Assembly (NCBI GenBank): GCA_030706405.1
Contig: JAUZOO010000003.1
Location: forward strand, 186,001 to 250,000
Direction: 5' to 3'
DNA length: 64,000 bases
Source: Bacteroidota bacterium
Lineage (GTDB): Bacteria; Bacteroidota; Bacteroidia; Bacteroidales; JAAUTT01
Part shown: one piece after another, positions 1 to 64,000 of the stretch
Layout: each line of letters begins with the position of its first letter
Numbering within the stretch: the first letter of the stretch is position 1
The notes under the pieces: model-generated
Databases searched by the model: none
What the model was told of the DNA's origin: nothing
The model's input: only the letters and a program-made list of their open reading frames with translations
Translations under genes and position numbers: made by a program

Positions 1-52
1 CAAATTCTTTACCTAGTTCGCCCGAACCTAATAACATTATTTTTTTTTGCAT
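1..52 (-). CDS. purT: PurT N-terminus (formate-dependent GAR transformylase), partial at window edge
   Basis: Reading the minus strand from the ATG at 52 gives MQKKIMLLGSGELGKEF before the window ends. The MLLGSGELGKE block is the nucleotide-binding start of PurT, the ATP-grasp enzyme that makes formyl-GAR from formate, ATP and GAR in purine synthesis. Only 17 residues are visible, so nothing can be said about the rest of the gene. It is divergent from the MarR gene at 237, and the two share about 180 bp of upstream DNA. The identification rests on a short but highly characteristic motif; another ATP-grasp enzyme (PurK type) is the main alternative. Confidence 0.75.
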   Translation of the reverse strand, partial: MQKKIMLLGSGELGKEF

Positions 53-78
53 ACACTTAATTTTAGCCAAAGAGTGTG

Positions 79-86
79 CAAAGGTA
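79..86 (-). promoter_or_regulatory. Candidate -7 box for purT
   Basis: On the minus strand this reads TACCTTTG, matching the Bacteroides TAnnTTTG -7 element, about 27 nt upstream of the purT ATG. No TTTG is found at the expected -33 distance, so support is from the -7 box and its position only. Confidence 0.4.
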
Positions 87-236
87 TAATTTTCAATAAA
101 TGATTTTCCTACGGGAAATTTAAACAGACTCGAAATAAATAAGGTTTCACCGGAAGTTATACGACCTTTTAATTCTTCAATAAATTAATTGCATATATCA
201 ACTTATTTATTTTATTTCGCACACAAATTTTTAACA

Positions 237-677
237 ATGGGAAATCAGGATAAACCATTAGGCTTGGTAATTGGCTCCATGATGCATGAGATGTTTCGCG
301 TGCTTAAAAAACGCGTAAACGAGCAATCGGACGTAGCGCTTACCATTGAACAGTTTGGATTGTTGTACCTGACTCATAAAGTAGAACAAGAGGCTATCCA
401 GAAGGACATGGCAGAAATAATGGGGAAAGATAAGTCCTCTATTTTAAGAATGGTTGATTCTCTGGAAAATAAAGAATTAGTAAGAAGGGTTGTTGACAAA
501 GATGACAGGCGAAAAAATCGTCTTATGGTTACCAAAAAGGGCGAAAAAACACTGGAACAATGGCTCGAAATTGAAGTAGAACTGGACAATGAGCTTATGG
601 AAGGCATTGATCAATCGGACTTGGATTCATTTTACAAAGTGATTAATCACCTCGAAGTCAAAGCGGAACAGTTATAA
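237..677 (+). CDS. MarR-family transcriptional regulator
   Basis: A 146-residue winged-helix regulator of the MarR family, which binds short DNA dyads as a dimer and usually lets go when a ligand binds. The central part (KDMAEIMGKDKSSILRMVDS, then LVRRVVDKDDRRKNR) is the recognition helix followed by the wing with its DxRxxR-type basic turn. The reading frame is open from 189, but the ATG at 237 (MGNQDKPLGL) gives the normal MarR length and drops a non-homologous 16-residue leader. It lies directly upstream of an RND efflux operon on the same strand, so local control of that pump is likely. Dyads between the two (695-729) are candidate binding sites. The ligand is unknown. Confidence 0.85.
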   Translation: MGNQDKPLGLVIGSMMHEMFRVLKKRVNEQSDVALTIEQFGLLYLTHKVEQEAIQKDMAEIMGKDKSSILRMVDSLENKELVRRVVDKDDRRKNRLMVTKKGEKTLEQWLEIEVELDNELMEGIDQSDLDSFYKVINHLEVKAEQL

Positions 678-990
678 TTTTTTTATTCTAAAAGTTGATA
701 ATATCAATTATTGATTACAACAATAATTGGTTGTTCTGACTTTCTCATTTGTTTCATCTCTAAAAAAGTACCATCTGTCGATAAAAAAAAGCAACCGGTC
801 TGTTCTATTTCTTCAGCCATACTCTCTGAAGTACCTTGCCCCGACTATTGGAGGTTTGAGAAAGGGCTGACGCAAGTTTATCTTCTGACGAATAAAAGGT
901 AATCCCAGATGTATAATATTGGGGGATTCGAAGACAATTATTTGATCAATTTAAAAACTGATATTGTATAATTTACAAAATGTATCATCT
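678..990. other. Gene-free interval between MarR gene and efflux operon
   Basis: About 310 bp with no convincing gene. A 63-codon frame (711-902) has no recognisable features. The interval holds overlapping AT-rich dyads at 695-729 and an 8-bp palindrome TTGATCAA at 942-949, which has the same TTGAT/ATCAA half-sites. These look more like regulator sites than a terminator, because the stems have almost no GC. Confidence 0.5.
695..729. promoter_or_regulatory. Overlapping dyads, candidate MarR operator
   Basis: Three inverted repeats overlap here: TTGAT-N3-ATCAA (695-707), ATCAA-N3-TTGAT (703-715) and a 9-bp perfect pair CAATTATTG / CAATAATTG (705-713 and 721-729) with a 7-nt spacer. They lie just after the MarR stop codon and upstream of the pump genes. 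Operator function is inferred from position and symmetry. Confidence 0.4.
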
Positions 991-2058
991 ATGAAAATGA
1001 ATAAAATTCTTGTTGGAGGTTTAACTCTCCTAATGGTTTTTACAGCATGTAAGAACAAGCAACCGGCTCAAAATCAGGGCGAACAAGTTCAGGCTTACCC
1101 GGTAACAACCTTAGCCCCTCAGGATGTGGAATTGCAAACAGTTTACCCTGCCGTGTTAAAAGGTCAGGAAGATATTGATATTAAACCCCGTATTGACGGT
1201 TTTATCGAAGCAATTTATGTGGATGAAGGTGCTACCGTAAAAAAAGGTCAGCCATTGTTTAAAATCAATTCGCCTTCGTCTATCCAGAACGTTCAAAATA
1301 CCCAGGCAGCTTATAATACTGCAAAATTGGACGTTGAACGTATCCGCCCGCTGGCCGAAAAAGGTATTTACAGCAGCGTAAAACTCTCGACGTACGAAAA
1401 TACAATGGCATCGGCCAAAGCTGCCCTCGACCAGGCCAAAGCTGCTTTAAGCTGGACAACCGTAACCAGCCCGGTTGACGGCGTGGTGGGAACCATAACG
1501 TATCGTTTGGGAAGTCTGGTCAATAACTCTACCGTTTTGACCACAGTGGCCAACACAACCAACATCATTGCCTATTTCTCGCTGAACGAAAAGGATCTTT
1601 ACGAGTTTATGCGCAACTGGGACGGTAAAACTCAGGCCGAGAAAATTAAAAACATGCCTGCCGTTAAACTTCTTCTGTCCGATGGCAGTGAATATGAAGA
1701 AAAAGGCCGCATCCAGACCATTTCCGGTTTGGTCGATGCTACTTCCGGAGCGGTAAACTTCCGGGCTTCATTTCCTAACAAGAATGAACTGTTGCGTAGT
1801 GGTACCAGTGGCAAAGTGGTTATCCCGAAAACGATGACTAATACGCTGGTTATTCCTCAGAAGGCAACTTTTGCACAGCAGGATAAGATTTTGGTTTATA
1901 AAGTTCAGGGCGACTCGGTTGTACAAAAAGCCATAACCGTGAAAACCACCCCTGATGGCAAAAGTTATGCTGTTACAGGTGGATTGACTTCCGGCGATAA
2001 AATTGTTAGCGACGGTATTGCAACCCTTAAGAACGGCAAGAAAATAAAAGTGAAATAA
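991..2058 (+). CDS. RND efflux periplasmic adaptor (membrane fusion lipoprotein)
   Basis: Periplasmic adaptor that links an inner-membrane RND pump to an outer-membrane channel. The start at 991 (MKMNKILVGGLTLLMVFTAC) gives a lipoprotein signal with lipobox FTAC; the open frame also extends to a TTG at 964, which would only add a non-signal leader. The body has the biotinyl-lipoyl half-motif (IKPRIDGFIEAIYVDEGATVKKGQPLFKI), an alpha-hairpin, the returning lipoyl half (SPVDGVVGTITYRLGSLV) and a beta-barrel plus membrane-proximal domain at the C-terminus, the usual AcrA/MexA order. It precedes the pump gene by 22 bp. Substrates cannot be predicted, but HAE1-type pumps commonly export hydrophobic drugs, bile salts and detergents. 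Confidence 0.93.
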   Translation: MKMNKILVGGLTLLMVFTACKNKQPAQNQGEQVQAYPVTTLAPQDVELQTVYPAVLKGQEDIDIKPRIDGFIEAIYVDEGATVKKGQPLFKINSPSSIQNVQNTQAAYNTAKLDVERIRPLAEKGIYSSVKLSTYENTMASAKAALDQAKAALSWTTVTSPVDGVVGTITYRLGSLVNNSTVLTTVANTTNIIAYFSLNEKDLYEFMRNWDGKTQAEKIKNMPAVKLLLSDGSEYEEKGRIQTISGLVDATSGAVNFRASFPNKNELLRSGTSGKVVIPKTMTNTLVIPQKATFAQQDKILVYKVQGDSVVQKAITVKTTPDGKSYAVTGGLTSGDKIVSDGIATLKNGKKIKVK

Positions 2059-2080
2059 CGAAACTTTAACAAGAAACGAA

Positions 2081-5000
2081 ATGCTTAAAACATTCATAGA
2101 AAGACCGGTACTCTCAACGGTTATTTCAATCCTGTTTGTAGTGCTGGGGCTTATCGGTATTTACACCCTTCCGGTGGAACAATACCCTAATATTGCCCCT
2201 CCTACGGTAAGGGTAAACACATCTTACAGCGGGGCCAATGCCGACGCAGTACTGAACAGCGTGATTGTTCCCCTCGAAGAACAAATAAACGGTGTGCAGG
2301 GGATGACTTATATGACCTCTACTGCATCCAATGGAGGGGCTGCGTCCATCAACGTTTATTTCAAACAGGGAACCGACCCCGATATTGCTGCCGTTAACGT
2401 TCAGAACCGTGTATCTCAGGCGTCGGCCTTGCTTCCTGCCGAAGTTACCAAGAATGGGGTTACTGTTCAGAAAATGCAGAGCAGTACGGTTCTGATGATT
2501 ATGATTCGGTCTAAAAATAAGGATTATGATGATAAATTTATTCAAAACTATGCCAACATTAATATTCTTCCACAGATTAAACGTGTTAATGGGGTAGGAG
2601 ATGCTTCAGTCTATGGATCGAAGGATTATTCGATGCGTATCTGGCTTAAGCCCGATGTGATGAAGGCTTATAATATCACACCGGCAGAAATTAATACGGC
2701 CTTGCAGGATCAAAATATCGAATCTGCTCCCGGCGAATTGGGCGTTAATGGAAACCAGTCGTTTCAATATTCATTAAAATATACCGGGCGTTTAAAAACT
2801 GTCGATCAATTCGAAAATATTATCATACGCTCACAAAATTCCAAGGTTTTACGGCTTAAGGATGTCGCCAGGGTTGAACTGGGCGCCCTGAGTTATACTG
2901 TATTCTCCCAGAACAACAACTGTCCGGCTGTTTTGATTGGAGTTAACCAGACTGCAGGTTCCAATGCCCAGGATATTATCAAAGAAATTAAAAAGGAAAT
3001 GGAGAAAGCCTCCAAGAGCTTTCCTCCGGGCATCGAATACGATTACCAAATGGATGCCAGCGGCTTCCTGAATGCTTCTATTAATAAAGTACTCCATACC
3101 ATATTTGAAGCTTTCATTTTGGTGTTCCTCGTGGTACTGCTCTTCCTGCAAGGTTTCCGGGCCACTATCATCCCTGCCATTGCGGTTCCTGTAGCTATTA
3201 TCGGAACGTTTTTCTTCCTGCTCGTCTTTGGGTTCTCCATCAATTTGCTAACCCTCTTTGCGCTGGTGCTTGCCATTGGTATTGTGGTTGACGATGCCAT
3301 TGTGGTAGTTGAAGCTGTCCATGCCAAAATGGATGCCGGCGAGAAGGATGCCAAGCAAGCCGCTATACAGGCGATGAGCGAAATTGCACCGGCAATTGTT
3401 TCTATTACCCTGGTAATGGCAGCCGTGTTTGTTCCGGTAAGTTTTATTGGCGGAACAAGTGGTGTGTTCTTTAAACAATTCGGGTTAACGTTGGCTATTG
3501 CAATCTTAATCTCTGCAATAAATGCATTGACTTTAAGTCCTGCCCTCTGCGCCTTGTTTTTGAAATCGTACCATAACCCAGATGTTAAAGATAAGAATGT
3601 AGTACGAAAATTTTATTACTATTTCAACCTTGGGTTTAGCTCATTAACAGATAAGTATAAGGGAACGATTTACTTTTTGGGAAAAAGGAACCGTCGTTGG
3701 ATAACAGTGGCTATTGTCTTAGTATTTACGGGTATTCTTTATGGGATTATGAGGATGATGCCTACCGGTTTTGTTCCTCAGGAAGATAGTGGAAATGTAA
3801 TGGGTATGGTTACGTTATCTCCGGGTGCATCCCTCGAAAGATCCGACAGTGTCATAAAGAAGGTGGTACGTCTGGCTGATGCCATTCCTCATGTAAACAG
3901 TGTAACCAGCCTTACCGGGATGAGTTTTATGAGTGGTACCGGTAGCTCGTATGGGTCGGTTATCATTAAAATGGATCCGTGGGATACGCGCGAAATAACC
4001 ACCAGCGATGTGGCTGCCATGTTAAAACAAAAAACCGACTCCATTAAAGATGCAACCTTCATGTTCTTCGGGGCTCCAACTCTGCAAGGCTTCGGCTTGA
4101 GCAGCGGTGTTGAACTGAAGTTACAGGATAAGACCGGTGGCGATATTAACAAGTTCTATTCCGTAGCCAACGACTTCCTCGACAAGCTTAAAAAACGTCC
4201 GGAGATTATGCTTGCCATGACCACCTTCAATCCTCGTTTCCCGCAGAAACAAATTGAAGCCAATGTGGCCAAAATTAAAGACGCCGGGTTAACGCTAAAC
4301 GATGTAATGTCTGTTTTACAGTCCTATATCGGTAGTTTGTACGTGTCCAACTTTAATTCCTACGGAAAGCAATACCGGGTAATTGTTCAGGCTGCGCCGG
4401 AATATCGCACAAAACTCGAAGACTTGAGTGGGTTGACCATTAAAACATCCAACGGTACCATGGTGCCGGTCACTGAGTTTATTTCCATTAGAGATGTTAC
4501 CGGCCCTCAGTCTTTGACCCGTTTTAACCTGTATTCATCGATGGATGTAACGGTAATTCCTAACTATATGAAAGGGTTTACCTCAGGCGATGCCATTAAA
4601 GCCATCAAAGAAGTTGGTATGCCCGACGGTTACGGATACGACTTTGCCGGTATGACCCGCGAGGAAGTAAACAGCAGTAACCAGACTGCCATCATCTTTG
4701 CCTTGTGTATCATTTTTGTGTACCTGTTGCTCGCCGCGCTGTATGAAAGTTACATTTTGCCATTGGCAGTTATCTTTTCGTTGCCGATTGGTCTGGCCGG
4801 GGTGTTTATATTCATCTTTGTGGCAATGATGAACGGCACCGGGATTGTAAATAACATCTATGTGCAGATTGCACTCATCATGTTGATTGGTCTGTTGGCC
4901 AAAAATGCCATTCTGATTGTAGAATATGCTTTGCAACGACGCCGGCAGGGGATGAGCATCTTCAAGGCAGCCGTTACCGGTGCCGCTGCGCGTCTTCGTC

Positions 5001-5227
5001 CTATCCTGATGACATCGTTCGCTATGATTTTTGGCCTCTTGCCTTTGGCTTTAGCTCACGGGGCAGGAGCGGTAGGAAATAAATCCATCGGTATCAGTGC
5101 TGTGGGTGGTATGTTAATCGGAACAATTATCGGGATTATTATTATACCTGTTCTCTTTATCATTTTCCAAAGCCTGCAGGAACGTGTGAGCAAGTATAAA
5201 ATACCAACCACTGATGATAAAATTTAA
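2081..5227 (+). CDS. RND efflux pump, HAE1/AcrB family
   Basis: A 1048-residue inner-membrane proton/drug antiporter of the AcrB/MexB family. It starts MLKTFIERPVLSTVISI, the typical amphipathic helix and first membrane segment. The proton-relay Asp pair is present in GIVVDDAIVVVEAV (residues 404-405), and the partner Lys in TM10 lies in LLAKNAILIVEYA. Two large periplasmic loops separate membrane segments 1/2 and 7/8. Length and domain order are complete with no frameshift. It sits between the adaptor and the TolC-like channel, completing a tripartite complex across both membranes. Drug specificity is not readable from sequence. Confidence 0.96.
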   Translation: MLKTFIERPVLSTVISILFVVLGLIGIYTLPVEQYPNIAPPTVRVNTSYSGANADAVLNSVIVPLEEQINGVQGMTYMTSTASNGGAASINVYFKQGTDPDIAAVNVQNRVSQASALLPAEVTKNGVTVQKMQSSTVLMIMIRSKNKDYDDKFIQNYANINILPQIKRVNGVGDASVYGSKDYSMRIWLKPDVMKAYNITPAEINTALQDQNIESAPGELGVNGNQSFQYSLKYTGRLKTVDQFENIIIRSQNSKVLRLKDVARVELGALSYTVFSQNNNCPAVLIGVNQTAGSNAQDIIKEIKKEMEKASKSFPPGIEYDYQMDASGFLNASINKVLHTIFEAFILVFLVVLLFLQGFRATIIPAIAVPVAIIGTFFFLLVFGFSINLLTLFALVLAIGIVVDDAIVVVEAVHAKMDAGEKDAKQAAIQAMSEIAPAIVSITLVMAAVFVPVSFIGGTSGVFFKQFGLTLAIAILISAINALTLSPALCALFLKSYHNPDVKDKNVVRKFYYYFNLGFSSLTDKYKGTIYFLGKRNRRWITVAIVLVFTGILYGIMRMMPTGFVPQEDSGNVMGMVTLSPGASLERSDSVIKKVVRLADAIPHVNSVTSLTGMSFMSGTGSSYGSVIIKMDPWDTREITTSDVAAMLKQKTDSIKDATFMFFGAPTLQGFGLSSGVELKLQDKTGGDINKFYSVANDFLDKLKKRPEIMLAMTTFNPRFPQKQIEANVAKIKDAGLTLNDVMSVLQSYIGSLYVSNFNSYGKQYRVIVQAAPEYRTKLEDLSGLTIKTSNGTMVPVTEFISIRDVTGPQSLTRFNLYSSMDVTVIPNYMKGFTSGDAIKAIKEVGMPDGYGYDFAGMTREEVNSSNQTAIIFALCIIFVYLLLAALYESYILPLAVIFSLPIGLAGVFIFIFVAMMNGTGIVNNIYVQIALIMLIGLLAKNAILIVEYALQRRRQGMSIFKAAVTGAAARLRPILMTSFAMIFGLLPLALAHGAGAVGNKSIGISAVGGMLIGTIIGIIIIPVLFIIFQSLQERVSKYKIPTTDDKI

Positions 5228-5240
5228 AACAATAAATACC

Positions 5241-6656
5241 ATGAATAATTATAAAACGGGCAGAAGTCTTCTTCTGCTCCTTACCATACTTATTATCGGA
5301 TTATCATCATGCCGTTCCTATAAGGACCTGCCCGAAGCCCCGAAGGCCGATGCGCAGGGAATTATTCGCGACGGGGATGAAAATAAGGGCGATACCACCA
5401 CCATTGCCAATATCCCCTGGAAGGAATACTTTAAAGATACTAATCTTCAGGCATTGATTACCGAAGGGCTCGAAAAAAACATCGATATGCAGATTGCCTC
5501 TGTGCGCATTAAACAGGCCGAGGCTAATTTAACAATGTCGGCTGCCAATAACCAGCCCACAGTTTCGGCAGGTTTAAGGGATGACTATACCCGTTTGAGC
5601 TCCGGCAACCAGGGAACAAAAGTCCTGGGATATACTTCCAATGTAACTTCGCTGGGCTTCTCGGCCACGTGGGAAGTTGATCTCTGGGGAAAGCTTAACA
5701 GTCAGACAAAGGCCAAATACATCAGTTTTCTGAATAGTTACGAATATAAAAACCTGGTGCAGACACAAATTATCGCCAACATTGTGAAGGCTTATTATAA
5801 TTTGTTGGCTTACGACGAACAATTACGCATTTCCAGGGAAACAATTATTCTGTTACAGAAGAGCGAAGAAACTATGGAAAGCCTCATGAACGCCGGGCAA
5901 CAAAGCGGGGCTGCCGTGGAGCAAAGCAAAGCTTTACTGTATAGCACCCAGTTGAAGATTCCTGCACTGGAAAGCCTAATCCGTCAGCAGGAGAATGCTA
6001 TTTGCTTGTTATTGGGCCGTAAATCCGGAACTATTGCCCGTGCCTCTATCACCGACCAGGCAGTTAATGAACATCTGGCTTACGGAGTTCCCTTGCAGAT
6101 GCTTTCCAAACGCCCCGATGTAAGACAGGCCGAACTTTCGTTCCGCTCAACCTGTACTTCGGTGGAAGTTGCCAACGCCAGTCTGTATCCTTCCCTGACA
6201 ATTAGTTCTGCATCGCTCGGACTGGCTGCCGGTTCATTCTCCAATTTATTTAAACCTGCCAGTATTGCGGCCGAAATTGTGGGAGGCATAACCCAGCCCA
6301 TTTTAAATAAAAAACAGTTAAAAGGAAACCTGAAAGTTGCCCAGGCACAACAGGAAGAAGCCCTGCTGATTTTTCAGAACACCGTTTTAACGGCCGGTCA
6401 GGAAGTTTCCAATATCCTTTATGGCTATAAATCGTCGCTGGGTAAAAATGAGTTTCGGGCCAAACAGATTTCGTCTTTAACCAAAGCGGTCGACTTTACC
6501 CAGGATTTACTTAAAGCCGGCGAAGCTAATTACACCGAAGTTCTTACGGCTCAACAGAACCTGCTTTCGGCCCAATTGAGCCAAGTAGACGACAAGCTGG
6601 AACAGCTTACATATGGCGTAAGTCTGTATAAGTCTTTGGGAGGAGGTACAAAATAA
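5241..6656 (+). CDS. Outer-membrane efflux channel, TolC/OprM (NodT) family
   Basis: Outer-membrane channel of the tripartite pump. From the ATG at 5241 the protein begins MNNYKTGRSLLLLL and has a lipobox ending GLSSC, so it is an acylated OprM-type lipoprotein. The frame is also open from 5214, overlapping the pump stop, but that adds nine residues ahead of the signal. Two repeats of long coiled-coil hairpins are visible, e.g. IASVRIKQAEANLTMSAAN, LSKRPDVRQAELSFRS and the second repeat near ANYTEVLTAQQNLLSAQLSQ. The gap to the pump gene is 13 bp. Length (471 residues) is normal for the family. Confidence 0.94.
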   Translation: MNNYKTGRSLLLLLTILIIGLSSCRSYKDLPEAPKADAQGIIRDGDENKGDTTTIANIPWKEYFKDTNLQALITEGLEKNIDMQIASVRIKQAEANLTMSAANNQPTVSAGLRDDYTRLSSGNQGTKVLGYTSNVTSLGFSATWEVDLWGKLNSQTKAKYISFLNSYEYKNLVQTQIIANIVKAYYNLLAYDEQLRISRETIILLQKSEETMESLMNAGQQSGAAVEQSKALLYSTQLKIPALESLIRQQENAICLLLGRKSGTIARASITDQAVNEHLAYGVPLQMLSKRPDVRQAELSFRSTCTSVEVANASLYPSLTISSASLGLAAGSFSNLFKPASIAAEIVGGITQPILNKKQLKGNLKVAQAQQEEALLIFQNTVLTAGQEVSNILYGYKSSLGKNEFRAKQISSLTKAVDFTQDLLKAGEANYTEVLTAQQNLLSAQLSQVDDKLEQLTYGVSLYKSLGGGTK

Positions 6657-6675
6657 TCGAAATACCTATCCTTAT

Positions 6676-6731
6676 ATGCCATTCGACCTTAAAATCTGGT
6701 TACTTTTGCAGACTTTGAGGTCGAATGGCAT
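6676..6731. promoter_or_regulatory. 14-bp inverted repeat flanking a promoter-like box, upstream of mla operon
   Basis: Perfect inverted repeat ATGCCATTCGACCT (6676-6689) / AGGTCGAATGGCAT (6718-6731) with a 28-nt loop. The loop contains TACTTTTG (6701-6708), a match to the Bacteroides -7 box, so transcription from it would start within or next to the right arm. It may be an operator or a 5' RNA hairpin of the mla transcript. It may also act as terminator of the efflux operon, but no T-run follows on the plus strand. Confidence 0.5.
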
Positions 6732-6746
6732 CAAATTTGAAATTCA

Positions 6747-7673
6747 ATGATAATGAATGATACGGTCGATTATAATATATCTGAGACAGAACCCGGCAGT
6801 CGGGTAAAACCAGCTTTTTTGAGGTATCACGAAATTCCGCCAAAAGAAGATGATGAGTTTATAACCAAACAGCAAACAAAGTTTTTAACCAAGCCTAAAA
6901 AATACACTTTTTCGAAAAAGGTTGATGCATTCTTAGTTGAAGTTTACAAAGTCTATAAATTTTTTACACTTTTCTTTAAAGAGTCGTTCCGCAGCCCCTT
7001 TCATCTGCGGGAATTAATCAATCAATGTTATGAGGTTGGCTTGAAATCGCTACCGCTGATAACGCTTACCGGATTTATTGTAGGTATTGTTTTTACTAAG
7101 CAATCCCGGCCTTCGTTAGAAGAATTTGGGGCGCAATCCTGGCTGCCCTCGTTGATGGGAATTGCCATCATAAAAGCGCTCGGGCCATTGGTTACAGCCT
7201 TAATATGCGCAGGTAAGGTAAGTTCAGGGATTGGTGCCGAATTGGGGTCTATGAAAGTGACCGAACAGATCGACGCCATGGAAGTATCGGCGGTTAACCC
7301 TTTTAAATACCTGGTTATTACACGCGTTTGGGCTACAACCCTCATAATTCCCGTTTTGGTTTTTTATTGCAGTTTTGTTGCTTTATTGGGATCATCAATC
7401 AATGTAAACACTAACGATTCTACCAGCTTCCTGTCGTTTTATCAGAATGCATTTTTACGAATATCATTTATCGATTTTTCCGAATCGGTTTTCAAATCAA
7501 TTATTTATGGATTTACCATAGGTTTTGTTGGCTGTTTTAAAGGTTACAATGCCGACCAGGGAACACGAGGCGTTGGAAAAGCTGCCAACCAGGCCGTTGT
7601 ACTTGCCATGTTCCTTGTTTTTATTGAAGAAATTATGACCGTGCAAATATTTAATTGGTTCAGAGCCTTCTAA
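6747..7673 (+). CDS. mlaE: MlaE-type ABC permease (lipid transport)
   Basis: Permease of an MCE/Mla phospholipid transporter working between the two membranes. It has about five hydrophobic segments after a roughly 70-residue polar N-terminus. Family hallmarks are LPLITLTGFIVGIVFTKQ, the GPLVTALICAGKVSSGIGAE stretch and GSMKVTEQIDAMEV, which match MlaE's conserved GAELGxMxVTEQIDAL region. Typical MlaE proteins are about 260 residues, so the N-terminal extension is longer than usual. It is followed 4 bp later by the ATPase and then by the MCE protein. Whether it moves lipids inward (asymmetry maintenance) or outward cannot be told from sequence. Confidence 0.93.
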   Translation: MIMNDTVDYNISETEPGSRVKPAFLRYHEIPPKEDDEFITKQQTKFLTKPKKYTFSKKVDAFLVEVYKVYKFFTLFFKESFRSPFHLRELINQCYEVGLKSLPLITLTGFIVGIVFTKQSRPSLEEFGAQSWLPSLMGIAIIKALGPLVTALICAGKVSSGIGAELGSMKVTEQIDAMEVSAVNPFKYLVITRVWATTLIIPVLVFYCSFVALLGSSINVNTNDSTSFLSFYQNAFLRISFIDFSESVFKSIIYGFTIGFVGCFKGYNADQGTRGVGKAANQAVVLAMFLVFIEEIMTVQIFNWFRAF

Positions 7674-7677
7674 AGAA

Positions 7678-8457
7678 ATGGAAAAATTAAAACACCATGT
7701 TATTAACAGGGACGAACCTGTTATCTCAATCAAAAATCTTTATAAGTCTTTTGATAATTTACACGTTTTAAAAGGAGTAGATTTTGTTCTTCATGAAGGC
7801 GAAAATGTGGCCGTTCTCGGCAAATCGGGCACCGGCAAGTCGGTACTTATAAAAATAATTGTTGGCTTGCTAAAACCTGACAACGGTGAGGTTTTTGCCC
7901 TTGGAAAACAAGTGGACAAGCTGAGCCGTAAAGAGTTGGATCAATTGCGTTTACAAATAGGCTTTTCGTTTCAGAGCAGTGCGTTGTACGATGGCATGAA
8001 TATTTATCAAAACCTGGCATTTCCTTTAGTTATGAACCGGATGGGCTTATCAAAGAAAGAGATCGGGGTAGCTGTGGAGAATATTGCCGATGCCGTTGGA
8101 CTTAAAAGCAAATTAAAACAGATGCCCAGCGATCTCTCGGGAGGACAACGCAAACGTATTGGCATTGCCCGCACGCTGATACTCAATCCAAAAATTATGT
8201 TGTATGACGAACCCACGGCTGGGCTCGATCCCATCACAAGTAGCGAAATCATTAAGCTGATAAATGACGTTCAGCATCAATTCAATACCAGTTCAATCAT
8301 CATTACGCACGATCTTACCTGTGCCAAAAACACCTCCGACCGGATTGCCATGTTGTACGAAGGACGATTTGTAAAAGTAGGTACGTTCCAGGATGTGTTT
8401 GATGATGATAATCAAGTTTTAAAGGATTTTTATAACTATAATTTTACTCAGGAATAA
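7678..8457 (+). CDS. mlaF: MlaF-type ABC transporter ATPase
   Basis: Cytoplasmic ATPase powering the MlaE permease. Walker A is GKSGTGKS near residue 52, the signature is LSGGQRKRIGIARTL, Walker B is IMLYDEPTAGLDP and the switch His lies in IIITHDL. The KR after the signature Q and the short C-terminal tail fit MlaF. Its stop codon is immediately followed by the mlaD start codon (TAA-ATG), so the two are probably translationally coupled. Confidence 0.94.
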   Translation: MEKLKHHVINRDEPVISIKNLYKSFDNLHVLKGVDFVLHEGENVAVLGKSGTGKSVLIKIIVGLLKPDNGEVFALGKQVDKLSRKELDQLRLQIGFSFQSSALYDGMNIYQNLAFPLVMNRMGLSKKEIGVAVENIADAVGLKSKLKQMPSDLSGGQRKRIGIARTLILNPKIMLYDEPTAGLDPITSSEIIKLINDVQHQFNTSSIIITHDLTCAKNTSDRIAMLYEGRFVKVGTFQDVFDDDNQVLKDFYNYNFTQE

Positions 8458-9435
8458 ATGAACGAATTTTCCAATAAACGAATCGTAATCGTTGGCTTAT
8501 TTATTTTTTTAGGAATTGCCCTTTTTATATCCGCCATTCTTTTAATAGGCGATTTACATAAAACCTTTGAAAAAAAGTTTCAAATAAATCTATATTTCGA
8601 CGATGTTGCCGGTTTGCAGAAGGGTGACAATGTCTGGTTATCTGGCGTTAAAGTTGGAACAATCGATAATATTTCGTTTTATGGCAATTCGAAAGTTAAA
8701 GTTAGTGCTATGATTGACGAAAAGGCTCAAATGTTTATACCTAAAGATTCGAAAGTTAAACTCAGCAGTGACGGGCTTATCGGACATAAGATACTGGTTA
8801 TCTGCAACGGGTCGCCCAATGCCGGAATGATTAAGGATGGAGGCTCTTTAATGGTCGAAACAACCTTTTCATCCGACGATATTCTGAATACGTTACAGGA
8901 AAACAACAAGAATATTCTGGCTATAACCTCAGACTTTAAGGAACTCAGCAAAAAAATAGTTTCCGGAGAAGGTACTATTGGCAAATTAATCGATGATAAT
9001 TCCGTTTACACCGATATTAAGGATGCCACTAATTCTATGCATCGGTTAACCCAAAATGCGCAAAAAATAATCCAGTCGTTGGCTTCGTTTAGTTCAAATC
9101 TCAACAAAGAAGGAACTTTGGCCAATGACCTGATCTCCGACACTATAACCTTTAAATCCATCAAAGCCTCTGTTTTACAGGTACAACAAATGACTAATAA
9201 TGCGGAAACATTTATATCGAAAATAAAACAAGACGAAAATAATCTCAACTCACCTTTGGGAGTTCTTCTACATAACGATCAAACCGGGGTACAGCTAAAA
9301 GAAACCTTTAAAAACCTGGAATATAGCTCCCGCAAGCTATCCGAAGACCTTGATGCACTTCAGCAAAGCAGAATTCTTAAACGACTGCTGAAAAAGAACG
9401 AAAAAGCTAAACAGAATCCCTTATCGGCAAAATAA
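8458..9435 (+). CDS. mlaD: MlaD-type MCE-domain protein
   Basis: Inner-membrane-anchored lipid-binding subunit. One N-terminal membrane segment (about residues 9-29, VIVGLFIFLGIALFISAILL) is followed by a single MCE domain with the conserved core FDDVAGLQKGDNVWLSGVKV and a later VKLSSDGLIGHKILVI. After about residue 130 comes a long polar, helix-rich tail that is likely to trimer- or hexamerise. With 325 residues it is longer than E. coli MlaD (about 180), as is common in Bacteroidota. No MlaC or MlaB genes follow; transcription ends at a hairpin at 9441-9474. Confidence 0.92.
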   Translation: MNEFSNKRIVIVGLFIFLGIALFISAILLIGDLHKTFEKKFQINLYFDDVAGLQKGDNVWLSGVKVGTIDNISFYGNSKVKVSAMIDEKAQMFIPKDSKVKLSSDGLIGHKILVICNGSPNAGMIKDGGSLMVETTFSSDDILNTLQENNKNILAITSDFKELSKKIVSGEGTIGKLIDDNSVYTDIKDATNSMHRLTQNAQKIIQSLASFSSNLNKEGTLANDLISDTITFKSIKASVLQVQQMTNNAETFISKIKQDENNLNSPLGVLLHNDQTGVQLKETFKNLEYSSRKLSEDLDALQQSRILKRLLKKNEKAKQNPLSAK

Positions 9436-9440
9436 AAGAC

Positions 9441-9474
9441 ACGAAGCCTCAAAGAAAATACTTTGAAACTTCGT
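9441..9474. terminator. Hairpin between converging mlaD and cysN
   Basis: Stem ACGAAG / CTTCGT (9441-9446, 9469-9474) with inner stem TCAAAG / CTTTGA (9449-9454, 9461-9466), a CC/AA internal loop and a 6-nt apical loop. It lies in the 63-bp gap between two converging genes, so it probably serves both strands. Confidence 0.6.
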
Positions 9475-9498
9475 ATTCATGAGTCTTTGCGGTCGGTT

Positions 9499-10770
9499 TT
9501 AAATAATCATCCCCGCTCCTACCGTTTCGTTGGTTGCTTCGTCAATTAAGATCAGGCTTCCGGTGATACGGTTTTTCTTGTAACTGTCAAAGAACAGCGG
9601 TTTGGTGGTACGAATTTTAATGCGGGCAATGTCGTTCATCTTAACCGCTTTATCGTCTGTATTTTCGTCGAGGGTATTAATGTCCACTTTATAGGCTATT
9701 TCTTTTACAATGCACCGTGCATCGCTGGAGGTATGTTTAAGATGATATTTGCCGTTAAGAGCCAGCGGCTTTTCGTTAAGCCAGCAAATCATCAGTTCAA
9801 TATCCTGACTTACCTTGGGTTCGTTATCCTTACGTACAATCATATCGCCACGGGAGATGTCAATGTCATCTTCGAGGGTAAGGGTAACCGATTGCGGGGC
9901 AAAAGCTTCTTCCAGCTCGCCGCTAAAGGTATCGATGGATTTTATCTTGGAAGAAAGTCCCGAAGGCAAAACGGTAACCTCGTCGCCTTTGCGGAAAATT
10001 CCCCCGCCTATTCTTCCCGCATATCCACGGTAATCGTGAAATTCGTCGGAATAGGGACGAATGATGTATTGAACCGGGAAGCGTCCGTCCACAAGATTAA
10101 GGTCGCTGGCAATATGGATATTTTCGAGCAGGTACATGAGCGTTGTTCCCTGGTACCAGTCCATGTTGGCGGAACGTTTCACCACATTGTCGCCATGAAG
10201 CGCGCTGATGGGCACAAAACGGATATCCTGAATGTCCAGTTTGGCGGTAATTGCTTCGAATTTAATCCTGATTTTTTCAAAAACCTCTTCGCTGTAATCC
10301 ACCATATCCATTTTGTTGACGCAAACAATAATATGCGGAATATTAAGCAACGAAGCGATAAAGGCATGGCGAATAGTTTGCTCAATCACCCCGTGACGTG
10401 CATCGACAAGAATGAGCGCCACGTTAGCCGTTGAAGCTCCAGTTACCATGTTACGGGTGTATTGGATATGCCCGGGGGTATCGGCAATGATAAATTTACG
10501 TTTAGGTGTTGCAAAATATCGGTAAGCCACGTCAATGGTGATTCCCTGTTCGCGTTCGGCCCTAAGCCCATCGGTAAGCAATGCTAAGTTTACCGTCTCC
10601 TCCCCTCGCCTTTTACTAGCCATTTCAATAGCTTCGAGTTGATCGGAGAAGATGGCTTTACTGTCGTAAAGCAAGCGTCCTATTAATGTACTTTTCCCGT
10701 CATCGACACTGCCCGCGGTTGTAAAGCGAAGCAGTTCCATATTTAAATATCCGGTTTGTATATCTTTCAT
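9499..10770 (-). CDS. cysN: Sulfate adenylyltransferase subunit 1 (CysN GTPase)
   Basis: Regulatory GTPase subunit of ATP sulfurylase, which with CysD makes APS from sulfate and ATP. G-motifs are visible: TTAGSVDDGKSTLIGRLLYD (G1), DTPGHIQYTRNM (G3) and NKMD (G4), followed by EF-Tu-like beta-barrel domains. The ATG at 10770 (MKDIQTGYLNMELLRF) gives 423 residues. The open frame reaches 10827, but that extra stretch (IFEYKIFEYN) is encoded by a short AT-rich direct repeat and looks non-coding; 10740 is another possible start. No fused APS kinase (CysC) domain follows. It is the last gene of the cysD-cysH-cysN group. Confidence 0.95.
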   Translation of the reverse strand: MKDIQTGYLNMELLRFTTAGSVDDGKSTLIGRLLYDSKAIFSDQLEAIEMASKRRGEETVNLALLTDGLRAEREQGITIDVAYRYFATPKRKFIIADTPGHIQYTRNMVTGASTANVALILVDARHGVIEQTIRHAFIASLLNIPHIIVCVNKMDMVDYSEEVFEKIRIKFEAITAKLDIQDIRFVPISALHGDNVVKRSANMDWYQGTTLMYLLENIHIASDLNLVDGRFPVQYIIRPYSDEFHDYRGYAGRIGGGIFRKGDEVTVLPSGLSSKIKSIDTFSGELEEAFAPQSVTLTLEDDIDISRGDMIVRKDNEPKVSQDIELMICWLNEKPLALNGKYHLKHTSSDARCIVKEIAYKVDINTLDENTDDKAVKMNDIARIKIRTTKPLFFDSYKKNRITGSLILIDEATNETVGAGMII

Positions 10771-10867
10771 AATGTTGTATTCAAAAATTTTATATTCAAA
10801 AATCAGAAGCTTAAAGATTGATGACAATCCTTAAAACCGAAGCTCACCAAGTCCTCTTTCGAGGAAT

Positions 10868-11602
10868 TTAGAGGGCCTGTCTTCTGCTATGCAGGCCGCA
10901 CTCCTTATGTTCGGGCTCCTCCCACCACCAACGGCCGGAACGGATGTCATCACCCGGAGTTACGGCGCGGGTACAAGGCTGGCATCCGATACTTGGAAAT
11001 CCTTTATCATGAAGGGCGTTGTACGGAATGTTATGTTCCCGGATATAAGCCCAAACCTGCTTTTCAGTCCAGTTGATTAACGGATTTATCTTGATGAGGC
11101 CATTGGCTTCGTCCCATTCAACCAGCTTGGAATAGAAACGGGTTATGGACTGATCTTTCCGAAGTCCGCATATCCACACATCCAGGTCTGCAAAAGCTCT
11201 TTTTAATGGTTCGAGTTTGCGCACATGGCAACACTCCTTGCGGCTTTCGATGCTGTCGTAAAAAAGGTTGATTCCTTTGCTGGCTACCATCTTTTCTACC
11301 GACTTTGTTTCAGGAAAAAATACATCAATCTTTATATCAAATAATTTGTTTGTAGCGTCAATCAAATCGTAGGTTTCGGAGAAAAGACGACCTGTATCGA
11401 GGGTAAAGATGCGTACCTTCGGGTCGACCAACCATGCCAGGTGGGTTAAAACCTGGTCCTCGGCGCCTAAGCTGGACGAAAGGGCTATTCGTCCACGATA
11501 TTCCTGTAAAAAATAAGTTAAAACCTCCTCCGGTGTACTTTTCTCAAAACGCTCATTTAACGCGTCTATCGTTGTTTTAAGTTCGTTTACTGTTGCTGAC
11601 AT
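10868..11602 (-). CDS. cysH: Assimilatory APS reductase, [4Fe-4S] type (CysH family)
   Basis: A 244-residue PAPS/APS reductase family enzyme that reduces activated sulfate to sulfite. It has the P-loop-like SSSLGAEDQVL, a substrate-binding RKDQSITR segment, and the C-terminal catalytic Cys in HKECGLH. It also carries CC at 124-125 and CxxC at 207-210 (CQPC). These four Cys bind a [4Fe-4S] cluster and mark APS-using enzymes rather than the PAPS-specific E. coli type. That matches the absence of a cysC (APS kinase) gene or domain in this group. It lies between cysD and cysN, with 11 bp to cysD. Electron donor is probably thioredoxin or glutaredoxin. Confidence 0.95.
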   Translation of the reverse strand: MSATVNELKTTIDALNERFEKSTPEEVLTYFLQEYRGRIALSSSLGAEDQVLTHLAWLVDPKVRIFTLDTGRLFSETYDLIDATNKLFDIKIDVFFPETKSVEKMVASKGINLFYDSIESRKECCHVRKLEPLKRAFADLDVWICGLRKDQSITRFYSKLVEWDEANGLIKINPLINWTEKQVWAYIREHNIPYNALHDKGFPSIGCQPCTRAVTPGDDIRSGRWWWEEPEHKECGLHSRRQAL

Positions 11603-11613
11603 TGCTCCTCCGT

Positions 11614-12528
11614 TTAAAAATATCCTTCCTTTTTCCTGTCTTCCATAGCCGATTCTGAGCGTTTGTCATCGAAACGGGTTCCGCGTTCGGTTGTCCGTGT
11701 TGCAGCTACTTCCTGAATAATTTCTTCGAGCGACGAAGCGGGTGATTCTACGCCCCCGGTACAGGTCATATCGCCAATGGTACGGAAGCGTATTTGTATT
11801 TTCTCGATTCTATCGCTATCCTTTAACGGAATGTACGGACAGTTTGCCAGTAAAACACCGTCGCGGTTAATCATTTCGCGCTCGTGCGTAAAGTAAAGGT
11901 CGGGAATATCGATATTTTCGAGATAGATATACTGCCAAATATCCATTTCAGTCCAGTTGCTCAACGGAAAAACCCTGAAATGCTCGCCCATGTGCTTGCG
12001 TCCGTTAAAGATGTTCCAGAGTTCGGGACGCTGGTTTTTGGGGTCCCACTGCCCAAATTCGTCACGATGGGAGAAAAAACGTTCTTTGGCACGCGCTTTC
12101 TCTTCGTCCCTGCGGCCACCTCCCATAGCTGCATCGAACTTAAACTCTTCAAGGGCATCGAGTAAGGTTACGGTTTGGAGCTTATTACGACTGGCATTAA
12201 AGCCAGTTTCCTCAACTGCTCGCCCCTTATCTATGGAATCCTGTACAAGCCTTACAATGCAGGTTGTACCGGTATTCTTCATCAATTCGTTACGAAAATC
12301 GAGCGTTTCCGGGAAGTTATGCCCGGTATCGACGTGTAACAACGGAAATGGAACCTTCGCCGGCCAAAATGCCTTTCGGGCAATATGGAACATCACAATC
12401 GAATCCTTACCGCCGGAGAACAAAAGCGTAGGTTTTTCGAATTGTGCCGCAACCTCACGGATGATGTAAATCGATTCCGATTCGAGCTCGCGTAAATGAT
12501 TGATGTTTCTTGATGTTAATGGAGACAT
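11614..12528 (-). CDS. cysD: Sulfate adenylyltransferase subunit 2 (CysD)
   Basis: Catalytic subunit of ATP sulfurylase. The PP-loop LLFSGGKDSIVM appears near residue 42, followed by HVDTGHNFPET, GGGRRDEEKARAKER and FPLSNWTEMDIWQYI, all characteristic of CysD. I chose ATG 12528 (MSPLTSRNINHLRELE); the frame also opens at 12543 with five extra residues. The protein is complete at about 304 residues. The gap to upstream pstB is about 80 bp with no strong terminator, so read-through from the pst genes is possible. Confidence 0.96.
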   Translation of the reverse strand: MSPLTSRNINHLRELESESIYIIREVAAQFEKPTLLFSGGKDSIVMFHIARKAFWPAKVPFPLLHVDTGHNFPETLDFRNELMKNTGTTCIVRLVQDSIDKGRAVEETGFNASRNKLQTVTLLDALEEFKFDAAMGGGRRDEEKARAKERFFSHRDEFGQWDPKNQRPELWNIFNGRKHMGEHFRVFPLSNWTEMDIWQYIYLENIDIPDLYFTHEREMINRDGVLLANCPYIPLKDSDRIEKIQIRFRTIGDMTCTGGVESPASSLEEIIQEVAATRTTERGTRFDDKRSESAMEDRKKEGYF

Positions 12529-12606
12529 ATATTTAATTTTCAAGTTACTGATGAAAGATCATTGATGAAAAACGACCAATTACCGGACATCCGGCTGTTG
12601 TTATTT

Positions 12607-13497
12607 TTAGCTAAAGGCTCCGGAAATATATTCGCGGGTTAACTCCTTTTGCGGATTGTTAAAGATTTCATCGGCCGAACCGGCTTCTATAACTTCGCCA
12701 AGGTACATAAACACTACGTAATCGGCAATGCGCCTGGCCTGCCGCAACGTGTGTGTAACCAGAATTATCGAGTAATCGCGTTTAAGTTCAACGAATAGCT
12801 CCTCAATCTTTTTACTAGAAATGGGGTCGAGCGCGGAAGTAGCTTCGTCGCCAAGGATTATTTCGGGTTCCACGGCTAACCCGCGAGCTAGGCAAAGACG
12901 TTGTTGCTGACCGATGGAAAGGCGATTGGCGGGAGAATGCAAGCGGTCTTTCACCTCATCCCACAAACCTGCAGCTTTCAGATAATTTTCGACCAACCGG
13001 GAAAGCTCTTTCATGTTTCGGTTGCCATGAATTCTGGGCCCATAAGCAATGTTGTCAAAAATTGACATTGGCAACGGACACGGCCTTTGCGAAAGCAATC
13101 CCATCTTTTTACGGATATTGATGATTTCTACATTTTTGTCGTGAATATCCTCACCATCGACAAATACATGACCGTCAATCTTAACATCGACCGACTGCTC
13201 CAGCAAACGGTTAAACGTCTTTAAAAGCGTGGTTTTACCACATCCCGAAGGTCCGATAATACAGGTTATCGCTTTATTGGGTATATCGAGGTTCACATCT
13301 TTAAGAACATGCTTTTTCTGCAGATGTACATTCAGATTTTTCACACTAATGTGAGGAGCCGTAAGGTCGAGCTTTGTTTTCTGAAGCAACAGCGTTCGAA
13401 CCTGAGCTTCAGCACCCTCTTCAAGCAGAAATACATCTTTACCATTGTTCATTGACGAAGCAATGATATTCTCCGATTTTAAAAGCCTGGTGTTCAT
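12607..13497 (-). CDS. pstB: PstB-like phosphate/oxyanion ABC ATPase
   Basis: Cytoplasmic ATPase of a PstSCAB-type oxyanion importer. Walker A is GPSGCGKT (residues 82-89) and the PstB-typical LKTFNRL follows. The signature reads LSIGQQQRLCLARGLA (from 193) where most PstB have LSGGQ, and Walker B runs into GDEATSALDP (216-225) instead of the usual MDEPTSALDP. There is also an N-terminal extension of about 45 residues beyond the usual 250-residue length. The start codon overlaps the pstA stop by 4 bp. No phoU follows; the next genes are cysD-cysH-cysN. Family membership is firm, substrate less so. Confidence 0.88.
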   Translation of the reverse strand: MNTRLLKSENIIASSMNNGKDVFLLEEGAEAQVRTLLLQKTKLDLTAPHISVKNLNVHLQKKHVLKDVNLDIPNKAITCIIGPSGCGKTTLLKTFNRLLEQSVDVKIDGHVFVDGEDIHDKNVEIINIRKKMGLLSQRPCPLPMSIFDNIAYGPRIHGNRNMKELSRLVENYLKAAGLWDEVKDRLHSPANRLSIGQQQRLCLARGLAVEPEIILGDEATSALDPISSKKIEELFVELKRDYSIILVTHTLRQARRIADYVVFMYLGEVIEAGSADEIFNNPQKELTREYISGAFS

Positions 13498-14333
13498 ATT
13501 TTATTTTTTGAGAATTTACTACTGTAAAAACGAGCTGCAAGGCTAAGCGCTAACACAATCAAGGTAAGGATTAGCGCTGCGGCGTAAGCCCTGTCCTGCA
13601 CTTCCTGAATAGGGCTACTGAGCTGAAAAAAGATTGCCAGCGGAAGTGTTGCAACAGGTTGCGAAAGCGAAGTGGGGATGCTGTCGGTATATCCGGCTGT
13701 AAAAAGTACAGAAGCAGCATCGCCAATGGCCCTTCCTATGGAAAGCAGAATTGCTGTGGTAATACCGGGCGATATTTGTTTCAGCACCACCCGGATAATT
13801 TCGTAGCGGGTTGCACCGAGCGACAGTGCGGCATCTTTAAGATCTTTGGGGACGAGCCGGGCAACTTCGTCCATAGAACGAATAAGGATTGGTGTAATTA
13901 ACAGTGCCACGGCAATGATACCGCCAAACAACGATGTTTTAAGTCCGAAGTAAACCATCAACGAAAACCCGAAAGCTCCGTATACGATAGAAGGAATGCC
14001 AAACAGCACATCGGCAGAAAGTCTGGTTATATCAGCCAAAAATGATTTTTTAGGAAGATATACATTGATGTAGATAACCACCGGGATGGCTATAATCAGC
14101 CCTAAAACCGTTGAACCTAAAACAAGGTACAATGACCCGACAATGGCATTGAGCAGCCCGCCTTCTTTGCCCAGATAAAAACCTCCGCTCGGGATTTTGG
14201 TGACCATATCCCAGCTCATAGCAGGAAGTCCGCGCTTTACAACGGCTACCAAAATCATGAATAACGAACCAAGAATGATGATGGTAGCAAGGATCATCAA
14301 CACTTTAAAAAAGCGTTCTTCAAATTTTCTCAT
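13494..14333 (-). CDS. pstA: PstA-like phosphate/oxyanion ABC permease
   Basis: Inner-membrane permease with six predicted membrane segments. The binding-protein-dependent transport motif is visible as DAALSLGATRYEIIRVVLKQISPGI, the EAA loop that contacts the ATPase. Features shared with PstA include GFYLGKEGGLLNAIVGSLYL near the N-terminus and FGIPSIVYGAFG. Its start overlaps the pstC stop by 4 bp and its stop overlaps the pstB start, so translation is coupled through the three genes. Confidence 0.92.
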   Translation of the reverse strand: MRKFEERFFKVLMILATIIILGSLFMILVAVVKRGLPAMSWDMVTKIPSGGFYLGKEGGLLNAIVGSLYLVLGSTVLGLIIAIPVVIYINVYLPKKSFLADITRLSADVLFGIPSIVYGAFGFSLMVYFGLKTSLFGGIIAVALLITPILIRSMDEVARLVPKDLKDAALSLGATRYEIIRVVLKQISPGITTAILLSIGRAIGDAASVLFTAGYTDSIPTSLSQPVATLPLAIFFQLSSPIQEVQDRAYAAALILTLIVLALSLAARFYSSKFSKNKI

Positions 14334-15241
14334 AAGGCAAACCTCCTTTCGATGCGGGTTAATATTATTCGCGATGCGGCATTAAAAATAAGGATGATGA
14401 CAAACAGGATAAGCGCTGCAAGCATCAATGCCGAGTCGTACAGCGGCAACGACATCATCTCTCCATAGTTATTGGCGATGAGTGCTGGCAATGGATATCC
14501 CGAATCGAAAACGGATTTGGGAACAGCCGACATGTTTCCGCAAACCATTAAAACGGCAATGGTTTCGCCAAAGGCACGCGAGACAGCCAACACAATGGCA
14601 GCTACAATTCCCGGCAACGATTTCCGAAGAACAACAAATTTTACAGTTTGCCAGTTGGTTGCTCCAAGCGAGAGCGATGCATCACGGAGCTCCTTGGGGA
14701 TAGCCGCAAAAATCTCGATGAGTATGCTAATTATTAACGGCATAATCATAATGGCCAACACTATACCTCCGGCAAGCACACTATACCCCGATGAAAATTC
14801 TACAAAATGTGGGGCAAGCTTCTCCGAAATAAACGGAACTACCACCAGGATTCCCCAAACACCATAAACTACGGGAGGTATTCCGGCCAGAATATCGATT
14901 AACGGGAATACTATTTTTTTGATGTACGGATGTGCATATTCCGACAAAAAGATACTGGTAAGGATGCACAGTGGCAACGCAATAAAAATAGATATTGCAG
15001 TAACCCATAGGGTGCCCATGATAAACGGATAAAACCCAAACTCTCCCTTAAAAGGTCGCCAGCTGCTGCCACTAAGCAACGACCAGAGCGAATGTTCGTG
15101 TAAGATAGACGACGACTTAAAATATAAGCTCAGTCCAACAATTACTGCCAGTAATAGTGAAAAGACAGTAAGGCCGAGCATTATCCTGCGGGCCAAACTA
15201 TCTTTAAAAACGCGGTATTTTGTATGTGTTCCGAATATCAT
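14330..15241 (-). CDS. pstC: PstC-like phosphate/oxyanion ABC permease
   Basis: Partner permease of the PstA-like protein, about six membrane segments. The EAA loop reads RDASLSLGATNWQTVKFVVL, and the PstC-type sequences DILAGIPPVVYGVWGI and VSRAFGETIAVLMVCGN are present. The latter (RAFGETxAVxM) is a strong family mark. It lies 53 bp downstream of the binding-protein gene and overlaps pstA. Confidence 0.93.
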   Translation of the reverse strand: MIFGTHTKYRVFKDSLARRIMLGLTVFSLLLAVIVGLSLYFKSSSILHEHSLWSLLSGSSWRPFKGEFGFYPFIMGTLWVTAISIFIALPLCILTSIFLSEYAHPYIKKIVFPLIDILAGIPPVVYGVWGILVVVPFISEKLAPHFVEFSSGYSVLAGGIVLAIMIMPLIISILIEIFAAIPKELRDASLSLGATNWQTVKFVVLRKSLPGIVAAIVLAVSRAFGETIAVLMVCGNMSAVPKSVFDSGYPLPALIANNYGEMMSLPLYDSALMLAALILFVIILIFNAASRIILTRIERRFAL

Positions 15242-15294
15242 AATGTTTCATGTTGTTATGTTGCTCCCTACCCTCGGGAAGAGTGGAAAGGCTT

Positions 15295-16248
15295 TTATTT
15301 CACCTTCCCCAGTTCCTTTTCGAGCTTATCTTTCGAAAGGTTGATATATCCTGCATTGTGGACATATTTCTGTCCATCGGTAAGTACCCATTTAATAAAT
15401 TCCACAAGCACCTTTTTGGTTGGCTTGCCGCTGGTAACAAAATACAGGTCGCGGGCAGGAGGCGAAGGATATTTGCCGGTAGCAATGGCATTTACAAGCT
15501 GGTCGAGCGTATTATAAAAATTTTCATCGGCATCGATCTTGCCATTGTTGTTCAAGTCGATAGGCACAACTTTAATTCCGGGGTTGGGAAGTTTGGTTTT
15601 GGCATCGTAGGCATAGCCAATATTGTTATATCCAATACCCTGAGGGTCGCGACTAACAGCAAGGGCAAGACCTGGGTCACCAAATACACCAACACCTAAG
15701 AGATCTTCCTGCTTTTTACCAAAGTATTTAGCCCAGCTTTCCGCAGCGCCACAGGCATCGGAGCGGGTATAAACACGAATCGGAGTTGCTCCTTTAGCTC
15801 CCACCGCCTGTCCCCAGGTTTTATATTTACCGGTAATGAATACATTGTTAGCGGCATCCTTCTTCAGACCATGCGAAAGAATATCGGCCAAATGAGGGTT
15901 TTTTGCACTGATGGTAGCAACCACAGCATCTTTAGTAACGGCAATGCCATAAGCCCCTTTCTTCACTTCTGCGGGATAAATTTCGCGCGAAACCATGCCA
16001 ACATCTACCACTTTGGCAATGGCATCGGTCATTCCCTTACCTGCACCACCAGCCGAAAGGTTAATTTTTACGTTGGGATGAATCTTTTTAAACTCTTCGG
16101 CCCATTTAACGGCCATGGGATAGAGAGCAAAAGCTCCGGAAAGTGTGATGTTGCCACTCAGTTCATCTTTCGACTGAGCATAAATCTTAAAAAACGAGGC
16201 ATTGAGAAGAATCAGAAATGCGCTTAAATAAATAACTGTCTTTTTCAT
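15295..16248 (-). CDS. pstS: PstS-like periplasmic oxyanion-binding protein
   Basis: Periplasmic binding protein that delivers the anion to the PstCA permease. Signal peptide about residues 1-25 (ends IYAQ). The first anion loop reads LSGAFALYPM (about 36-45), the second SAGGAGKGMTDA (65-76). At the place where E. coli PstS has GASD, with the Asp that accepts the phosphate proton, this protein has GMVSRE (84-89). The third loop is RSDACGAAESW (162-172) where E. coli has RxDxSGT. The fold assignment is clear, but these substitutions mean phosphate should not be taken for granted; some accepted PstS proteins also vary here. It lies 19 bp after the porin gene. Confidence 0.85.
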   Translation of the reverse strand: MKKTVIYLSAFLILLNASFFKIYAQSKDELSGNITLSGAFALYPMAVKWAEEFKKIHPNVKINLSAGGAGKGMTDAIAKVVDVGMVSREIYPAEVKKGAYGIAVTKDAVVATISAKNPHLADILSHGLKKDAANNVFITGKYKTWGQAVGAKGATPIRVYTRSDACGAAESWAKYFGKKQEDLLGVGVFGDPGLALAVSRDPQGIGYNNIGYAYDAKTKLPNPGIKVVPIDLNNNGKIDADENFYNTLDQLVNAIATGKYPSPPARDLYFVTSGKPTKKVLVEFIKWVLTDGQKYVHNAGYINLSKDKLEKELGKVK

Positions 16249-16267
16249 TATACTGTATGTTAAGCCG

Positions 16268-17395
16268 TTAAAATCCTATTTGGAACTGTATTACTGCAAA
16301 GTTGTTGTTAACCGCTGTTCCTTGCTCTTCTTTAAAATTGTAAGCAAGCTGCACCTTTGCATTGGGGTTGAAGAAGTAATTTACACCCAGCGTATATACT
16401 TTTGATGCGTCGTTAGCTTTGTCTTTATTGGGATCATAACTATCGTATTTACCCACGGCCTGAAATTTCTGAGGAAGGATGAAATAACCAAGCTGTACAT
16501 AATAACCATCGCGGGTTATCACATTGTCTTTTCCTTTTAAATATTCGCTGTGTAAGGTGAGGTTATTCCACTCGTAGCTGAGTTCTAAACCCCAACGTTT
16601 ACGTTTTTCACTTTTGGAAGCCTTGTCGGTGGAGTTTACCAGGTAATAACCTACACCGTCGTAATAGCTACCACCCAAATCCAGCCCTTTTACAGGATGG
16701 AATACCAAACGGGCAGCCACGTCTTTGGCCGAATTATTATCTGCACTTGTATTGATTCCGGCACCATTGAACAGGCCTACATAGTAATCCAACAATGGCA
16801 AGTCATTTATTTTAAAAAGGCTTCCGTTAGCCTGAACCCCGATATCGCGTCCATTGTGGTTTCCAATCACATCTTTACTGCGAGCCACAAGAGCTTCAAC
16901 AACCTGCGACCGGTCTATATTTTCAGATTTATTATCCGAAATTTGGTTTTCGTACGACAAGGCTACTTTTTGCTGACCGATGGTAAGATTAAAATAATCA
17001 GCCAGTTTTACTTCGGCAAAGGCATCGAGCAGTTTTACGGACGTTCCGCCAAAGTCGGATTGCAGACGGTAACCAAAATAAGGCGAGATGTTTCCTTTAA
17101 AATCGAGCCTCGCACGGCGGATATCGAAACCACTCTTCTTGCCAGTTTCTTCAAGGTTTTGGTAACGAACTTGTGAGTAACCGGCAAGTTGTATTTTTTT
17201 GGCAGCTGTAATCTGAAAAGAATTTTTCTTTGCATCGGCTTCCTGTTGTTTTATTGCGTCATCGGCACGGAGTGAATCGGCTTCTTCCTGTGTTACCAAT
17301 TTTCGTTGTACCAAAACATTTAGAATGTCGTTAGTAGTTTGCGCGTAACCAGAACGGGCTAAAAACAAAATCAAAATAAAGGCATACTTTTTCAT
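16268..17395 (-). CDS. Phosphate-selective porin O/P family outer-membrane protein
   Basis: A 375-residue outer-membrane beta-barrel of the OprO/OprP family. Signal peptide ends near SGYAQ; a short helical region (about 20-60, EEADSLRADDAIKQQEAD) that may form a coiled coil precedes the barrel. Barrel strands with family features follow, such as GFDIRRARLDFKGNISPYFG, LTIGQQKVALSYE and the final AVIQFQIGF ending in an aromatic residue. OprO/OprP homologues pass phosphate and pyrophosphate, but related barrels pass other anions. It is the first gene of the oxyanion transport group and probably carries the operon promoter. Confidence 0.88.
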   Translation of the reverse strand: MKKYAFILILFLARSGYAQTTNDILNVLVQRKLVTQEEADSLRADDAIKQQEADAKKNSFQITAAKKIQLAGYSQVRYQNLEETGKKSGFDIRRARLDFKGNISPYFGYRLQSDFGGTSVKLLDAFAEVKLADYFNLTIGQQKVALSYENQISDNKSENIDRSQVVEALVARSKDVIGNHNGRDIGVQANGSLFKINDLPLLDYYVGLFNGAGINTSADNNSAKDVAARLVFHPVKGLDLGGSYYDGVGYYLVNSTDKASKSEKRKRWGLELSYEWNNLTLHSEYLKGKDNVITRDGYYVQLGYFILPQKFQAVGKYDSYDPNKDKANDASKVYTLGVNYFFNPNAKVQLAYNFKEEQGTAVNNNFAVIQFQIGF

Positions 17396-17460
17396 AGACG
17401 ATTAGATTTTTTCGGGTTAAGTTTCATGTTTCAAAAGTGATATTATTACGACCCAACTTC

Positions 17461-17507
17461 AATACCTCTTTACTGGTATTTTATATACCTAATTATAGGT
17501 AGGTATA
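17461..17507. promoter_or_regulatory. Cluster of GGTAT/ATACC half-sites upstream of porin-pst operon
   Basis: AATACC (17461-17466) faces GGTATT (17475-17480) as a perfect dyad; TACCTA (17486-17491) faces TAGGTA (17496-17501), and one more GGTATA follows at 17502-17507. Five related half-sites in 47 bp, 70-110 bp ahead of the porin start, look like a regulator binding region. The cognate regulator is unknown and function is inferred from the repetition. Confidence 0.45.
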
Positions 17508-17739
17508 AATACTTATGTTTTTATAGAACAAAGACTTATTAAAATAACCTGTCAATTTTAGATACCAGCAACCGTCTTATATAAAAGATGTTAGCATCTT
17601 AAATTCCCATTTATACTTTCCTGATAATAGCTGTTTAGCCGGGATTCCATTAAGTTTCACAATAGCGACAACATCGAATTTTCTAAAACTGACAACACAA
17701 AATTTACGATCTCCATGCTTACAGCTTAAAAATATTCAT

Positions 17740-17768
17740 TATATTTGTAAGGTAAACTTACAAGTTTA
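17740..17768 (+). promoter_or_regulatory. -7 box and overlapping dyads, candidate MarR auto-operator
   Basis: TATATTTG (17740-17747) matches the Bacteroides -7 box. Overlapping it is TTGTAAG-N5-CTTACAA (17745-17763) and then TAAACTT-AC-AAGTTTA (17753-17768), both perfect. The second ends 13 bp before the MarR ATG. A bound dimer would cover the transcription start, the usual way MarR proteins repress themselves. Confidence 0.6.
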
Positions 17769-17781
17769 AATAACAATATAT

Positions 17782-18210
17782 ATGAATACAACCGAACTTT
17801 CCTCGTCGTTACGTTCAGTAATCTCTGCCCTTCATAAAGGATTACGCAAACAGATGTATTCAGTCGACACTTTTTCAATGACTGAAATTGATACAATCAG
17901 ACATTTGTGGCGTTCCACCTCCTTATTACCTTCAGAACTTGCGGCTTTAACAAAAATAAAGACCCAATCCATGTCGCAAATACTGAATAAATTAGATGGG
18001 TATGGAATAATAACAAGAACGCCTTCGGAAAAAGACAAACGTAAAGTATATATTTCGCTTACACCCTTTGGCCGGGAAAAAGTTGAACAAACCAAATATG
18101 ACAGGGAGGAATGGCTGAAAAATGTTATTGAAAAATCACTTACTGACAGCGAAAAAGAATTGTTAGAAAAAGCATTACCCGTATTAAACAAACTAGCCAT
18201 CAATAAATAA
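17782..18210 (+). CDS. MarR-family transcriptional regulator
   Basis: A 142-residue MarR regulator, complete. The recognition part SELAALTKIKTQSMSQILNK is followed by the wing ITRTPSEKDKRKVYISLTP with the conserved D-x-R basic turn. It is not a close copy of the MarR protein at 237. It is followed 7 bp later by a small membrane protein and then by an MFS exporter, a common arrangement in which a MarR protein represses its own operon until the exporter's substrate appears. The operator is probably the dyad pair just upstream (17745-17768). Confidence 0.88.
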   Translation: MNTTELSSSLRSVISALHKGLRKQMYSVDTFSMTEIDTIRHLWRSTSLLPSELAALTKIKTQSMSQILNKLDGYGIITRTPSEKDKRKVYISLTPFGREKVEQTKYDREEWLKNVIEKSLTDSEKELLEKALPVLNKLAINK

Positions 18211-18217
18211 CAAAACA

Positions 18218-18526
18218 ATGGAATGGTATTATTATTTCAGTGCATTTTGGACAGGGGCATTTCTTACAAATGCTATTCCTCATTTTGTTAATGGTATTTC
18301 GGGAAACAGTTTTCCTACCCCATTCGCAAAGCCACACGGAAAGGGTCTGTCCTCCCCTACGTTAAATGTACTTTGGGCATTATTTAATCTCGTAGCAGGG
18401 TATTTGCTCTGTCGGATATCCGGAATATCGCCGCAGGATAACCGTTCGCTTATCTCATTTTTTGCAGGAATTGCCTTGGTTAGCATACTACTAAGCAAAC
18501 GATTTGCGAATAAGGATAAAGCATAA
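18218..18526 (+). CDS. Small integral membrane protein, function unknown
   Basis: A 102-residue protein with about three hydrophobic segments: the N-terminus (WYYYFSAFWTGAFLTNAIPH), a central VLWALFNLVAGYLLC, and LISFFAGIALVSILL near the end. I do not recognise a named family. The conserved-looking FVNGISGNSFPTPFAKP between segments one and two may face one side of the membrane. It lies between the MarR regulator and the MFS exporter with short gaps (7 and 17 bp), so it is probably co-transcribed and may assist or accompany export. Confidence 0.75.
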   Translation: MEWYYYFSAFWTGAFLTNAIPHFVNGISGNSFPTPFAKPHGKGLSSPTLNVLWALFNLVAGYLLCRISGISPQDNRSLISFFAGIALVSILLSKRFANKDKA

Positions 18527-18543
18527 GGTTTAAAACTCAGCTC

Positions 18544-19788
18544 ATGAAATTAGATATAAGAGCAGGAACCTTCAGAGCATTCCGAAACCGGAACTACGTA
18601 TTATATTTTAGCGGCCAGTCGGTTTCGTTAATTGGCACCTGGATGCAGCGTACAAGCGTAAGCTGGCTTATTTACACCATGACACACTCAGCGTTTATGC
18701 TGGGCCTTACCATATTTGCATCCCAGTTCCCTTCGTTTTTGTTTTCTTTATATGGAGGCGTTCTTTCGGACAGGTACAACCGTTATAAAATTATACTGTT
18801 TACTCAAACCGTTTCGATGATCCAATCCATTTTGCTGGCAATACTAACCCTGACAAATCACGGCTCGGTTTGGGGAATACTCATGCTTAGCCTTATTCTT
18901 GGGGTGATTAATGCCTTTGACGTTCCTGCCCGACAACCCCTGGTGCATGAAATGATACAAGACGAGGCCGATTTACCTAACGCGCTTGCCATGAACTCTT
19001 CCATAGTAAATCTTGCCAGATTGATTGGTCCGGCATTATCCGGCATTATTCTGCAAAAGTTTGGCGCAGGTGTATGTTTTCTTTTAAACGCCTTGAGTTT
19101 TGTGGCAGTACTAACATCTCTTGTATTGATGAAACTGCCTGAATACACTCCTCCATCTAGAAAAAAGAAAATTACATCGGAACTTACAGAAGGCTTCCTG
19201 TACGTAAAACAGACCCCGGCAATAGGAGCCCTTATCCTCATGATTACTTTTATGAGCTTTCTTGTTCTACCTTACGATACACTTCTACCCGTGTTTGCCA
19301 AGGTAATTTTTAAGGGCGATGCAGCAACCTTTGGCTATATCCGAAGCTTTATCGGATTAGGAGCTATAAGCGGAACATTCTTTCTGGCCTCACTAAAAAA
19401 AGGAACCGACCTTAAAATTGTGTTATTGGTCAACACCATAATTTTAGGCATTGGCATGATACTTTTTTCTCATGTAAGCTATTTTCCTGTAGCAATGCTG
19501 TGTGCAGCAATCTGCGGATTTGGAACAATGTCGCAGAGTACCATTTGTAATACAATAATTCAGGTTAATGCAGCACCACACATGAGAGGCCGTGTAATTA
19601 GCTTTTTTACTATGGCTATTTTCGGAATGTTACCGCTAGGCAGCTTGTTAACCGGGAGCATTTCGCAACACGCAGGCGCCCCCAATACATTGCTCTGTCA
19701 GGGTATAATAGCCTTAATCATTGCCGTCGTATTTTCTGGTTTTCTAAGGAAAGATAGTCTTGCCAGAAAAGTATCAGCGAATTTTTAA
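18544..19788 (+). CDS. MFS exporter, EntS-like (MFS_3 type)
   Basis: A 414-residue major facilitator with 12 likely membrane segments. The start TFRAFRNRNYVLYFSGQSVSLIGTWMQ and the loop 2-3 motif GGVLSDRYNRYK are typical of the EntS/MFS_3 branch, which includes the enterobactin exporter and several drug exporters. INAFDVPARQPLVHEM after segment four is also a hallmark of this branch. Encoded with a MarR regulator, so an inducible efflux role is the likeliest. Substrate unknown. Nothing suggests truncation. Confidence 0.88.
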   Translation: MKLDIRAGTFRAFRNRNYVLYFSGQSVSLIGTWMQRTSVSWLIYTMTHSAFMLGLTIFASQFPSFLFSLYGGVLSDRYNRYKIILFTQTVSMIQSILLAILTLTNHGSVWGILMLSLILGVINAFDVPARQPLVHEMIQDEADLPNALAMNSSIVNLARLIGPALSGIILQKFGAGVCFLLNALSFVAVLTSLVLMKLPEYTPPSRKKKITSELTEGFLYVKQTPAIGALILMITFMSFLVLPYDTLLPVFAKVIFKGDAATFGYIRSFIGLGAISGTFFLASLKKGTDLKIVLLVNTIILGIGMILFSHVSYFPVAMLCAAICGFGTMSQSTICNTIIQVNAAPHMRGRVISFFTMAIFGMLPLGSLLTGSISQHAGAPNTLLCQGIIALIIAVVFSGFLRKDSLARKVSANF

Positions 19789-19815
19789 TGAAGTAACCAA
19801 ATTAAATAACTAAAA

Positions 19816-19950
19816 ATGAACCAATACAAGCTTAACTCTGCACTTCTGGTAATGGATATGCAGACCGCACTCCTTCGGGCACTTCCAAATGTTGCAGAAT
19901 TCACCGGCAAGGTTGCAAAAGCCATCGAAAAAGCCCGCACAAATGGAAGG
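19816..19950 (+). pseudogene. Isochorismatase-family N-terminal remnant
   Basis: The frame from the ATG at 19816 starts with SALLVMDMQTALLRALPN and continues VAKAIEKARTNG, which is the first strand with the catalytic Asp and the following helix of isochorismatase-like (cysteine hydrolase) proteins. These enzymes are normally about 170-200 residues. Here the similarity stops after roughly 44 codons, and the frame then runs into unrelated sequence and stops at 20001. The rest of the enzyme is absent, so this is best read as a gene fragment left by a deletion. It follows the MFS gene by 27 bp. Confidence 0.6.
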
Positions 19951-19954
19951 AAAA

Positions 19955-20191
19955 ATGATTTCCAAAAAAATTTACGAACTGTCAACCAGTTACTACTTTA
20001 AACTACCAAACGGCAAGACTACAACAGGTTTTAAACGATTAAACCGAAAAACGCTACAATCCATCTTTCCGAAAGATCCGGAACTAATAAAGTCCGTGCT
20101 CAAAAAACGCCATCAACGGAGATTCAGAACCGAAGACGATTTTATTAAACTTGCCACAACGCTAAATCAAACTCCGGGAATTTTTAACTAA
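19955..20191 (+). pseudogene. Small frame, probable C-terminal remnant of a Bacteroidota protein
   Basis: A 78-codon frame beginning MISKKIYELSTSYYFKLP, in a different frame from the isochorismatase fragment that it directly abuts. The stretch KRLNRKTLQSIFPKD followed by a basic segment and RTEDDFIKLATTLN resembles the last 60-70 residues of many secreted Bacteroidota proteins of unknown function (a KxTLLxxLP...K.....F..EDDLIKL pattern I recall from such families). It may be the surviving end of such a gene or, less likely, an intact small protein. No function can be given. Confidence 0.4.
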
Positions 20192-20217
20192 ACCTAATTT
20201 ATATTGATTTTTATTTC

Positions 20218-20264
20218 AAAACGAAAGGTCCTGTAAACTATTTAATTTACAAGACCTTTCGTTT
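20218..20264. terminator. Bidirectional terminator hairpin
   Basis: A 19-bp inverted repeat with one mismatch: arms at 20218-20236 and 20246-20264 (AAACGAAAGGTC... / ...GACCTTTCGTTT) and a short AT loop. A/T-rich tails on both sides allow termination in both directions, which suits its position between converging transcripts. Confidence 0.8.
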
Positions 20265-20279
20265 CGTACAGACAAATTA

Positions 20280-22229
20280 CTACCGCACGCTAATTTTTAT
20301 TTCAACGTCATTACTGGCCAATTCAATAGGAATAGCTTCCATGCCGGGCACAAAATTGAAGATTCGCCCATTTGCAACATCTTTTATGTTTAATGGAGAA
20401 TTGGCTTCAATAACAACAATCCCTTTAGGTTTCCGAATTTCAATTTTATGTTGAGATACAACCGTTACCTTTTCGTTGCCGGATGCAACAATGGGCAGCC
20501 AGTAGCGCACGGTCCCGGAGTGTTCATTAGCCTGACATTTCGCGTTAATAATAACTGATTCGTTGTTAAACATATAGCTAATATCGCAAGCTGCCGGACT
20601 TCCCGGAACCAGAATCTGGTTTTCATCCACTATCGACGAACGGGTTACAAACGCTATCCCGCCTTCAGTTTGGCGGTAATCTATTACAGCTTTTAAATCG
20701 TTACTATTCGAATATAGTTTATGGTTAACTTCAACTTCAAACCGGGGCGTAAGAGACATGGAAAAGGCATCTCTATTTCGTTGCATATTCGACGTTTCCA
20801 CAAGCTGATAATTATTCATACTCGATACAATAACCGGACCGGCTTTGGGATGCCATAGCATGGTTAATGCCCCTCCGGTAGCATGTCCACCCTTCATGGA
20901 ATATTCCTGGTCGAAACCGGTGATGGTTGCCCGCCAATTATTTTTGGCTATCAACCAGGTTTGAATATCCGTAAATAATTTTACACCGTACTCCCGTTCG
21001 CGCGGTAATTCCAAAGCTTTATCAGGCGTATTTTTCCGTATCGCATCCGCCTTTACCAACAATGTGGTCAGCGCTTTGCTATGCCCCAATGTATGATGTA
21101 CACAAGGCAATATTCCATGATCTACATAATGAGGCCCCCCATACAATAAATTATCGTGAGTGCAGCTTGCCATAAGCCGAGTATTCAGTAAAGCAGCTTT
21201 ATAAAAAGCGGGATCTTTTTCCATCATTAAGGCGTATGCCGGTTGGCAACCATCGCTGGTGCGACTTCCCCAATAAGTCCATTTAAAATTCCGGGTTCCC
21301 CAGCTGTTATCCCAGGCACCGTCGGGCAGCATAAATTCCAGATGAGCCTTTAACGATTCGGTAACCAAATCGAGCACTTCGGTATCGTTGGTCAACTGGC
21401 CATACATTACCAGCGACGGCAACGACTCTTCAACATTATATCCTAAATCGACAGAATAGCAGCCTTTGGCACTTTTTACATTAACAGGATGTCCTTCGCC
21501 ATACAGCAACTTATCGTTCGGGGTAAAATAATGAAGAGCCTGATGAGCTAGCTCCCTGCCCCTATCCGTAAATTCTTTGCGGTCAAAATGTTTCCCGATT
21601 AAAACCAAAGCATAGCTGCACGAAACCGGATAGTTGATATTACCGGTATTGATGGTAAATTCCTTGTACAGAAACTCACCGGCCCTGATAAGCCTCTTCT
21701 CCCATTTTTGTTTAGTATCGTTATCCAGCAAATGTCCAAAATGAATGAGAGACTCGGCTAAGGCTATTGCCGAAAATACCGTTGTACCCGTCCACGAACT
21801 GACACTTATCTCATTCACCCACGAACCATCCGGCAGGCTGACCATATTCTCCATCCAATCATAAACATCAAGGGCTGCGTTTACATATCGTTTGTCGCCG
21901 GTTTTCTCGGCTAAAAATAACAAAGGAAATATCGTATCGGCCGACCGTCCATGTATGGCGGCACAGGAAGGACAAAAGATTCCTCCGTACAAGCCCTTCA
22001 AATCTTTATTTTTAACCTGTAAAGCTAACAACCCCTCGCCCCAGCTTTTTAAAAGATGATAACTTTCGTTCAACAGTTCGTTCCCGTCATAAAGGTTCTC
22101 AACTTGCCGGGAACCTTTAACACTAAGGCTTTCGCGATTTACATTTCCGTATGTACCAATTTTAGAGAGCATTAATCCGGAGCCGGCTAATGCCCCGATT
22201 TTAAGAAAACTTCTGCGTGAAGCGTTCAT
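20280..22229 (-). CDS. Tat-exported alpha/alpha-toroid plus beta-sandwich protein, lyase-like, family unknown
   Basis: A 649-residue protein starting MNASRRSFLKIGALAGSGLML, a Tat signal (SRRSFLK). The first two-thirds is built from paired helices with periodic aromatic and GG/GxW turns (LYGGIFCPSC, LPDGSWVNE, LPDGAWDNSWGTRNF, LLYGGPHYVDHGILPCVHH), like an alpha/alpha toroid. The last third is rich in beta strands, like the sandwich of heparinase II/III-type polysaccharide lyases. Conserved-looking His, Tyr, Asn and Glu residues (HGRSAD, NINYPVSCSY, GYNVEESL) could be catalytic. I cannot assign it to a numbered CAZy family. It lies downstream of the mannan locus on the same strand, separated by hairpins, so it may be a separate transcript. 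Confidence 0.6.
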   Translation of the reverse strand: MNASRRSFLKIGALAGSGLMLSKIGTYGNVNRESLSVKGSRQVENLYDGNELLNESYHLLKSWGEGLLALQVKNKDLKGLYGGIFCPSCAAIHGRSADTIFPLLFLAEKTGDKRYVNAALDVYDWMENMVSLPDGSWVNEISVSSWTGTTVFSAIALAESLIHFGHLLDNDTKQKWEKRLIRAGEFLYKEFTINTGNINYPVSCSYALVLIGKHFDRKEFTDRGRELAHQALHYFTPNDKLLYGEGHPVNVKSAKGCYSVDLGYNVEESLPSLVMYGQLTNDTEVLDLVTESLKAHLEFMLPDGAWDNSWGTRNFKWTYWGSRTSDGCQPAYALMMEKDPAFYKAALLNTRLMASCTHDNLLYGGPHYVDHGILPCVHHTLGHSKALTTLLVKADAIRKNTPDKALELPREREYGVKLFTDIQTWLIAKNNWRATITGFDQEYSMKGGHATGGALTMLWHPKAGPVIVSSMNNYQLVETSNMQRNRDAFSMSLTPRFEVEVNHKLYSNSNDLKAVIDYRQTEGGIAFVTRSSIVDENQILVPGSPAACDISYMFNNESVIINAKCQANEHSGTVRYWLPIVASGNEKVTVVSQHKIEIRKPKGIVVIEANSPLNIKDVANGRIFNFVPGMEAIPIELASNDVEIKISVR

Positions 22230-22376
22230 GGTTTAGTAAGTGTATTTTGTTAGTAAAAATTACCGGACAGCCCTGCATACGCTGCTGTTGAACTTTTCTT
22301 ACGTTCAACAAGGTGTTAAAGGTAAAAGAAATTGTAATGCATAAACGAAACAAATATCAGGCGGAATTAAAGCAAA

Positions 22377-22408
22377 TTAGCCCTGACCATTTTAGTGGAC
22401 AGGGCTAA
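22377..22408. terminator. Hairpin after sugar-MFS gene (second of two)
   Basis: Stem TTAGCCCTG / CAGGGCTAA (22377-22385, 22400-22408), extended by CC/GG beyond one mismatch. Read on the minus strand it follows the 22413-22442 hairpin, so the two form a tandem terminator for the mannan operon. Confidence 0.6.
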
Positions 22409-22412
22409 TAAA

Positions 22413-22442
22413 GAATCACCGGTACTCACGCAAAGGTGATTC
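22413..22442 (-). terminator. Hairpin with CGTGAGT loop after sugar-MFS gene
   Basis: Stem GAATCACC / GGTGATTC (22413-22420, 22435-22442). On the minus strand the loop contains GCGTGAGTACC and the stem is followed by CTTTATT. The hairpin at 40354-40385 has a similar loop and flank. Confidence 0.6.
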
Positions 22443-22521
22443 AAACTACTAACTAAACTAACTATTTATTACCCTAATGTTTAATTACTTATGCTAATAT
22501 AGTAATTATTCGGGAAATTGA

Positions 22522-23694
22522 TTAATTAGGTTTTTTAATTGCATAGGCACAGAATAAAAGATACAGGGCACTTACAAGAATAACAAGTACCGAACCAATC
22601 TGCGAGCCAACCGCATCGGAGGTCAGTCCCATAAAAAACGGGATAACCGCACCGCCAAATACCCCGGTAATCATCAATCCTGAAATTTCATTGGCCTTAT
22701 CAGGACGAAACTGGATGGCTTTGGAATAGATAATCGGGAAGATATTAGCCACGGTAAATCCTACCACACCGTACAAACCGAAAATTGCAATCTGTCCCTT
22801 CATAAAAATTAAGGTAATCAACGCAAATACAGCTATTACAATATTAATTCTGAAAAACTTATCAGCCGAAAATTTAGCAAGCAAGATAGCCCCGATAAAA
22901 GCTCCGGCTGTACGGAATGCAAAGTAAACACTGGGGCCGTAACCCGCTGTAATCGAATCGAGCCCACAACGTTCCATAAGGATCTTGGGCGCGGCAGTAT
23001 TCAGTCCGACATCTACACCAACTACAAACAGAATCCCAAGAAAAAGCAATAAAATCGTCTTATCTGCAAGAATGGCAAAGACACTCCCAAACGAAGTTGC
23101 CTTACCGGTCTCCTGTTCTTCGTGAATGGGAGTCAACATCAGCCATATTGTTGAGATCAAAGCTATAACTGCATAAATAGGGAAGATATATTGCCAATTG
23201 CCCAGCTGCGTTGCAGCAAAAGCAGCAATAAACGGCCCGCAAAACGACGAAATAGCCTTAACAAACTGGCCTGCCGTAAGGCTACTGGTCAGTTTGTCAC
23301 CTCTTACTACATTGGTAAGCAAAGGGTTAAGCGATACCTGTATGATGGTATTGGCAATACCTAATAGCATAAATGCAACCAACGATGTTATAAACGTATA
23401 AGCAACCAATGGAATAAACATGGCTACAATGGTGATGATATTACTCAACAGTACCGTTTTTTTACGTCCGATTTTATTCATAAGTAAACCGGTTGGCACT
23501 GAAAACAACAGAAACATGGAGAATAACGCTACCGGAATCATATTTGAGAGTGTATCCCTGAACTCGGGGCTATAACTGCCCAATAAATCTTCCTTTACGT
23601 GTATGGAGGTGATGCCCACCACATCGCAAAAACCCATGATAAAAAAGCCGAACAATACCGGTAATATTTTCGAATACGAATTTTCTTTGTTCAT
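22522..23694 (-). CDS. Sugar MFS permease (FucP/GluP-like)
   Basis: A 390-residue inner-membrane permease with about 12 membrane segments, of the FHS (fucose/glucose/galactose:H+ symporter) type. Marks are the N-terminal VLFGFFIMGFCDVVGIT, the segment 2-3 loop GLLMNKIGRKKTVLLSN and ANTIIQVSLNPLL in segment four. It follows the ROK kinase gene by 42 bp at the promoter-distal end of the mannan locus. The obvious cargo is mannose or a small manno-oligosaccharide, inferred from context. A double hairpin follows its stop codon. Confidence 0.88.
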   Translation of the reverse strand: MNKENSYSKILPVLFGFFIMGFCDVVGITSIHVKEDLLGSYSPEFRDTLSNMIPVALFSMFLLFSVPTGLLMNKIGRKKTVLLSNIITIVAMFIPLVAYTFITSLVAFMLLGIANTIIQVSLNPLLTNVVRGDKLTSSLTAGQFVKAISSFCGPFIAAFAATQLGNWQYIFPIYAVIALISTIWLMLTPIHEEQETGKATSFGSVFAILADKTILLLFLGILFVVGVDVGLNTAAPKILMERCGLDSITAGYGPSVYFAFRTAGAFIGAILLAKFSADKFFRINIVIAVFALITLIFMKGQIAIFGLYGVVGFTVANIFPIIYSKAIQFRPDKANEISGLMITGVFGGAVIPFFMGLTSDAVGSQIGSVLVILVSALYLLFCAYAIKKPN

Positions 23695-23736
23695 TATTTT
23701 AATGTTTAGTAATTTCTAATTGGCTAATAACCAATT

Positions 23737-24672
23737 TTACATTTTTGTTAACAATGGTTTTACATCGTTCCAGAAATCCGCTTTCATTAATCGGGCGCTA
23801 CCTACCATGGCGGCTGTTTCCTTAAGCTCCGAAAGGTGTATATCAATATCAACGGGCAATTGTTTAAAAGCCAGCTCCATGAAAGGACCAAACAGATCGA
23901 TAGCTCCAGTCATATTTCCCCCGATAACAAGGCATTCGGCATTAAACCGTTTTAGCCATGGACCAAGGAATTCGCCCAGGTTTGTGCCAAACTCCCTAAA
24001 AAGTCCTGCAGCTAAACCATCAGATAGTGCCTCATAGGCAATTTCTTTAACTCCGGGCATTACCTTTCCCGTTTTTTCCTTATAGCTATTTATGAACCAA
24101 CGCGTTGAAAAATAGTCATCGGCAATACCCTCTTTAAATGGAAGATGCCAAACGCAGCCCATTTCAGGTACATCATCCCGATCCAACACCGGAATGCCCG
24201 ATTCGATAAAGGCCGATCCGAAACCGGTTCCTAAGGTTATTGCTACCGACCTTTTATACTCAGCAGCTTTCCCAACCCACGATTCGCCTACAGCAAACGA
24301 AGTTGCATCGTTCATAAAGCGGAAAGGAACCGACCTTTTCATGCCAAGCAGTGAGCCCAGCCGTTCTCCGATATTCACACCATAGAGGCTCTCATACTTG
24401 TCAACGCGTTCGAACAAGGCAATGCCTTGTTCGTAATCAAAAGGGCCGGGCATGGCAAAACCAATGCCCGACAATTCGTCCGGATTAACATCTCCGATCG
24501 TTTCCTTTATCGCTAAAGCCCATCTGGACAGAATATTTTCGGCAGTATCCTTATTGTTTATCTTTTGGGTTGAAAAAGTATCCTGTATGATGTCCCCTTT
24601 TTCCAAATCCATTAAAACAGCACTGATATGACTGCCTCCAACATCGGTTCCAATGGCATATCTCTCACTCAT
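23737..24672 (-). CDS. ROK-family sugar kinase
   Basis: A 311-residue ROK protein without the DNA-binding N-terminus of ROK repressors, so a kinase. The ATP loop IGTDVGGSHISAVLMDL is at the N-terminus, the catalytic Asp is in FRFMNDATSFAVGE, and GTGFGSAFI forms the second phosphate loop. The Cys-rich zinc motif (CxCGxxGCxE) of typical ROK glucokinases is missing; in its place is PEMGCVWHLPFKEG. It therefore belongs to a divergent branch. In this locus mannose or a related hexose is the likely substrate, phosphorylated after import by the neighbouring MFS permease. Confidence 0.85.
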   Translation of the reverse strand: MSERYAIGTDVGGSHISAVLMDLEKGDIIQDTFSTQKINNKDTAENILSRWALAIKETIGDVNPDELSGIGFAMPGPFDYEQGIALFERVDKYESLYGVNIGERLGSLLGMKRSVPFRFMNDATSFAVGESWVGKAAEYKRSVAITLGTGFGSAFIESGIPVLDRDDVPEMGCVWHLPFKEGIADDYFSTRWFINSYKEKTGKVMPGVKEIAYEALSDGLAAGLFREFGTNLGEFLGPWLKRFNAECLVIGGNMTGAIDLFGPFMELAFKQLPVDIDIHLSELKETAAMVGSARLMKADFWNDVKPLLTKM

Positions 24673-24702
24673 TCATCTATTTTTTAAATATTTATATTTT
24701 AA

Positions 24703-27700
24703 TCATTTGCCCTGCTCTGCATTTCGCAGACGAATGGAATAATCACCATCGAAATTATCGCTCAACGATTGCAGCGATTTTACATTCTCTGCACTTTGCT
24801 TGCCCAGTGTAACGGCTAAAACCTTAATCGCGCTGTTTTGCGGAAGCGTCAGCTTTTTAGCACCGTTGGGAATAGCTATCGCATACTTATACAGATAGGT
24901 ATATTGATAAGCTTCGTTTTTAGAAGGATATGCATCGTGACTGTGAGATGCAAACCATGCAATATTTCCCTGTTTGGCAAAAGGCTCGGCAATGGCGGTT
25001 ACATTGGCCATATCGGGCGTAAAGCTACGATTGAAGAATTGTCCAACGTAACCCGTCCATTTTTGGATAGTCAGGTTAAAATCGGAGCCGTCAACTTTAA
25101 AGGTTCCTTTAACATCGTCGTCGGCTGCCGCCAACACATAGAGTTTATCATAATCGCCCTGAGGCAGATCGATTACCTGTCCTCGGCAGGATACGGCGTT
25201 ATTATCACCATCGGCGCTGCTGCCCATCTTAAAATGAACGTCTTCGCTTACAATCTCGTTTGGAACCAGTTCCGATGGTAACGAATGATTATGGTAAAAA
25301 TCGCCGTCGTGCCTGTTGTCGTCAAAGCTCATCACATCCTGATTGAATGGCAACACTACCGAAGCCTGCTCATTTTCTGAAGCGGATTGTGACTGTGCCT
25401 GAAGTTTTACAGCATAGCTCCTGATGGTATAATGGGTGATATCCATGTTCAGCGAACCGTCTTTAAAATCGGCATTGCCAATCTTTTGTTCCTGACCGTT
25501 TACTTCATAAGCATCGACAACCTTACCAGGGAAAGAAACTTTCACTCCCTTGGCATCGCGGCCTATAAGCTCGTTAACACGAACCAGGTAATAATCGCCC
25601 TGTTCCATCTTTTTAAATGCCATCAGACCAACCTGTGGAGATGATATTTTCAGAAGCGACACTTCTTTGCCCATGCTTCCGTTATGAGCCGGAGTTTCGA
25701 ATGCCAACAATGGCTGGTTGAAAAACTTACCTTGCCATGAGCTCTGAGCCTTTTCCCATCCGTCTTTATGTCCGTAGATGGCATATTTAAAATCGTGAAT
25801 ACCAAAATCCTGAGTATTTTGATAGATGTAAGACTTATTGAAGGCATCTGCATTGGGCGTATAAACCAAGGTTAACCTCAAAGTATTATTAGATGGTTTG
25901 TCGGAGCCGTATTTGCAGTCTTCCAGAATAGAAACACCGTATTTACCCGATTGGTCGGTCAAATCGAACCATTCTTTGGAAGGAACTTCAAATTTCACTT
26001 CATTGTTATTGGTGCGTTTAATGGTTCCAACGCCAAGGTTGTAGGTAGCTTCCTTATTCGATACTGCCAACGGGAAAGATGCTTTTAAGCATACCTCGCG
26101 CGACTGCCAGTCGAGTTTATTCTTTACCTCTACCCTCTTGCCTGCTTCGCCGGCAGAAAGGCTGATTACCTGCGTGATCTCCGAGTTACGTCCCTTGCGG
26201 GTTACTTTGAGGGATACGCGTACCGGGCCGTTCTCAACGATGCTGATTTGGGCATCTTTGTCCATAACGTCAATGGCGGGTTTTTGACGGTCTTTCCAAT
26301 CCATGTTCCAGGCCGGCCATTCGCGGGGCTGTTCCTGCTGAAATTCAAGACGTGCCGGAGAGGACAACAGCTCTTTTGAAGCTTTCTTATCAAAAACGCT
26401 GGTGATATCGCCGTTGGAAGCCAGTTTTACAATGTAAAACTCATTTTCGAGCGTGCGGTCGGTAACTTTTAATGCAGAAGCGGTTGCCTGTTTTTGATCA
26501 ACCTGTTTTACATAATAAACCGCCATCCCTACCGAAGGAACATGTCCCTGGAATATAAACTGTACTTTGTTGTCTTTTCGACCAATAATCTGAGAAGCTA
26601 CTTTCTTCCCATCTTTGTTGAACACCGCCAAATCCGTTGGTTGTTGTTCGTACTCCATTTCGGCAGTTACAATGTCGTCGCGGTCTTTGGCGACCGGATT
26701 GTAGACTGTTATCGCACGACCTTCCGAGCGGGTATCCAAAAGCCCGGAAACCGAACCTACAGCATGTTTTAACACATTCGAAAAGCCATTGGCGGCAATA
26801 AACTCATCGTTCCAGGCATATTCATAAGCCTTGGGGATACTGGTTCCCGGAAGGATATCGTGAAACTGGCTGCCTAAAACAAGATTCCACGAATTGTTGA
26901 GTTTGGTAAACGGATATTTTGCAACTCCCATCCAGTCGGCTATCGAAGCGGTTTGTTCGGCAGCCTGTGCCAGAAGTTCATTCTTACGGTTTTGTCTTTT
27001 CAGATAAGACTGAGAAGTCAAAGAGCCTGCGCTGTGCTCGATCAGCAACAAATCGCCCGAATAAACCGGCAATTTCTTGCGAATTTCGGGAGTTATATCT
27101 TTGTAAATCTGATCAGAAGAAGTTAATAATACCTTGAATTTGCTGTCGGGGTTACCCATGCTGCCTAACGTATTTTTCACGTCCCTTTCGCGCGGGGCAC
27201 CGCCCATATCGCCAACACCAAAATACCTAAAATCGAACGGAGTACCGTATTTGGCCTTGTTTTCTTCGATGCGTTTGTTCCAACCTTCATCCAAGTCAAG
27301 ACGCGGAACTACGCCACCCGAGTAACTGGTAGCATTTAATGCGGCTACAACGCCTTTGCCGTCGGGTCCGTTCCAAACGCCTACATTAAAGGGTACGCCA
27401 TTGGCAGATCGCCAGGTGAGTTTTTGGGTTGAGAAACCCAACAGCCCGCAATGGTTCCAGATGGACGGAAGGTTGGCCAAAAAGCCGAAGCAGTCAGGCA
27501 GAATATAATCCTGGCTTACTTTGCCGAATTCCTGATTAAAAAAACGGTTACCGTATAAAACCTGTCGGATGATCGATTCGGACGACGACATGTTTACTTC
27601 GCCTTCATCAACCGACGAACCTGATACTTTCCATCGGCCCTGATCGATGTATTTCTTTACTTTTTCGTACAAATCCGGATAGTATTCCTTCATCATCTGG

Positions 27701-27957
27701 TAACGGCGCGACCCGGTGAAATTATACACGTAATTTGGATACTTTTCGAAAAGATGGAAGTTCTCGGTCATAATGTTGCGGATGCACTCATTAATGGTAG
27801 TTGGGTAATCCCAGTTCCACTCGGAATCGAGGTGAGAGTAGGCCACTACGTAAAGGACCTTGTCCTTCGAGATGTCGTAATTAGGACTGCTGTTGCCCTG
27901 AGCAAAAAGCCCGAACGGCAAAGCGGATAGTAAGGAGATTATTAACTTTTTTTTCAT
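24703..27957 (-). CDS. GH38 alpha-mannosidase, secreted
   Basis: A 1084-residue retaining alpha-mannosidase. Signal peptide about 1-20 (MKKKLIISLLSALPFGLFAQ). The zinc-binding start motif is YSHLDSEWNWDYPTT (His and Asp ligands), the nucleophile Asp lies in ILPDCFGFLANLPSIW, and later zinc or substrate residues appear in LLIEHSAGSLTSQ and SQFHDILPGTSIP. The catalytic barrel is followed by a three-helix bundle and large beta-sandwich domains, as in other GH38 enzymes. GH38 cuts alpha-1,2, -1,3 or -1,6 mannose depending on the enzyme. In this locus it probably removes side-chain or terminal mannose in the periplasm. It is 8 bp from the upstream GH76 gene. Confidence 0.95.
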   Translation of the reverse strand: MKKKLIISLLSALPFGLFAQGNSSPNYDISKDKVLYVVAYSHLDSEWNWDYPTTINECIRNIMTENFHLFEKYPNYVYNFTGSRRYQMMKEYYPDLYEKVKKYIDQGRWKVSGSSVDEGEVNMSSSESIIRQVLYGNRFFNQEFGKVSQDYILPDCFGFLANLPSIWNHCGLLGFSTQKLTWRSANGVPFNVGVWNGPDGKGVVAALNATSYSGGVVPRLDLDEGWNKRIEENKAKYGTPFDFRYFGVGDMGGAPRERDVKNTLGSMGNPDSKFKVLLTSSDQIYKDITPEIRKKLPVYSGDLLLIEHSAGSLTSQSYLKRQNRKNELLAQAAEQTASIADWMGVAKYPFTKLNNSWNLVLGSQFHDILPGTSIPKAYEYAWNDEFIAANGFSNVLKHAVGSVSGLLDTRSEGRAITVYNPVAKDRDDIVTAEMEYEQQPTDLAVFNKDGKKVASQIIGRKDNKVQFIFQGHVPSVGMAVYYVKQVDQKQATASALKVTDRTLENEFYIVKLASNGDITSVFDKKASKELLSSPARLEFQQEQPREWPAWNMDWKDRQKPAIDVMDKDAQISIVENGPVRVSLKVTRKGRNSEITQVISLSAGEAGKRVEVKNKLDWQSREVCLKASFPLAVSNKEATYNLGVGTIKRTNNNEVKFEVPSKEWFDLTDQSGKYGVSILEDCKYGSDKPSNNTLRLTLVYTPNADAFNKSYIYQNTQDFGIHDFKYAIYGHKDGWEKAQSSWQGKFFNQPLLAFETPAHNGSMGKEVSLLKISSPQVGLMAFKKMEQGDYYLVRVNELIGRDAKGVKVSFPGKVVDAYEVNGQEQKIGNADFKDGSLNMDITHYTIRSYAVKLQAQSQSASENEQASVVLPFNQDVMSFDDNRHDGDFYHNHSLPSELVPNEIVSEDVHFKMGSSADGDNNAVSCRGQVIDLPQGDYDKLYVLAAADDDVKGTFKVDGSDFNLTIQKWTGYVGQFFNRSFTPDMANVTAIAEPFAKQGNIAWFASHSHDAYPSKNEAYQYTYLYKYAIAIPNGAKKLTLPQNSAIKVLAVTLGKQSAENVKSLQSLSDNFDGDYSIRLRNAEQGK

Positions 27958-27965
27958 TTGAGATG

Positions 27966-29030
27966 TTATTTATTAAGTAGTTGTAATCTTGCATAAATCT
28001 CGAGCATAGCCGATTGGTCTATTAAACTTTTGACATCTTTTTTACCCAACAGGTTCATGGTGTCTTTCTCCTGCTGCCAGATGCGTTCGGAATCATCAAT
28101 AAAAAATTGTAACCGTTTTTTATCTTTTTCTACCCGGTATAATTCGACAAAGCCGCGTAACATTACGGCATTGAACCAATAATTGCCGGGCAATTGCTTA
28201 TTTACATAGAAATGACGTTCGGCAGCATCGGCCATCTTTTTAGCTTCGTTCAGGTATTTATCATTCTTTGAAATAGAATATAAAAGCACTGCCGATTGAA
28301 GCATCGTTCCCGTATTATATGTATAAGTTGGTTTATCAATGACCAAGCTGGGAACTTTTATAGCATCGTAATAAACACCCTGCGGCGAAAGAAGCCATTT
28401 ATTGGTCCAGTTATAAAGCAAGAGGGCGGTATCGAGATAGCCTTTTTCGTGGGTAACTTTGTACAATTGCAGAGCCAGTAAAACTGCGGGACCGTTGGAA
28501 CAGGTATTTTTAGATGTTTTGTCTCCCTCGCGCCAGTAAAGACCTCCTCCGGAAATGGTATCGAAACCGGTCATCATAAACCGGTAGATTTGCTTGGATA
28601 AGTCGAGGTACGACTTCTTTTTCGTCCGGTTATAGGCATCCATAGCGGCAATGCCAATCCACTGATTATCGTCGTAATAACGCGTATCGGCTTCCTCTTT
28701 GGTAACATAAGCCTGATATGCCGGCGTTGGAGCGTTAGTATTATAATACTGCGCAATAGCCTTCATTACAGGGTTTAAATAATCCTTTTTCGGTTCCATA
28801 ACCTCCATTTCGTTTGCAGCCTGCATAAACGCACATAATGGCCACAAATAAGAGTATTTCTTCTCGTTTTTCTCTCCATTAGTTTCTTTGTACAAGCCAG
28901 ATTGTGGAATTGAAAAATCCTGTATTGTACTCTTATATATCAGATGAATACGATTGTTATAATCCGGATTTTGGGCAGAAAGTGACAGTGTTATAGTTAA
29001 CAGCAAAACAGGTATAATCCATTTTATCAT
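27966..29030 (-). CDS. GH76 endo-alpha-1,6-mannanase-like, periplasmic
   Basis: A 354-residue GH76-family protein with a cleavable signal peptide ending LSLSAQ and no lipobox. The catalytic Asp pair is in RYYDDNQWIGIAAMDAY (residues 120-121). The substrate-cleft sequence SGGGLYWREGD and the following ILxxRLY-type helix (PAVLLALQLYKVTH) are typical of the (alpha/alpha)6 toroid. GH76 enzymes cut the alpha-1,6-mannan backbone of fungal and some bacterial glycans. Unlike the other GH76 protein of the locus (lipoprotein, 30758-31897), this one should be soluble in the periplasm. That suggests a surface cut followed by a periplasmic cut. Confidence 0.88.
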   Translation of the reverse strand: MIKWIIPVLLLTITLSLSAQNPDYNNRIHLIYKSTIQDFSIPQSGLYKETNGEKNEKKYSYLWPLCAFMQAANEMEVMEPKKDYLNPVMKAIAQYYNTNAPTPAYQAYVTKEEADTRYYDDNQWIGIAAMDAYNRTKKKSYLDLSKQIYRFMMTGFDTISGGGLYWREGDKTSKNTCSNGPAVLLALQLYKVTHEKGYLDTALLLYNWTNKWLLSPQGVYYDAIKVPSLVIDKPTYTYNTGTMLQSAVLLYSISKNDKYLNEAKKMADAAERHFYVNKQLPGNYWFNAVMLRGFVELYRVEKDKKRLQFFIDDSERIWQQEKDTMNLLGKKDVKSLIDQSAMLEIYARLQLLNK

Positions 29031-29071
29031 TTGTTGAATTTATTTAAAACGTTATTAGTCAATTACAAAAA

Positions 29072-30490
29072 TCATGCAAGCAGTGATGGTTTTTCCTTAT
29101 AAACCTTCCACAAAAATTCGCCAAAGATGGTATTGGCCCATGCAAACCAAGGTCGGGAAAACTTTTTAACGTCGTCTTTGTGGAACGACTCGTGCATAAA
29201 GCCGGTTCCTGCGTGAGAATTTTGCAGCGACTTAACACAGAAACGAATTTCAGTATTATCCATGCTGGTTAATCCGCGCATGATGATACCGAGTGGCCAG
29301 ATCATATTCTTACCCGCGTGCGGACCACCGATTCCTTCGCCGGCACTACCTTTAAAGAAAAACGGGTTATTGGTTGATAATAGCATCTTACGGGTATTCT
29401 GATATACCGGATCGTTCTCGGGAACGGCATTGAGATAAGGAAGACTGAGCAAACTTGGAACGTTAGCATCGTCCATGAGGTTAAAACTACCAAAACCATT
29501 CACCTCATAAGCGTATATTTTTCCGTAATCGGGATGATTAATAACCGCATGTTTGCGGAGCGCTTGTTCAACTTCGGAGGCAAGCGTTGTAAGTTCGGAA
29601 GCCAACGTATCGTCTTTGGCTATTTGCCGAATCATTTCGGCAGATTGTTTCAAGCTTACAACAGCAAAGAAGTTTGAAGGTATCAAATAGGAATAAACAG
29701 TGGCATCGTCGCTGGGACGGAAGGCAGAACAGATAAGCCCTACCGGTTTTACAGGGTAACCATAGCCGTTCATTGGTACACCATCGGTAGCCCAGGCTGT
29801 ATTTCGCTGAAACGAATAAGGGCCATCGCCATCCTTGCGCTGCTGTTCCTTAAAAGTTTTTAACGTTAGTTTTACCGATTCTTTCCACTGCGAGCCAAAG
29901 GGACTGGTATCGCCGGTAATTTTCCAATAGTGGTACGACAAACGGATAGGATAGCATAATGAATCGATTTCCCATTTGCGCTCGTGAATACCGGGTTGCA
30001 TTTTGGTGAGGTCGTGAGCCCACTCGCCAACTTTGGTGGGATCGTTGTAGAAAGCATTGGCATACGGGTCTTTAAGAACGCAGGAAACCTGATGATTGAT
30101 AACACCGGCTATAAGCTGACGAAGGTGTTCGTCCTGAGCCGCAAAATTAACATAAGGCCAAACCTGGGCACTTGAGTCGCGAAGCCACATGGCATCGATG
30201 TCGCCGGTAATTACGTAGGTATCGGGAATACCATTTTTTATTTCAAAAAAAACGGTAGTATCGAGGGTATTGGGGAAGCAATTTTCGAATAACCAGCCAA
30301 GTTCAGGGTTTTTAACATTGGCCTTGAATTCGGCAATAGCCTTTTCGATGGCACTGCTGCTGAAATTTCGTGAACTTATGGGACGGCGTACCGTGGGAAA
30401 ACTGCTAATAGCTGCTTTCGCCAACGAGCTGCTTAACAATACTCCGGCACCAACTAGTCCTGTACTTTGTAAAAATCTCCTTCGGTTCAT
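29072..30490 (-). CDS. GH125 exo-alpha-1,6-mannosidase, Tat-exported
   Basis: A 472-residue GH125 enzyme that removes alpha-1,6-linked mannose with inversion and without metal. Tat-type signal MNRRRFLQSTGLVGAGVLLS. Family marks are VITGDIDAMWLRDSSAQVWP near residue 110, GIHERKWEIDSLCYPIR carrying the probable acid Glu, and GTGFMHESFHKDD with the probable base Glu near the C-terminus. The pairing of GH125 with GH76 is a recurrent signature of alpha-mannan degradation. It is the first gene after the 30684-30736 hairpin on the minus strand, so its level may differ from the SusCDE genes. Confidence 0.94.
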   Translation of the reverse strand: MNRRRFLQSTGLVGAGVLLSSSLAKAAISSFPTVRRPISSRNFSSSAIEKAIAEFKANVKNPELGWLFENCFPNTLDTTVFFEIKNGIPDTYVITGDIDAMWLRDSSAQVWPYVNFAAQDEHLRQLIAGVINHQVSCVLKDPYANAFYNDPTKVGEWAHDLTKMQPGIHERKWEIDSLCYPIRLSYHYWKITGDTSPFGSQWKESVKLTLKTFKEQQRKDGDGPYSFQRNTAWATDGVPMNGYGYPVKPVGLICSAFRPSDDATVYSYLIPSNFFAVVSLKQSAEMIRQIAKDDTLASELTTLASEVEQALRKHAVINHPDYGKIYAYEVNGFGSFNLMDDANVPSLLSLPYLNAVPENDPVYQNTRKMLLSTNNPFFFKGSAGEGIGGPHAGKNMIWPLGIIMRGLTSMDNTEIRFCVKSLQNSHAGTGFMHESFHKDDVKKFSRPWFAWANTIFGEFLWKVYKEKPSLLA

Positions 30491-30683
30491 AGTATTTATA
30501 TTGTAATTATCAAAGAGTTATAAACATCTTTCGTATTTTGACTGATAAATTTCTATATCATTCATCTGATTTTAAAGCTATGGTTATTATTTGCCATTTA
30601 TGTAAAGACGTTTCAGATGCATCTTTAACAAGAAAATCAAATAATTTTTTCTTCATTTTAAAGTCGAGGCACGATACTGGCTA

Positions 30684-30736
30684 AATAAAAATCCCTGACA
30701 ACTATTGCAAAATGCATTATATCAGGGATTTTTATT
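30684..30736. terminator. Strong intrinsic terminator inside mannan locus
   Basis: Perfect 15-bp stem AATAAAAATCCCTGA / TCAGGGATTTTTATT (30684-30698, 30722-30736). With T-rich ends on both strands it can stop transcription leaving the GH76 gene at 30758. About 190 bp with no recognised gene separate it from the GH125 start, so GH125 and the genes after it may have their own promoter or rely on read-through. Confidence 0.85.
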
Positions 30737-30757
30737 AATATATAAACCTACATCTCA

Positions 30758-31897
30758 CTAAAGCAGCCCTTTATTATTTAATAAGGCGGCTGCCTCCATT
30801 AGCATTCCACCACTAAGTTCTGTTGGAAGATCGGTTTCGGTACCGGGCTTGGTTTTCCAGTAAGTACCGTAAAGAACATTGGCTTTGGAAGTTCCATTGA
30901 GCCACAAAGTCCGTGCATTATATTTCAGAAACGAAATATAGCGGGTACGTGTTGCTTCGGGCAAGTCAGGAAGCAGAATGAGCTGCGTAAAATACCGTAC
31001 AAAAATTCCTTTAAACAAACCGCCATCGCCGTTGCCTTCGTCTTTCAACAAACGGTCGGCCGAGTTGGTATTGGAATTTAGTGCATAATCGGCAGCTTTT
31101 ATAGCATCATTAAGGTATATCGACTCTTTGGTAATTTTGTAAAGCTCCAAAGCCGATCCGATAAACGTTCCCTGGTTGTAGGTAAAGCTCCAGGTGCTTT
31201 TCTTCCCGTCGTTATTGCCGTTGATTCCATCGCAAACAAAACCGGTACCGGCATCAAAAACAGTCGATTTCATCCAGTCATAGATTTTCTTTGCCCAGTC
31301 CAGATCGCTCTGGTTGTTGAACTGTTGGTACAAGCGGGCTGCGAGGATACATGCCGGAGCATTGGCCGGAACGTTTTTGTTATAGGTTTGATTTTTGTTC
31401 CAGCAGATTCCGCCACCGGCGATATCGTTCCAACCGGTTTGAATGTCAGTCCAAACGGTGCTGACGGCTGTTTTAAACTTCTCGTCTTTGGTGGCATTGT
31501 AAGCGCGTAACATGGCAAGTGCGTTCCATTCCATGTCGTCGTAAAACGTATTTAGAAAAGTGTTTCCATTTTTTGCATTAACACCATCGTACCATTGATT
31601 GATGTACGAAAGGTACGACTGATCGCTGGTACGCGCATAGGCATCGACCATTATATCAAGGGCATGCGCCTGTGGCCAGTAATTAAACTGCGTATTACCG
31701 GTATTGGTATTATTGAAATATTTCTGCTGGGTATTCCAGAAATAATTAACCAAAGCCTTACTACTGCTATCGGCTGCATTGGTCCAGTTAACGGTACGGT
31801 TGTCGGCGTCAAATGTAATGTCTACATTTTTTTCGCACGACCATAGCGTCAATAAAAGGACTGCTACTAATCCTATTTGACATCTTATATTTTTCAT
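30758..31897 (-). CDS. GH76 alpha-1,6-mannanase, surface lipoprotein
   Basis: A 379-residue GH76 protein. The ATG at 31897 (MKNIRCQIGLVAVLLLTLWSC) gives a clean lipoprotein signal with lipobox LWSC; the frame extends to 31966 but the extra residues would sit ahead of the signal. The catalytic Asp pair is in NTFYDDMEWNALAMLRAY (about residues 120-121), with DIAGGGICWNKNQTYNKNVP and PACILAARLYQQF after it, as in characterised GH76 mannanases. The position straight after susE and the lipid anchor suggest it is the surface enzyme that makes the first backbone cuts before SusCD uptake. Confidence 0.92.
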   Translation of the reverse strand: MKNIRCQIGLVAVLLLTLWSCEKNVDITFDADNRTVNWTNAADSSSKALVNYFWNTQQKYFNNTNTGNTQFNYWPQAHALDIMVDAYARTSDQSYLSYINQWYDGVNAKNGNTFLNTFYDDMEWNALAMLRAYNATKDEKFKTAVSTVWTDIQTGWNDIAGGGICWNKNQTYNKNVPANAPACILAARLYQQFNNQSDLDWAKKIYDWMKSTVFDAGTGFVCDGINGNNDGKKSTWSFTYNQGTFIGSALELYKITKESIYLNDAIKAADYALNSNTNSADRLLKDEGNGDGGLFKGIFVRYFTQLILLPDLPEATRTRYISFLKYNARTLWLNGTSKANVLYGTYWKTKPGTETDLPTELSGGMLMEAAALLNNKGLL

Positions 31898-32004
31898 CTG
31901 TACAGATTTATTTTTTAAAGTCTGATGGAATATCCATGATATACCGCGTAGGTATTGGGTTATCACAGCTATTCGCTATTTAATTTCATTATTCAACAGA
32001 AGAA

Positions 32005-32043
32005 TTAGCGTTGCCCTTAATATTTTACACAGGACAACGCTAA
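32005..32043 (-). terminator. Hairpin between susE and GH76, possible attenuator
   Basis: Stem TTAGCGTTG / CAACGCTAA (32005-32013, 32035-32043), extended by CC/GG after a mismatch. On the minus strand it is followed by TTCTTCT rather than a clean T-run. It would lower expression of the enzyme genes relative to susCDE, a common feature of such operons. Confidence 0.55.
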
Positions 32044-32050
32044 CAATTTA

Positions 32051-33193
32051 TTATTGAGCCGATTTCTTAATCACTTCATGTGTATAAGCTTTGTCGGAAG
32101 TGAAATAAAGAATTACATCGCTATAGCTTAAATCGATTTCGGTAGCAAATTTGAAAGAGTAATTCCACTGGTCTGAACTTACCGGATACAAGTACCAATA
32201 CGATGCTGCTGAAGCACTGGTAGGACGTGAGTTATCGGAATTCTTGCTTCCCCACCATTCATACGAATCGGTAGTTCCATCATTAACGGTCATGCGGAAT
32301 TTGTAACGTTCGTCGCGTCCCCAGCTTTCCTGTTTAAAAGTAATAGGCTGATTAACTGCTTTAAACACACCTGCACCAACATAAGGAGTTTCGAACAGGA
32401 ACACGTTGTTTGGCGAGAAAAACAATTCGATTTTCTTAACTTCGGTATAGATTGCAGCTCCGGTATTAAAGTCGAGTTTAATACGATAAACCGCGGTTTT
32501 GGTAGCTGTGGTGTTCCCGCCTTCTTTCAACGATTGTCCGGTAGTATAGAACGTTCTTACTGTGCCGCTGGTACGGTCAACAAAATTATAGGTTTTACCT
32601 GCTGTCAGTTTGGTGTAGATTTCGAATTCGCCCGAAGCTGTAGATTTGAATTTCAAGGCATTAGCCAAAGTTGCTCCACCTTCGGAACCTTCGCCGGTGA
32701 TATATACATCTACCGGAATATCGGCAAAGCCCGCCAGACGGGTAAGTTCGAGGGTACGTACTTCTGAAGATTTCATTTCGTTTATCCCTTTCGACGAAAT
32801 TACCGTCCAAATAACTTTACCAGTTTCCGAAGAGCCAATACCGGCAGCGGCTGCAATTTGGTTCAGTACCTTATGGGTAATGGTTGCGTGGTTGTAAACG
32901 CCATTATTATCGGACGATAATTTATAGATAGGATTCGAAAAATCGCCCCCAACTTTATCGAAAGCAACTTCGTACATAACAAGTCCACCATCTTCGGCTT
33001 TGGCTTGTTCCCATTCGAAATAAAGACTGGCCGATGGAGAACTTAACAATTGAACGTATTTATTGTCTGCCGGGGAATAAAAACTTTGAACGGCGGTAAC
33101 CTTGGTATGGTCGAGTTCATCTTCTTTTTTACAACCAATAAGTGCAAGTGCGAAAACAAACACTAATGCTATTTTATTTACGATTGATTTCAT
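32051..33193 (-). CDS. SusE/SusF-like starch-binding-type surface lipoprotein
   Basis: A 380-residue lipoprotein with signal MKSIVNKIALVFVFALALIGC and a lipobox LIGC. The N-terminal 130 residues form the SusE-type domain: SFYSPADNKYVQLLSSPSAS then LYFEWEQAKAEDGGLVMYEVAFD, a fibronectin-III-like fold. The C-terminal half is beta-rich and contains YEWWGSKNSDNSRPTSAS, a pattern like the glycan-binding modules of SusE/SusF. It probably binds the glycan at the cell surface beside SusCD. It lies 71 bp after susD and before the GH76 lipoprotein. Confidence 0.85.
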   Translation of the reverse strand: MKSIVNKIALVFVFALALIGCKKEDELDHTKVTAVQSFYSPADNKYVQLLSSPSASLYFEWEQAKAEDGGLVMYEVAFDKVGGDFSNPIYKLSSDNNGVYNHATITHKVLNQIAAAAGIGSSETGKVIWTVISSKGINEMKSSEVRTLELTRLAGFADIPVDVYITGEGSEGGATLANALKFKSTASGEFEIYTKLTAGKTYNFVDRTSGTVRTFYTTGQSLKEGGNTTATKTAVYRIKLDFNTGAAIYTEVKKIELFFSPNNVFLFETPYVGAGVFKAVNQPITFKQESWGRDERYKFRMTVNDGTTDSYEWWGSKNSDNSRPTSASAASYWYLYPVSSDQWNYSFKFATEIDLSYSDVILYFTSDKAYTHEVIKKSAQ

Positions 33194-33264
33194 AATGATT
33201 CAGTTTTATATTTTTTATATTTAAGTAATACTTAAACAATTATGTTTTATATCAACTAAAAGGA

Positions 33265-34902
33265 TTATTGTCCCCAGCCAGGATTCTGTCCCAAATTTGA
33301 ATTCTGATCGCGCTCAAACTGAGGCACGGGCCACAGGTAATGTTTATTGGGATCGAATACACGGGCTTCCAGACGGATATAGCCATTATCGATAGAGGCA
33401 TCGCCATATTTTGCGCCGTGAGGATAGCCATTAAGTACTGTTTCGGCAGTTTTCCAGCGGAGAATATCAAAAATACGAAGACCTTCCATAGCCAGTTCAC
33501 TACGACGTTCGCGACGAATAACGGTACGAAGTTGGTCCTGATTTAGGGAACTGTTAAAATTAAGCGCATTGGCATCGGTAAAACCGGCACGTACGCGTAA
33601 AGCCTTAATGGTAGTATTCCAAATGGTTTCAGTCATTCCACTTAATTCATTTTTGGCTTCGGCATACATAAGCAACACATCGGCATAACGGATTAAGATC
33701 AAATTCAACCCTGATGCAAAATTAGTTGCCGATTTTGGGTCGTAATATTTCCTTAAATAATAACCTGTTGACGTTGAATTGCTCCCGGCTACGTACTCAT
33801 CCTTTTTAGCATCTTCGGTTGGTGCTGATCCCGGTTTTATATAAATCGTTTGCGAGGTATTATCGGGCTTTTTCCATTGGAACAGATGATAAACAACGGT
33901 TGCCGTTAAACGAGGATCGCGATTGGTATAAGGATCGGCTTCGTTATATCCCGAACCAGTTTCGCTGATTGCTTTTCCGTTTGTCATCAGGTAGTCGTTA
34001 ACCAGCTCCTGTGTAGGTGCCATGGCATTAACACGGGCTCCTACCGACAGCGGTGCCAAATCGAATAAATTACTATACGTCCGATAAGTAGGAACGTACT
34101 CATAATCCAGTATCACCTCGCTATTATATTCATTATCCGGGAGGAAGAGACCTTCGTAGGTAGAGAACAATCCATAAGTTCCATTATCGGCGCTTCCAAT
34201 CAGCTTTTCGCAGTTGGTTACCACATCGGCCCATTTGCCCTGATAGAGATAAACCCTGGCATTAAGAGCAATAGCAGCGCCTCTGGTTACTCTTCCTTTA
34301 TCACTTGCAGCATACTGAAGATTGGTAGGTAAAAGTGGCGCAATTTCCTCCAATTCTTTATGTATAAAAGCATACACATCGGCCTGAGGAGTTCTGCTGA
34401 TACTTTTTGACCCATCTAACGTAATATCGTGATCGAACAAAGGAATAGCTCCAAACCATGTAGTTAGCTGAAAATATTGATATGCCCTTAAGAAACGACA
34501 TTCGGCTTTCATCCGGTTGCGAAGGGTTTCGTCCATTCCGGGCACAGCATCAACATATTCGAGAAAAACGTTGCAGGTTTTAATTCCGGCATAGCGTGTA
34601 GCCCATTCATCCTTAAACCTCGAGGTAGAAGGGTCCTGTTGCCCGGCTGATATCGTTTTAACGTTCGAGGCATCGCCACGTCCAACGTACGCATTATCCG
34701 ACAAAGCTTCGTTATAAAAGAAGTAATCGCTGCTGGTCATTTGTGAATAGGCCGTATTCAATACCAAAGCCGCTTTGTCAGAAGATGTCCAATAGTTTAA
34801 TTCGGTAAACTTATTGGTAGGCGCAATATCCAGCTTTTTACAGGATGTAGCCTGCAAAAACAGCGCCCCGCATATAATGGTATAAGATAATATTTTTTTC
34901 AT
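33265..34902 (-). CDS. SusD/RagB-type glycan-binding lipoprotein
   Basis: Surface lipoprotein forming the lid of the SusCD uptake complex. The ATG at 34902 (MKKILSYTIICGALFLQATSC) gives a lipobox ATSC; the frame extends to 34935 with a non-signal leader. TPR-type helices are visible in NRMKAECRFLRAYQYFQLTTWFG, the SusD hallmark, and in GAAIALNARVYLYQGKWADV. The C-terminal RagB-type motif RRERRSELAMEGLRIFDILRW and the end HYLWPVPQFERDQNSNLGQNPGWGQ complete the family pattern. It lies 29 bp after susC. The ligand is inferred to be alpha-mannan from the enzymes that follow. Confidence 0.96.
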   Translation of the reverse strand: MKKILSYTIICGALFLQATSCKKLDIAPTNKFTELNYWTSSDKAALVLNTAYSQMTSSDYFFYNEALSDNAYVGRGDASNVKTISAGQQDPSTSRFKDEWATRYAGIKTCNVFLEYVDAVPGMDETLRNRMKAECRFLRAYQYFQLTTWFGAIPLFDHDITLDGSKSISRTPQADVYAFIHKELEEIAPLLPTNLQYAASDKGRVTRGAAIALNARVYLYQGKWADVVTNCEKLIGSADNGTYGLFSTYEGLFLPDNEYNSEVILDYEYVPTYRTYSNLFDLAPLSVGARVNAMAPTQELVNDYLMTNGKAISETGSGYNEADPYTNRDPRLTATVVYHLFQWKKPDNTSQTIYIKPGSAPTEDAKKDEYVAGSNSTSTGYYLRKYYDPKSATNFASGLNLILIRYADVLLMYAEAKNELSGMTETIWNTTIKALRVRAGFTDANALNFNSSLNQDQLRTVIRRERRSELAMEGLRIFDILRWKTAETVLNGYPHGAKYGDASIDNGYIRLEARVFDPNKHYLWPVPQFERDQNSNLGQNPGWGQ

Positions 34903-34931
34903 CTGTTTAATAAATTTAAATTGAACCATCA

Positions 34932-37900
34932 TCAAAAATTGACATCCACTCCAAATCCATAATATTGCAACGTAGGATAATTACGTGCGCTATTAGCTCC
35001 ACTATTGCTCATGTTGCTGTTATATTCGGTCGATTCAGGATCAACAAACGAAAGGTTGGAGAGCGTAAACAAATTCTGGGCAGTTACATAAATATATAAC
35101 TTCGGTATACCAATTTTTTGTGTAAGCTTTCGAGGCATAGTATAGCCAAGTTGCACGTTTTTGAGTCGTACATAGGAGGCATCGAAAATATGCAAATCAG
35201 AAGCCTTGCCATAGTTGTTGGCATTTGAAGCGGACCCCGGAGCCGACAAGCGCGGATATTTTGCATTGGGGTTTACCGGTGTCCAAAAATCGAGCTGATG
35301 CTGGTACATTACGTAGGAATAACTTGCATGAAAAGGTTCAACAAGTTCTCCGCGAAGGAACTGATCTCTTTTGCCTACGCCCTGAATGAAAAAGCTAAGG
35401 TTAAAATTTTCCCAGGTTAAATCGTAGTTTACGCTGAAAAGGTAACGCGGAAATGCGTTTCCAATTACATAGCGATCGTTATCGTCGATTAAACCGTCGC
35501 CATTTTTGTCTTTATAGCGGACATCGCCTGGAGATACGGTACTGCCAATGGGTTTAGCTCCATTGTTGATGTCGTCGAGGTTTTGAAAATAGCCATCGCG
35601 TTTATAACCGATGTATGAGTTAAAAGGAATACCGGCTTTGATTACCTGTTGCATCTCATCTGCGGAATTGATTTGAACATTTCCGCCAAAGGAAACAACT
35701 TCATTCCGGGTATCGGAGAGGTTTACAGTTACCGAATGTTTGAATATACGGCCTGTAGAATTATAGTTCAGGGTAACTTCCCATCCGCGGTTACGCATTT
35801 TTCCGGCATTGTATTTAGGAACAGCCCCACCGTAGGTTCCGGGAACGGACGGCGTAATCAGGATATCTGAGGTAAGCTTGTTAAACCAGTCGAACGACAA
35901 CGACAGTTTATTGGCAAAAAATGCGGCATCGAGCCCTGCATTAAAGGTAGCTGTGCGTTCCCACTTAAGATCGTTGTTTGCAAAGGTAAAGCCTGTACCT
36001 GCTACGGAACTGTTGTTAAACCCGTAAGCATTGTTGAATACAAAATAGGTAGTCTGGTATTGATAATCGTCAACGCTCTGGCTTCCAAGAATCCCGTAAG
36101 AGGTTTTTAATTTCAGTGTCCCGATATTATTCTTATACCAATTCAAGAAGCTTTCGTCTGTAGCACGCCATCCGGCCAAAACAGAAGGAAAAAAACCCCA
36201 GCGATTATCCTTGGCAAACTTAGATGAACCGTCAAAACGGAAGTCAAACTCCATCATATACTTATCTTTATAAGTATAACCAGCCCTTCCGAAAACGGAA
36301 TTCAAGCTTCGTTCGGTTGTTGCTTGCGGAGTTGTATAAGTTCCGGTACCAATAACGGTTTCGGATACCGGAATATTCAGGTCGGGATCGGTATAAGTTT
36401 CACGAATTCCGTTACGCTGACTTGTGTACGATTCGTTCGAAAAGCCCACCAGCGCATTAACCTGATGAACATTGAATTTCTGGGAGTAGTCGAGCATAAC
36501 CTGTGAGTTGAGGAATAACGCTTTTTCGTTATCATCCTCTGTACGGCGAGTAGGACCTGAAGATCCACTTGGAATGGTTGCTGTAGAACTGGAATAATAA
36601 TTTACTTTTTTCTCCAGCAAGCTGCTATGGTTGGCTTTTAAATCTCCCCCAAAAACACCTTTAAGCTTTAAGCCTTTAAAAACATCGAGCTCTGCGCTGA
36701 TATTAGCTGTAATGTCATCATTATCTGAGTTTTTAGCTCCACCTTGTTCCAGAATTCCAAGAGGATTGAATTCGGTTAAAACATCGTTTACCAAATATCT
36801 GCCATTTTCATCTTTAAGCTTATAGTAATAATAAGTAGGGATGCGGGCTGCATCTACAATCAGTGTTCCGGTAGAAGATGTATGGGTTTTAATGTTGGAG
36901 CGGGCATAAGCCATGATGGTCGTCAATTTCAACCGTCCGTATTCGTTGGTCATGTTCATACGGAAGTTGTACCGTTTTATCCCATAATCAGGACCAACCA
37001 AATTACTTTCTTGGCTCATGTACCCGCCGGAAATCATATAGGTCGATTTTTCCCTTCCACCGGAAATACTGACGTTATAATTTTGCTGTAAAGAGTTCTG
37101 AAGAATAGTGTTCAAGAACCATTCGCTATCACCGTTTTCTTTCAACTGACGGATAGTTTCGGCAGAATACAACGGTGCTGACCCTGAATTAACCAATGCC
37201 TGGTTACGAAGAATCGCATTTTCATAACCTTTAACCGGTTTATACAATACATGAGGAGCCTGTATGCCTGTTTGGGTATTAACGGTAACCCGGGTTTGAG
37301 AATTTTTAGCTCCTTTTTTGGTGGTAACCAGGATTACCCCACCGGCCGACCGCGAACCATAAATCGCAGCGCTACCGGCATCTTTAAGGATGGAAACGCT
37401 TTCCACATCCGATGGGTTAAGCAGCGAAATATCTCCGCCAACCAATCCATCAATGACAACCAGCGGAGAGTTGTCGTTCATGGTACTTACCCCACGGATA
37501 TTGATATTTAATCCGGCACCCGGTTCCGAATTGGGCTGCTGAATAATCAAACTCGGCGCAGCACCTTGCAATGCCTGCATTAAGGTTGCAGTGGGTTTAT
37601 GTTCAATTGTTGATGCTTTCACCTGATCTACTGCACTTACCAGGTTTTTCTTTTGAACGGTACCGTAACCGATTACTACGACTTCCTCTAGTTTTTGAAC
37701 GTCGGGAACGAGCTTTACATCGATGCTGGATCTGTTGGCGATTTCTACGCGTTGCTTACCATACCCTATAAACGAAACAACGAGTGCTGAATTGGGATTG
37801 GAAACTTCGATAGAGAATTTCCCGTTTACATCCGAAGTTGCCCCTGCATTACTTCCCTCAATAACAATATTAGCCCCGGGGATAGGCTCTCCGGTAGAGG

Positions 37901-38315
37901 AATCGGTAATGATACCCGTTATTTTCTGCTGCTTCATAAACGTAGCTTTAATGGCCGAGTCCAGTGATTTGGGGCCAAGAAAGATTTTTCCGTTTAGTTC
38001 AACATGAAGCAAGTCGGTGCCTTCCAGTAATTTATTTAACACCGATTTTAAATCGGTATTATTTACTGAAATACTTACAGCTCTGTTTAAGTCCACAAAG
38101 TCCTTGCTATACGCAAAATCAAGATGAGTCTGTTTACTTATCTCACTTATAGCCACCGAAAATTTAACATTGTGAAGGTCTAATGAAACTTTCTGCGCAT
38201 ACACAGAAGCCAGGCAACTTACTACATTTAAAACTATTAGTAGAAATGTTAGTTTCATAGTTAGTACAAGTTTTTTAGATATAGGCATCCCCTGCCTGAA
38301 ATCTTTTTTTTTCAT
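34932..38315 (-). CDS. SusC/RagA-type TonB-dependent glycan transporter with STN domain
   Basis: A 1127-residue outer-membrane transporter. Signal segment about 20-41 (KLTFLLIVLNVVSCLASVYA). It is followed by an STN domain (about 42-113), a carboxypeptidase-regulatory-like domain (131-205, GIITDSSTGEPIPGANI), the plug (about 210-340, VVVIGYGTVQKKNLVSAV and IYGSRSAGGVILVTTKKG) and a 22-strand barrel ending GFGVDVNF. The STN domain is used by FecA-type receptors to signal through an anti-sigma factor. Here FecR and an ECF sigma factor lie directly upstream. It should import manno-oligosaccharides with SusD, driven by TonB. Confidence 0.96.
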   Translation of the reverse strand: MKKKDFRQGMPISKKLVLTMKLTFLLIVLNVVSCLASVYAQKVSLDLHNVKFSVAISEISKQTHLDFAYSKDFVDLNRAVSISVNNTDLKSVLNKLLEGTDLLHVELNGKIFLGPKSLDSAIKATFMKQQKITGIITDSSTGEPIPGANIVIEGSNAGATSDVNGKFSIEVSNPNSALVVSFIGYGKQRVEIANRSSIDVKLVPDVQKLEEVVVIGYGTVQKKNLVSAVDQVKASTIEHKPTATLMQALQGAAPSLIIQQPNSEPGAGLNINIRGVSTMNDNSPLVVIDGLVGGDISLLNPSDVESVSILKDAGSAAIYGSRSAGGVILVTTKKGAKNSQTRVTVNTQTGIQAPHVLYKPVKGYENAILRNQALVNSGSAPLYSAETIRQLKENGDSEWFLNTILQNSLQQNYNVSISGGREKSTYMISGGYMSQESNLVGPDYGIKRYNFRMNMTNEYGRLKLTTIMAYARSNIKTHTSSTGTLIVDAARIPTYYYYKLKDENGRYLVNDVLTEFNPLGILEQGGAKNSDNDDITANISAELDVFKGLKLKGVFGGDLKANHSSLLEKKVNYYSSSTATIPSGSSGPTRRTEDDNEKALFLNSQVMLDYSQKFNVHQVNALVGFSNESYTSQRNGIRETYTDPDLNIPVSETVIGTGTYTTPQATTERSLNSVFGRAGYTYKDKYMMEFDFRFDGSSKFAKDNRWGFFPSVLAGWRATDESFLNWYKNNIGTLKLKTSYGILGSQSVDDYQYQTTYFVFNNAYGFNNSSVAGTGFTFANNDLKWERTATFNAGLDAAFFANKLSLSFDWFNKLTSDILITPSVPGTYGGAVPKYNAGKMRNRGWEVTLNYNSTGRIFKHSVTVNLSDTRNEVVSFGGNVQINSADEMQQVIKAGIPFNSYIGYKRDGYFQNLDDINNGAKPIGSTVSPGDVRYKDKNGDGLIDDNDRYVIGNAFPRYLFSVNYDLTWENFNLSFFIQGVGKRDQFLRGELVEPFHASYSYVMYQHQLDFWTPVNPNAKYPRLSAPGSASNANNYGKASDLHIFDASYVRLKNVQLGYTMPRKLTQKIGIPKLYIYVTAQNLFTLSNLSFVDPESTEYNSNMSNSGANSARNYPTLQYYGFGVDVNF

Positions 38316-38363
38316 ACATTTGTAATGTTAGAATTATACATCATTTTACATTAATTCTCGCCT

Positions 38364-38400
38364 AAACCGGAAGATGTTAGCCGCATCAACCGGTTTTTTT
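38364..38400. terminator. Hairpin between fecR and susC
   Basis: Stem AAACCGG / CCGGTTT (38364-38370, 38390-38396) enclosing GATG / CATC, followed on the plus strand by a T-run. On the minus strand, the direction of the genes, the T-run is only three nucleotides. It may be a partial terminator or leader hairpin setting susC expression apart from fecR. Confidence 0.5.
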
Positions 38401-38446
38401 GTTTTTCATCAGGATGAATTCATACGTTAGGTAGTTTTAGTTATGG

Positions 38447-39457
38447 TTAGTCCTTTTTTCGAATTTCAACAATTCCATTTTTCATTTCAAAATGTACCGG
38501 TGTAATCTGTTCTAACCCAAAGAGTACATTTTGAAGGGTTTCGTTTTTAAAACTAATTGTGTATTTGAATAATGGGAGTTTGGGATTAGGAGTGGCAAAT
38601 TTTACGTTATACCAGCGTTCCAGAATCTTAATTACTTCAGGAAGAGGGGTATCGTTAAAGACGATTTTATTTTCTTTCCACGTTGAGTTTTGCCCGTTTA
38701 CCGACGACATAATCGACACTTGTCCATTTCCTTTTGAATAGATCGCTTGCTGGGAAGGTTTAAGAATATATTCCGGCTTTGTTCCGTGCTTTAACAACAG
38801 GCTTACTTTCCCCTCGTCGAGCGTTGTTGTAATATTATTTTCATCGTTATAGGCCTTTACATTAAACGATGTTCCGGTAACCTTAACATCAAGGTTAGCC
38901 AAATGAACAATAAACGGTTTTCGGGGATTCTTTTTAACAACAAAATAAGCTTCGCCATCCAGGTTTACCTGCCGCAAACTACCGGTAAATGCCACCGGAT
39001 ATTTTAAATGAGAATCGGAATTAAGCCACACTTTACTTCCATCCTGAAACATAACCTGTAATTTCTCGCCTTTGGGCACATAAACTTCCTGCCATTCGGG
39101 TTTACTCTCAGAGCGCGTAAAAATATGCCACAGAACGGCATTGGCTACCAACAGGGGAATAAATATTGCCGCAGCAATTTTTAACCACTGACTTCGTATT
39201 CGTAAAATATTTTCAGGCTTGTTTAATGAAGAAATCGAATCATTAATCTTTTGATAAATATATGCAGAACGAACCTCGTGATCGATTAAATATTCATCGC
39301 CGTTATCTATCCCAACAATATCCTTCTCTATCCGGCTTTCCAAAAACTCATGTCCTTCGGGAGTCGACAACCATTTCAGTACGGTCGTTGCCTCTTCGGG
39401 AGTACAGGTGTTTTGCAGATACGCCTCAATCAACTTCTCATCTGGCTTCGGATACAT
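38447..39457 (-). CDS. FecR-type anti-sigma factor
   Basis: A 336-residue inner-membrane anti-sigma factor. The N-terminal cytoplasmic part (about 1-85) binds the sigma factor and includes CTPEEATTVLKWLSTPEGHEF. One membrane segment (about 90-112, WLKIAAAIFIPLLVANAVLW) is followed by the periplasmic FecR domain (EVYVPKGEKLQVMFQDGSKV then VTGTSFNVKAYNDE) and a C-terminal STN-like segment. It would receive the signal from the STN domain of SusC. The start codon is 19 nt from a 39-bp element that recurs upstream of the GH2 operon, suggesting sigma-dependent autoregulation. Confidence 0.95.
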   Translation of the reverse strand: MYPKPDEKLIEAYLQNTCTPEEATTVLKWLSTPEGHEFLESRIEKDIVGIDNGDEYLIDHEVRSAYIYQKINDSISSLNKPENILRIRSQWLKIAAAIFIPLLVANAVLWHIFTRSESKPEWQEVYVPKGEKLQVMFQDGSKVWLNSDSHLKYPVAFTGSLRQVNLDGEAYFVVKKNPRKPFIVHLANLDVKVTGTSFNVKAYNDENNITTTLDEGKVSLLLKHGTKPEYILKPSQQAIYSKGNGQVSIMSSVNGQNSTWKENKIVFNDTPLPEVIKILERWYNVKFATPNPKLPLFKYTISFKNETLQNVLFGLEQITPVHFEMKNGIVEIRKKD

Positions 39458-39470
39458 ATTCTTTTTTCTT

Positions 39471-39509
39471 CTAATACACCTTAACGTCTAAAAAGTATTA
39501 TAAGAAATG
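39471..39509 (-). promoter_or_regulatory. Candidate ECF-sigma promoter of fecR (copy 1)
   Basis: The minus strand contains TATAATACTTTTT and then GTTAAGGTGTA, ending 14 nt before the fecR start codon. An ungapped copy at 49257-49295 upstream of the GH2 gene is identical at 30 of 39 positions by my count. The two sites share no downstream coding similarity, so the match is best explained as a common promoter or operator. Confidence 0.55.
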
Positions 39510-39596
39510 TATCTTTTTTTAGAAAAATCTAAAATTTCTTCTTTACCCTTAACATGCAAACTAAAATACTCAACATCAATATATTGAATATAAATC

Positions 39597-40193
39597 TTAG
39601 CGAAAAAGAAAAGAAATTAAAATAGCCGACGCGATATTACTGCTGCTTACAAAATCCCTGATTTCTTTTAAGATATGGGAATATTGAAATTTAACTGTAT
39701 TAATAGAGATATTAAGCCGTTGGGCGACTTCCTGATTGGATAAGCCTTCCTGTATTTTCAGGTTAAAAATTAATTTTCGCTGTGGCGAAAGGGTGTTGAC
39801 GGCCTGCTCTATCAGCGATGTCATCTCTAATGAATCGTTCAACTCATCATCCGTTGATTCTTCTACAGGAGTTTCTAAAAGGATTTCGTAGTTTTTTTCA
39901 ATCGCTTTTAAATGGTCGCGGATGGTATTTAAAGTGTGGTTTTTTAATGAAGTGAACAGGAAACTTTTAATATTCAGAGTTTCGTTGATGGACTCGCGCT
40001 TAATCCAGAAATTGACAAAGATTTGCTGAACGGCATCCTCTGCCATCTCGTGACTTTTCAGGTATCGATAGGCCAACGCATAAAGCTGCTTGTGATATCT
40101 GTCGTAAATGGTCGCAAAAGCCAATTGGTTACCCCGCTTTATTAGACCGGCCAACACATTGTCATCGAGATTTATCAATTTAGTTAGCTCCAT
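39597..40193 (-). CDS. ECF RNA polymerase sigma factor (FecI-like)
   Basis: A 198-residue ECF sigma factor of the Bacteroidota FecI-like type. Region 2 is seen in FATIYDRYHKQLYALAYRYL and AEDAVQQIFVNFWIKRES (-10 recognition), region 4 in LSPQRKLIFNLKIQEGLSNQ and EVAQRLNISINTVKFQYSHI (-35 recognition helix-turn-helix). A hydrophobic tail (IASAILISFLF) ends the protein. It lies upstream of FecR and the SusC with an STN domain, the classic trans-envelope arrangement for substrate-induced glycan loci. Three overlapping palindromes at 40237-40270 sit 44-77 bp upstream. Confidence 0.95.
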   Translation of the reverse strand: MELTKLINLDDNVLAGLIKRGNQLAFATIYDRYHKQLYALAYRYLKSHEMAEDAVQQIFVNFWIKRESINETLNIKSFLFTSLKNHTLNTIRDHLKAIEKNYEILLETPVEESTDDELNDSLEMTSLIEQAVNTLSPQRKLIFNLKIQEGLSNQEVAQRLNISINTVKFQYSHILKEIRDFVSSSNIASAILISFLFR

Positions 40194-40236
40194 TAGTAGT
40201 GGATATTTGCCCCTTAAAAAATCTGGTTCTGTGCAT

Positions 40237-40270
40237 GTTCCTATACAGGAACTATCAGGATAGTTATAAC
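40237..40270. promoter_or_regulatory. Three overlapping palindromes upstream of ECF sigma gene
   Basis: GTTCCT-N4-AGGAAC (40237-40252), AACTATC-AG-GATAGTT (40250-40265) and GTTATAAC (40263-40270), all perfect and overlapping by a few bases. Position upstream of the sigma gene suggests an operator; the regulator is unknown. The first dyad could alternatively form a leader hairpin. Confidence 0.5.
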
Positions 40271-40353
40271 CGGCTGTAAACTTAATAAAAGAAATTAAAT
40301 GGATTTAAAACTGTCCATGAAACATTGAATAAATACAAAATTTACCTAAAAAT

Positions 40354-40385
40354 AAAACCGCCGGGACTCACGTCAGAACGGTTTT
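40354..40385 (-). terminator. Terminator of GH2-GH97-GH78-esterase operon
   Basis: Stem AAAACCG / CGGTTTT (40354-40360, 40379-40385). On the minus strand the loop reads TTCTGACGTGAGTCCCGG and the stem is followed by TTTTATTTTT. It ends the esterase transcript before the sigma-factor gene. Confidence 0.75.
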
Positions 40386-40446
40386 TACTACTAACTACTA
40401 CTAATCTAAATCATTATATATAAAACACATATCATTATAATTCATT

Positions 40447-42417
40447 TTACTGCACACTATACTTTTCGCCCACGGTTAAGCCATCCCAGTTATCAGTTCT
40501 GAAAGGCGAGGCCGGCAAAGCTTCTTTGTTAAAAAGGTTGGCTTCTTCAGCATTGTCGGTCCATGCATAGCGAACGGCTACGGGCTGTTGAACCTCATCG
40601 CTATACACCACCACTCTATCGTTTTGCAGGTAAGCTTTGGCCCATTTAAACTGTTTGTTGGCTCCGGCAATCTGAAAGCCTCTTACATAGCCATATTTAT
40701 CCTTCACCATCAGTCTGGAACCGGTTTCGGTAAAGCTGACAATTACCTTATTACCTTCTACTTCCATGCTTTTATGCATTGGCCCGGAGCATACAACATC
40801 TTTTCCATAGGTTTTATTTAACGCATTCAATGCCAAGCGAAGACCAACATCCTGTTTATTGGTTGGGTGAATATCGACAGGGTTTCCCACGTCAATAGTT
40901 ACCGCCATCCCGGTGTTGGGCAATGCCAGAGCTTTGGTTTGAGCCTCGCGCAACTCAGCCCATTTACTGCCGGTTAATCCATTCAAATTATTGGCATTAT
41001 AGGTTGAAATCTGAACAAAATAGAACGGGAAATCGCCCAGTTCCCAAACATTACGCCAGTCCGAAATCATTAAAGGGAAAGTAGTTTGATACTGATAAGC
41101 ACGGTCGGCATTGGATTCGCCCTGATACCAGATAGCGCCGCGGATGCTGTAAGGAATTACAGGACGCAACATTCCGTTGTACAATAACGAAGGGTATGAG
41201 TTTGGCCAAATCTGATAGTAAATATTTGCTGTGTCAACCTTTACTTTCCATTCGGAAGCGAGCGATATCGCTTTATCGTCGTTAACCACGAAACGAAGGT
41301 CTTCAGCATCGCCGAGAATACCACCATCGCCACCGGTATCGGTCACTTTTATGGCAATTACATTTTTCCCAGCTTTCAGTACCGAAGCGGAAACATTATA
41401 ATGGCGTACATCTCCAGCTTTCGCTATGGATTCGCCAACTTTTTCGCCAACTTTAATGCCGTTTACAAAGCTTTCGTCGGAATCGTCGATTTTGGCAAGT
41501 TCCAGCACTCCGCCTTTTTTAGCCTGGTCGGCCGTTAAAACAAACTCTTTTCTGTACCAGACAATGCCATCCAATGTGGGTAGCCCCTGTTCTTCCCAGC
41601 GTTTAGGAGCAACAATTTTAGTCCAGTCGGCATCGTTATACTCAGCCTTTTTCCAATCGGAAACATCAGCGGCATTCAGATTGTTATGCTGAAACTTATT
41701 CACCATATTCAAGATCACCTTCTTGTATTTTTTATCGGAATTTATATCACCACCAGCCTCTGAGGAGAAGATGCCCTTGAAGTCGGCATTGGTCATCAAA
41801 GCTTCTTTGCTGATCCATGTTTCAACGTTAGTTCCTCCCCAGCTGGTATGAATCAGACCAATGGGAACGTTGAGTTCTTTTTGCAGTTTACGGGCAAAAA
41901 AGTAACCGACGGCAGTAAAATTGGCGGCTGTTTGCGGGCTGCAAACTTCCCATTCGGCAGGCAAAATATCTGATTGTGGCGTAAAACAGATATTATGACG
42001 AACCGTAATCTGACGTATTTGCGGGTAATCGGCGGCTTTTATCTCCTGAGCGCTATTCATCGCACCGTTAAGTTTAAACTCCATGTTGGATTGTCCGGAG
42101 CATACCCAAACTTCGCCAACCAGAACATCGTCGAGCGTAATGGAATTTTTACCGGTAACAACCAGTTTATAAGGACCTCCGGCTTGTTCGGAATCCAGTT
42201 TCACGCCCCAGGTCCCGTTCTTATCGGCCTTAGCCTGTTTGGTCTGGTTATGAAACTGTATTGAAACCCTTTCGTTAGGCGCAGCCCAACCCCAGATATT
42301 TATCGGGGCATTACGCTGAAGTACCATGTGGCTCGAAAACACCTGCGGCAACTTCACATTTGCCTGCGACAGAACAGGAATTAAAAAAAGACTAAAAACT
42401 ATTAATAATCGTTTCAT
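40447..42417 (-). CDS. Sialate O-acetylesterase-like carbohydrate esterase (SGNH)
   Basis: A 656-residue secreted esterase. The ATG at 42417 (MKRLLIVFSLFLIPVLSQA) gives a signal peptide; the frame also extends to 42459. The catalytic Ser is in VWVCSGQSNMEFKLNG, typical of SASA-family SGNH enzymes. A GH2-type galactose-binding-like jelly roll is inserted in the middle (DWKKAEYNDADWTKIVAPKR through NVIAIKVTDTGGDGG). The later IWYQGESNADRAYQY block supplies another SGNH motif. Such enzymes deacetylate sialic acid or other acetylated sugars; in this operon (GH2, GH97, GH78) an acetylated plant or bacterial glycan is a more likely target than sialic acid. Confidence 0.88.
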   Translation of the reverse strand: MKRLLIVFSLFLIPVLSQANVKLPQVFSSHMVLQRNAPINIWGWAAPNERVSIQFHNQTKQAKADKNGTWGVKLDSEQAGGPYKLVVTGKNSITLDDVLVGEVWVCSGQSNMEFKLNGAMNSAQEIKAADYPQIRQITVRHNICFTPQSDILPAEWEVCSPQTAANFTAVGYFFARKLQKELNVPIGLIHTSWGGTNVETWISKEALMTNADFKGIFSSEAGGDINSDKKYKKVILNMVNKFQHNNLNAADVSDWKKAEYNDADWTKIVAPKRWEEQGLPTLDGIVWYRKEFVLTADQAKKGGVLELAKIDDSDESFVNGIKVGEKVGESIAKAGDVRHYNVSASVLKAGKNVIAIKVTDTGGDGGILGDAEDLRFVVNDDKAISLASEWKVKVDTANIYYQIWPNSYPSLLYNGMLRPVIPYSIRGAIWYQGESNADRAYQYQTTFPLMISDWRNVWELGDFPFYFVQISTYNANNLNGLTGSKWAELREAQTKALALPNTGMAVTIDVGNPVDIHPTNKQDVGLRLALNALNKTYGKDVVCSGPMHKSMEVEGNKVIVSFTETGSRLMVKDKYGYVRGFQIAGANKQFKWAKAYLQNDRVVVYSDEVQQPVAVRYAWTDNAEEANLFNKEALPASPFRTDNWDGLTVGEKYSVQ

Positions 42418-42492
42418 TGTAAATGACTTATTGATTTTTAAATAGAGGGTTATTATCAAACTTATTCCTCCTACTGTTACACTTTTTTAATA

Positions 42493-45180
42493 TTATAATT
42501 TCACCGGATTTGGTTTTATCTCGAAAGTATAAGTGCCCGATTTTAAAGATATAAACTCTTCTCTCTGATTAATTTGCTGTTTTTTAGCACCTTCCGGCAA
42601 TGCATAGCCGAACGATTGAGGAAGAAATAACGTTGCCGTAGAATTTGCCGGAATGGTAACCGTATATTGAATGGTTCCGTTCTGCTTTTTCCATTTCGAA
42701 ACGATTTCACCGTAAGGCGATTGGTGAGATGATTCGAACGATTCCAATCCATCGGGGAAGGATGGTTTCAACACCACATTTTTAAATCCGGGATGCTGTT
42801 CGTCGGGATAAATGCCGCCCAGCGCCTTGTACATCCAGGCCCCAATCTCTCCAAACATGATATGATTCTTCGAAATATCGCTTTTTGCATCGAGCGGCCA
42901 GTTCTCGTAAAGGGTGGTAGCCCCGTTCACAATCCACCATCCCCACGAAGGGCAAGTCTCGTTCGAGGCGAGTTTGTAGGCGACATCCGCATAGCCGTTT
43001 TCGATCAGAGCATTTAAAATCGTTTTGGTTCCTAAAAGACCAACATCAAGCGAAAAATGATCCGCCTCTACCCTTTTGGCTAGGTTGGCTGCAACTTTAT
43101 TTTTCAGCTCATCGGGTACGATACACCAATGAAGCGCAACGCTCATCTCGGTTTGCGTGCCGTTTCCATACAAACAGGTTTCCGTATTCAGGTATTTTGC
43201 ATTAATGGCAGCTTTTATTTTCCGGGTCAACGCTGAATATTTCTCATAAGCAGCCTGTTTGCCAAATAATTTGGCCGCACGAGCCAGAATACTGACATCG
43301 GTAAAATAATATACCGACGAGGTAAACTCTACCGGCGATTTGGATTTAACGGGCACCCAGTCGCCAAGTCCCCACGAGGTAAGCCCCGATGGACTTAAAT
43401 CGGCGATATGGTCCACGTAACGTTTTATGTTTTCGTAGCAATCGGCCAGTAATTTCGAGTCGCCATAAAACATATAAATATTCCAGGGAATGATGGCAAT
43501 GGTACTGGTCCAATCCGGACCGTTTGCCCACTGATAGCCCCATCCACAGGTAGGAACAATGGCAGGAAGTACACCATTGGGCTGTTGCTCGTCGCGATGG
43601 TCGGCCAGCCACTTTTCATAAATGGTAATCCCGTCGAAATTATAAAGCCCGGTTTCTACGGCAATATGAGCATCGCCGGTCCAACCGTTTTTCTCCCGCT
43701 GCGGACAATCGGTAGGATACCCCATCAAATTAGACAGATATGAGTTGTTGGTTGCCCACCAGAGTTTATTCAGCATCGGGTTAGATGAGTTAATATTTCC
43801 AACCGATGGCACATCGCTGTGCATAAAATAACCTGTCAGATTTCTCTGTGTTAGCTTAACCGGACGATTACAGGCAACCTCAACATACTGAAATCCTTTA
43901 TAATTAAAGTGAGGCATAAAAGTCTCGGTGCCCTTGCCACTTAAAATATAAATATCGGTTTGAAACGGGTCCTTATCGTCGTTAGGCCGGTAATGCACAT
44001 CGATGTTGGATAAATCGACCCGTCCGTTGGGATATAACCGTTCGCCATGTTTCAACCGGAAGGTCGTCCCCGGAGCACCTTCGACCGTAAACTGGCTTAC
44101 ACCGGCGATATTCCGGCCTAAATCGAAAACATAAGTACTGTCGTTAATCTTAACAACCTTCTGAGGTTTTACTTCTTCTACATTTCGTATCGGACATAAA
44201 ACCTGCGCAACAATTTGTCGGGAAGGTGCCGAACGCAAGGTGGCTGGCGTCCATTTTGAATCATCAAAATTGGTGGTATTCCATCCGAGTTGCTCCAAAC
44301 GGGCATCAATGTGTTCGGCAGTGTAAATGCTGTTAAAAATAACGGAGCCTGTTGAGGTTTTCCAATCATTGCCAGAAGTTACCGTTTCTACCGAACCATC
44401 TTCGTAAGTAATTCTTAAATCCATACAAAATGCAGGGCGAGCCCTCCACGGTGCCTGATGGAAATTCCATACGGCGGTGGATTGATGGTTATACCAACCA
44501 TTTCCCAGGATTACACCAATTGCATTTTTACCGTTTTGCAACAGGGCTGTTACATCGTGGGTAACATAAAGTGTCCGCCGGTCAAAACGGGTATACATCG
44601 GGTCGAGCCGGTGATTGCCAACCTTGCTTCCGTTAAGATAAAGTTCATACAGTCCGCCAACAGCAATATATGCCCGTGCCGATTTTACTTTTTTGGAGAC
44701 ATCAACAACCTTCCTGAAATAAGGTGCCGGTTTATAGTTAATATCATTTCCGTCCGAAATCCAGCTGCCTTTCCATAAGCCGGTTTGCATAAAACCTGTT
44801 TCAAAGGCGGTAACCGAAGACGTAACGGATTTCCCTTCCTGATTCCATACTTCAACACACCAGTAATACCTAGTAAAAGGTTTTAGCAACGTGCCCGAAA
44901 AATTTACGAGCATCTGGTCTGATTTAATCTTTCCCGAATTCCAAACGTTGGCGTTGCCACGAAGCAGGGCAATGGAATCGGTACTTACCAAAATCCGGTA
45001 CGCCTTCTGAACAGCTCCCTGGCGGGAATCGTTTATCTGCCATGAAAGTCGGGGCGAAACAGCATCGATGCCCAGCGGACTTTCCATGTGCTCGCATCTC
45101 AAATTCACAACCTCAGCGGCAAAAACATTCATTCCGCTCAGAAGAAGTAAAAGCAGTATTTTAGTAGATTTAAGTTTCAT
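42493..45180 (-). CDS. GH78 alpha-L-rhamnosidase
   Basis: An 895-residue secreted enzyme with signal MKLKSTKILLLLLLSGMNVFA. N-terminal beta domains (about 25-330) include the rhamnosidase N-domain LRCEHMESPLGIDAVSPRLSW and a carbohydrate-binding-like jelly roll (ARAYIAVGGLYELYLNGSKV). The catalytic (alpha/alpha)6 domain carries YPTDCPQREKNGWTGDAHIA with the acid residues, and GATTLYENWPLDAKSDISKN with the probable base Glu. A C-terminal beta-sandwich closes the protein. It inverts and releases L-rhamnose from glycans or glycosides. It lies between the GH97 and esterase genes with short gaps. Confidence 0.95.
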   Translation of the reverse strand: MKLKSTKILLLLLLSGMNVFAAEVVNLRCEHMESPLGIDAVSPRLSWQINDSRQGAVQKAYRILVSTDSIALLRGNANVWNSGKIKSDQMLVNFSGTLLKPFTRYYWCVEVWNQEGKSVTSSVTAFETGFMQTGLWKGSWISDGNDINYKPAPYFRKVVDVSKKVKSARAYIAVGGLYELYLNGSKVGNHRLDPMYTRFDRRTLYVTHDVTALLQNGKNAIGVILGNGWYNHQSTAVWNFHQAPWRARPAFCMDLRITYEDGSVETVTSGNDWKTSTGSVIFNSIYTAEHIDARLEQLGWNTTNFDDSKWTPATLRSAPSRQIVAQVLCPIRNVEEVKPQKVVKINDSTYVFDLGRNIAGVSQFTVEGAPGTTFRLKHGERLYPNGRVDLSNIDVHYRPNDDKDPFQTDIYILSGKGTETFMPHFNYKGFQYVEVACNRPVKLTQRNLTGYFMHSDVPSVGNINSSNPMLNKLWWATNNSYLSNLMGYPTDCPQREKNGWTGDAHIAVETGLYNFDGITIYEKWLADHRDEQQPNGVLPAIVPTCGWGYQWANGPDWTSTIAIIPWNIYMFYGDSKLLADCYENIKRYVDHIADLSPSGLTSWGLGDWVPVKSKSPVEFTSSVYYFTDVSILARAAKLFGKQAAYEKYSALTRKIKAAINAKYLNTETCLYGNGTQTEMSVALHWCIVPDELKNKVAANLAKRVEADHFSLDVGLLGTKTILNALIENGYADVAYKLASNETCPSWGWWIVNGATTLYENWPLDAKSDISKNHIMFGEIGAWMYKALGGIYPDEQHPGFKNVVLKPSFPDGLESFESSHQSPYGEIVSKWKKQNGTIQYTVTIPANSTATLFLPQSFGYALPEGAKKQQINQREEFISLKSGTYTFEIKPNPVKL

Positions 45181-45197
45181 TATTCTATCGTTAAAAA

Positions 45198-45262
45198 GTC
45201 ATTCCGGCACAGACAAAATACCTGCCATATGGCAAATCGATTTCAATCTGTGACGGAATGAC
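45198..45262. repeat. 65-bp structured intergenic repeat
   Basis: A 16-bp inverted repeat with one mismatch (45198-45213 against 45247-45262, outer half GTCATTCCG / CGGAATGAC) encloses a perfect 12-bp palindrome TGCCATATGGCA at 45223-45234. It fills the gap between GH97 and GH78. The nested symmetry, CATTCCG ends and lack of a T-run argue for a REP- or MITE-like dispersed repeat rather than a plain terminator. Only one copy is in this window. Confidence 0.55.
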
Positions 45263-45270
45263 AATAGTTT

Positions 45271-47229
45271 TTATTTCAAGAAGGCAGCCCAACCGCCGTT
45301 TCGCACCATACGAATCTTGATTTTGTCGCCTTTAACGGCTGTGAATTCCTTTTTCCGGTAATCCATTGCCTGACGACCGGCATTTACACCATCTTCAAAA
45401 GCCGTTACCTGGTATTGTTTACCATCCTGAAGGAAACTCAGGTCAACCTCTACTGTCCGTTCTTTTTCCTTACCGTTGGCCATGGCGCCAATAAACCATT
45501 TGTCGCCTTTGCGTTTAGCAACCACCAGACATTCTCCGGCAACGGCATAAAGGGCTTTTGTCTCATCCCATATAACCGGCACGCTGGTTATAAAATCGGT
45601 GCATTCGCGTTCGCGATAATAATAGAACGGATTATCGGCCAACATTTGCAATCCGGTTTCAAAAGCTATGTACAACGCCATTTGATAAGCCCGGGTACCT
45701 ACACCCATCGGGTTGGTACGGGTACCTCGACAATCTTCGGGCTGAGCCGAATTCATGGAACCCGGAGTGTAATCCATTGGACCTACGGCGTTACGGATAA
45801 AAGGCAGAAATACACTGTTATCAGGCTTACAATTACCACCCTGTTCCATACCTAGTACACCTTCGTACGACAACACATTAGGATATGCCCGTTCCAATCC
45901 GGCAGGTTTAAAAGCTCCGTGAAAATCCACGAACATATTGTATTTAGCGGCCTCTTTGGCTACACGTTCGTAGAAGTTTACCATCCATTGATCGCTGCGA
46001 TCCATAAAGTCGATTTTAACACCGGCAATGCCCCACTCGCTGAACTTCTTAAATAAATCGAAATTCTTTTCAACGGTAAGCCATGTTAGCCAAAGAACGA
46101 TTTTCACATTCTTATCTTTCCCATATTGGATGAGTTGGAACAAATCGATGGTGGGATTAGGCGTATAAGGATCAGTGGTACTTTTAGCCCAGCCTTCATC
46201 CATGATGATATAGGGAATGCCGAATTTTGAAGCAAAATCGATATAATATTTATAGGAATCGAGGTTATAGCCCGATTTGAAATCGACGCCGTAAAGGGCA
46301 GCATCGTGCCACCATTCCCAGGTTACCTGTCCGGGTTTAATCCAATTGATTTGGGTAAGTTTACATGGCGTTGACAATTTATATACCAATTGGTTTTCAA
46401 TAATTTGCTTATCATCTTTAGTAATCACAAAAACTCTCCACGGGAAGGTTCTCTGGCCTTTGGTTTTAGCAATATAATTGGCTTCCTTGGTTATTTTAAG
46501 ACTTCTGTCGCCATCCTCGCCAAACTCCAACGGACATTGAGGAAAAATAGAAATCATCCCATTGTTTGACGTTCCCTTCATGAACATGCACGGATAATCG
46601 TATAAATCGGCTTCGGAAATTAAAATCTTATATTGCTTTTTAGTGTCGAGTAATACCGGCAATGAGGCCATTTTCAGATTTTCCTTGTAGAAATCGGCTG
46701 TATTTACATGGGTATACGACTGCTCGTACGACGATCTGAAAGATGAAGTCTGTTGCAGGTGCGAAAGGTAATTATCGGGAAAGTTTATCGCAAAATCTTC
46801 CTTCACCACCGAAATATCGCCTTTTTTATTGGTTATGAACCGATAGGCAATACCATCGTTGTAGGCCCGAAACTCAACAGAGTAATCATTTTTAAATTTC
46901 AGCAACAACACATTGCACTTATTTTCAATAACCGCATTTTTAATGGCAATCTCGGGCCGAATTGTTTCGTTGATCTGACTGGCAGTTTTGCCGGCCAGTT
47001 TAGGTTTTAGCCCCAGTGTTTGGTTCAATAGGCCAAGTTGCAGGTAGCAATTCTTCAACAAAAGTTCGTTGTTATACAGTACCGAATAAAAGATAGAGTC
47101 TTTAATGTCGATGGTTACTTTAATTTCTTTATTGGGCGATTGGAGTTCGAATTTCTGGGCCTCAACAGTCATACTGTTCAACCATAATATTGCAATTAGC
47201 AGATAAAGGAAGTTAGTTATCTTTCTCAT
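45271..47229 (-). CDS. GH97 glycosidase, retaining (alpha-galactosidase-like)
   Basis: A 652-residue GH97 enzyme with signal peptide ending TVEAQ. N-terminal beta-supersandwich (about 26-280), catalytic barrel (about 290-560, ITWEWWHDAALYG-like start at 303 and IPYIIMDEGWA) and a C-terminal beta domain. GH97 contains both inverting alpha-glucosidases (SusB type) and retaining alpha-galactosidases. Here GVKIDFMDRSDQ places an Asp at 407, the position of the nucleophile in the retaining Bacteroides enzyme, and the first Glu candidates of the acid/base are in LSYEGVLGMEQ (about 456-462). This favours the retaining branch. Calcium-binding Glu residues are expected but not individually traced. Confidence 0.9.
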   Translation of the reverse strand: MRKITNFLYLLIAILWLNSMTVEAQKFELQSPNKEIKVTIDIKDSIFYSVLYNNELLLKNCYLQLGLLNQTLGLKPKLAGKTASQINETIRPEIAIKNAVIENKCNVLLLKFKNDYSVEFRAYNDGIAYRFITNKKGDISVVKEDFAINFPDNYLSHLQQTSSFRSSYEQSYTHVNTADFYKENLKMASLPVLLDTKKQYKILISEADLYDYPCMFMKGTSNNGMISIFPQCPLEFGEDGDRSLKITKEANYIAKTKGQRTFPWRVFVITKDDKQIIENQLVYKLSTPCKLTQINWIKPGQVTWEWWHDAALYGVDFKSGYNLDSYKYYIDFASKFGIPYIIMDEGWAKSTTDPYTPNPTIDLFQLIQYGKDKNVKIVLWLTWLTVEKNFDLFKKFSEWGIAGVKIDFMDRSDQWMVNFYERVAKEAAKYNMFVDFHGAFKPAGLERAYPNVLSYEGVLGMEQGGNCKPDNSVFLPFIRNAVGPMDYTPGSMNSAQPEDCRGTRTNPMGVGTRAYQMALYIAFETGLQMLADNPFYYYRERECTDFITSVPVIWDETKALYAVAGECLVVAKRKGDKWFIGAMANGKEKERTVEVDLSFLQDGKQYQVTAFEDGVNAGRQAMDYRKKEFTAVKGDKIKIRMVRNGGWAAFLK

Positions 47230-47306
47230 AAGTTATGAATAAAAATTCTCGTTCTGAAGTTAATTATTCTGATTTAAAATCTATTCGGCTTGTTGGTTAA
47301 TGCAGA

Positions 47307-47344
47307 GAACATTTTTCCTCCCATAAAAGGAGGAAAAAATGTTC
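47307..47344 (-). terminator. Hairpin between GH2 and GH97 genes
   Basis: Stem GAACATTTTTCCTCC / GGAGGAAAAAATGTTC (47307-47321, 47329-47344) with a 7-nt loop and one bulged base. It lies just after the GH2 stop codon on the minus strand and is preceded by a TTTAGTTAG run, like two other hairpins here. It may separate or attenuate GH2 and the later genes. Confidence 0.6.
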
Positions 47345-47374
47345 ATTTCTAACTAAACACATATACACTATTAA

Positions 47375-49183
47375 CTACTTATTGCCAGATATTTCTTTTT
47401 GAGGATTTTTACTCATAATAGCCTTAATCTTTGCCATGTCGAACTTAGGCGTACGGTCGTAATTATAAATACCGTTTTGCTCCTGCTCCACATCGGTAAG
47501 CTGCGTATAGCAATATCCCGAGATATAACCAGTGTTTAAAATGGCATTAGTCACCCCTTCGAGCCGTTGATAGAATTCTTCTTCCGTCTTAGGACCTTCG
47601 CCGTATCCCCAGGTGTTTCCGGCAAACTGTTTTCCTACAACCCATTTAATTCCACCGTATTCGTCAACAAAATAAGGCTGTCCGCTATAGGTTACTTCTT
47701 TGTTACGGTTATTCTGAAAGTAAACTCCATCTTTAACAGTTAACTGATCGGCAAGCCTTGTTGGATCTTGTTCATAGGTATGAACAGTCCACAGGTCGGT
47801 TAACACATGATAATTTCCACTGGCATCGTTCACCGGACGATAGTCGAGGTTATGCGAGAGTTTATATACATCGGAAATGAAACGATCGTGTTGTGGAGCT
47901 TCGCCATTGGGGCGTTCCCAGGTTTCGTTAAACGGTGTCCAAGCAATAATTGACGGGTGATTGCGATCGCGCATCACAATTTCAGTCCATTCGCTGATGA
48001 AGTTACGCGCAGCAACTACATCGTTGGTATTGCATCCCCAGCTGGATGATTCGCCCCAGGTGAGATAGCCTAATTTATCGGCCCAGTAGTGAAACCGTTC
48101 TTCAAAAACTTTCTGGTGCAAGCGTGCCCCGTTAAAGCCGGCCTGCATGGACAATTCAATGTCGTGGCGTAAATCAGCATCCGAAGGTGCTGTCCAGATA
48201 CCAGTTGGATAAAATCCCTGATCAAGCACAAAGCGCAGGTAATACGGCTTATTGTTGATGAAGTATTGATTTCCTTCGATATGGATTTTACGCATCCCGG
48301 CATACGACTTAACCTTGTCTACGACCTGTCCGGCTGCATTGAGAACTTCAAAATACACATCGTACAAAAATGGCAACTCGGGCGACCATGTTTTTACGGT
48401 TTTTAAAGGAAGAACGGCCATTGAAGGAGTTCCGGCAGGAACAATTACAGCGCTTACCGTTTTATCGCCGTCTTTAACCGTGATGCTAAGTTTTTCGCCA
48501 ACCGAGAGTGAATAAAATTCGGGGTAAACCACAAAACGTTTCTGGTCGAGATCGGGAACGATGTAAGCCCGTTGCAAGCCCTGCGGGGCAATTGCCTCCA
48601 TCCATACCGTCTGCCAGATGCCAGTGGTACGTGTATAATCGCATCCCTGGGAATTATAGCTATTACACTGTTTCCCTTTGGGTTGCTGACCGGAACGTTG
48701 GTCGTCTTCAACCTGAACAACAAGGTCGTGCTCCTTTCCGGGAGTTACAAACGAAGTCAGATCAACTTCAAAGGACGATGTACCTCCCCAATGGCGAGCC
48801 GCCAGTTTTCCGTCAACATAAATGGTAGCGAAATAATCCACTGCTCCAAAATGAAGAACAATTCTTTTATGTGCCCAATCGGCCGGAATTTGAAGCTTGC
48901 GATGATACCACATACTGTTGATGAAATCGGTGTATTGAACTCCCGATAGCTTACTTTCCGGACAAAAAGGAACGTTTATCGTACGATCAAAACCTCTGCT
49001 CTGGGCCAGGTTACGCTCTCTTCCCGACTTTCCAAAGTCGAAGGTGAATGTCCACGGACCGTTAAGGTTAACCCAAGCCTCGCGTTGGAACTGCGGCCGG
49101 GGATATTCAGGACGAGGAATGCTTTGAGCCACAAGGCCCAAGGTCCAAACAGCAAAGCAAAATGCAAGAAGTTGTTTTTTCAT
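47375..49183 (-). CDS. GH2-family glycoside hydrolase
   Basis: A 602-residue secreted GH2 enzyme. The ATG at 49183 (MKKQLLAFCFAVWTLGLVAQ) gives the signal peptide; the frame extends five codons further. The N-terminal sugar-binding jelly roll starts RPQFQREAWVNLNGPWTFTFD, followed by an immunoglobulin-like domain and the TIM barrel. The acid/base Glu is in IIAWTPFNETW (about residue 420) and the nucleophile Glu in YFVDEYGGIKW (about 508). At 602 residues it lacks the C-terminal domains of LacZ and is closer in size to glucuronidase or galactosidase-like short GH2 proteins. Exact sugar is unknown. First gene of the second glycan operon. Confidence 0.9.
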   Translation of the reverse strand: MKKQLLAFCFAVWTLGLVAQSIPRPEYPRPQFQREAWVNLNGPWTFTFDFGKSGRERNLAQSRGFDRTINVPFCPESKLSGVQYTDFINSMWYHRKLQIPADWAHKRIVLHFGAVDYFATIYVDGKLAARHWGGTSSFEVDLTSFVTPGKEHDLVVQVEDDQRSGQQPKGKQCNSYNSQGCDYTRTTGIWQTVWMEAIAPQGLQRAYIVPDLDQKRFVVYPEFYSLSVGEKLSITVKDGDKTVSAVIVPAGTPSMAVLPLKTVKTWSPELPFLYDVYFEVLNAAGQVVDKVKSYAGMRKIHIEGNQYFINNKPYYLRFVLDQGFYPTGIWTAPSDADLRHDIELSMQAGFNGARLHQKVFEERFHYWADKLGYLTWGESSSWGCNTNDVVAARNFISEWTEIVMRDRNHPSIIAWTPFNETWERPNGEAPQHDRFISDVYKLSHNLDYRPVNDASGNYHVLTDLWTVHTYEQDPTRLADQLTVKDGVYFQNNRNKEVTYSGQPYFVDEYGGIKWVVGKQFAGNTWGYGEGPKTEEEFYQRLEGVTNAILNTGYISGYCYTQLTDVEQEQNGIYNYDRTPKFDMAKIKAIMSKNPQKEISGNK

Positions 49184-49256
49184 TTGTTTATAAATCAATT
49201 TGTTAGTTATTATAGAAAATGTAAACCCATTTGTTAGCCTTAGTATGCAGGTTTAG

Positions 49257-49295
49257 TTAGTACACTTTAACCTTAAAAAAGTATTATATGAAAGA
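49257..49295 (-). promoter_or_regulatory. Candidate ECF-sigma promoter of GH2 operon (copy 2)
   Basis: On the minus strand contains TATAATACTTTTT followed by GTTAAAGTGTA, about 75 nt upstream of the GH2 start codon. It aligns without gaps to the element before fecR (39471-39509). The shared core and spacing suggest both are read by the same polymerase holoenzyme. Confidence 0.5.
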
Positions 49296-49449
49296 CCATT
49301 CATTTAAAAGACGATCTTTGGCCCAAAACCCACATAAAACGAAACTATAATTCTCAAATTTTACATAATAACCTCTCCCCCGTCGGTTAAAAACATAACC
49401 ATTAAAGATTGCCCTTTAATAACTTACCAATAACTAAACTCCTGTTTAT

Positions 49450-49492
49450 AAAAAAAGCCGCCAGACTCTATTTTCATTGAAAGTCTGACGGC
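49450..49492 (-). terminator. Intrinsic terminator after trypsin-like gene
   Basis: On the minus strand an 11-bp stem GCCGTCAGACT / AGTCTGGCGGC (one G-U pair) is followed by seven T residues (49450-49456). Confidence 0.88.
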
Positions 49493-49523
49493 CTTAAATT
49501 TTGCAACTACAAGCATTAACAAA

Positions 49524-50354
49524 TTAAACCCTTACTCTTACAGTTTCAAGTTGTAGTATTTTCGATTCTTCGGATTCTTGCAAATAATTATTTATCGTTT
49601 GAAGTTCGTAGGCATACCCAAATGTCATGGTTATGGAACGATAAATATCCCTGCTGATTTGTTTCAGCTGATTTTGATTAGCTATAAGCACCTGAATCGG
49701 GTCAATATTCATGATATTAATCTTTCCTTCCGATTCTTTTAATAAACGAAGATTATCATCTATAATCCGTTTAAAATTTTCATACGATTGCGAAGCCGTT
49801 GATAGTCGGCAACCAACAACGCCCACAACCTTGCCAGACTTTACATCAATAAGCGGACTGCCCGAGTTGCCTTGCTTTATCAGTGTATCAAACTGAATAT
49901 ACCGGTCTCCTTTCGGTGACTTTACAAACGACGAGATGATACCGCTTTTAATACTAAGGTTATCCTGATCAAGATGATAACCTATCACAGCCACCTGTTG
50001 TCCAATAAAGAGCCCTGCTCCCGATTCGACTTCCAATGAAGGTATCATAGACATATCCAAGTCCTCAATGTCAATTAAAGCATACCCTTCATTTTCAAAC
50101 TGAGTTAGCCGGTTTATCCGTGCCTCAAATTCAACAAACGACATTCGAAACTCATAGTTTAAAGAATAACCGTCGGACTTCAAAAAACAAAAAACAACCT
50201 CGTTGCATTTCATTACCTTATAAATAGCCTCGTCGGTAACCAGATAATGTTTAACCTTAAAACCTGTAAGGGAAACCAATCTAATTCCATTATCGCTGTA
50301 AAAGTTGATAGAACAAACACCAGCGTACAAATCTTTCCAAAGCTTCTGATACAT
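49524..50354 (-). CDS. Trypsin-like (S1/HtrA-fold) protein lacking apparent catalytic His and Asp
   Basis: A 276-residue cytoplasmic protein with no signal peptide. The trypsin-like fold is shown by LTGFKVKHYLVTDEAI (30-44), FIGQQVAVIGYHLD, LSIKSGIISSF and QGNSGSPLIDVKSGKVVGVVG (from 161). The Ser is in GNSGSP. Where active members have VTNxHV, this has VTDEAI, and where they have DYAIL or DLALL, it has GYALI (90-94), so His and Asp both seem to be lost. The C-terminal 75 residues are helical and of no known family. It stands alone between two glycan or transport units and has its own terminator. A regulatory or binding role is more likely than proteolysis, unless other residues substitute. 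Confidence 0.7.
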   Translation of the reverse strand: MYQKLWKDLYAGVCSINFYSDNGIRLVSLTGFKVKHYLVTDEAIYKVMKCNEVVFCFLKSDGYSLNYEFRMSFVEFEARINRLTQFENEGYALIDIEDLDMSMIPSLEVESGAGLFIGQQVAVIGYHLDQDNLSIKSGIISSFVKSPKGDRYIQFDTLIKQGNSGSPLIDVKSGKVVGVVGCRLSTASQSYENFKRIIDDNLRLLKESEGKINIMNIDPIQVLIANQNQLKQISRDIYRSITMTFGYAYELQTINNYLQESEESKILQLETVRVRV

Positions 50355-50544
50355 CAGTTCTGTATTAATTTATTAATATTCAAACAACTGCACCACAAAA
50401 CACAGTTTGTTTAAAAACTATGCTTTCCATGTGCAATATCATACATTAATACTTTGATTCATAAAAAAGTACCCCTCAAATAACTTCTTTTTTGACCAAA
50501 TCAGGGATTTGTACACCAACAACAGGTTTGAGACGACAAAACAG

Positions 50545-52173
50545 CTAATTTATTTTACGTACAGTTTTAAGTTTTAACAAATTCAGAGGATTTCCGGCAA
50601 AACCACGGATATTTTTAGGGTAAAAACGCACAACCATGTCGTAATACAGCGGAATTATGACTCCGTCCTCAAAAATTTTGTGATTCATATCCCGATATAG
50701 CAGAATTCGCTTATTAGCATCATCTTCGGAAAGAGCAGACTCATACATATGGTCAAACGATGCATCTGTAAAATGGGTATAATTGGGCCCCTGCGGACTA
50801 TGGTTAGGACTGTAAAACAACGACAGGTAGTTCTCCGCATCAGGATAATCGGCAATCCACGATGCCCGGAAAAGCTGTACCTTCGAATTGGCTACCATCT
50901 CGCGAAAAGTAGCGCCAGTGCTCACCTCTATTTTCAGGCGTATGCCAATCTGCGATAAATCGTGCTGGATAAACTCGCACAAATCGAGATAATCGGAAGT
51001 GGTGGTAAGCGTAATTTCCGGAAGATTCTTGCCATCAGGGAAACCGGCCTCAGCCAACAACCGCCTCGACAAATCCGGATTATAGCGATACCCCTCGCCT
51101 TGCTCAATATAACCCGGCAGACCTTTGGGGATGATGCCCCAGTAGGCCGGAGTGCCCAGATTATTACGCAGATATTTTAGCATTTTGGCGCGGTCAAACC
51201 CGGAATTTATCGCTAACCGCACCTTTCTATTCAACAACGGGTTGCCGGACATCTTTTGCGGGTCAATCATACACCCAAGGTATTCGGTATTCAGATAAGG
51301 CTGAACTGCCATAGCAAAACGCCTGGCATACTTAGGATTGAGCTTTCCACCACGGGTAAGCAGTTCGTTACGGTAAGCGGTATGAACGCCCGATAGAAAA
51401 TCGATATTTCCTTTTACAAATTCCAAGAATTCTGACTGCTTATCACTAATAAAGGTAATGGCAATAGCATCGAGGTAAGGGAGTCTGCGACCTGCGGAGT
51501 CCTTTTCAAAATAATGCGGATTCTTTACCAGTACCAGTTTCTCGCCTTCTCGCCAGGTTTTAAGCATAAAGGGACCTGTTCCGACTGGGTGGCTTCGAAA
51601 ATCATCGCCATAATATTCAACAACCTCGCGAGGTACAACAAAACAATAAGGAGTGGTGAGCAATCCGGCAAACGCGGCAAACCGTTTCCGAAGCTTTATC
51701 TGTAATACGGAATCGTTAAGAGCTATAATCCCTGAAGAATCCGGCCGGTCGACGTTATTAAAAACCCAGGCGCCAGGCGAAGCCGTTTTAGAATCGACAA
51801 TACGCCTAAAGCTGTAAACAAAGTCGGGAGCTACGACCTTCCGGCCTTTACCTTGCAGAAATACTGAGTTATCGTGGAAATAAACATCATTGCGGAGATA
51901 AAAAGTATAGGTAAGTCCGTCGGCAGAAACTTCCCATCGTTTGGCCACCGAAGGCCGGAGCCGGAGCGAATCGTCCATTTCGAGCAGACCATTATATAGC
52001 TGGTTATCGGGCCATATCAGGGTTTGCGATTTAGCAAATGCAGGATCGAGGGTGGAGATGCCTTTGGTTTCGTTGTACCGGAACACATTTTTTGAAGTAC
52101 TGGTTTTACCATCGGGTTGGCAGGCATTTATCGCGATAAGAACAGCAAAAAATAAAAAGCGCAAAACGTTCAT
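50545..52173 (-). CDS. ABC transporter substrate-binding lipoprotein, family 5 (peptide-type)
   Basis: A 542-residue SBP family 5 lipoprotein (OppA/DppA type). Signal MNVLRFLFFAVLIAINAC with lipobox INAC. The family block RYNETKGISTLDPAFAKSQ and the SBP_bac_5 motif LRPSVAKRWEVSADGLTYTF, then LRNDVYFHDN, are near the N-terminus. The cleft sequences HPVGTGPFMLKTWREGEKLVLVKNPHYF follow. No permease or ATPase genes are beside it, so it may pair with a transporter elsewhere or act in sensing or cell-wall peptide recycling. The promoter at 52195-52226 matches the Bacteroides consensus well. Confidence 0.9.
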   Translation of the reverse strand: MNVLRFLFFAVLIAINACQPDGKTSTSKNVFRYNETKGISTLDPAFAKSQTLIWPDNQLYNGLLEMDDSLRLRPSVAKRWEVSADGLTYTFYLRNDVYFHDNSVFLQGKGRKVVAPDFVYSFRRIVDSKTASPGAWVFNNVDRPDSSGIIALNDSVLQIKLRKRFAAFAGLLTTPYCFVVPREVVEYYGDDFRSHPVGTGPFMLKTWREGEKLVLVKNPHYFEKDSAGRRLPYLDAIAITFISDKQSEFLEFVKGNIDFLSGVHTAYRNELLTRGGKLNPKYARRFAMAVQPYLNTEYLGCMIDPQKMSGNPLLNRKVRLAINSGFDRAKMLKYLRNNLGTPAYWGIIPKGLPGYIEQGEGYRYNPDLSRRLLAEAGFPDGKNLPEITLTTTSDYLDLCEFIQHDLSQIGIRLKIEVSTGATFREMVANSKVQLFRASWIADYPDAENYLSLFYSPNHSPQGPNYTHFTDASFDHMYESALSEDDANKRILLYRDMNHKIFEDGVIIPLYYDMVVRFYPKNIRGFAGNPLNLLKLKTVRKIN

Positions 52174-52194
52174 AACTTACAGATATATTGAAGG

Positions 52195-52226
52195 CAAATG
52201 TACCGAGTACTTAATACTATGACAAA
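52195..52226 (-). promoter_or_regulatory. Bacteroides-type promoter of peptide-binding lipoprotein gene
   Basis: On the minus strand TTTG, 20 nt, then TACATTTG, a match to both boxes of the TTTG/TAnnTTTG consensus, ending 21 nt before the start codon. Confidence 0.65.
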
Positions 52227-52290
52227 AAATATTTTGCGAATTGTTCATAAGTTTGCCCGATACGTTTTTAGCATTAAAGCTCATTTATCT

Positions 52291-52298
52291 TACTTTTG
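52291..52298 (+). promoter_or_regulatory. Candidate -7 box for divIC
   Basis: TACTTTTG, matching TAnnTTTG, 24 nt before the GTG start codon of the divIC-like gene. The -33 region (TTTTTA) is only a partial match. Confidence 0.45.
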
Positions 52299-52322
52299 CC
52301 AAAGTAACTAAATTACATCGTT

Positions 52323-52634
52323 GTGAAATTCACCCGGCTTAAACAATTTTGGTTTTGGATATTACCACTCCTGAAGAACAAATACACCCTTACATTAATT
52401 GTATTTCTGGGTTGGATAGCCTTTTTCGACCAGAACAACCTGGTTGACCGTGTACAAAACCTCAACCAGTACCACCAGCTCGAAAAAGATAAGATGTATT
52501 ACATCCAAAAAATTAAAGACGACTCAACCAAACTTCACGAGCTGGAAACCGACAGAAACAACCTCGAAAAGTTTGCCCGCGAACAATACCTGATGAAAAA
52601 GAAAAACGAGGATATCTTTATTATTGCGGATTAA
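52323..52634 (+). CDS. FtsB/DivIC-type septum formation protein
   Basis: A 103-residue bitopic protein with a cytoplasmic basic N-terminus, one membrane segment (about 20-36, YTLTLIVFLGWIAFFDQ) and a periplasmic coiled coil (about 45-85), ending in the DivIC motif EKFAREQYLMKKKNEDIFII. FtsB/DivIC joins FtsL and FtsQ in the division complex. The start is GTG at 52323; no in-frame ATG precedes the membrane segment. The last 14 bp overlap the end of the convergent glycosyltransferase gene, so both reading frames are fixed there. Confidence 0.92.
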   Translation: MKFTRLKQFWFWILPLLKNKYTLTLIVFLGWIAFFDQNNLVDRVQNLNQYHQLEKDKMYYIQKIKDDSTKLHELETDRNNLEKFAREQYLMKKKNEDIFIIAD

Positions 52635-53895
52635 GGCCAGACACAAGTTTTCTGTCGATTTTGCGATATACCTCCAACAGCCCAAACTCATTGTTGCAAG
52701 TTGTTTCTATGCCAAGCTCGTTCAGTAATTTCAGAGCTTCGCCAGTAACATCGGCCTTTTCGAAGTATCCGTCGTGGCCAAAATTCAAATACTTGATTGC
52801 CTTAAAAGCATTAAACCACCTGTAAAAACGTTCGCGGTAAGTTTTGAGCGTGGCACAGTTGGCCGATACTGATGCCAATTCGTCATAAAAATCATTTTCC
52901 AACAAAAAAATTCTTAATGCTCGAGGAAGCTTTTCCACCACGGCGATTACGGTTTCCTTTTCAGCTTTAAAACAACCGTCAATCTCTTCCAAAAATCCCT
53001 TCAAATCCTTATAAGCCTCAAAACAATACGTTTCGAGGGTATCGCCTTTATGCCATTTGTTCATCGAGGCCCCGGTGCCAAAAGGTACGCGGTCGGACTG
53101 TCGCGGCGAAGGTATTACACGTGTTGTGTTAATCTCGCTAAAATTTCCCAACGAAATAATCTTCTGCAAAAAATAAAAATCCTCTCCGGCCTGCCGACGG
53201 TTCATTCCTCCCTGCTTTACATAAGCATCCATGCGTACAGCAAAGCTGGAACCTACGGTATGCCATGCATGCGGATGCCCCGTGTAGCGTAAAGCAAGAT
53301 TCAGATAACGCAAATGAAGCTCATAGCGGGCAATTCCAGCGTAAACTTCGGCACTAAAACCATCTCCGGAAAGCGGATGCTCAAAATATACCGAAGCCCC
53401 GGGCGACTTGGGCAAACGCTTAAAATGTCGGTCAATTTCTACAAGGTAATTGGCATCGCAAAGGGAGTCGGCATCGAAACCGGCAATTATCCCGTTCGTT
53501 TTCCCGACAAGGTTAAGACGGTAAGCAGCCTCGTCCATCCCAATTTTACGGGCAAAGCCTACACCAGCAAACTTAGCCGGCAAACCGGGACTATACACCA
53601 GGTGAAACTGAAACCGTGAATCGTGATGTTCCGCTACCCATTCCGATGCTTCTTTAAGGGTTCGCAGGTTTTGTTCGGTAGCCAATGCATCGCAACCTTC
53701 CGGAGCATTAACAACCACGATTACCTCAACGGCACACGAAGGCCGTTCACATTCCCATAGTGATTGTAACGACCGTATCAGGTCGGGTTCCTTATAACTG
53801 GGGATAGCCGCACATAAGCCCAGTTCCGGATGAGGCCGGGCAGCAATGTATGGCTCGAAATTGTGCTTTGCCAGATAAGCTTCGGTGAAATTCAT
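52621..53895 (-). CDS. Family 2 glycosyltransferase-like protein
   Basis: A 424-residue protein with a GT-A fold. The nucleotide-sugar region opens LGLCAAIPSYKEPDLIRSLQ, the DxD metal site is GFDADSLCD (about residue 140), and the later catalytic block is RQAGEDFYFLQKIISLG. No membrane segment or signal is visible, so it works in the cytoplasm. The C-terminal 150 residues are helical with no known domain. The donor and acceptor cannot be assigned. It is not in an obvious glycan cluster: its neighbours are a division gene and an OmpH-like chaperone. The gene ends by overlapping divIC in the opposite direction. Confidence 0.8.
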   Translation of the reverse strand: MNFTEAYLAKHNFEPYIAARPHPELGLCAAIPSYKEPDLIRSLQSLWECERPSCAVEVIVVVNAPEGCDALATEQNLRTLKEASEWVAEHHDSRFQFHLVYSPGLPAKFAGVGFARKIGMDEAAYRLNLVGKTNGIIAGFDADSLCDANYLVEIDRHFKRLPKSPGASVYFEHPLSGDGFSAEVYAGIARYELHLRYLNLALRYTGHPHAWHTVGSSFAVRMDAYVKQGGMNRRQAGEDFYFLQKIISLGNFSEINTTRVIPSPRQSDRVPFGTGASMNKWHKGDTLETYCFEAYKDLKGFLEEIDGCFKAEKETVIAVVEKLPRALRIFLLENDFYDELASVSANCATLKTYRERFYRWFNAFKAIKYLNFGHDGYFEKADVTGEALKLLNELGIETTCNNEFGLLEVYRKIDRKLVSGLNPQ

Positions 53896-53912
53896 GAGGT
53901 ATGTTTAAAAGA

Positions 53913-53940
53913 AAAGCCCACAGAATAATCTATGGGCTTT
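53913..53940 (-). terminator. Terminator after OmpH-like gene
   Basis: Stem AAAGCCCA / TGGGCTTT (53913-53920, 53933-53940); on the minus strand it is followed by TTTTCTTTT. It separates the OmpH-like gene from the glycosyltransferase gene. Confidence 0.8.
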
Positions 53941-53961
53941 GCAATCGGCAGTTATGCGATA

Positions 53962-54576
53962 TTATTTTTTTTCTTTCGAAACGGATTTGTACTTTTCGTT
54001 CAATCCCTTTACTACTTCAGCCGTAATATCCAGCGAATTATCGGCATATAAAAGATTACTTCCGAAAGAGTTTCCGAGAATGAACTCGTATTTTTTGCCT
54101 TTATTGTATTCTTTCAGATATTCCATGATGCTGTTAAGTACCTGACGGTTCATCACCTGTTCTTCTTCGGCAAGCTGCATCTGGTACTGATCGCGGGTTT
54201 GTATTAATTTCTGCTGTTCGGCACCCAATTGTTGTTCCATTTCGGCAGCATTGGCGCGGGTTATAAGTCCCTTCTGTACCTTATTCTGATAATCTTGTAC
54301 ACTATTCTGATACGTCTTCGATTTAGCGTTCATCTCGTACCCAAGTTGTTTTTGCTTAACGGTAAGTTTTTCGCGCAGATCAACAAACATACTATATTGG
54401 TGAATAACTGTATCGATATTTACATACGCTATTTTTCCGGGGACAGCTTTTTCGGTAGAGGCAGCTTTGACAGGCTCCTTATCCGATGCGCATTTGTTTC
54501 CGGTAAAATGTAAAATGTATAAAACAACAATGGCAATGGCTAAAACAATTTCAACAATTAGGCTAGTTCTTTTCAT
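53962..54576 (-). CDS. Skp/OmpH-family periplasmic protein
   Basis: A 204-residue OmpH/Skp-type protein. A single N-terminal hydrophobic segment (about 7-25, IVEIVLAIAIVVLYILHF) has no clear signal-peptidase site, so it may stay anchored. The conserved start of the mature family, IAYVNIDTVIHQY, is followed by long helical hairpin sequence (about 80-150) rich in Q, K and E, as in the tentacles of Skp that hold unfolded outer-membrane proteins. It ends with IMEYLKEYNKGKKYEFILG, a family hallmark. A consensus promoter lies at 54602-54632. Confidence 0.88.
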   Translation of the reverse strand: MKRTSLIVEIVLAIAIVVLYILHFTGNKCASDKEPVKAASTEKAVPGKIAYVNIDTVIHQYSMFVDLREKLTVKQKQLGYEMNAKSKTYQNSVQDYQNKVQKGLITRANAAEMEQQLGAEQQKLIQTRDQYQMQLAEEEQVMNRQVLNSIMEYLKEYNKGKKYEFILGNSFGSNLLYADNSLDITAEVVKGLNEKYKSVSKEKK

Positions 54577-54601
54577 AATGAGTAATTAAAATTATCGACA
54601 A

Positions 54602-54632
54602 CAAATATAGCGTTTGATACCTTATTTCCAAA
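54602..54632 (-). promoter_or_regulatory. Bacteroides-type promoter of OmpH-like gene
   Basis: On the minus strand TTTG, exactly 19 nt, then TATATTTG, a full match to both consensus boxes. The -7 box ends 25 nt before the start codon. Confidence 0.75.
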
Positions 54633-54765
54633 CTTGAAGATAATAACCTTATTTGCAAAATTTACTGATATAATGTTCAGACTAAACTTAACATTGTAAG
54701 AGCCTGGGAACAGTTAACCAGAATCGCAGGAGGAAATTAACAGGCTTGTAAAATGCTCAAAAAAA

Positions 54766-54960
54766 TCAGGCAAGGCTTACACAGTGTTGTAATATGCCGC
54801 CTGACTTTCTGGGAACGAATCCCACATGTGGGAAGTCGTGCCTGACTTTTTTATTGACAATCCACCACGGTGGAAACCTTGCCTGACTTTTTTTTAGATG
54901 CTCCACCATCGTGGAGGTCCTGCCTGATTTTTTTGACACATTAAAATAAAGAAGTCAGGC
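54766..54960. repeat. Array of palindromes with exact 41-bp period
   Basis: GCCTGAC/T occurs at 54799, 54840, 54881 and 54922, exactly 41 bp apart, each followed by a T-rich stretch. Twenty-one bp into each of the first three units is a different palindrome: TCCCACATGTGGGA (54820-54833), TCCACC-AC-GGTGGA (54861-54874) and CTCCAC-CATC-GTGGAG (54901-54916). Their centres are also 41 bp apart. A further dyad TTACA-N6-TGTAA (54777-54792) sits one unit upstream, offset by one base. Inverted copies of the heptamer (TCAGGC at 54766, GTCAGGC at 54954) close both ends. The symmetry is kept while the sequence changes. Confidence 0.8.
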
Positions 54961-54990
54961 TACAATCTTAACGAAGATGTAACCTGACTT
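54952..54990 (-). terminator. Terminator of BtuB-like receptor gene
   Basis: Stem AAGTCAGG / CCTGACTT (54952-54959, 54983-54990) with inner pairs TAC/GTA and ATCTT/AAGAT around an AACG loop; CTTCTTTATTTT follows on the minus strand. It shares its arm sequence with the repeat array beside it. Confidence 0.75.
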
Positions 54991-55013
54991 ATATTATGTA
55001 CTCATTTTACGTT

Positions 55014-57056
55014 TTATTTCCAACCAATATTTAGTTCAACACCGGCTTTAAACCAGCGTCCGGGCTGGGCAATATTGCCAATGTCGATATAATCGGCATT
55101 AAAGATGTTCGACGCCTGAGCAAACACCTTTAACCGTTTGGTTTTATAATATACGCTTCCGTCGAACAGACAAAACGGGGCATAAGCGGTACTGACGCTT
55201 GTTTTGTCTACGACATTATATTTTCCATACGTTCCGTTGCGGTCTTGCCAGGTGAAATACCAGGTAGCGCCAATATTTCCCCATATACCGTGGTCGATGC
55301 TGGCCACAAATTTATGCTTAAGAAAATCGAGAACATAGTTCGAATCAAAATCGGCATTGGCTTTATCAACATAAGTAAACGAATACGATACCGAAATCTG
55401 GTTGATGATAAACGACGGATCAATAATTTCACGAGGCTTAATCCTGGCCGAAACCTCTACCCCATCGGTATTCAGTTTAGAGATATTCTGACTCGTCCAT
55501 ACCGTTGTTCCGGAATACCGTACCCAGTCTATCATATTAGTTCCCCATCGATGAAAGTAGGAAAGGTTTCCATCAATACCCTTCCTTTCTAACTTAATGC
55601 CACCTTCAACCAACCAGGCTTTCTCCGGTTTAAGATTGGGGTTTCCCTGAGTGGCTCCTTTTAACACGTAATAAAGATCGGTAAACGTTGGCAGGCGGAA
55701 GGAGCGGTTTGCCGAAGCGTAAACCCTGATTGGAGCCGCAACCTGGTAGCTGAGATCCAAACCGGGATAAAATTCCAGTCCGTTGAGTTTACTGTTGTGG
55801 TCGGCCATTACACCGGCAGCCGCCGCAAACCGGCCTAAAACGATGTTTTGTTCAAGATGCGCACTCCAGTCTTCGCGCTGGTCCTTTTTATTGTACCGGA
55901 TAACATCCTCGCCCGGAATCTTCTTGGTGTCAGTTATCGGGGTTCCGAGGTTGGTGCTATAGATGACTTCCTTTCGGTACTCAATACCCAGCGAAGTTTT
56001 GCCCAGAGCGCTGTAATAGGCTGTCCGAAGCCCGCCACCATAAGCATCAGTGCGGTGATAGTTCTGGTAAAGGGATGGATTCGTATAATCTAATATATAG
56101 TGATCATAATTTCGGCGCCAGTATGTAAACGGGTTAAGTTTTACGATACTTCCAACTTCGGCCCCAAGGCTGCCAAAATAAGTTTGCGTGCTTTCGTGCT
56201 GATTAAGATATTGTGGCCCATAGAAACTATTGGCCCCGTAATTCTTGTCGGTATATCCCAGTTGAAGGGCGATGTTACCATCCTTCACATAGGCTTTCCC
56301 GTGATAGTAGATATTTTTAATATCGTAGTCGGTATTATGGATGTACCCATCGGACTGGCTCCGCGACACTTCCACAAAGTTATGAACGCTCTCGCTATGC
56401 TGGTTTATAGCCACCACGCTTCGCTGCAAACCAAAATCGCCACCTGTTTGCGACACTTTAACATAATTGTTCGGATTTAATCCGGTAACAAAATTTATTG
56501 CCCCGCTAAAAGCTCCCGAGCCATAAACACGCGAAGCCGGACCTTTAAGCACTTCAATACGATCGATGCTTTCGAGACCTACAGGAAGATTAAGATGATA
56601 GTGACCGGTTTGAGGGTCGTTGAAATTGATTCCGTTAAGGAGGATTAGGGTTTGATCGGACGATCCGCCCTGAATTGAGACATCGGCTTGAACACCGTTT
56701 GCGCCACGCTGGCGAATATCGACTTGCGGAAGATAACGTAATAAATCGTTTGGACTTTGGACGGGAGCTCGATCTACTTCGCTACGCGAAATTACCGACA
56801 CCACGCGGGCAATCTGCGAATTCACCTTCGGCGCCTGCTGTCCTGTAACCTCTACCTCTTCGAGCGTATCCTTCTTTACAATAACTGATGTTTCACCTTG
56901 ACCGTTAGCCGTCTGAGTCGGGTTTGACAATGAATAGACTGCACTGAGTACGCCAATCTTCATCACCATCGTAAGGCTGTTAAACACTGCGAACGGTTTC
57001 CGTGTCCATTGCCGGAATGCCCCCGTTCGTTTTCGAACAAAATTTTGTTGTTTCAT
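55014..57056 (-). CDS. TonB-dependent receptor, BtuB/CirA-like
   Basis: A 680-residue outer-membrane receptor. An unusual extended N-terminus of about 50 residues (FRQWTRKPFAVFNSLTMVMK then a hydrophobic stretch) acts as signal. The plug follows (VEVTGQQAPKVNSQIARVVS, IQGGSSDQTLILLNGINFND, VYGSGAFSGAINFVTG) and a 22-strand barrel ends FKAGVELNIGWK. There is no carboxypeptidase-like domain, so it is not a SusC protein; the size and plug resemble vitamin B12 and siderophore receptors. Its upstream region is too short for a cobalamin riboswitch if the -7 box at 57084-57091 is used. Ligand unproven. Confidence 0.82.
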   Translation of the reverse strand: MKQQNFVRKRTGAFRQWTRKPFAVFNSLTMVMKIGVLSAVYSLSNPTQTANGQGETSVIVKKDTLEEVEVTGQQAPKVNSQIARVVSVISRSEVDRAPVQSPNDLLRYLPQVDIRQRGANGVQADVSIQGGSSDQTLILLNGINFNDPQTGHYHLNLPVGLESIDRIEVLKGPASRVYGSGAFSGAINFVTGLNPNNYVKVSQTGGDFGLQRSVVAINQHSESVHNFVEVSRSQSDGYIHNTDYDIKNIYYHGKAYVKDGNIALQLGYTDKNYGANSFYGPQYLNQHESTQTYFGSLGAEVGSIVKLNPFTYWRRNYDHYILDYTNPSLYQNYHRTDAYGGGLRTAYYSALGKTSLGIEYRKEVIYSTNLGTPITDTKKIPGEDVIRYNKKDQREDWSAHLEQNIVLGRFAAAAGVMADHNSKLNGLEFYPGLDLSYQVAAPIRVYASANRSFRLPTFTDLYYVLKGATQGNPNLKPEKAWLVEGGIKLERKGIDGNLSYFHRWGTNMIDWVRYSGTTVWTSQNISKLNTDGVEVSARIKPREIIDPSFIINQISVSYSFTYVDKANADFDSNYVLDFLKHKFVASIDHGIWGNIGATWYFTWQDRNGTYGKYNVVDKTSVSTAYAPFCLFDGSVYYKTKRLKVFAQASNIFNADYIDIGNIAQPGRWFKAGVELNIGWK

Positions 57057-57083
57057 AAATAATACTTTACGTTAATAAAAACG

Positions 57084-57091
57084 CAAAGGTA
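57084..57091 (-). promoter_or_regulatory. Candidate -7 box for BtuB-like receptor
   Basis: TACCTTTG on the minus strand, 27 nt before the start codon. No matching -33 TTTG is seen. Confidence 0.4.
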
Positions 57092-57240
57092 AACAAAATG
57101 CGCTATGGGAAGCTATTAGCAACGATCCGGCATTAACGATACCTAATAACTGCAATGTATTTCAATTAAAAATTGGTTCTGAAAAATAGAAAAAGGCTAG
57201 AGAAGTATTTTACATAACTGGCTACACCACAAACTTCATA

Positions 57241-58332
57241 TCAGTTTAAATATTTTTCAAAAACGCCGTCGTAAGTTTTGGCAATGGATTCCCAATTGTA
57301 TTTGAGCTTAAGCAATTCAAAGGCTTTATCCATAAAAGCCTGCATTTTTTTCGGATTTTGAATAGCGAAGGTTATTTTCTCTTTCAAATCGCTGGCATCA
57401 TTGGTTTTAAAAAACAAAACTTCGTCGTCAGAGAATATGACTTTATTAGGGGCAATATCACTGCAAATCAAAGGCGTTTTAACGTAAACAACTTCCAAAA
57501 GCATAATGCTCATATTTTCATAATCGGAAGGAAACACAAACAATCGCGCATTCTTTACATAATTTAGAAGCTGCGCTTTGTCGCGTATCAATGAAATAAA
57601 AGTAACATCAAGGCCTTCGGCCAGATTCAATAATTTTTCTTTATAAGACGGCATTTGTTCCAAATCGCCTATTACAACAACTTTTCCGGTATAATTCATC
57701 AATTTAAGAGCCTCCAAAAGCACATGGCATCCTTTTAACGGAATAATCCGCCCGGCGGCAAATAAAATGTAATCCTTATACGGAATATCTGAATTGGATA
57801 CCGGCTGATTCAGATTAATGCCGTTAGGGATATATTCTACATTCGCATTTCCTAAACCCCGATAAATTTCGTAAAGAGGAAAAGCTACAACGGTGACTTT
57901 GTTGGACAATTTCAGCATCACCCGTTCGTTGATATTAAAAAACAGATTCACATACCATGGCCACTTTCCCATTAAATGAGGGCGTCCATGTGATGTTACT
58001 ATTACTTTGTATTTAAGCCGCAAAAATGGAATGATAAAAGCCCCGTCCAGATGGTGCAGATGAATTAGATCGTACCTGGCCACAAATAGGCAATGGAGCA
58101 TCGACTTTAGATAGTAGAAAAAAATATTCAACTTCTTTAAAGGAAACCGCTTAAAAACAATTTGAAGATAGTCTTCACTTAAAATTCCAACGTTAGCATG
58201 ACTTTCGACAGCATAAACCGTAAAATCATACTTCTCTTTAAGTTGTTTAATGATATTTTCGCCAACCGTAGCTGCACCTCCGAAAGCCGGTAATCCTTTA
58301 AGGCCTATAACTGCAATTTTTTTTCGCTCCAT
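57241..58332 (-). CDS. GT-B glycosyltransferase (family 4 type)
   Basis: A 363-residue glycosyltransferase. The ATG at 58332 (MERKKIAVIGLKGLPAFGGA) opens the first Rossmann fold; the frame also extends to 58374, overlapping the upstream ligase gene. The donor-binding C-domain has FAAGRIIPLKGCHVLLEALK and the E-x7-E motif SDYENMSIMLLEVVYV. This is the GT4 pattern used for building surface polysaccharides. No membrane segments, so it works on the cytoplasmic face. It is the last gene in the 63.8-57.2 kb minus-strand cluster in this window. Confidence 0.88.
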   Translation of the reverse strand: MERKKIAVIGLKGLPAFGGAATVGENIIKQLKEKYDFTVYAVESHANVGILSEDYLQIVFKRFPLKKLNIFFYYLKSMLHCLFVARYDLIHLHHLDGAFIIPFLRLKYKVIVTSHGRPHLMGKWPWYVNLFFNINERVMLKLSNKVTVVAFPLYEIYRGLGNANVEYIPNGINLNQPVSNSDIPYKDYILFAAGRIIPLKGCHVLLEALKLMNYTGKVVVIGDLEQMPSYKEKLLNLAEGLDVTFISLIRDKAQLLNYVKNARLFVFPSDYENMSIMLLEVVYVKTPLICSDIAPNKVIFSDDEVLFFKTNDASDLKEKITFAIQNPKKMQAFMDKAFELLKLKYNWESIAKTYDGVFEKYLN

Positions 58333-58339
58333 TGTAAGA

Positions 58340-59794
58340 TTACATAGAAGATTTAACCTTTTTCCCGGTGGCACTAATTCTTAAGGCACTATCAAATTCA
58401 ATAAAAGAAGGTACTTTAAATTTTGCCAGATGAGAATTACAATGTTCAAGTATATCCTGTGCTGTAACAACTGTGTCATCCGCATTATTAAGAACTATCG
58501 AAGCTTTTAACGCCTCACCAAGCAATTCGTCTTCTACTGCTGTTACAGTACAATCTACCACACTAGGCAACATTAAAATCACTTCTTCAATTTCACGAGG
58601 ACTAACCCTGCGCCCTCCTACTTTTATAATTTCTTTTTTGCGAGACAGTAAATAAATAAATCCGTCTTCGTCAATCGTGGCTATATCGCCAGTGTAAAGC
58701 CATCCGTTTCGTATCGTTTCTGCTGTAAGCTGAGGATCTTTAAAATAGCCCTTCATGATATTTTCTCCATTGGCAATAATTTCGCCTTCTTCACCTGGCT
58801 TAACAGCCCCGGCATCTGTTTCTACTTTCAGCTCAACACCCGGAATCCCTTTACCTATTGATCCCAGCTTATCCGTCAACCGGTCGGGAGGAAGGTATGA
58901 CAACCTTGCCGTAGCTTCAGTCTGTCCATACATTACATAAAATTTGATTTGCGGGAAAGCCTCAGTGAATTCACGAATAAATACTGGCGATAGTTTTCCC
59001 CCAGCCTGGGTTACATAACGCAAATTGGGAAACTGTGAAGATACAAACGACCGCGTCTTTCGAAGTAATAATTGGTAATGACTTGGAACTCCGGCAAAAC
59101 CAGTACAATTATACTGGTTCAGATCACGAATTATCCCGCCAAGGAAAATAAACGAATTATTAAAAACTATTGAGCCGCCCACTTTTAAATGTGTGTGCAA
59201 TAACGATAAACCATAACAATAATAAAATGGCAATACCACCAGCATGGTATCGTTTGAGGTTAATTCCAGATATTGAATGATTGAAGTTGTATTGGCAATT
59301 AAATTTTTATGACTTATCACTACTCCCTTAGGCCAACCGGTAGATCCTGATGTAAAAATTATTTCGGCAGTGTTTTCTGAGTCAATAACTTGTTCGTTGA
59401 ATTCCTCTCGGTTTTCAGATATCTTATCCAGAGAGTCCTCATCAATAAGTTGAGTAAGCCGCTCCGATTTTACTGCAATATGATTGCCAATAAACGCAAC
59501 ATCGGCTTCGCACAACGAAACGATATAATCAAAATTTCCTTGTTCTATAGCCGGATTCAAAGGGACTACCACATTCCCAGATTTTATTATTCCCAAATAT
59601 GCAGTGATAAAAAAAAGGCTATTGTGGCTGACAAGAATAACGTTCTGTCCTTCCCCGATCTCCTTTTGCAGGTACGAGGCTAAATTCAATGCTCTGGAAT
59701 AGATACTGCTAAAGGATACCTGCTCTTTAGGGCCAAGTAAAAAATTTTTAGTCAGCTCTTTGGCGTCTGAAAAAAGGAAATCGAAGAAATTCAT
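58340..59794 (-). CDS. AMP-dependent ligase (ANL superfamily)
   Basis: A 484-residue adenylate-forming enzyme that activates a carboxylic acid and can load it onto CoA or a carrier protein. Motifs: IIFTSGSTGWPKGVVIS (A3), YVMYGQTEATARL (A5), GWLYTGDIATIDEDGF (A7) and the C-domain RKKEIIKVGGRRVSPREIEE, with the late Lys in ISATGKKVKSS. It lies 17 bp from the NadE-like gene and in the same group as an acyl carrier protein, so loading a small acid onto that carrier is the simplest idea. The acid is unknown. Confidence 0.9.
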   Translation of the reverse strand: MNFFDFLFSDAKELTKNFLLGPKEQVSFSSIYSRALNLASYLQKEIGEGQNVILVSHNSLFFITAYLGIIKSGNVVVPLNPAIEQGNFDYIVSLCEADVAFIGNHIAVKSERLTQLIDEDSLDKISENREEFNEQVIDSENTAEIIFTSGSTGWPKGVVISHKNLIANTTSIIQYLELTSNDTMLVVLPFYYCYGLSLLHTHLKVGGSIVFNNSFIFLGGIIRDLNQYNCTGFAGVPSHYQLLLRKTRSFVSSQFPNLRYVTQAGGKLSPVFIREFTEAFPQIKFYVMYGQTEATARLSYLPPDRLTDKLGSIGKGIPGVELKVETDAGAVKPGEEGEIIANGENIMKGYFKDPQLTAETIRNGWLYTGDIATIDEDGFIYLLSRKKEIIKVGGRRVSPREIEEVILMLPSVVDCTVTAVEDELLGEALKASIVLNNADDTVVTAQDILEHCNSHLAKFKVPSFIEFDSALRISATGKKVKSSM

Positions 59795-59811
59795 AATAAA
59801 CTATTTTATGG

Positions 59812-60780
59812 TCAAAAATGAATCGGTCCCCGCCTTAAATAGTCCGTTGTTTGTTGTTTGCGATGGAAACTCAAAAAAATCTTTTCAACCTCATCTGCCG
59901 ACATATCCATAACCGGAGCAACTTCGGTGGCAGAGATGTTATTTTCAAAGGCATACCACATTAAATCCATCTGCTCAAAGGGTAACTGATAGAAAAATTC
60001 TTCCTGGGTCTGCTCTGCCGAATAGGTATCGGTTGTTGGAGTCCGTTTTATTATTTCTTCGGGAACCCCCAAATGTTTGGCCAACTGATAAACCTGGGTT
60101 TTATAAAAATTTCCTATGGGCATCAAATCCGCTCCACCATCGCCATATTTAACAAAAAAGCCCTGTTCAACTTCGTGCTTATTAGGTGTACCAACAACGG
60201 CATAATGCAACCGTTCGGCATGGTAATAAAGCATGGACATCCGGGATCTCTGCTTAAAATTAGACGCAGCTACAATTTGTGCATATTGATTTACAGGCAA
60301 TATTTTACTTTCTTCGGATCCGTCTGGTTTTACTATTGTCAGGTAAAAGACTGGTGGCAAACCCGTTTTAAGACCGCTTTGCCGGATTCCAATTTTCATT
60401 TTATACGTTTTGGGGTCATATTCTGGAAACACAACAGATACAGCCTCGTCGCGCCGGCGATAGCAACCAAATCCCTCAAGGGCTCCGGTTATATCTTCGG
60501 TAATAGTTTTTACGCCAAATGTATCGGCTAATTTTTGAGCCAACAGGGCACTTTCTGAGCTGGAATCACGTTCAGGCAACATTAATCCGAGAACTTTATC
60601 TGGTCCCAGGGCAGTTGCGGCCAGAGCCAGTGTAACCGAAGAATCGACCCCTCCACTAATCCCGACAACTGCACCACGACGATGCAAAACAGAGAATATC
60701 TGCGACCTTATTTCATTTTGAATGTTTTCGCAAACCGAAGCAACATTATCAAACACTAAAATATCCTTATGTAATTGCAT
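59812..60780 (-). CDS. NAD synthase-like ATP pyrophosphatase (NadE family)
   Basis: A 322-residue ammonia-dependent NAD synthase family protein without the N-terminal glutaminase domain. The PP-loop is VGISGGVDSSVTLALAAT, followed by NFKQRSRMSMLYYHAERLHY, VVGTPNKHEVEQGFFVKYGD and MPIGNFYKTQVYQLAKHLGV, all NadE hallmarks. Compared with the roughly 275-residue bacterial enzyme it carries an insertion (about 108-160, RRRDEAVSVVFPEYDPKTYK onward). Housekeeping nadE is not usually placed inside a glycan cluster. It may therefore be a paralogue that amidates another adenylated acid, with ammonia from AsnB next door. Ordinary NAD synthesis remains possible. Confidence 0.8.
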   Translation of the reverse strand: MQLHKDILVFDNVASVCENIQNEIRSQIFSVLHRRGAVVGISGGVDSSVTLALAATALGPDKVLGLMLPERDSSSESALLAQKLADTFGVKTITEDITGALEGFGCYRRRDEAVSVVFPEYDPKTYKMKIGIRQSGLKTGLPPVFYLTIVKPDGSEESKILPVNQYAQIVAASNFKQRSRMSMLYYHAERLHYAVVGTPNKHEVEQGFFVKYGDGGADLMPIGNFYKTQVYQLAKHLGVPEEIIKRTPTTDTYSAEQTQEEFFYQLPFEQMDLMWYAFENNISATEVAPVMDMSADEVEKIFLSFHRKQQTTDYLRRGPIHF

Positions 60781-60796
60781 ACTTTTAAGAATTTAA

Positions 60797-62779
60797 TTAT
60801 ACTGATAATTTATTGACTACCCTTGATTTTAAAAGATTCAGGCCTGATACTGGTTTAAAAGACCTGTCGACATACATAGCATAGAAAAGTTGAGTTGAAA
60901 TAATTGCCGTCAGGGCTATAGTATCATTCTCCGAAATATTTTTCCCCTCTTTAATTTTCTGAACTAGCCGGGATACCATATGAAAATCAAACACATCATA
61001 TTCTTTAATTTTAGCTTCGCTCAAATAATACTTCACATATTCCGGCTGATTATTAGAAATAAATACCGATGAGATTGGAGCCCGATATGCCTGTTTGTTT
61101 CTTTTGACAACACTATCTGGCAGCTTCTGATTCATCATTTTTTTTAACAAATACTTCTCGTTTAAGCCCCGCATCTTGAATGAAGGAGGAAGCTGTGAAG
61201 CATATTCTATTAAACGGTAATCCAGAAAGGGATACCGTCCTTCGATTGAATTTGCCATTCCCATGCGGTCGCCCTGAGAAGAAAGTAAATAATTAGACAT
61301 CAACAACTTGGTTTCAACCCATTGAGCTCTGGACAACTCGTCCCAGGTTTCGTATCCTGAAGGCAATATTTTTTCAACTTCATCAATTGGGTTGTAGGCC
61401 AAAAGTTGTTGTTTCACCGTTTGTGAAAAATAATTTCGAATTAATGAACCATTATTCCATCTCAAGAGAAACGCATAAAATGGATTTTCCGTTTCTGCCA
61501 ATTTCAATCCGAAGATAAATTTCAAAACCTGTGGGCTCAAATTGTTCATTTGAGATACATAAGGGTACAGTTTTTTAAGCAACAAAGGCCGATATTTTGA
61601 GTCGGGATACTTTGACCAGAAATAACGTATCTGAGCCTCTTTAAATATATCATACCCTGCCAATATTTCATCTGCTCCCTCGCCTGTCATTACAACCTTT
61701 ATATTGTTTTCCCTGACTTTTCGTGACAACAAAAACATAGGGGCCGCCGCTGTTCTAAAAAGTGGAGACTCTGAATACCAAATAACTTCCGGAAATGCAT
61801 CTGCTATATCAGAGGACGTGCATTTAAAACTTTGGTGACTGGTATGTAAATGCTGAGAAACTTGTTGTTGAAAATGAGTCTCGTCGTAATCTTTATCAGA
61901 AAAACCAATGGAAAAGGTCTGCAGATTTTGTGGAGAAATTTGCTTTATACAATAGGTTATGGCGCTAGAATCGAGACCTCCACTCAAATAAGCCGCAACC
62001 GGCACGTCAGAGCGCATGCGTAAGCTCACAGAGTCCTTTAATAGAGAATAAAATTTATCAGCAGCTTCATCCTCCGACGAAGTGACGTACTCGCCTGTTT
62101 TGGAGAACGATAACTCCCAATATTTTTTTACAGTTGTCCTTTTATCCTTAACTATCATATAATGACCGGGTTCAAGCTCTCCTATATTTTTCAAAGGACT
62201 ACTTCCCGGGAGCAGGGTCCAAAACGTAAAAAGTTGAGAAACTCCCATGGTGTATAATTCGGGAGTATAGGCATTATATTCTAGTATGGATTTAATTTCA
62301 GAAGCAAAGATAAATACCTCATCAATAAAGGTATAAAACAGAGGTCGAATGCCTACCCTGTCCCGGGCAATAAACAGTTCTTCCGTAATAGTATTCCAAA
62401 CAGCAAAAACAAACTGTCCATTTAATTTGGACAAGCAACTTGTGCCATACTCCTCATAAAGATGAAGTAAAACTTCAGTATCGCTTGTAGTTTTAAACTT
62501 ATGGCCTAATGCAAGTAATTCGGATTTAAGTTCAATGTAATTAAAAATCTCTCCGTTAAAAATAATCCACAAGCTACCATCCTGATTACTCAGAGGTTGT
62601 TGTCCGGTAGCAAGGTCAATAATACTGAGCCGCACATTTCCAAAGCACAAGCCTTTGTCATAAAAGATACCGCTCTCATCGGGGCCCCTGTGCTGTATCG
62701 CAGACAGCATACGATTGACCAACGGTACATAACCTGCACCCTCGGTTTGCCATTGCAAAATTCCAGCTACACCACACAA
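60797..62779 (-). CDS. asnB: Glutamine-hydrolysing asparagine synthase-like amidotransferase
   Basis: A 660-residue AsnB-family enzyme. The N-terminal nucleophile is Cys2 (MCGVAGILQ), with RLSIIDLATGQQPLSNQDGS and NGEIFNY of the class II glutaminase domain (about 1-200). The synthase domain has the PP-loop VAAYLSGGLDSSAITY and VVMTGEGADEILAGYDIF. The protein is about 100 residues longer than E. coli AsnB, as in many paralogues found in capsule and antibiotic clusters that amidate non-aspartate substrates. It overlaps nothing and is 1 bp from the acyl carrier gene, so they are surely co-transcribed. True substrate unknown. Confidence 0.9.
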   Translation of the reverse strand: MCGVAGILQWQTEGAGYVPLVNRMLSAIQHRGPDESGIFYDKGLCFGNVRLSIIDLATGQQPLSNQDGSLWIIFNGEIFNYIELKSELLALGHKFKTTSDTEVLLHLYEEYGTSCLSKLNGQFVFAVWNTITEELFIARDRVGIRPLFYTFIDEVFIFASEIKSILEYNAYTPELYTMGVSQLFTFWTLLPGSSPLKNIGELEPGHYMIVKDKRTTVKKYWELSFSKTGEYVTSSEDEAADKFYSLLKDSVSLRMRSDVPVAAYLSGGLDSSAITYCIKQISPQNLQTFSIGFSDKDYDETHFQQQVSQHLHTSHQSFKCTSSDIADAFPEVIWYSESPLFRTAAAPMFLLSRKVRENNIKVVMTGEGADEILAGYDIFKEAQIRYFWSKYPDSKYRPLLLKKLYPYVSQMNNLSPQVLKFIFGLKLAETENPFYAFLLRWNNGSLIRNYFSQTVKQQLLAYNPIDEVEKILPSGYETWDELSRAQWVETKLLMSNYLLSSQGDRMGMANSIEGRYPFLDYRLIEYASQLPPSFKMRGLNEKYLLKKMMNQKLPDSVVKRNKQAYRAPISSVFISNNQPEYVKYYLSEAKIKEYDVFDFHMVSRLVQKIKEGKNISENDTIALTAIISTQLFYAMYVDRSFKPVSGLNLLKSRVVNKLSV

Positions 62780-62780
62780 G

Positions 62781-63056
62781 TTAGTTAGATTTAATGGTTA
62801 ACTTCTTTTGAACAAAATCTGTAATTGCATTTACAGTTTCAAAATTTTCTTCAACAAGATCGGTATCCGCCGTTTGAATACTAAACTTTTCTTCCAGAAA
62901 AGCGATTAAAGAAACAAAGCCCATTGAATCAAAATATCCTTCTCGAAAAAGAAAAGTTGTTTCATCAATTTTTTCTTTATCTCCAAAAGAACTATCAATT
63001 ACAAAATTGAGTACGGAGCTTTTTATACCTGCAGAATCATAGTTAGTATCACTCAT
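62781..63056 (-). CDS. Acyl carrier protein
   Basis: A 91-residue acidic carrier protein. The phosphopantetheine attachment Ser is residue 44 in GYFDSMGFVSLIAFLEEKF, matching the DSxxxxxL pattern. Differences from housekeeping AcpP (DSLDTVEL) and its position 1 bp from asnB indicate a dedicated carrier for an intermediate made by the AMP-ligase of the same group. A phosphopantetheinyl transferase is not in the window. Confidence 0.9.
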   Translation of the reverse strand: MSDTNYDSAGIKSSVLNFVIDSSFGDKEKIDETTFLFREGYFDSMGFVSLIAFLEEKFSIQTADTDLVEENFETVNAITDFVQKKLTIKSN

Positions 63057-63190
63057 ATCTTAACTTTTAGATGTTTTATGAAATTAACAAAATTTGTAAT
63101 CATTTGTCTTTTTTGGGGGTAACATTTTGACCAATTATCAGTAATTATAGATAAACAACAATTCTCTAAAATTCCTCATCGAAGATTCTG

Positions 63191-63751
63191 TTATTTTCCT
63201 CTTGACTTATTGTTAATAAGTTTTGTTATTGCATCCTTCTTTTCCTGAAAAGTGAGGTTTAAGCCATCCATTTTATAGGGACTAAATTCTACTAACCTTT
63301 TATAAATACTGGTTTTCATAATAACTTTGGCAGGATTTCCAATAGCGATTGAATTATCTGGAATAACCCCACGAACAACAGAACCGGCCCCAATTACACA
63401 ATTATTGCCAATGGTGGAGTTTGGCAATATTATACACCCTACCCCAATAAATGTATTATTCCCAATTTTTATTTTCCCAAATAAATCAATCTCAGGCTGT
63501 TCATGCCTAAAAATCCAAACACCTCCATCGTGGGTAATTAATTCGGTTCGACTAGCAATGGCAACATGATCGCCAATTTCGATCAGGTAAGGTTCGGTAG
63601 AATATTTAATATTAGAAATGCGACAGTTCTCACCTATTTTCACTCCGTGTTTTCGAAGCAAATGAACACGATAATATTTCGGGACAACTGCAAATAACAG
63701 CTTATCTAATTGCTTTTTATAAAAGGTGAATATCTCTTGTATTTTTCTCAT
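63191..63751 (-). CDS. Left-handed beta-helix acyltransferase (sugar O-acetyltransferase type)
   Basis: A 186-residue hexapeptide-repeat transferase. The ATG at 63751 (MRKIQEIFTFYKKQLDKL) is chosen over the frame start at 63778. Hexapeptide repeats are visible: IKIGNNTFIGVGCIILPNST, IGNNCVIGAGSVV, and the end GNPAKVIMKTS, with the His of HDGGVWIFRHE likely catalytic. These enzymes move acetyl groups from acetyl-CoA to sugars. Context points to modification of a surface glycan. About 135 bp with nothing notable separate it from the acp gene. Confidence 0.85.
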   Translation of the reverse strand: MRKIQEIFTFYKKQLDKLLFAVVPKYYRVHLLRKHGVKIGENCRISNIKYSTEPYLIEIGDHVAIASRTELITHDGGVWIFRHEQPEIDLFGKIKIGNNTFIGVGCIILPNSTIGNNCVIGAGSVVRGVIPDNSIAIGNPAKVIMKTSIYKRLVEFSPYKMDGLNLTFQEKKDAITKLINNKSRGK

Positions 63752-63805
63752 CGTTTTACATTTTATTAATAAGGGCAAGCCCTAATCTTTTCATATTACT
63801 ATTTC

Positions 63806-64000
63806 TACCAACCTGTCAAAGATGTGTTATCTGCTTTATCCTGAACTACATCAACAATGCGTTTGCAAAAAAATGGAGCCACCTTCCCTCCAAAAGCGAC
63901 GGAGGGATGAGAATTGCCGGGAGCTGAGGCATACTCATTTTTAAGATATAGTCCTCCTTCTGTTTCCAACTCAAAGAAATCCCATATAAAAATATTATCA
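63806..64000 (-). CDS. C-terminus of a probable SGNH/GDSL-type protein, partial at window edge
   Basis: Reading from the right edge on the minus strand gives about 64 residues before a TAG at 63806, starting DNIFIWDFFELETEGGLYLK and ending NTSLTGW. The part SAPGNSHPSVAFGGKVAPFF has the form of the C-terminal catalytic block of SGNH hydrolases, in which an Asp (here Asn) and His sit as DxxHP. The start and the Ser block are outside the window. It lies directly upstream of the acetyltransferase gene, so it may be an esterase or transferase of the same glycan. The assignment rests on one motif. Confidence 0.5.

What the first reader, a model, noticed from the sequence alone, without database searches (positions are those of the whole stretch)
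54766..54960. Phased palindrome array: four heptamers and three changing dyads at an exact 41-bp period
Seen directly: GCCTGAC/T at 54799, 54840, 54881 and 54922, and palindrome centres at 54826.5, 54867.5 and 54908.5, all exactly 41 bp apart. The dyads differ in sequence but each remains self-complementary, which is what compensatory change looks like. 41 bp is close to four helical turns, so the dyads lie on one face of DNA. Inverted heptamers close both ends and a fourth, slightly offset dyad precedes the first. It is not a CRISPR array (unit 41 bp, no constant 25-40 bp repeat, no cas genes). It could be a cooperative protein-binding array, a multi-hairpin RNA from the BtuB-like transcript, or an expanding non-coding element.
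Basis: seen in the sequence. Interest (0 to 1): 0.72.

Follow-up and report, generated by a model that had tools for sequence, protein, structure and literature searches.

The report
Four-turn palindrome arrays beside DUF6261 genes
The window holds a real 41-bp array of changing palindromes that looks like a stray copy of a wider class: arrays with different sequences but the same 41-43 bp period (four turns of DNA) sit just in front of most examined genes of an unstudied protein family, DUF6261, which suggests that a protein may read their spacing and symmetry.

Summary
It is not unique: the own genome has nine arrays of this family, with a shared head near GCCTGACTTTTT and a dyad that differs between arrays; dyads stay 40-43 bp apart even where the head has decayed. 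Dyad arms covary: 205 of 258 pairs Watson-Crick in 43 dyads, shuffles at most 159. Two arrays lie just upstream of DUF6261 (PF19775) genes, which led to the main result. Of 30 DUF6261 loci in 14 genomes not chosen for arrays, 25 have significant upstream self-similarity, every one at lag 41-43 or a multiple, with different units; downstream controls 5 of 29 at scattered lags. All 5 DUF6261 genes of the own genome have one. The window array, between a TonB-dependent receptor and an OmpH gene, is an orphan copy. RNA gains no support: G.U and A.C mismatches are equal, 70 to 68, over 47 gene-linked arrays. Best reading: a DNA platform, sopC-like in layout, of dyads on one helical face for DUF6261 or a partner. 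The association is strong, the mechanism inferred; selfish, REP-like spread is the main rival.

The parts
54799..54839 (+). unit 1: head GCCTGACTTTCTGG, dyad TCCCACATGTGGGA at 54820-54833
   Evidence: model hit (C15:240799-240839; a training unit)
54840..54880 (+). unit 2: head GCCTGACTTTTTTA, dyad TCCACCACGGTGGA at 54861-54874
   Evidence: (training unit)
54881..54921 (+). unit 3: head GCCTGACTTTTTTT, dyad TCCACCATCGTGGA at 54902-54915
   Evidence: (training unit)
54922..54934 (+). fourth head GCCTGATTTTTTT, no dyad follows
54757..54792 (-). inverted unit before unit 1: inverted head 54760-54771 and dyad TTACACAGTGTTGTAA 54777-54792
   Evidence: (I1, I2); weak model hit C15:240732-240771 minus (E 0.57)
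54949..54960 (-). inverted head after the array
   Evidence: I3; one mismatch
54982..54990 (+). decayed head ACCTGACTT
   Evidence: seen
55014..57056 (-). flanking gene: TonB-dependent receptor (PF00593, PF07715); its stop is 19 bp from the outer edge (54995) used
53962..54576 (-). flanking gene: OmpH-like (PF03938), start 181 bp from the outer edge (54757) used

Best explanation
The array is an orphan member of a class of intergenic DNA platforms: tandem units of 40-43 bp, each with one or two dyad-symmetric sites, so that the sites lie on one face of the helix every four turns. The home position of such arrays is the 17-332 bp upstream of a DUF6261 gene; copies without the gene, like this one, lie at other intergenic sites of genomes that carry DUF6261. 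I think it most likely that the dyads are bound as DNA, cooperatively, by DUF6261 or by a partner of it: at home to control or nucleate a complex on its own gene, at orphan sites as extra docking sites. Shown: array, dispersion, covariation, fixed period with free sequence, linkage to DUF6261, no strand-specific RNA signal in gene-linked arrays. Inferred: that a protein binds, that it is DUF6261, and what binding does.
For: Own genome: nine arrays, dyads 40-43 apart in C1, C15b, C19 and C21 even in units whose head has decayed; covariation 205 of 258 cells in all 43 dyads as centred, shuffled right arms mean 134.3, sd 7.2, maximum 159 of 5000 (187 of 228, maximum 156, in the 38 better centred). 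Linkage: arrays C1 and C6b precede two DUF6261 paralogs. In genomes found through arrays, 22 of 24 DUF6261 loci with 300 bp or more upstream have best lag 40-43 (six of 30 loci dropped for short upstream), including 5 of 5 in the own genome. In 14 genomes not chosen for arrays, 25 of 30 loci: lags 41 (11), 42 (9), 43 (3), 83, 124; downstream 5 of 29 at 22, 33, 72, 81, 116. By one TRF rule, array within 300 bp upstream: 20 of these 30 loci against 0 of 247 genes in 20 random class genomes and 1 of 191 in congeners. DUF6261 occurs in 6 of 6 other genomes found through arrays and tested against 13 of 148 order relatives and 3 of 118 class genomes, own genome left out. DNA rather than RNA: G.U 70, A.C 68; 17 arrays each way. 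Yardstick: F plasmid sopC gives period 43, 10.7 copies, one dyad per unit by TRF, and ParB binds it (PMC6238139, passage). The window array shares its unit with gene-linked C6b (78% over 60 bp, E 1.6e-7).
Against: No binding was tested. DUF6261 has no recognised DNA-binding domain: the two own-genome proteins scanned match only PF19775 in Pfam; the PDB profile search returns mostly designed and cytochrome b562-type helical bundles (best E 1.6e-6, a designed Tet4 variant); the single-sequence model is unusable (pLDDT 41). Proteins about 70% identical stand behind arrays with few or no shared 9-mers (L394/L397: 6; L408/L430: 2; L408/L437: 0), which speaks against sequence-specific cognate binding. 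Dyads are weak in some gene-linked arrays (best arm 3 in L421 and L412; mean 5.5 against 4.3 shuffled). Five of 30 unbiased loci have no significant periodicity (L411, L413, L425, L426, L433), and the strict TRF rule misses ten. In G488 arrays far outnumber DUF6261 genes (48 of period 39-43 in 314 kb; 44 genes in 3.1 Mb), and 24 of 193 other genes there also have one upstream.
Confidence: 0.45

Rival explanations
1. Selfish or mobile element: DUF6261 plus array is a master copy and the orphan arrays are non-autonomous copies spread by DUF6261 or a host transposase, in the manner of REP elements and their RAYT genes or of MITEs that carry minisatellites.
For: Dispersed copies, C16 86% like the window's; many paralogs, 44 in G488 and 33 in G491; an orphan array of G488 shares its palindrome with a gene-linked one 14 kb away (L315 13184-13606 and L316 7399-7716; gene at C143:47981); P. 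gingivalis 464/PgRS and BrickBuilt elements hold 41- and 23-nt tandem repeats and are called MITEs or MITE-like (PMC4596501, passages).
Against: No shared flanks, leader, tail or terminal inverted repeats outside the nine own-genome arrays (the flank matches seen are another repeat, C6b/C6d, and the two paralogous genes, C1/C6b). DUF6261 shows no set of conserved catalytic residues: one column above 90%, an arginine. A copying mechanism does not explain why unlike units have the same period.
Confidence: 0.25
2. Neutral minisatellites: slippage or recombination favours units of whole helical turns, hairpin-templated repair keeps palindromes, and DUF6261 merely tolerates them in its leader.
For: Intergenic repeats of 21-23 and 40-42 bp occur in other Bacteroidota samples too; palindromes are mosaics of arms in G488 and G491; unit sequence turns over between similar proteins.
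Against: By the same TRF rule an array is upstream of 0 of 247 random class genes but of 20 of 30 DUF6261 genes. The period persists in arrays too decayed for TRF, such as L386 and L401. Random class intergenic repeats have many other periods.
Confidence: 0.15
3. Structured RNA: the array is transcribed as tandem hairpins, a leader or an RNA antitoxin as in type III toxin-antitoxin loci.
For: Layout of tandem repeats of about 40 nt next to a gene resembles toxI-toxN (recalled); the gap from array to ATG is small in many loci (median 88 bp, from 17); G.U excess on the head strand in the own genome's arrays (22 to 6).
Against: G.U 70 against A.C 68 in gene sense over 47 arrays; sense folding is lower in only 18 of 47; no Rfam family (window 50000-64000 only); five DUF6261 proteins match no PADLOC model, and the two scanned match no toxin family in Pfam.
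Confidence: 0.1

Closest known systems
F plasmid sopC (parS of a ParABS type Ia system)
   Same: Tandem direct repeats of 43 bp with one dyad per unit, next to the gene of its binding protein; fetched and measured here.
   Different: Chromosomal, many arrays per genome, sequence differs from array to array, home position upstream of DUF6261 and not downstream of parB; ParA/ParB were not looked for in these genomes.
P. gingivalis 464/PgRS (41-nt) and BrickBuilt (23-nt) elements
   Same: Tandem repeats of 41 or 23 nt, dispersed (BrickBuilt all intergenic), in a Bacteroidota genome (passages of PMC4596501).
   Different: BrickBuilt has leader, tail and terminal inverted repeats like those of IS5-family elements, and PgRS nearly the same terminal repeats; none found here. 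The passages I read name no partner protein and no fixed helical period.
REP/BIME elements with RAYT transposases
   Same: Dispersed intergenic palindromes, copies next to a gene family.
   Different: No GTAG/CGTC tag is evident by eye in the units (not tested); the partner is DUF6261, not a Y1 HUH transposase.
Type III toxin-antitoxin loci
   Same: Tandem repeat array directly upstream of a gene (recalled).
   Different: No RNA-level signal in gene sense, no toxin family match, many orphan arrays.

Membership tests
ParABS centromere (sopC-like) | tandem repeats with one dyad per unit at 43 bp | tested here: met
   40-43 bp units with dyads; sopC itself 43 bp
ParABS centromere (sopC-like) | adjacent parA/parB genes whose ParB binds the dyad | tested here: not met
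   Window neighbours are TonB receptor and OmpH; the gene next to home arrays is PF19775. Genes further away were not annotated.
MITE with minisatellite (PgRS/BrickBuilt) | terminal inverted repeats or shared leader/tail outside the repeats | tested here: not met
   blastn word 7, E 0.01, of ten own-genome regions with 500-bp flanks: matches confined to arrays except C6b/C6d (another repeat) and paralogous genes C1/C6b. Done in the own genome only.
REP/RAYT | Y1 HUH transposase gene beside a copy | tested here: inconclusive
   None among the 17 proteins scanned around the window array and other arrays, but not all array neighbours were scanned and the genome was not searched for PF01797.
Type III toxin-antitoxin | array acts as RNA | tested here: inconclusive
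   No strand-specific pairing: G.U 70 to A.C 68, 47 arrays; an RNA whose fold does not rest on the dyads would escape this test.
Type III toxin-antitoxin | ToxN-like endoribonuclease | tested here: not met
   only PF19775 at E 1e-3 in the two proteins scanned; helical by sequence
CRISPR array | constant repeat, unrelated spacers, cas genes | tested here: not met
   no constant 25-40 bp repeat in the array; cas genes were not searched for
DUF6261-array module (proposed here) | array of 40-43 bp period within 450 bp upstream of PF19775 | tested here: met
   25 of 30 unbiased loci; 22 of 24 in array genomes, 5 of 5 in the own genome. The window array itself has no adjacent DUF6261: it is an orphan.

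The most novel reading that the evidence does not exclude
DUF6261 founds a class of DNA-array proteins that read geometry, dyads on one helical face every four turns, rather than a base sequence; each gene carries its own freely diverging array and seeds orphan arrays through the genome, a self-made chromosomal address or partition-like system of Bacteroidota.
Probability: 0.25. Interest if true: 0.92.

Novelty: categorically new. Interest (0 to 1): 0.8.

Why it matters
A protein family of unknown function gets a specific, testable DNA partner, and the 41-nt repeats known from P. gingivalis get a possible owner. Arrays that keep period and symmetry while changing their letters are unusual; if a protein reads that geometry it is a new way of recognising DNA, and if not, it is a clean case of a mutational process locked to the helix. 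Either outcome can be decided with one protein and a few arrays. I found no paper that links such repeats to DUF6261 or to a fixed helical period: DUF6261 gave one paper, on Streptococcus oralis, seen in the listing only; the repeat searches gave listings, of which I read passages of PMC3733652, PMC6006769, PMC4596501 and PMC5771137. Most subscription journals are not in that library.

Tried and rejected
GCCTGA head as a Bacteroidota-wide motif: rejected. Only the own genome and one hit that I take for chance (G183) among 396 class genomes, against one hit for the reversed pattern; the head is lineage-specific. Model hits in relatives (5 of 59 others, single, E 0.003-0.007) were read and are not arrays. 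The two-head pattern over named genome contigs gave 88 stretches; a large share by eye, not reliably counted, are IS-like ends at contig ends. Viral contigs: 2 hits, two-copy matches only.

Empty site in congeners: the OmpH orthologs of G001-G003 have other neighbours, so no clean filled/empty comparison.

RNA reading: Rfam none; strand test on gene-linked arrays negative; the 22 to 6 G.U excess in the own genome's arrays (27 to 7) was not seen in G488 and G491 dyads (31 to 35).

Structure: single-sequence AlphaFold of the L163 DUF6261 failed, so no fold search was made. Terminators that I saw by eye beside some arrays were not found by the scan of two regions (0 each) and I do not use them.

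Cognate sequence pairing: the four most similar array pairs belong to similar proteins, but 70% identical proteins can have unlike arrays. An orphan copy that I first took from G488:C3 may be the same locus as the gene-linked array of C30, both at contig ends, and is not used.

Full report
What is there. The best ungapped self-score is 39, against at most 14 in 300 shuffles; the only other match of 17 or more in the window, apart from the same array at lag 82, is 19 at lag 42 near 62800. Both neighbours are minus-strand genes, a TonB-dependent receptor and an OmpH-like protein, while the heads point along the plus strand. 'BtuB' was not tested.

The own genome. The exact 13-mer occurs seven times, in four arrays; its reversed control does not occur. 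A covariance model of 29 units finds 43 units at E 1 or better: nine arrays and two single hits, C6:32586 and a weak one at C15:434437. Most of the strong hits are the training units; the C19 array is new. Each array has a head near GCCTGACTTTTTAGAAG and a dyad centred about 29 bases later. The dyad differs between arrays: TCCCn..nGGGA, ATTTCCC..GGGAAAT, TCCACC..GGTGGA, TACACCCTGTA. In arrays C1, C15b, C19 and C21 the dyads stay 40-43 bp apart where some heads are hardly recognisable. One unit of C6c and the last of C16 were centred off by the script, giving 38 to 43.5.

Covariation. In all 43 dyads as centred, 205 of 258 pair cells are Watson-Crick; shuffling right arms among dyads gives 134.3 on average and 159 at most in 5000. 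My first count used 38 of them, with one centre moved (C6c) and five dropped because they centred poorly: 187 of 228, shuffles at most 156. Arrays C6a and C6b, whose dyads are weak, are in neither count. Centres were chosen for best pairing, which raises the observed number; scoring away from the dyad phase with the same freedom lowers the mean from 4.95 to 2.7-3.5 of 6 pairs, and to 4.18 one period on. Related units can exceed shuffles without selection, so this shows that both arms changed together, not why.

In 442 kb of the own genome (window and 20 stretches, ten of them taken for arrays or for lying on the array-rich contig C6) the repeats of period 40-42 with score 40 or more are all this family. 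The window array is 86% identical to the C16 array over 119 bp and 78% identical over 60 bp to the C6b array; flanks of 500 bp show no shared leader, tail or inverted ends.

From array to class. A scan of named genome contigs with two heads 39-43 bp apart gave 88 stretches. Several are true arrays of other Bacteroidota with dyads in a similar phase, among them two Tannerellaceae MAGs, a Prevotella (RUG647) and a Bacteroidetes MAG (Ja1-D2). One of these genomes, G488 (Tannerellaceae bacterium Pc512_bin25), holds 21 such pairs on nine contigs with different palindromes; the reversed pattern 0. A sample of 314 kb of it (16 contigs taken by number, and four stretches of contigs known to hold arrays) has 37 arrays outside ORFs of 100 codons, with periods 40-42 (19), 81-84 (5), 121-126 (4), 21 (3), 23 (3), 18, 69 and 278. 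The unit sequences are largely unlike each other. Counting ORF-overlapping ones there are 48 arrays of period 39-43, with a dyad arm of 6 or more in 54% of consensus units against 7% of shuffled units. Other samples are: G491 intergenic 22, 40, 40, 41, 41, 42 in 52 kb; random class genomes 17, 18, 21 (3), 22, 23, 24, 28, 36, 42, 46, 71 in 348 kb; congeners 16, 17, 17, 18, 21, 32, 42, 112 in 284 kb; none in 29 kb of G489 and none outside ORFs in 44 kb of G490.

The gene. Two own-genome arrays, C1 and C6b, lie 112 and 64 bp upstream of two paralogous DUF6261 genes. tblastn with these proteins on held loci also struck genes beside the arrays of L298 and L308. PF19775 is present in all seven array genomes that I tested (44, 33, 9, 6, 5, 2, 1 copies; 0 of 14 control genomes; G494 was not tested), in 14 of 149 order relatives and 4 of 119 class genomes, the own genome included each time. 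The four congeners have none, and no array of this family was found in them.

Upstream of DUF6261. Of 30 loci fetched, six have too little upstream sequence. Of the other 24, TRF sees an array of period 40-43, 84 or 123-126 within 290 bp upstream in 20 (confirmed by a fixed rule; in L397 I moved the start codon behind the array). The lag test gives best lag 40-43 in 22 of 24; the two others, L387 and L403, are at lags 29 and 98 with scores one above their shuffles. All five own-genome DUF6261 genes are positive. The fair test uses genomes found by the gene alone: 30 loci of 14 genomes, all the new loci that delivered (the tools deliver the best-scoring ones, not every gene listed). 25 exceed the best of 20 shuffles, all at 41, 42, 43, 83 or 124; downstream stretches held against the same thresholds do so in 5 of 29 at scattered lags. 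11 of the 14 genomes have at least one positive; G063, G085 and G530 have none. The stricter TRF rule finds 20 of these 30, and by that rule such an array is upstream of 0 of 247 genes of random class genomes, 1 of 191 in congeners, 5 of 258 in the own sample, and 24 of 193 non-DUF genes and 3 of 3 DUF6261 genes in the G488 sample (a fourth DUF6261 gene there was not called as an ORF). Dyad arms in the 25 arrays average 5.48 against 4.27 in shuffles; 5 of 25 reach 7, shuffles 2.5%.

DNA or RNA. If one strand folded as RNA, G.U mismatches should outnumber A.C on that strand. In gene sense, hairpins of 47 arrays (22 from array genomes, 25 from the fair test, so chosen for having an array) hold 70 G.U, 68 A.C and 136 others; 17 arrays lean each way; folding energy is lower for the sense strand in 18 of 47. 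This gives no support for hairpin RNA in gene sense. The head-strand excess in the own genome (22 to 6) stays as an odd local result; units there are related, so the count is not independent.

The protein. DUF6261 is about 250 residues, helical by sequence and in the poor model. In 28 members identity to the first is 11-26%, with one column above 90% (arginine 184 of L163). Five members match nothing in NCBIfam above cut-off, nothing in PADLOC and one weak PHROG of unknown function; the profile finds mostly designed or b562-type helical bundles in the PDB.

Reading. Fixed geometry, free sequence, dyad symmetry and linkage to one gene family point to a DNA platform. F plasmid sopC has period 43 and one dyad per unit by TRF, and ParB binds inverted repeats in it (PMC6238139, passage). 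So the array may work like a centromere or operator array, by layout, but it is no member of ParABS on what was tested. That array sequence turns over between 70% identical proteins argues against simple sequence recognition: either geometry is read, or DUF6261 itself is not the binder, or the process is mutational. The mobile reading is close behind. P. gingivalis repeats of 41 and 23 nt within MITE-like elements (PMC4596501, passages) are the nearest published relatives that I found; I did not test whether they lie beside DUF6261.

Organism.

Noticed in passing
own genome C6:31741-31909 and C6:32586-32754 (in L237): A 169-bp block, 93% identical in two copies, begins with an array head and holds CCGTAGGC and GTCCCGTACGGGAC palindromes: another dispersed palindromic repeat that joins array ends.
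   Followed up: partly
L240 9173-9382 (own genome C6:89173-89382): Three adjacent tandem arrays of period 23, the other period known from P. gingivalis BrickBuilt elements.
   Followed up: no
L129, L139, L153, L172, L178 and others: Two GCCTGA-TTTT motifs 40 bp apart, the outer one followed by sequence like GTCCATTACACC, often at contig ends in Bacteroidota MAGs: looks like the end of an insertion sequence with tandem binding sites; family not tested.
   Followed up: no
DUF6261 proteins of G202 (L410, L412, L414), G488/G491, G489: Very different paralogs of one genome mostly share a short C-terminal tag: RPGIL in G202, DPDEHPPAGE-like or NPEDLNPPAAGE in G488/G491, DEPDQ-like in G489.
   Followed up: no
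L288, L290, L291 and in part L287 (G488 C50, C95, C124, C41): Shared blocks (GGCATTGTAGTGTTACATTTGTAAAG and GGCCTTTACAAAAAAATTATTT) interrupt several arrays, like a leader or joint of a composite element.
   Followed up: no
inside DUF6261 genes of L389, L395, L399: DNA repeats of period 45 encode Pro/Thr-rich C-terminal tails of variable length.
   Followed up: no
window 62800-62904: Weak self-similarity at lag 42 (score 19), the only other match of helical period in the window; not examined.
   Followed up: no
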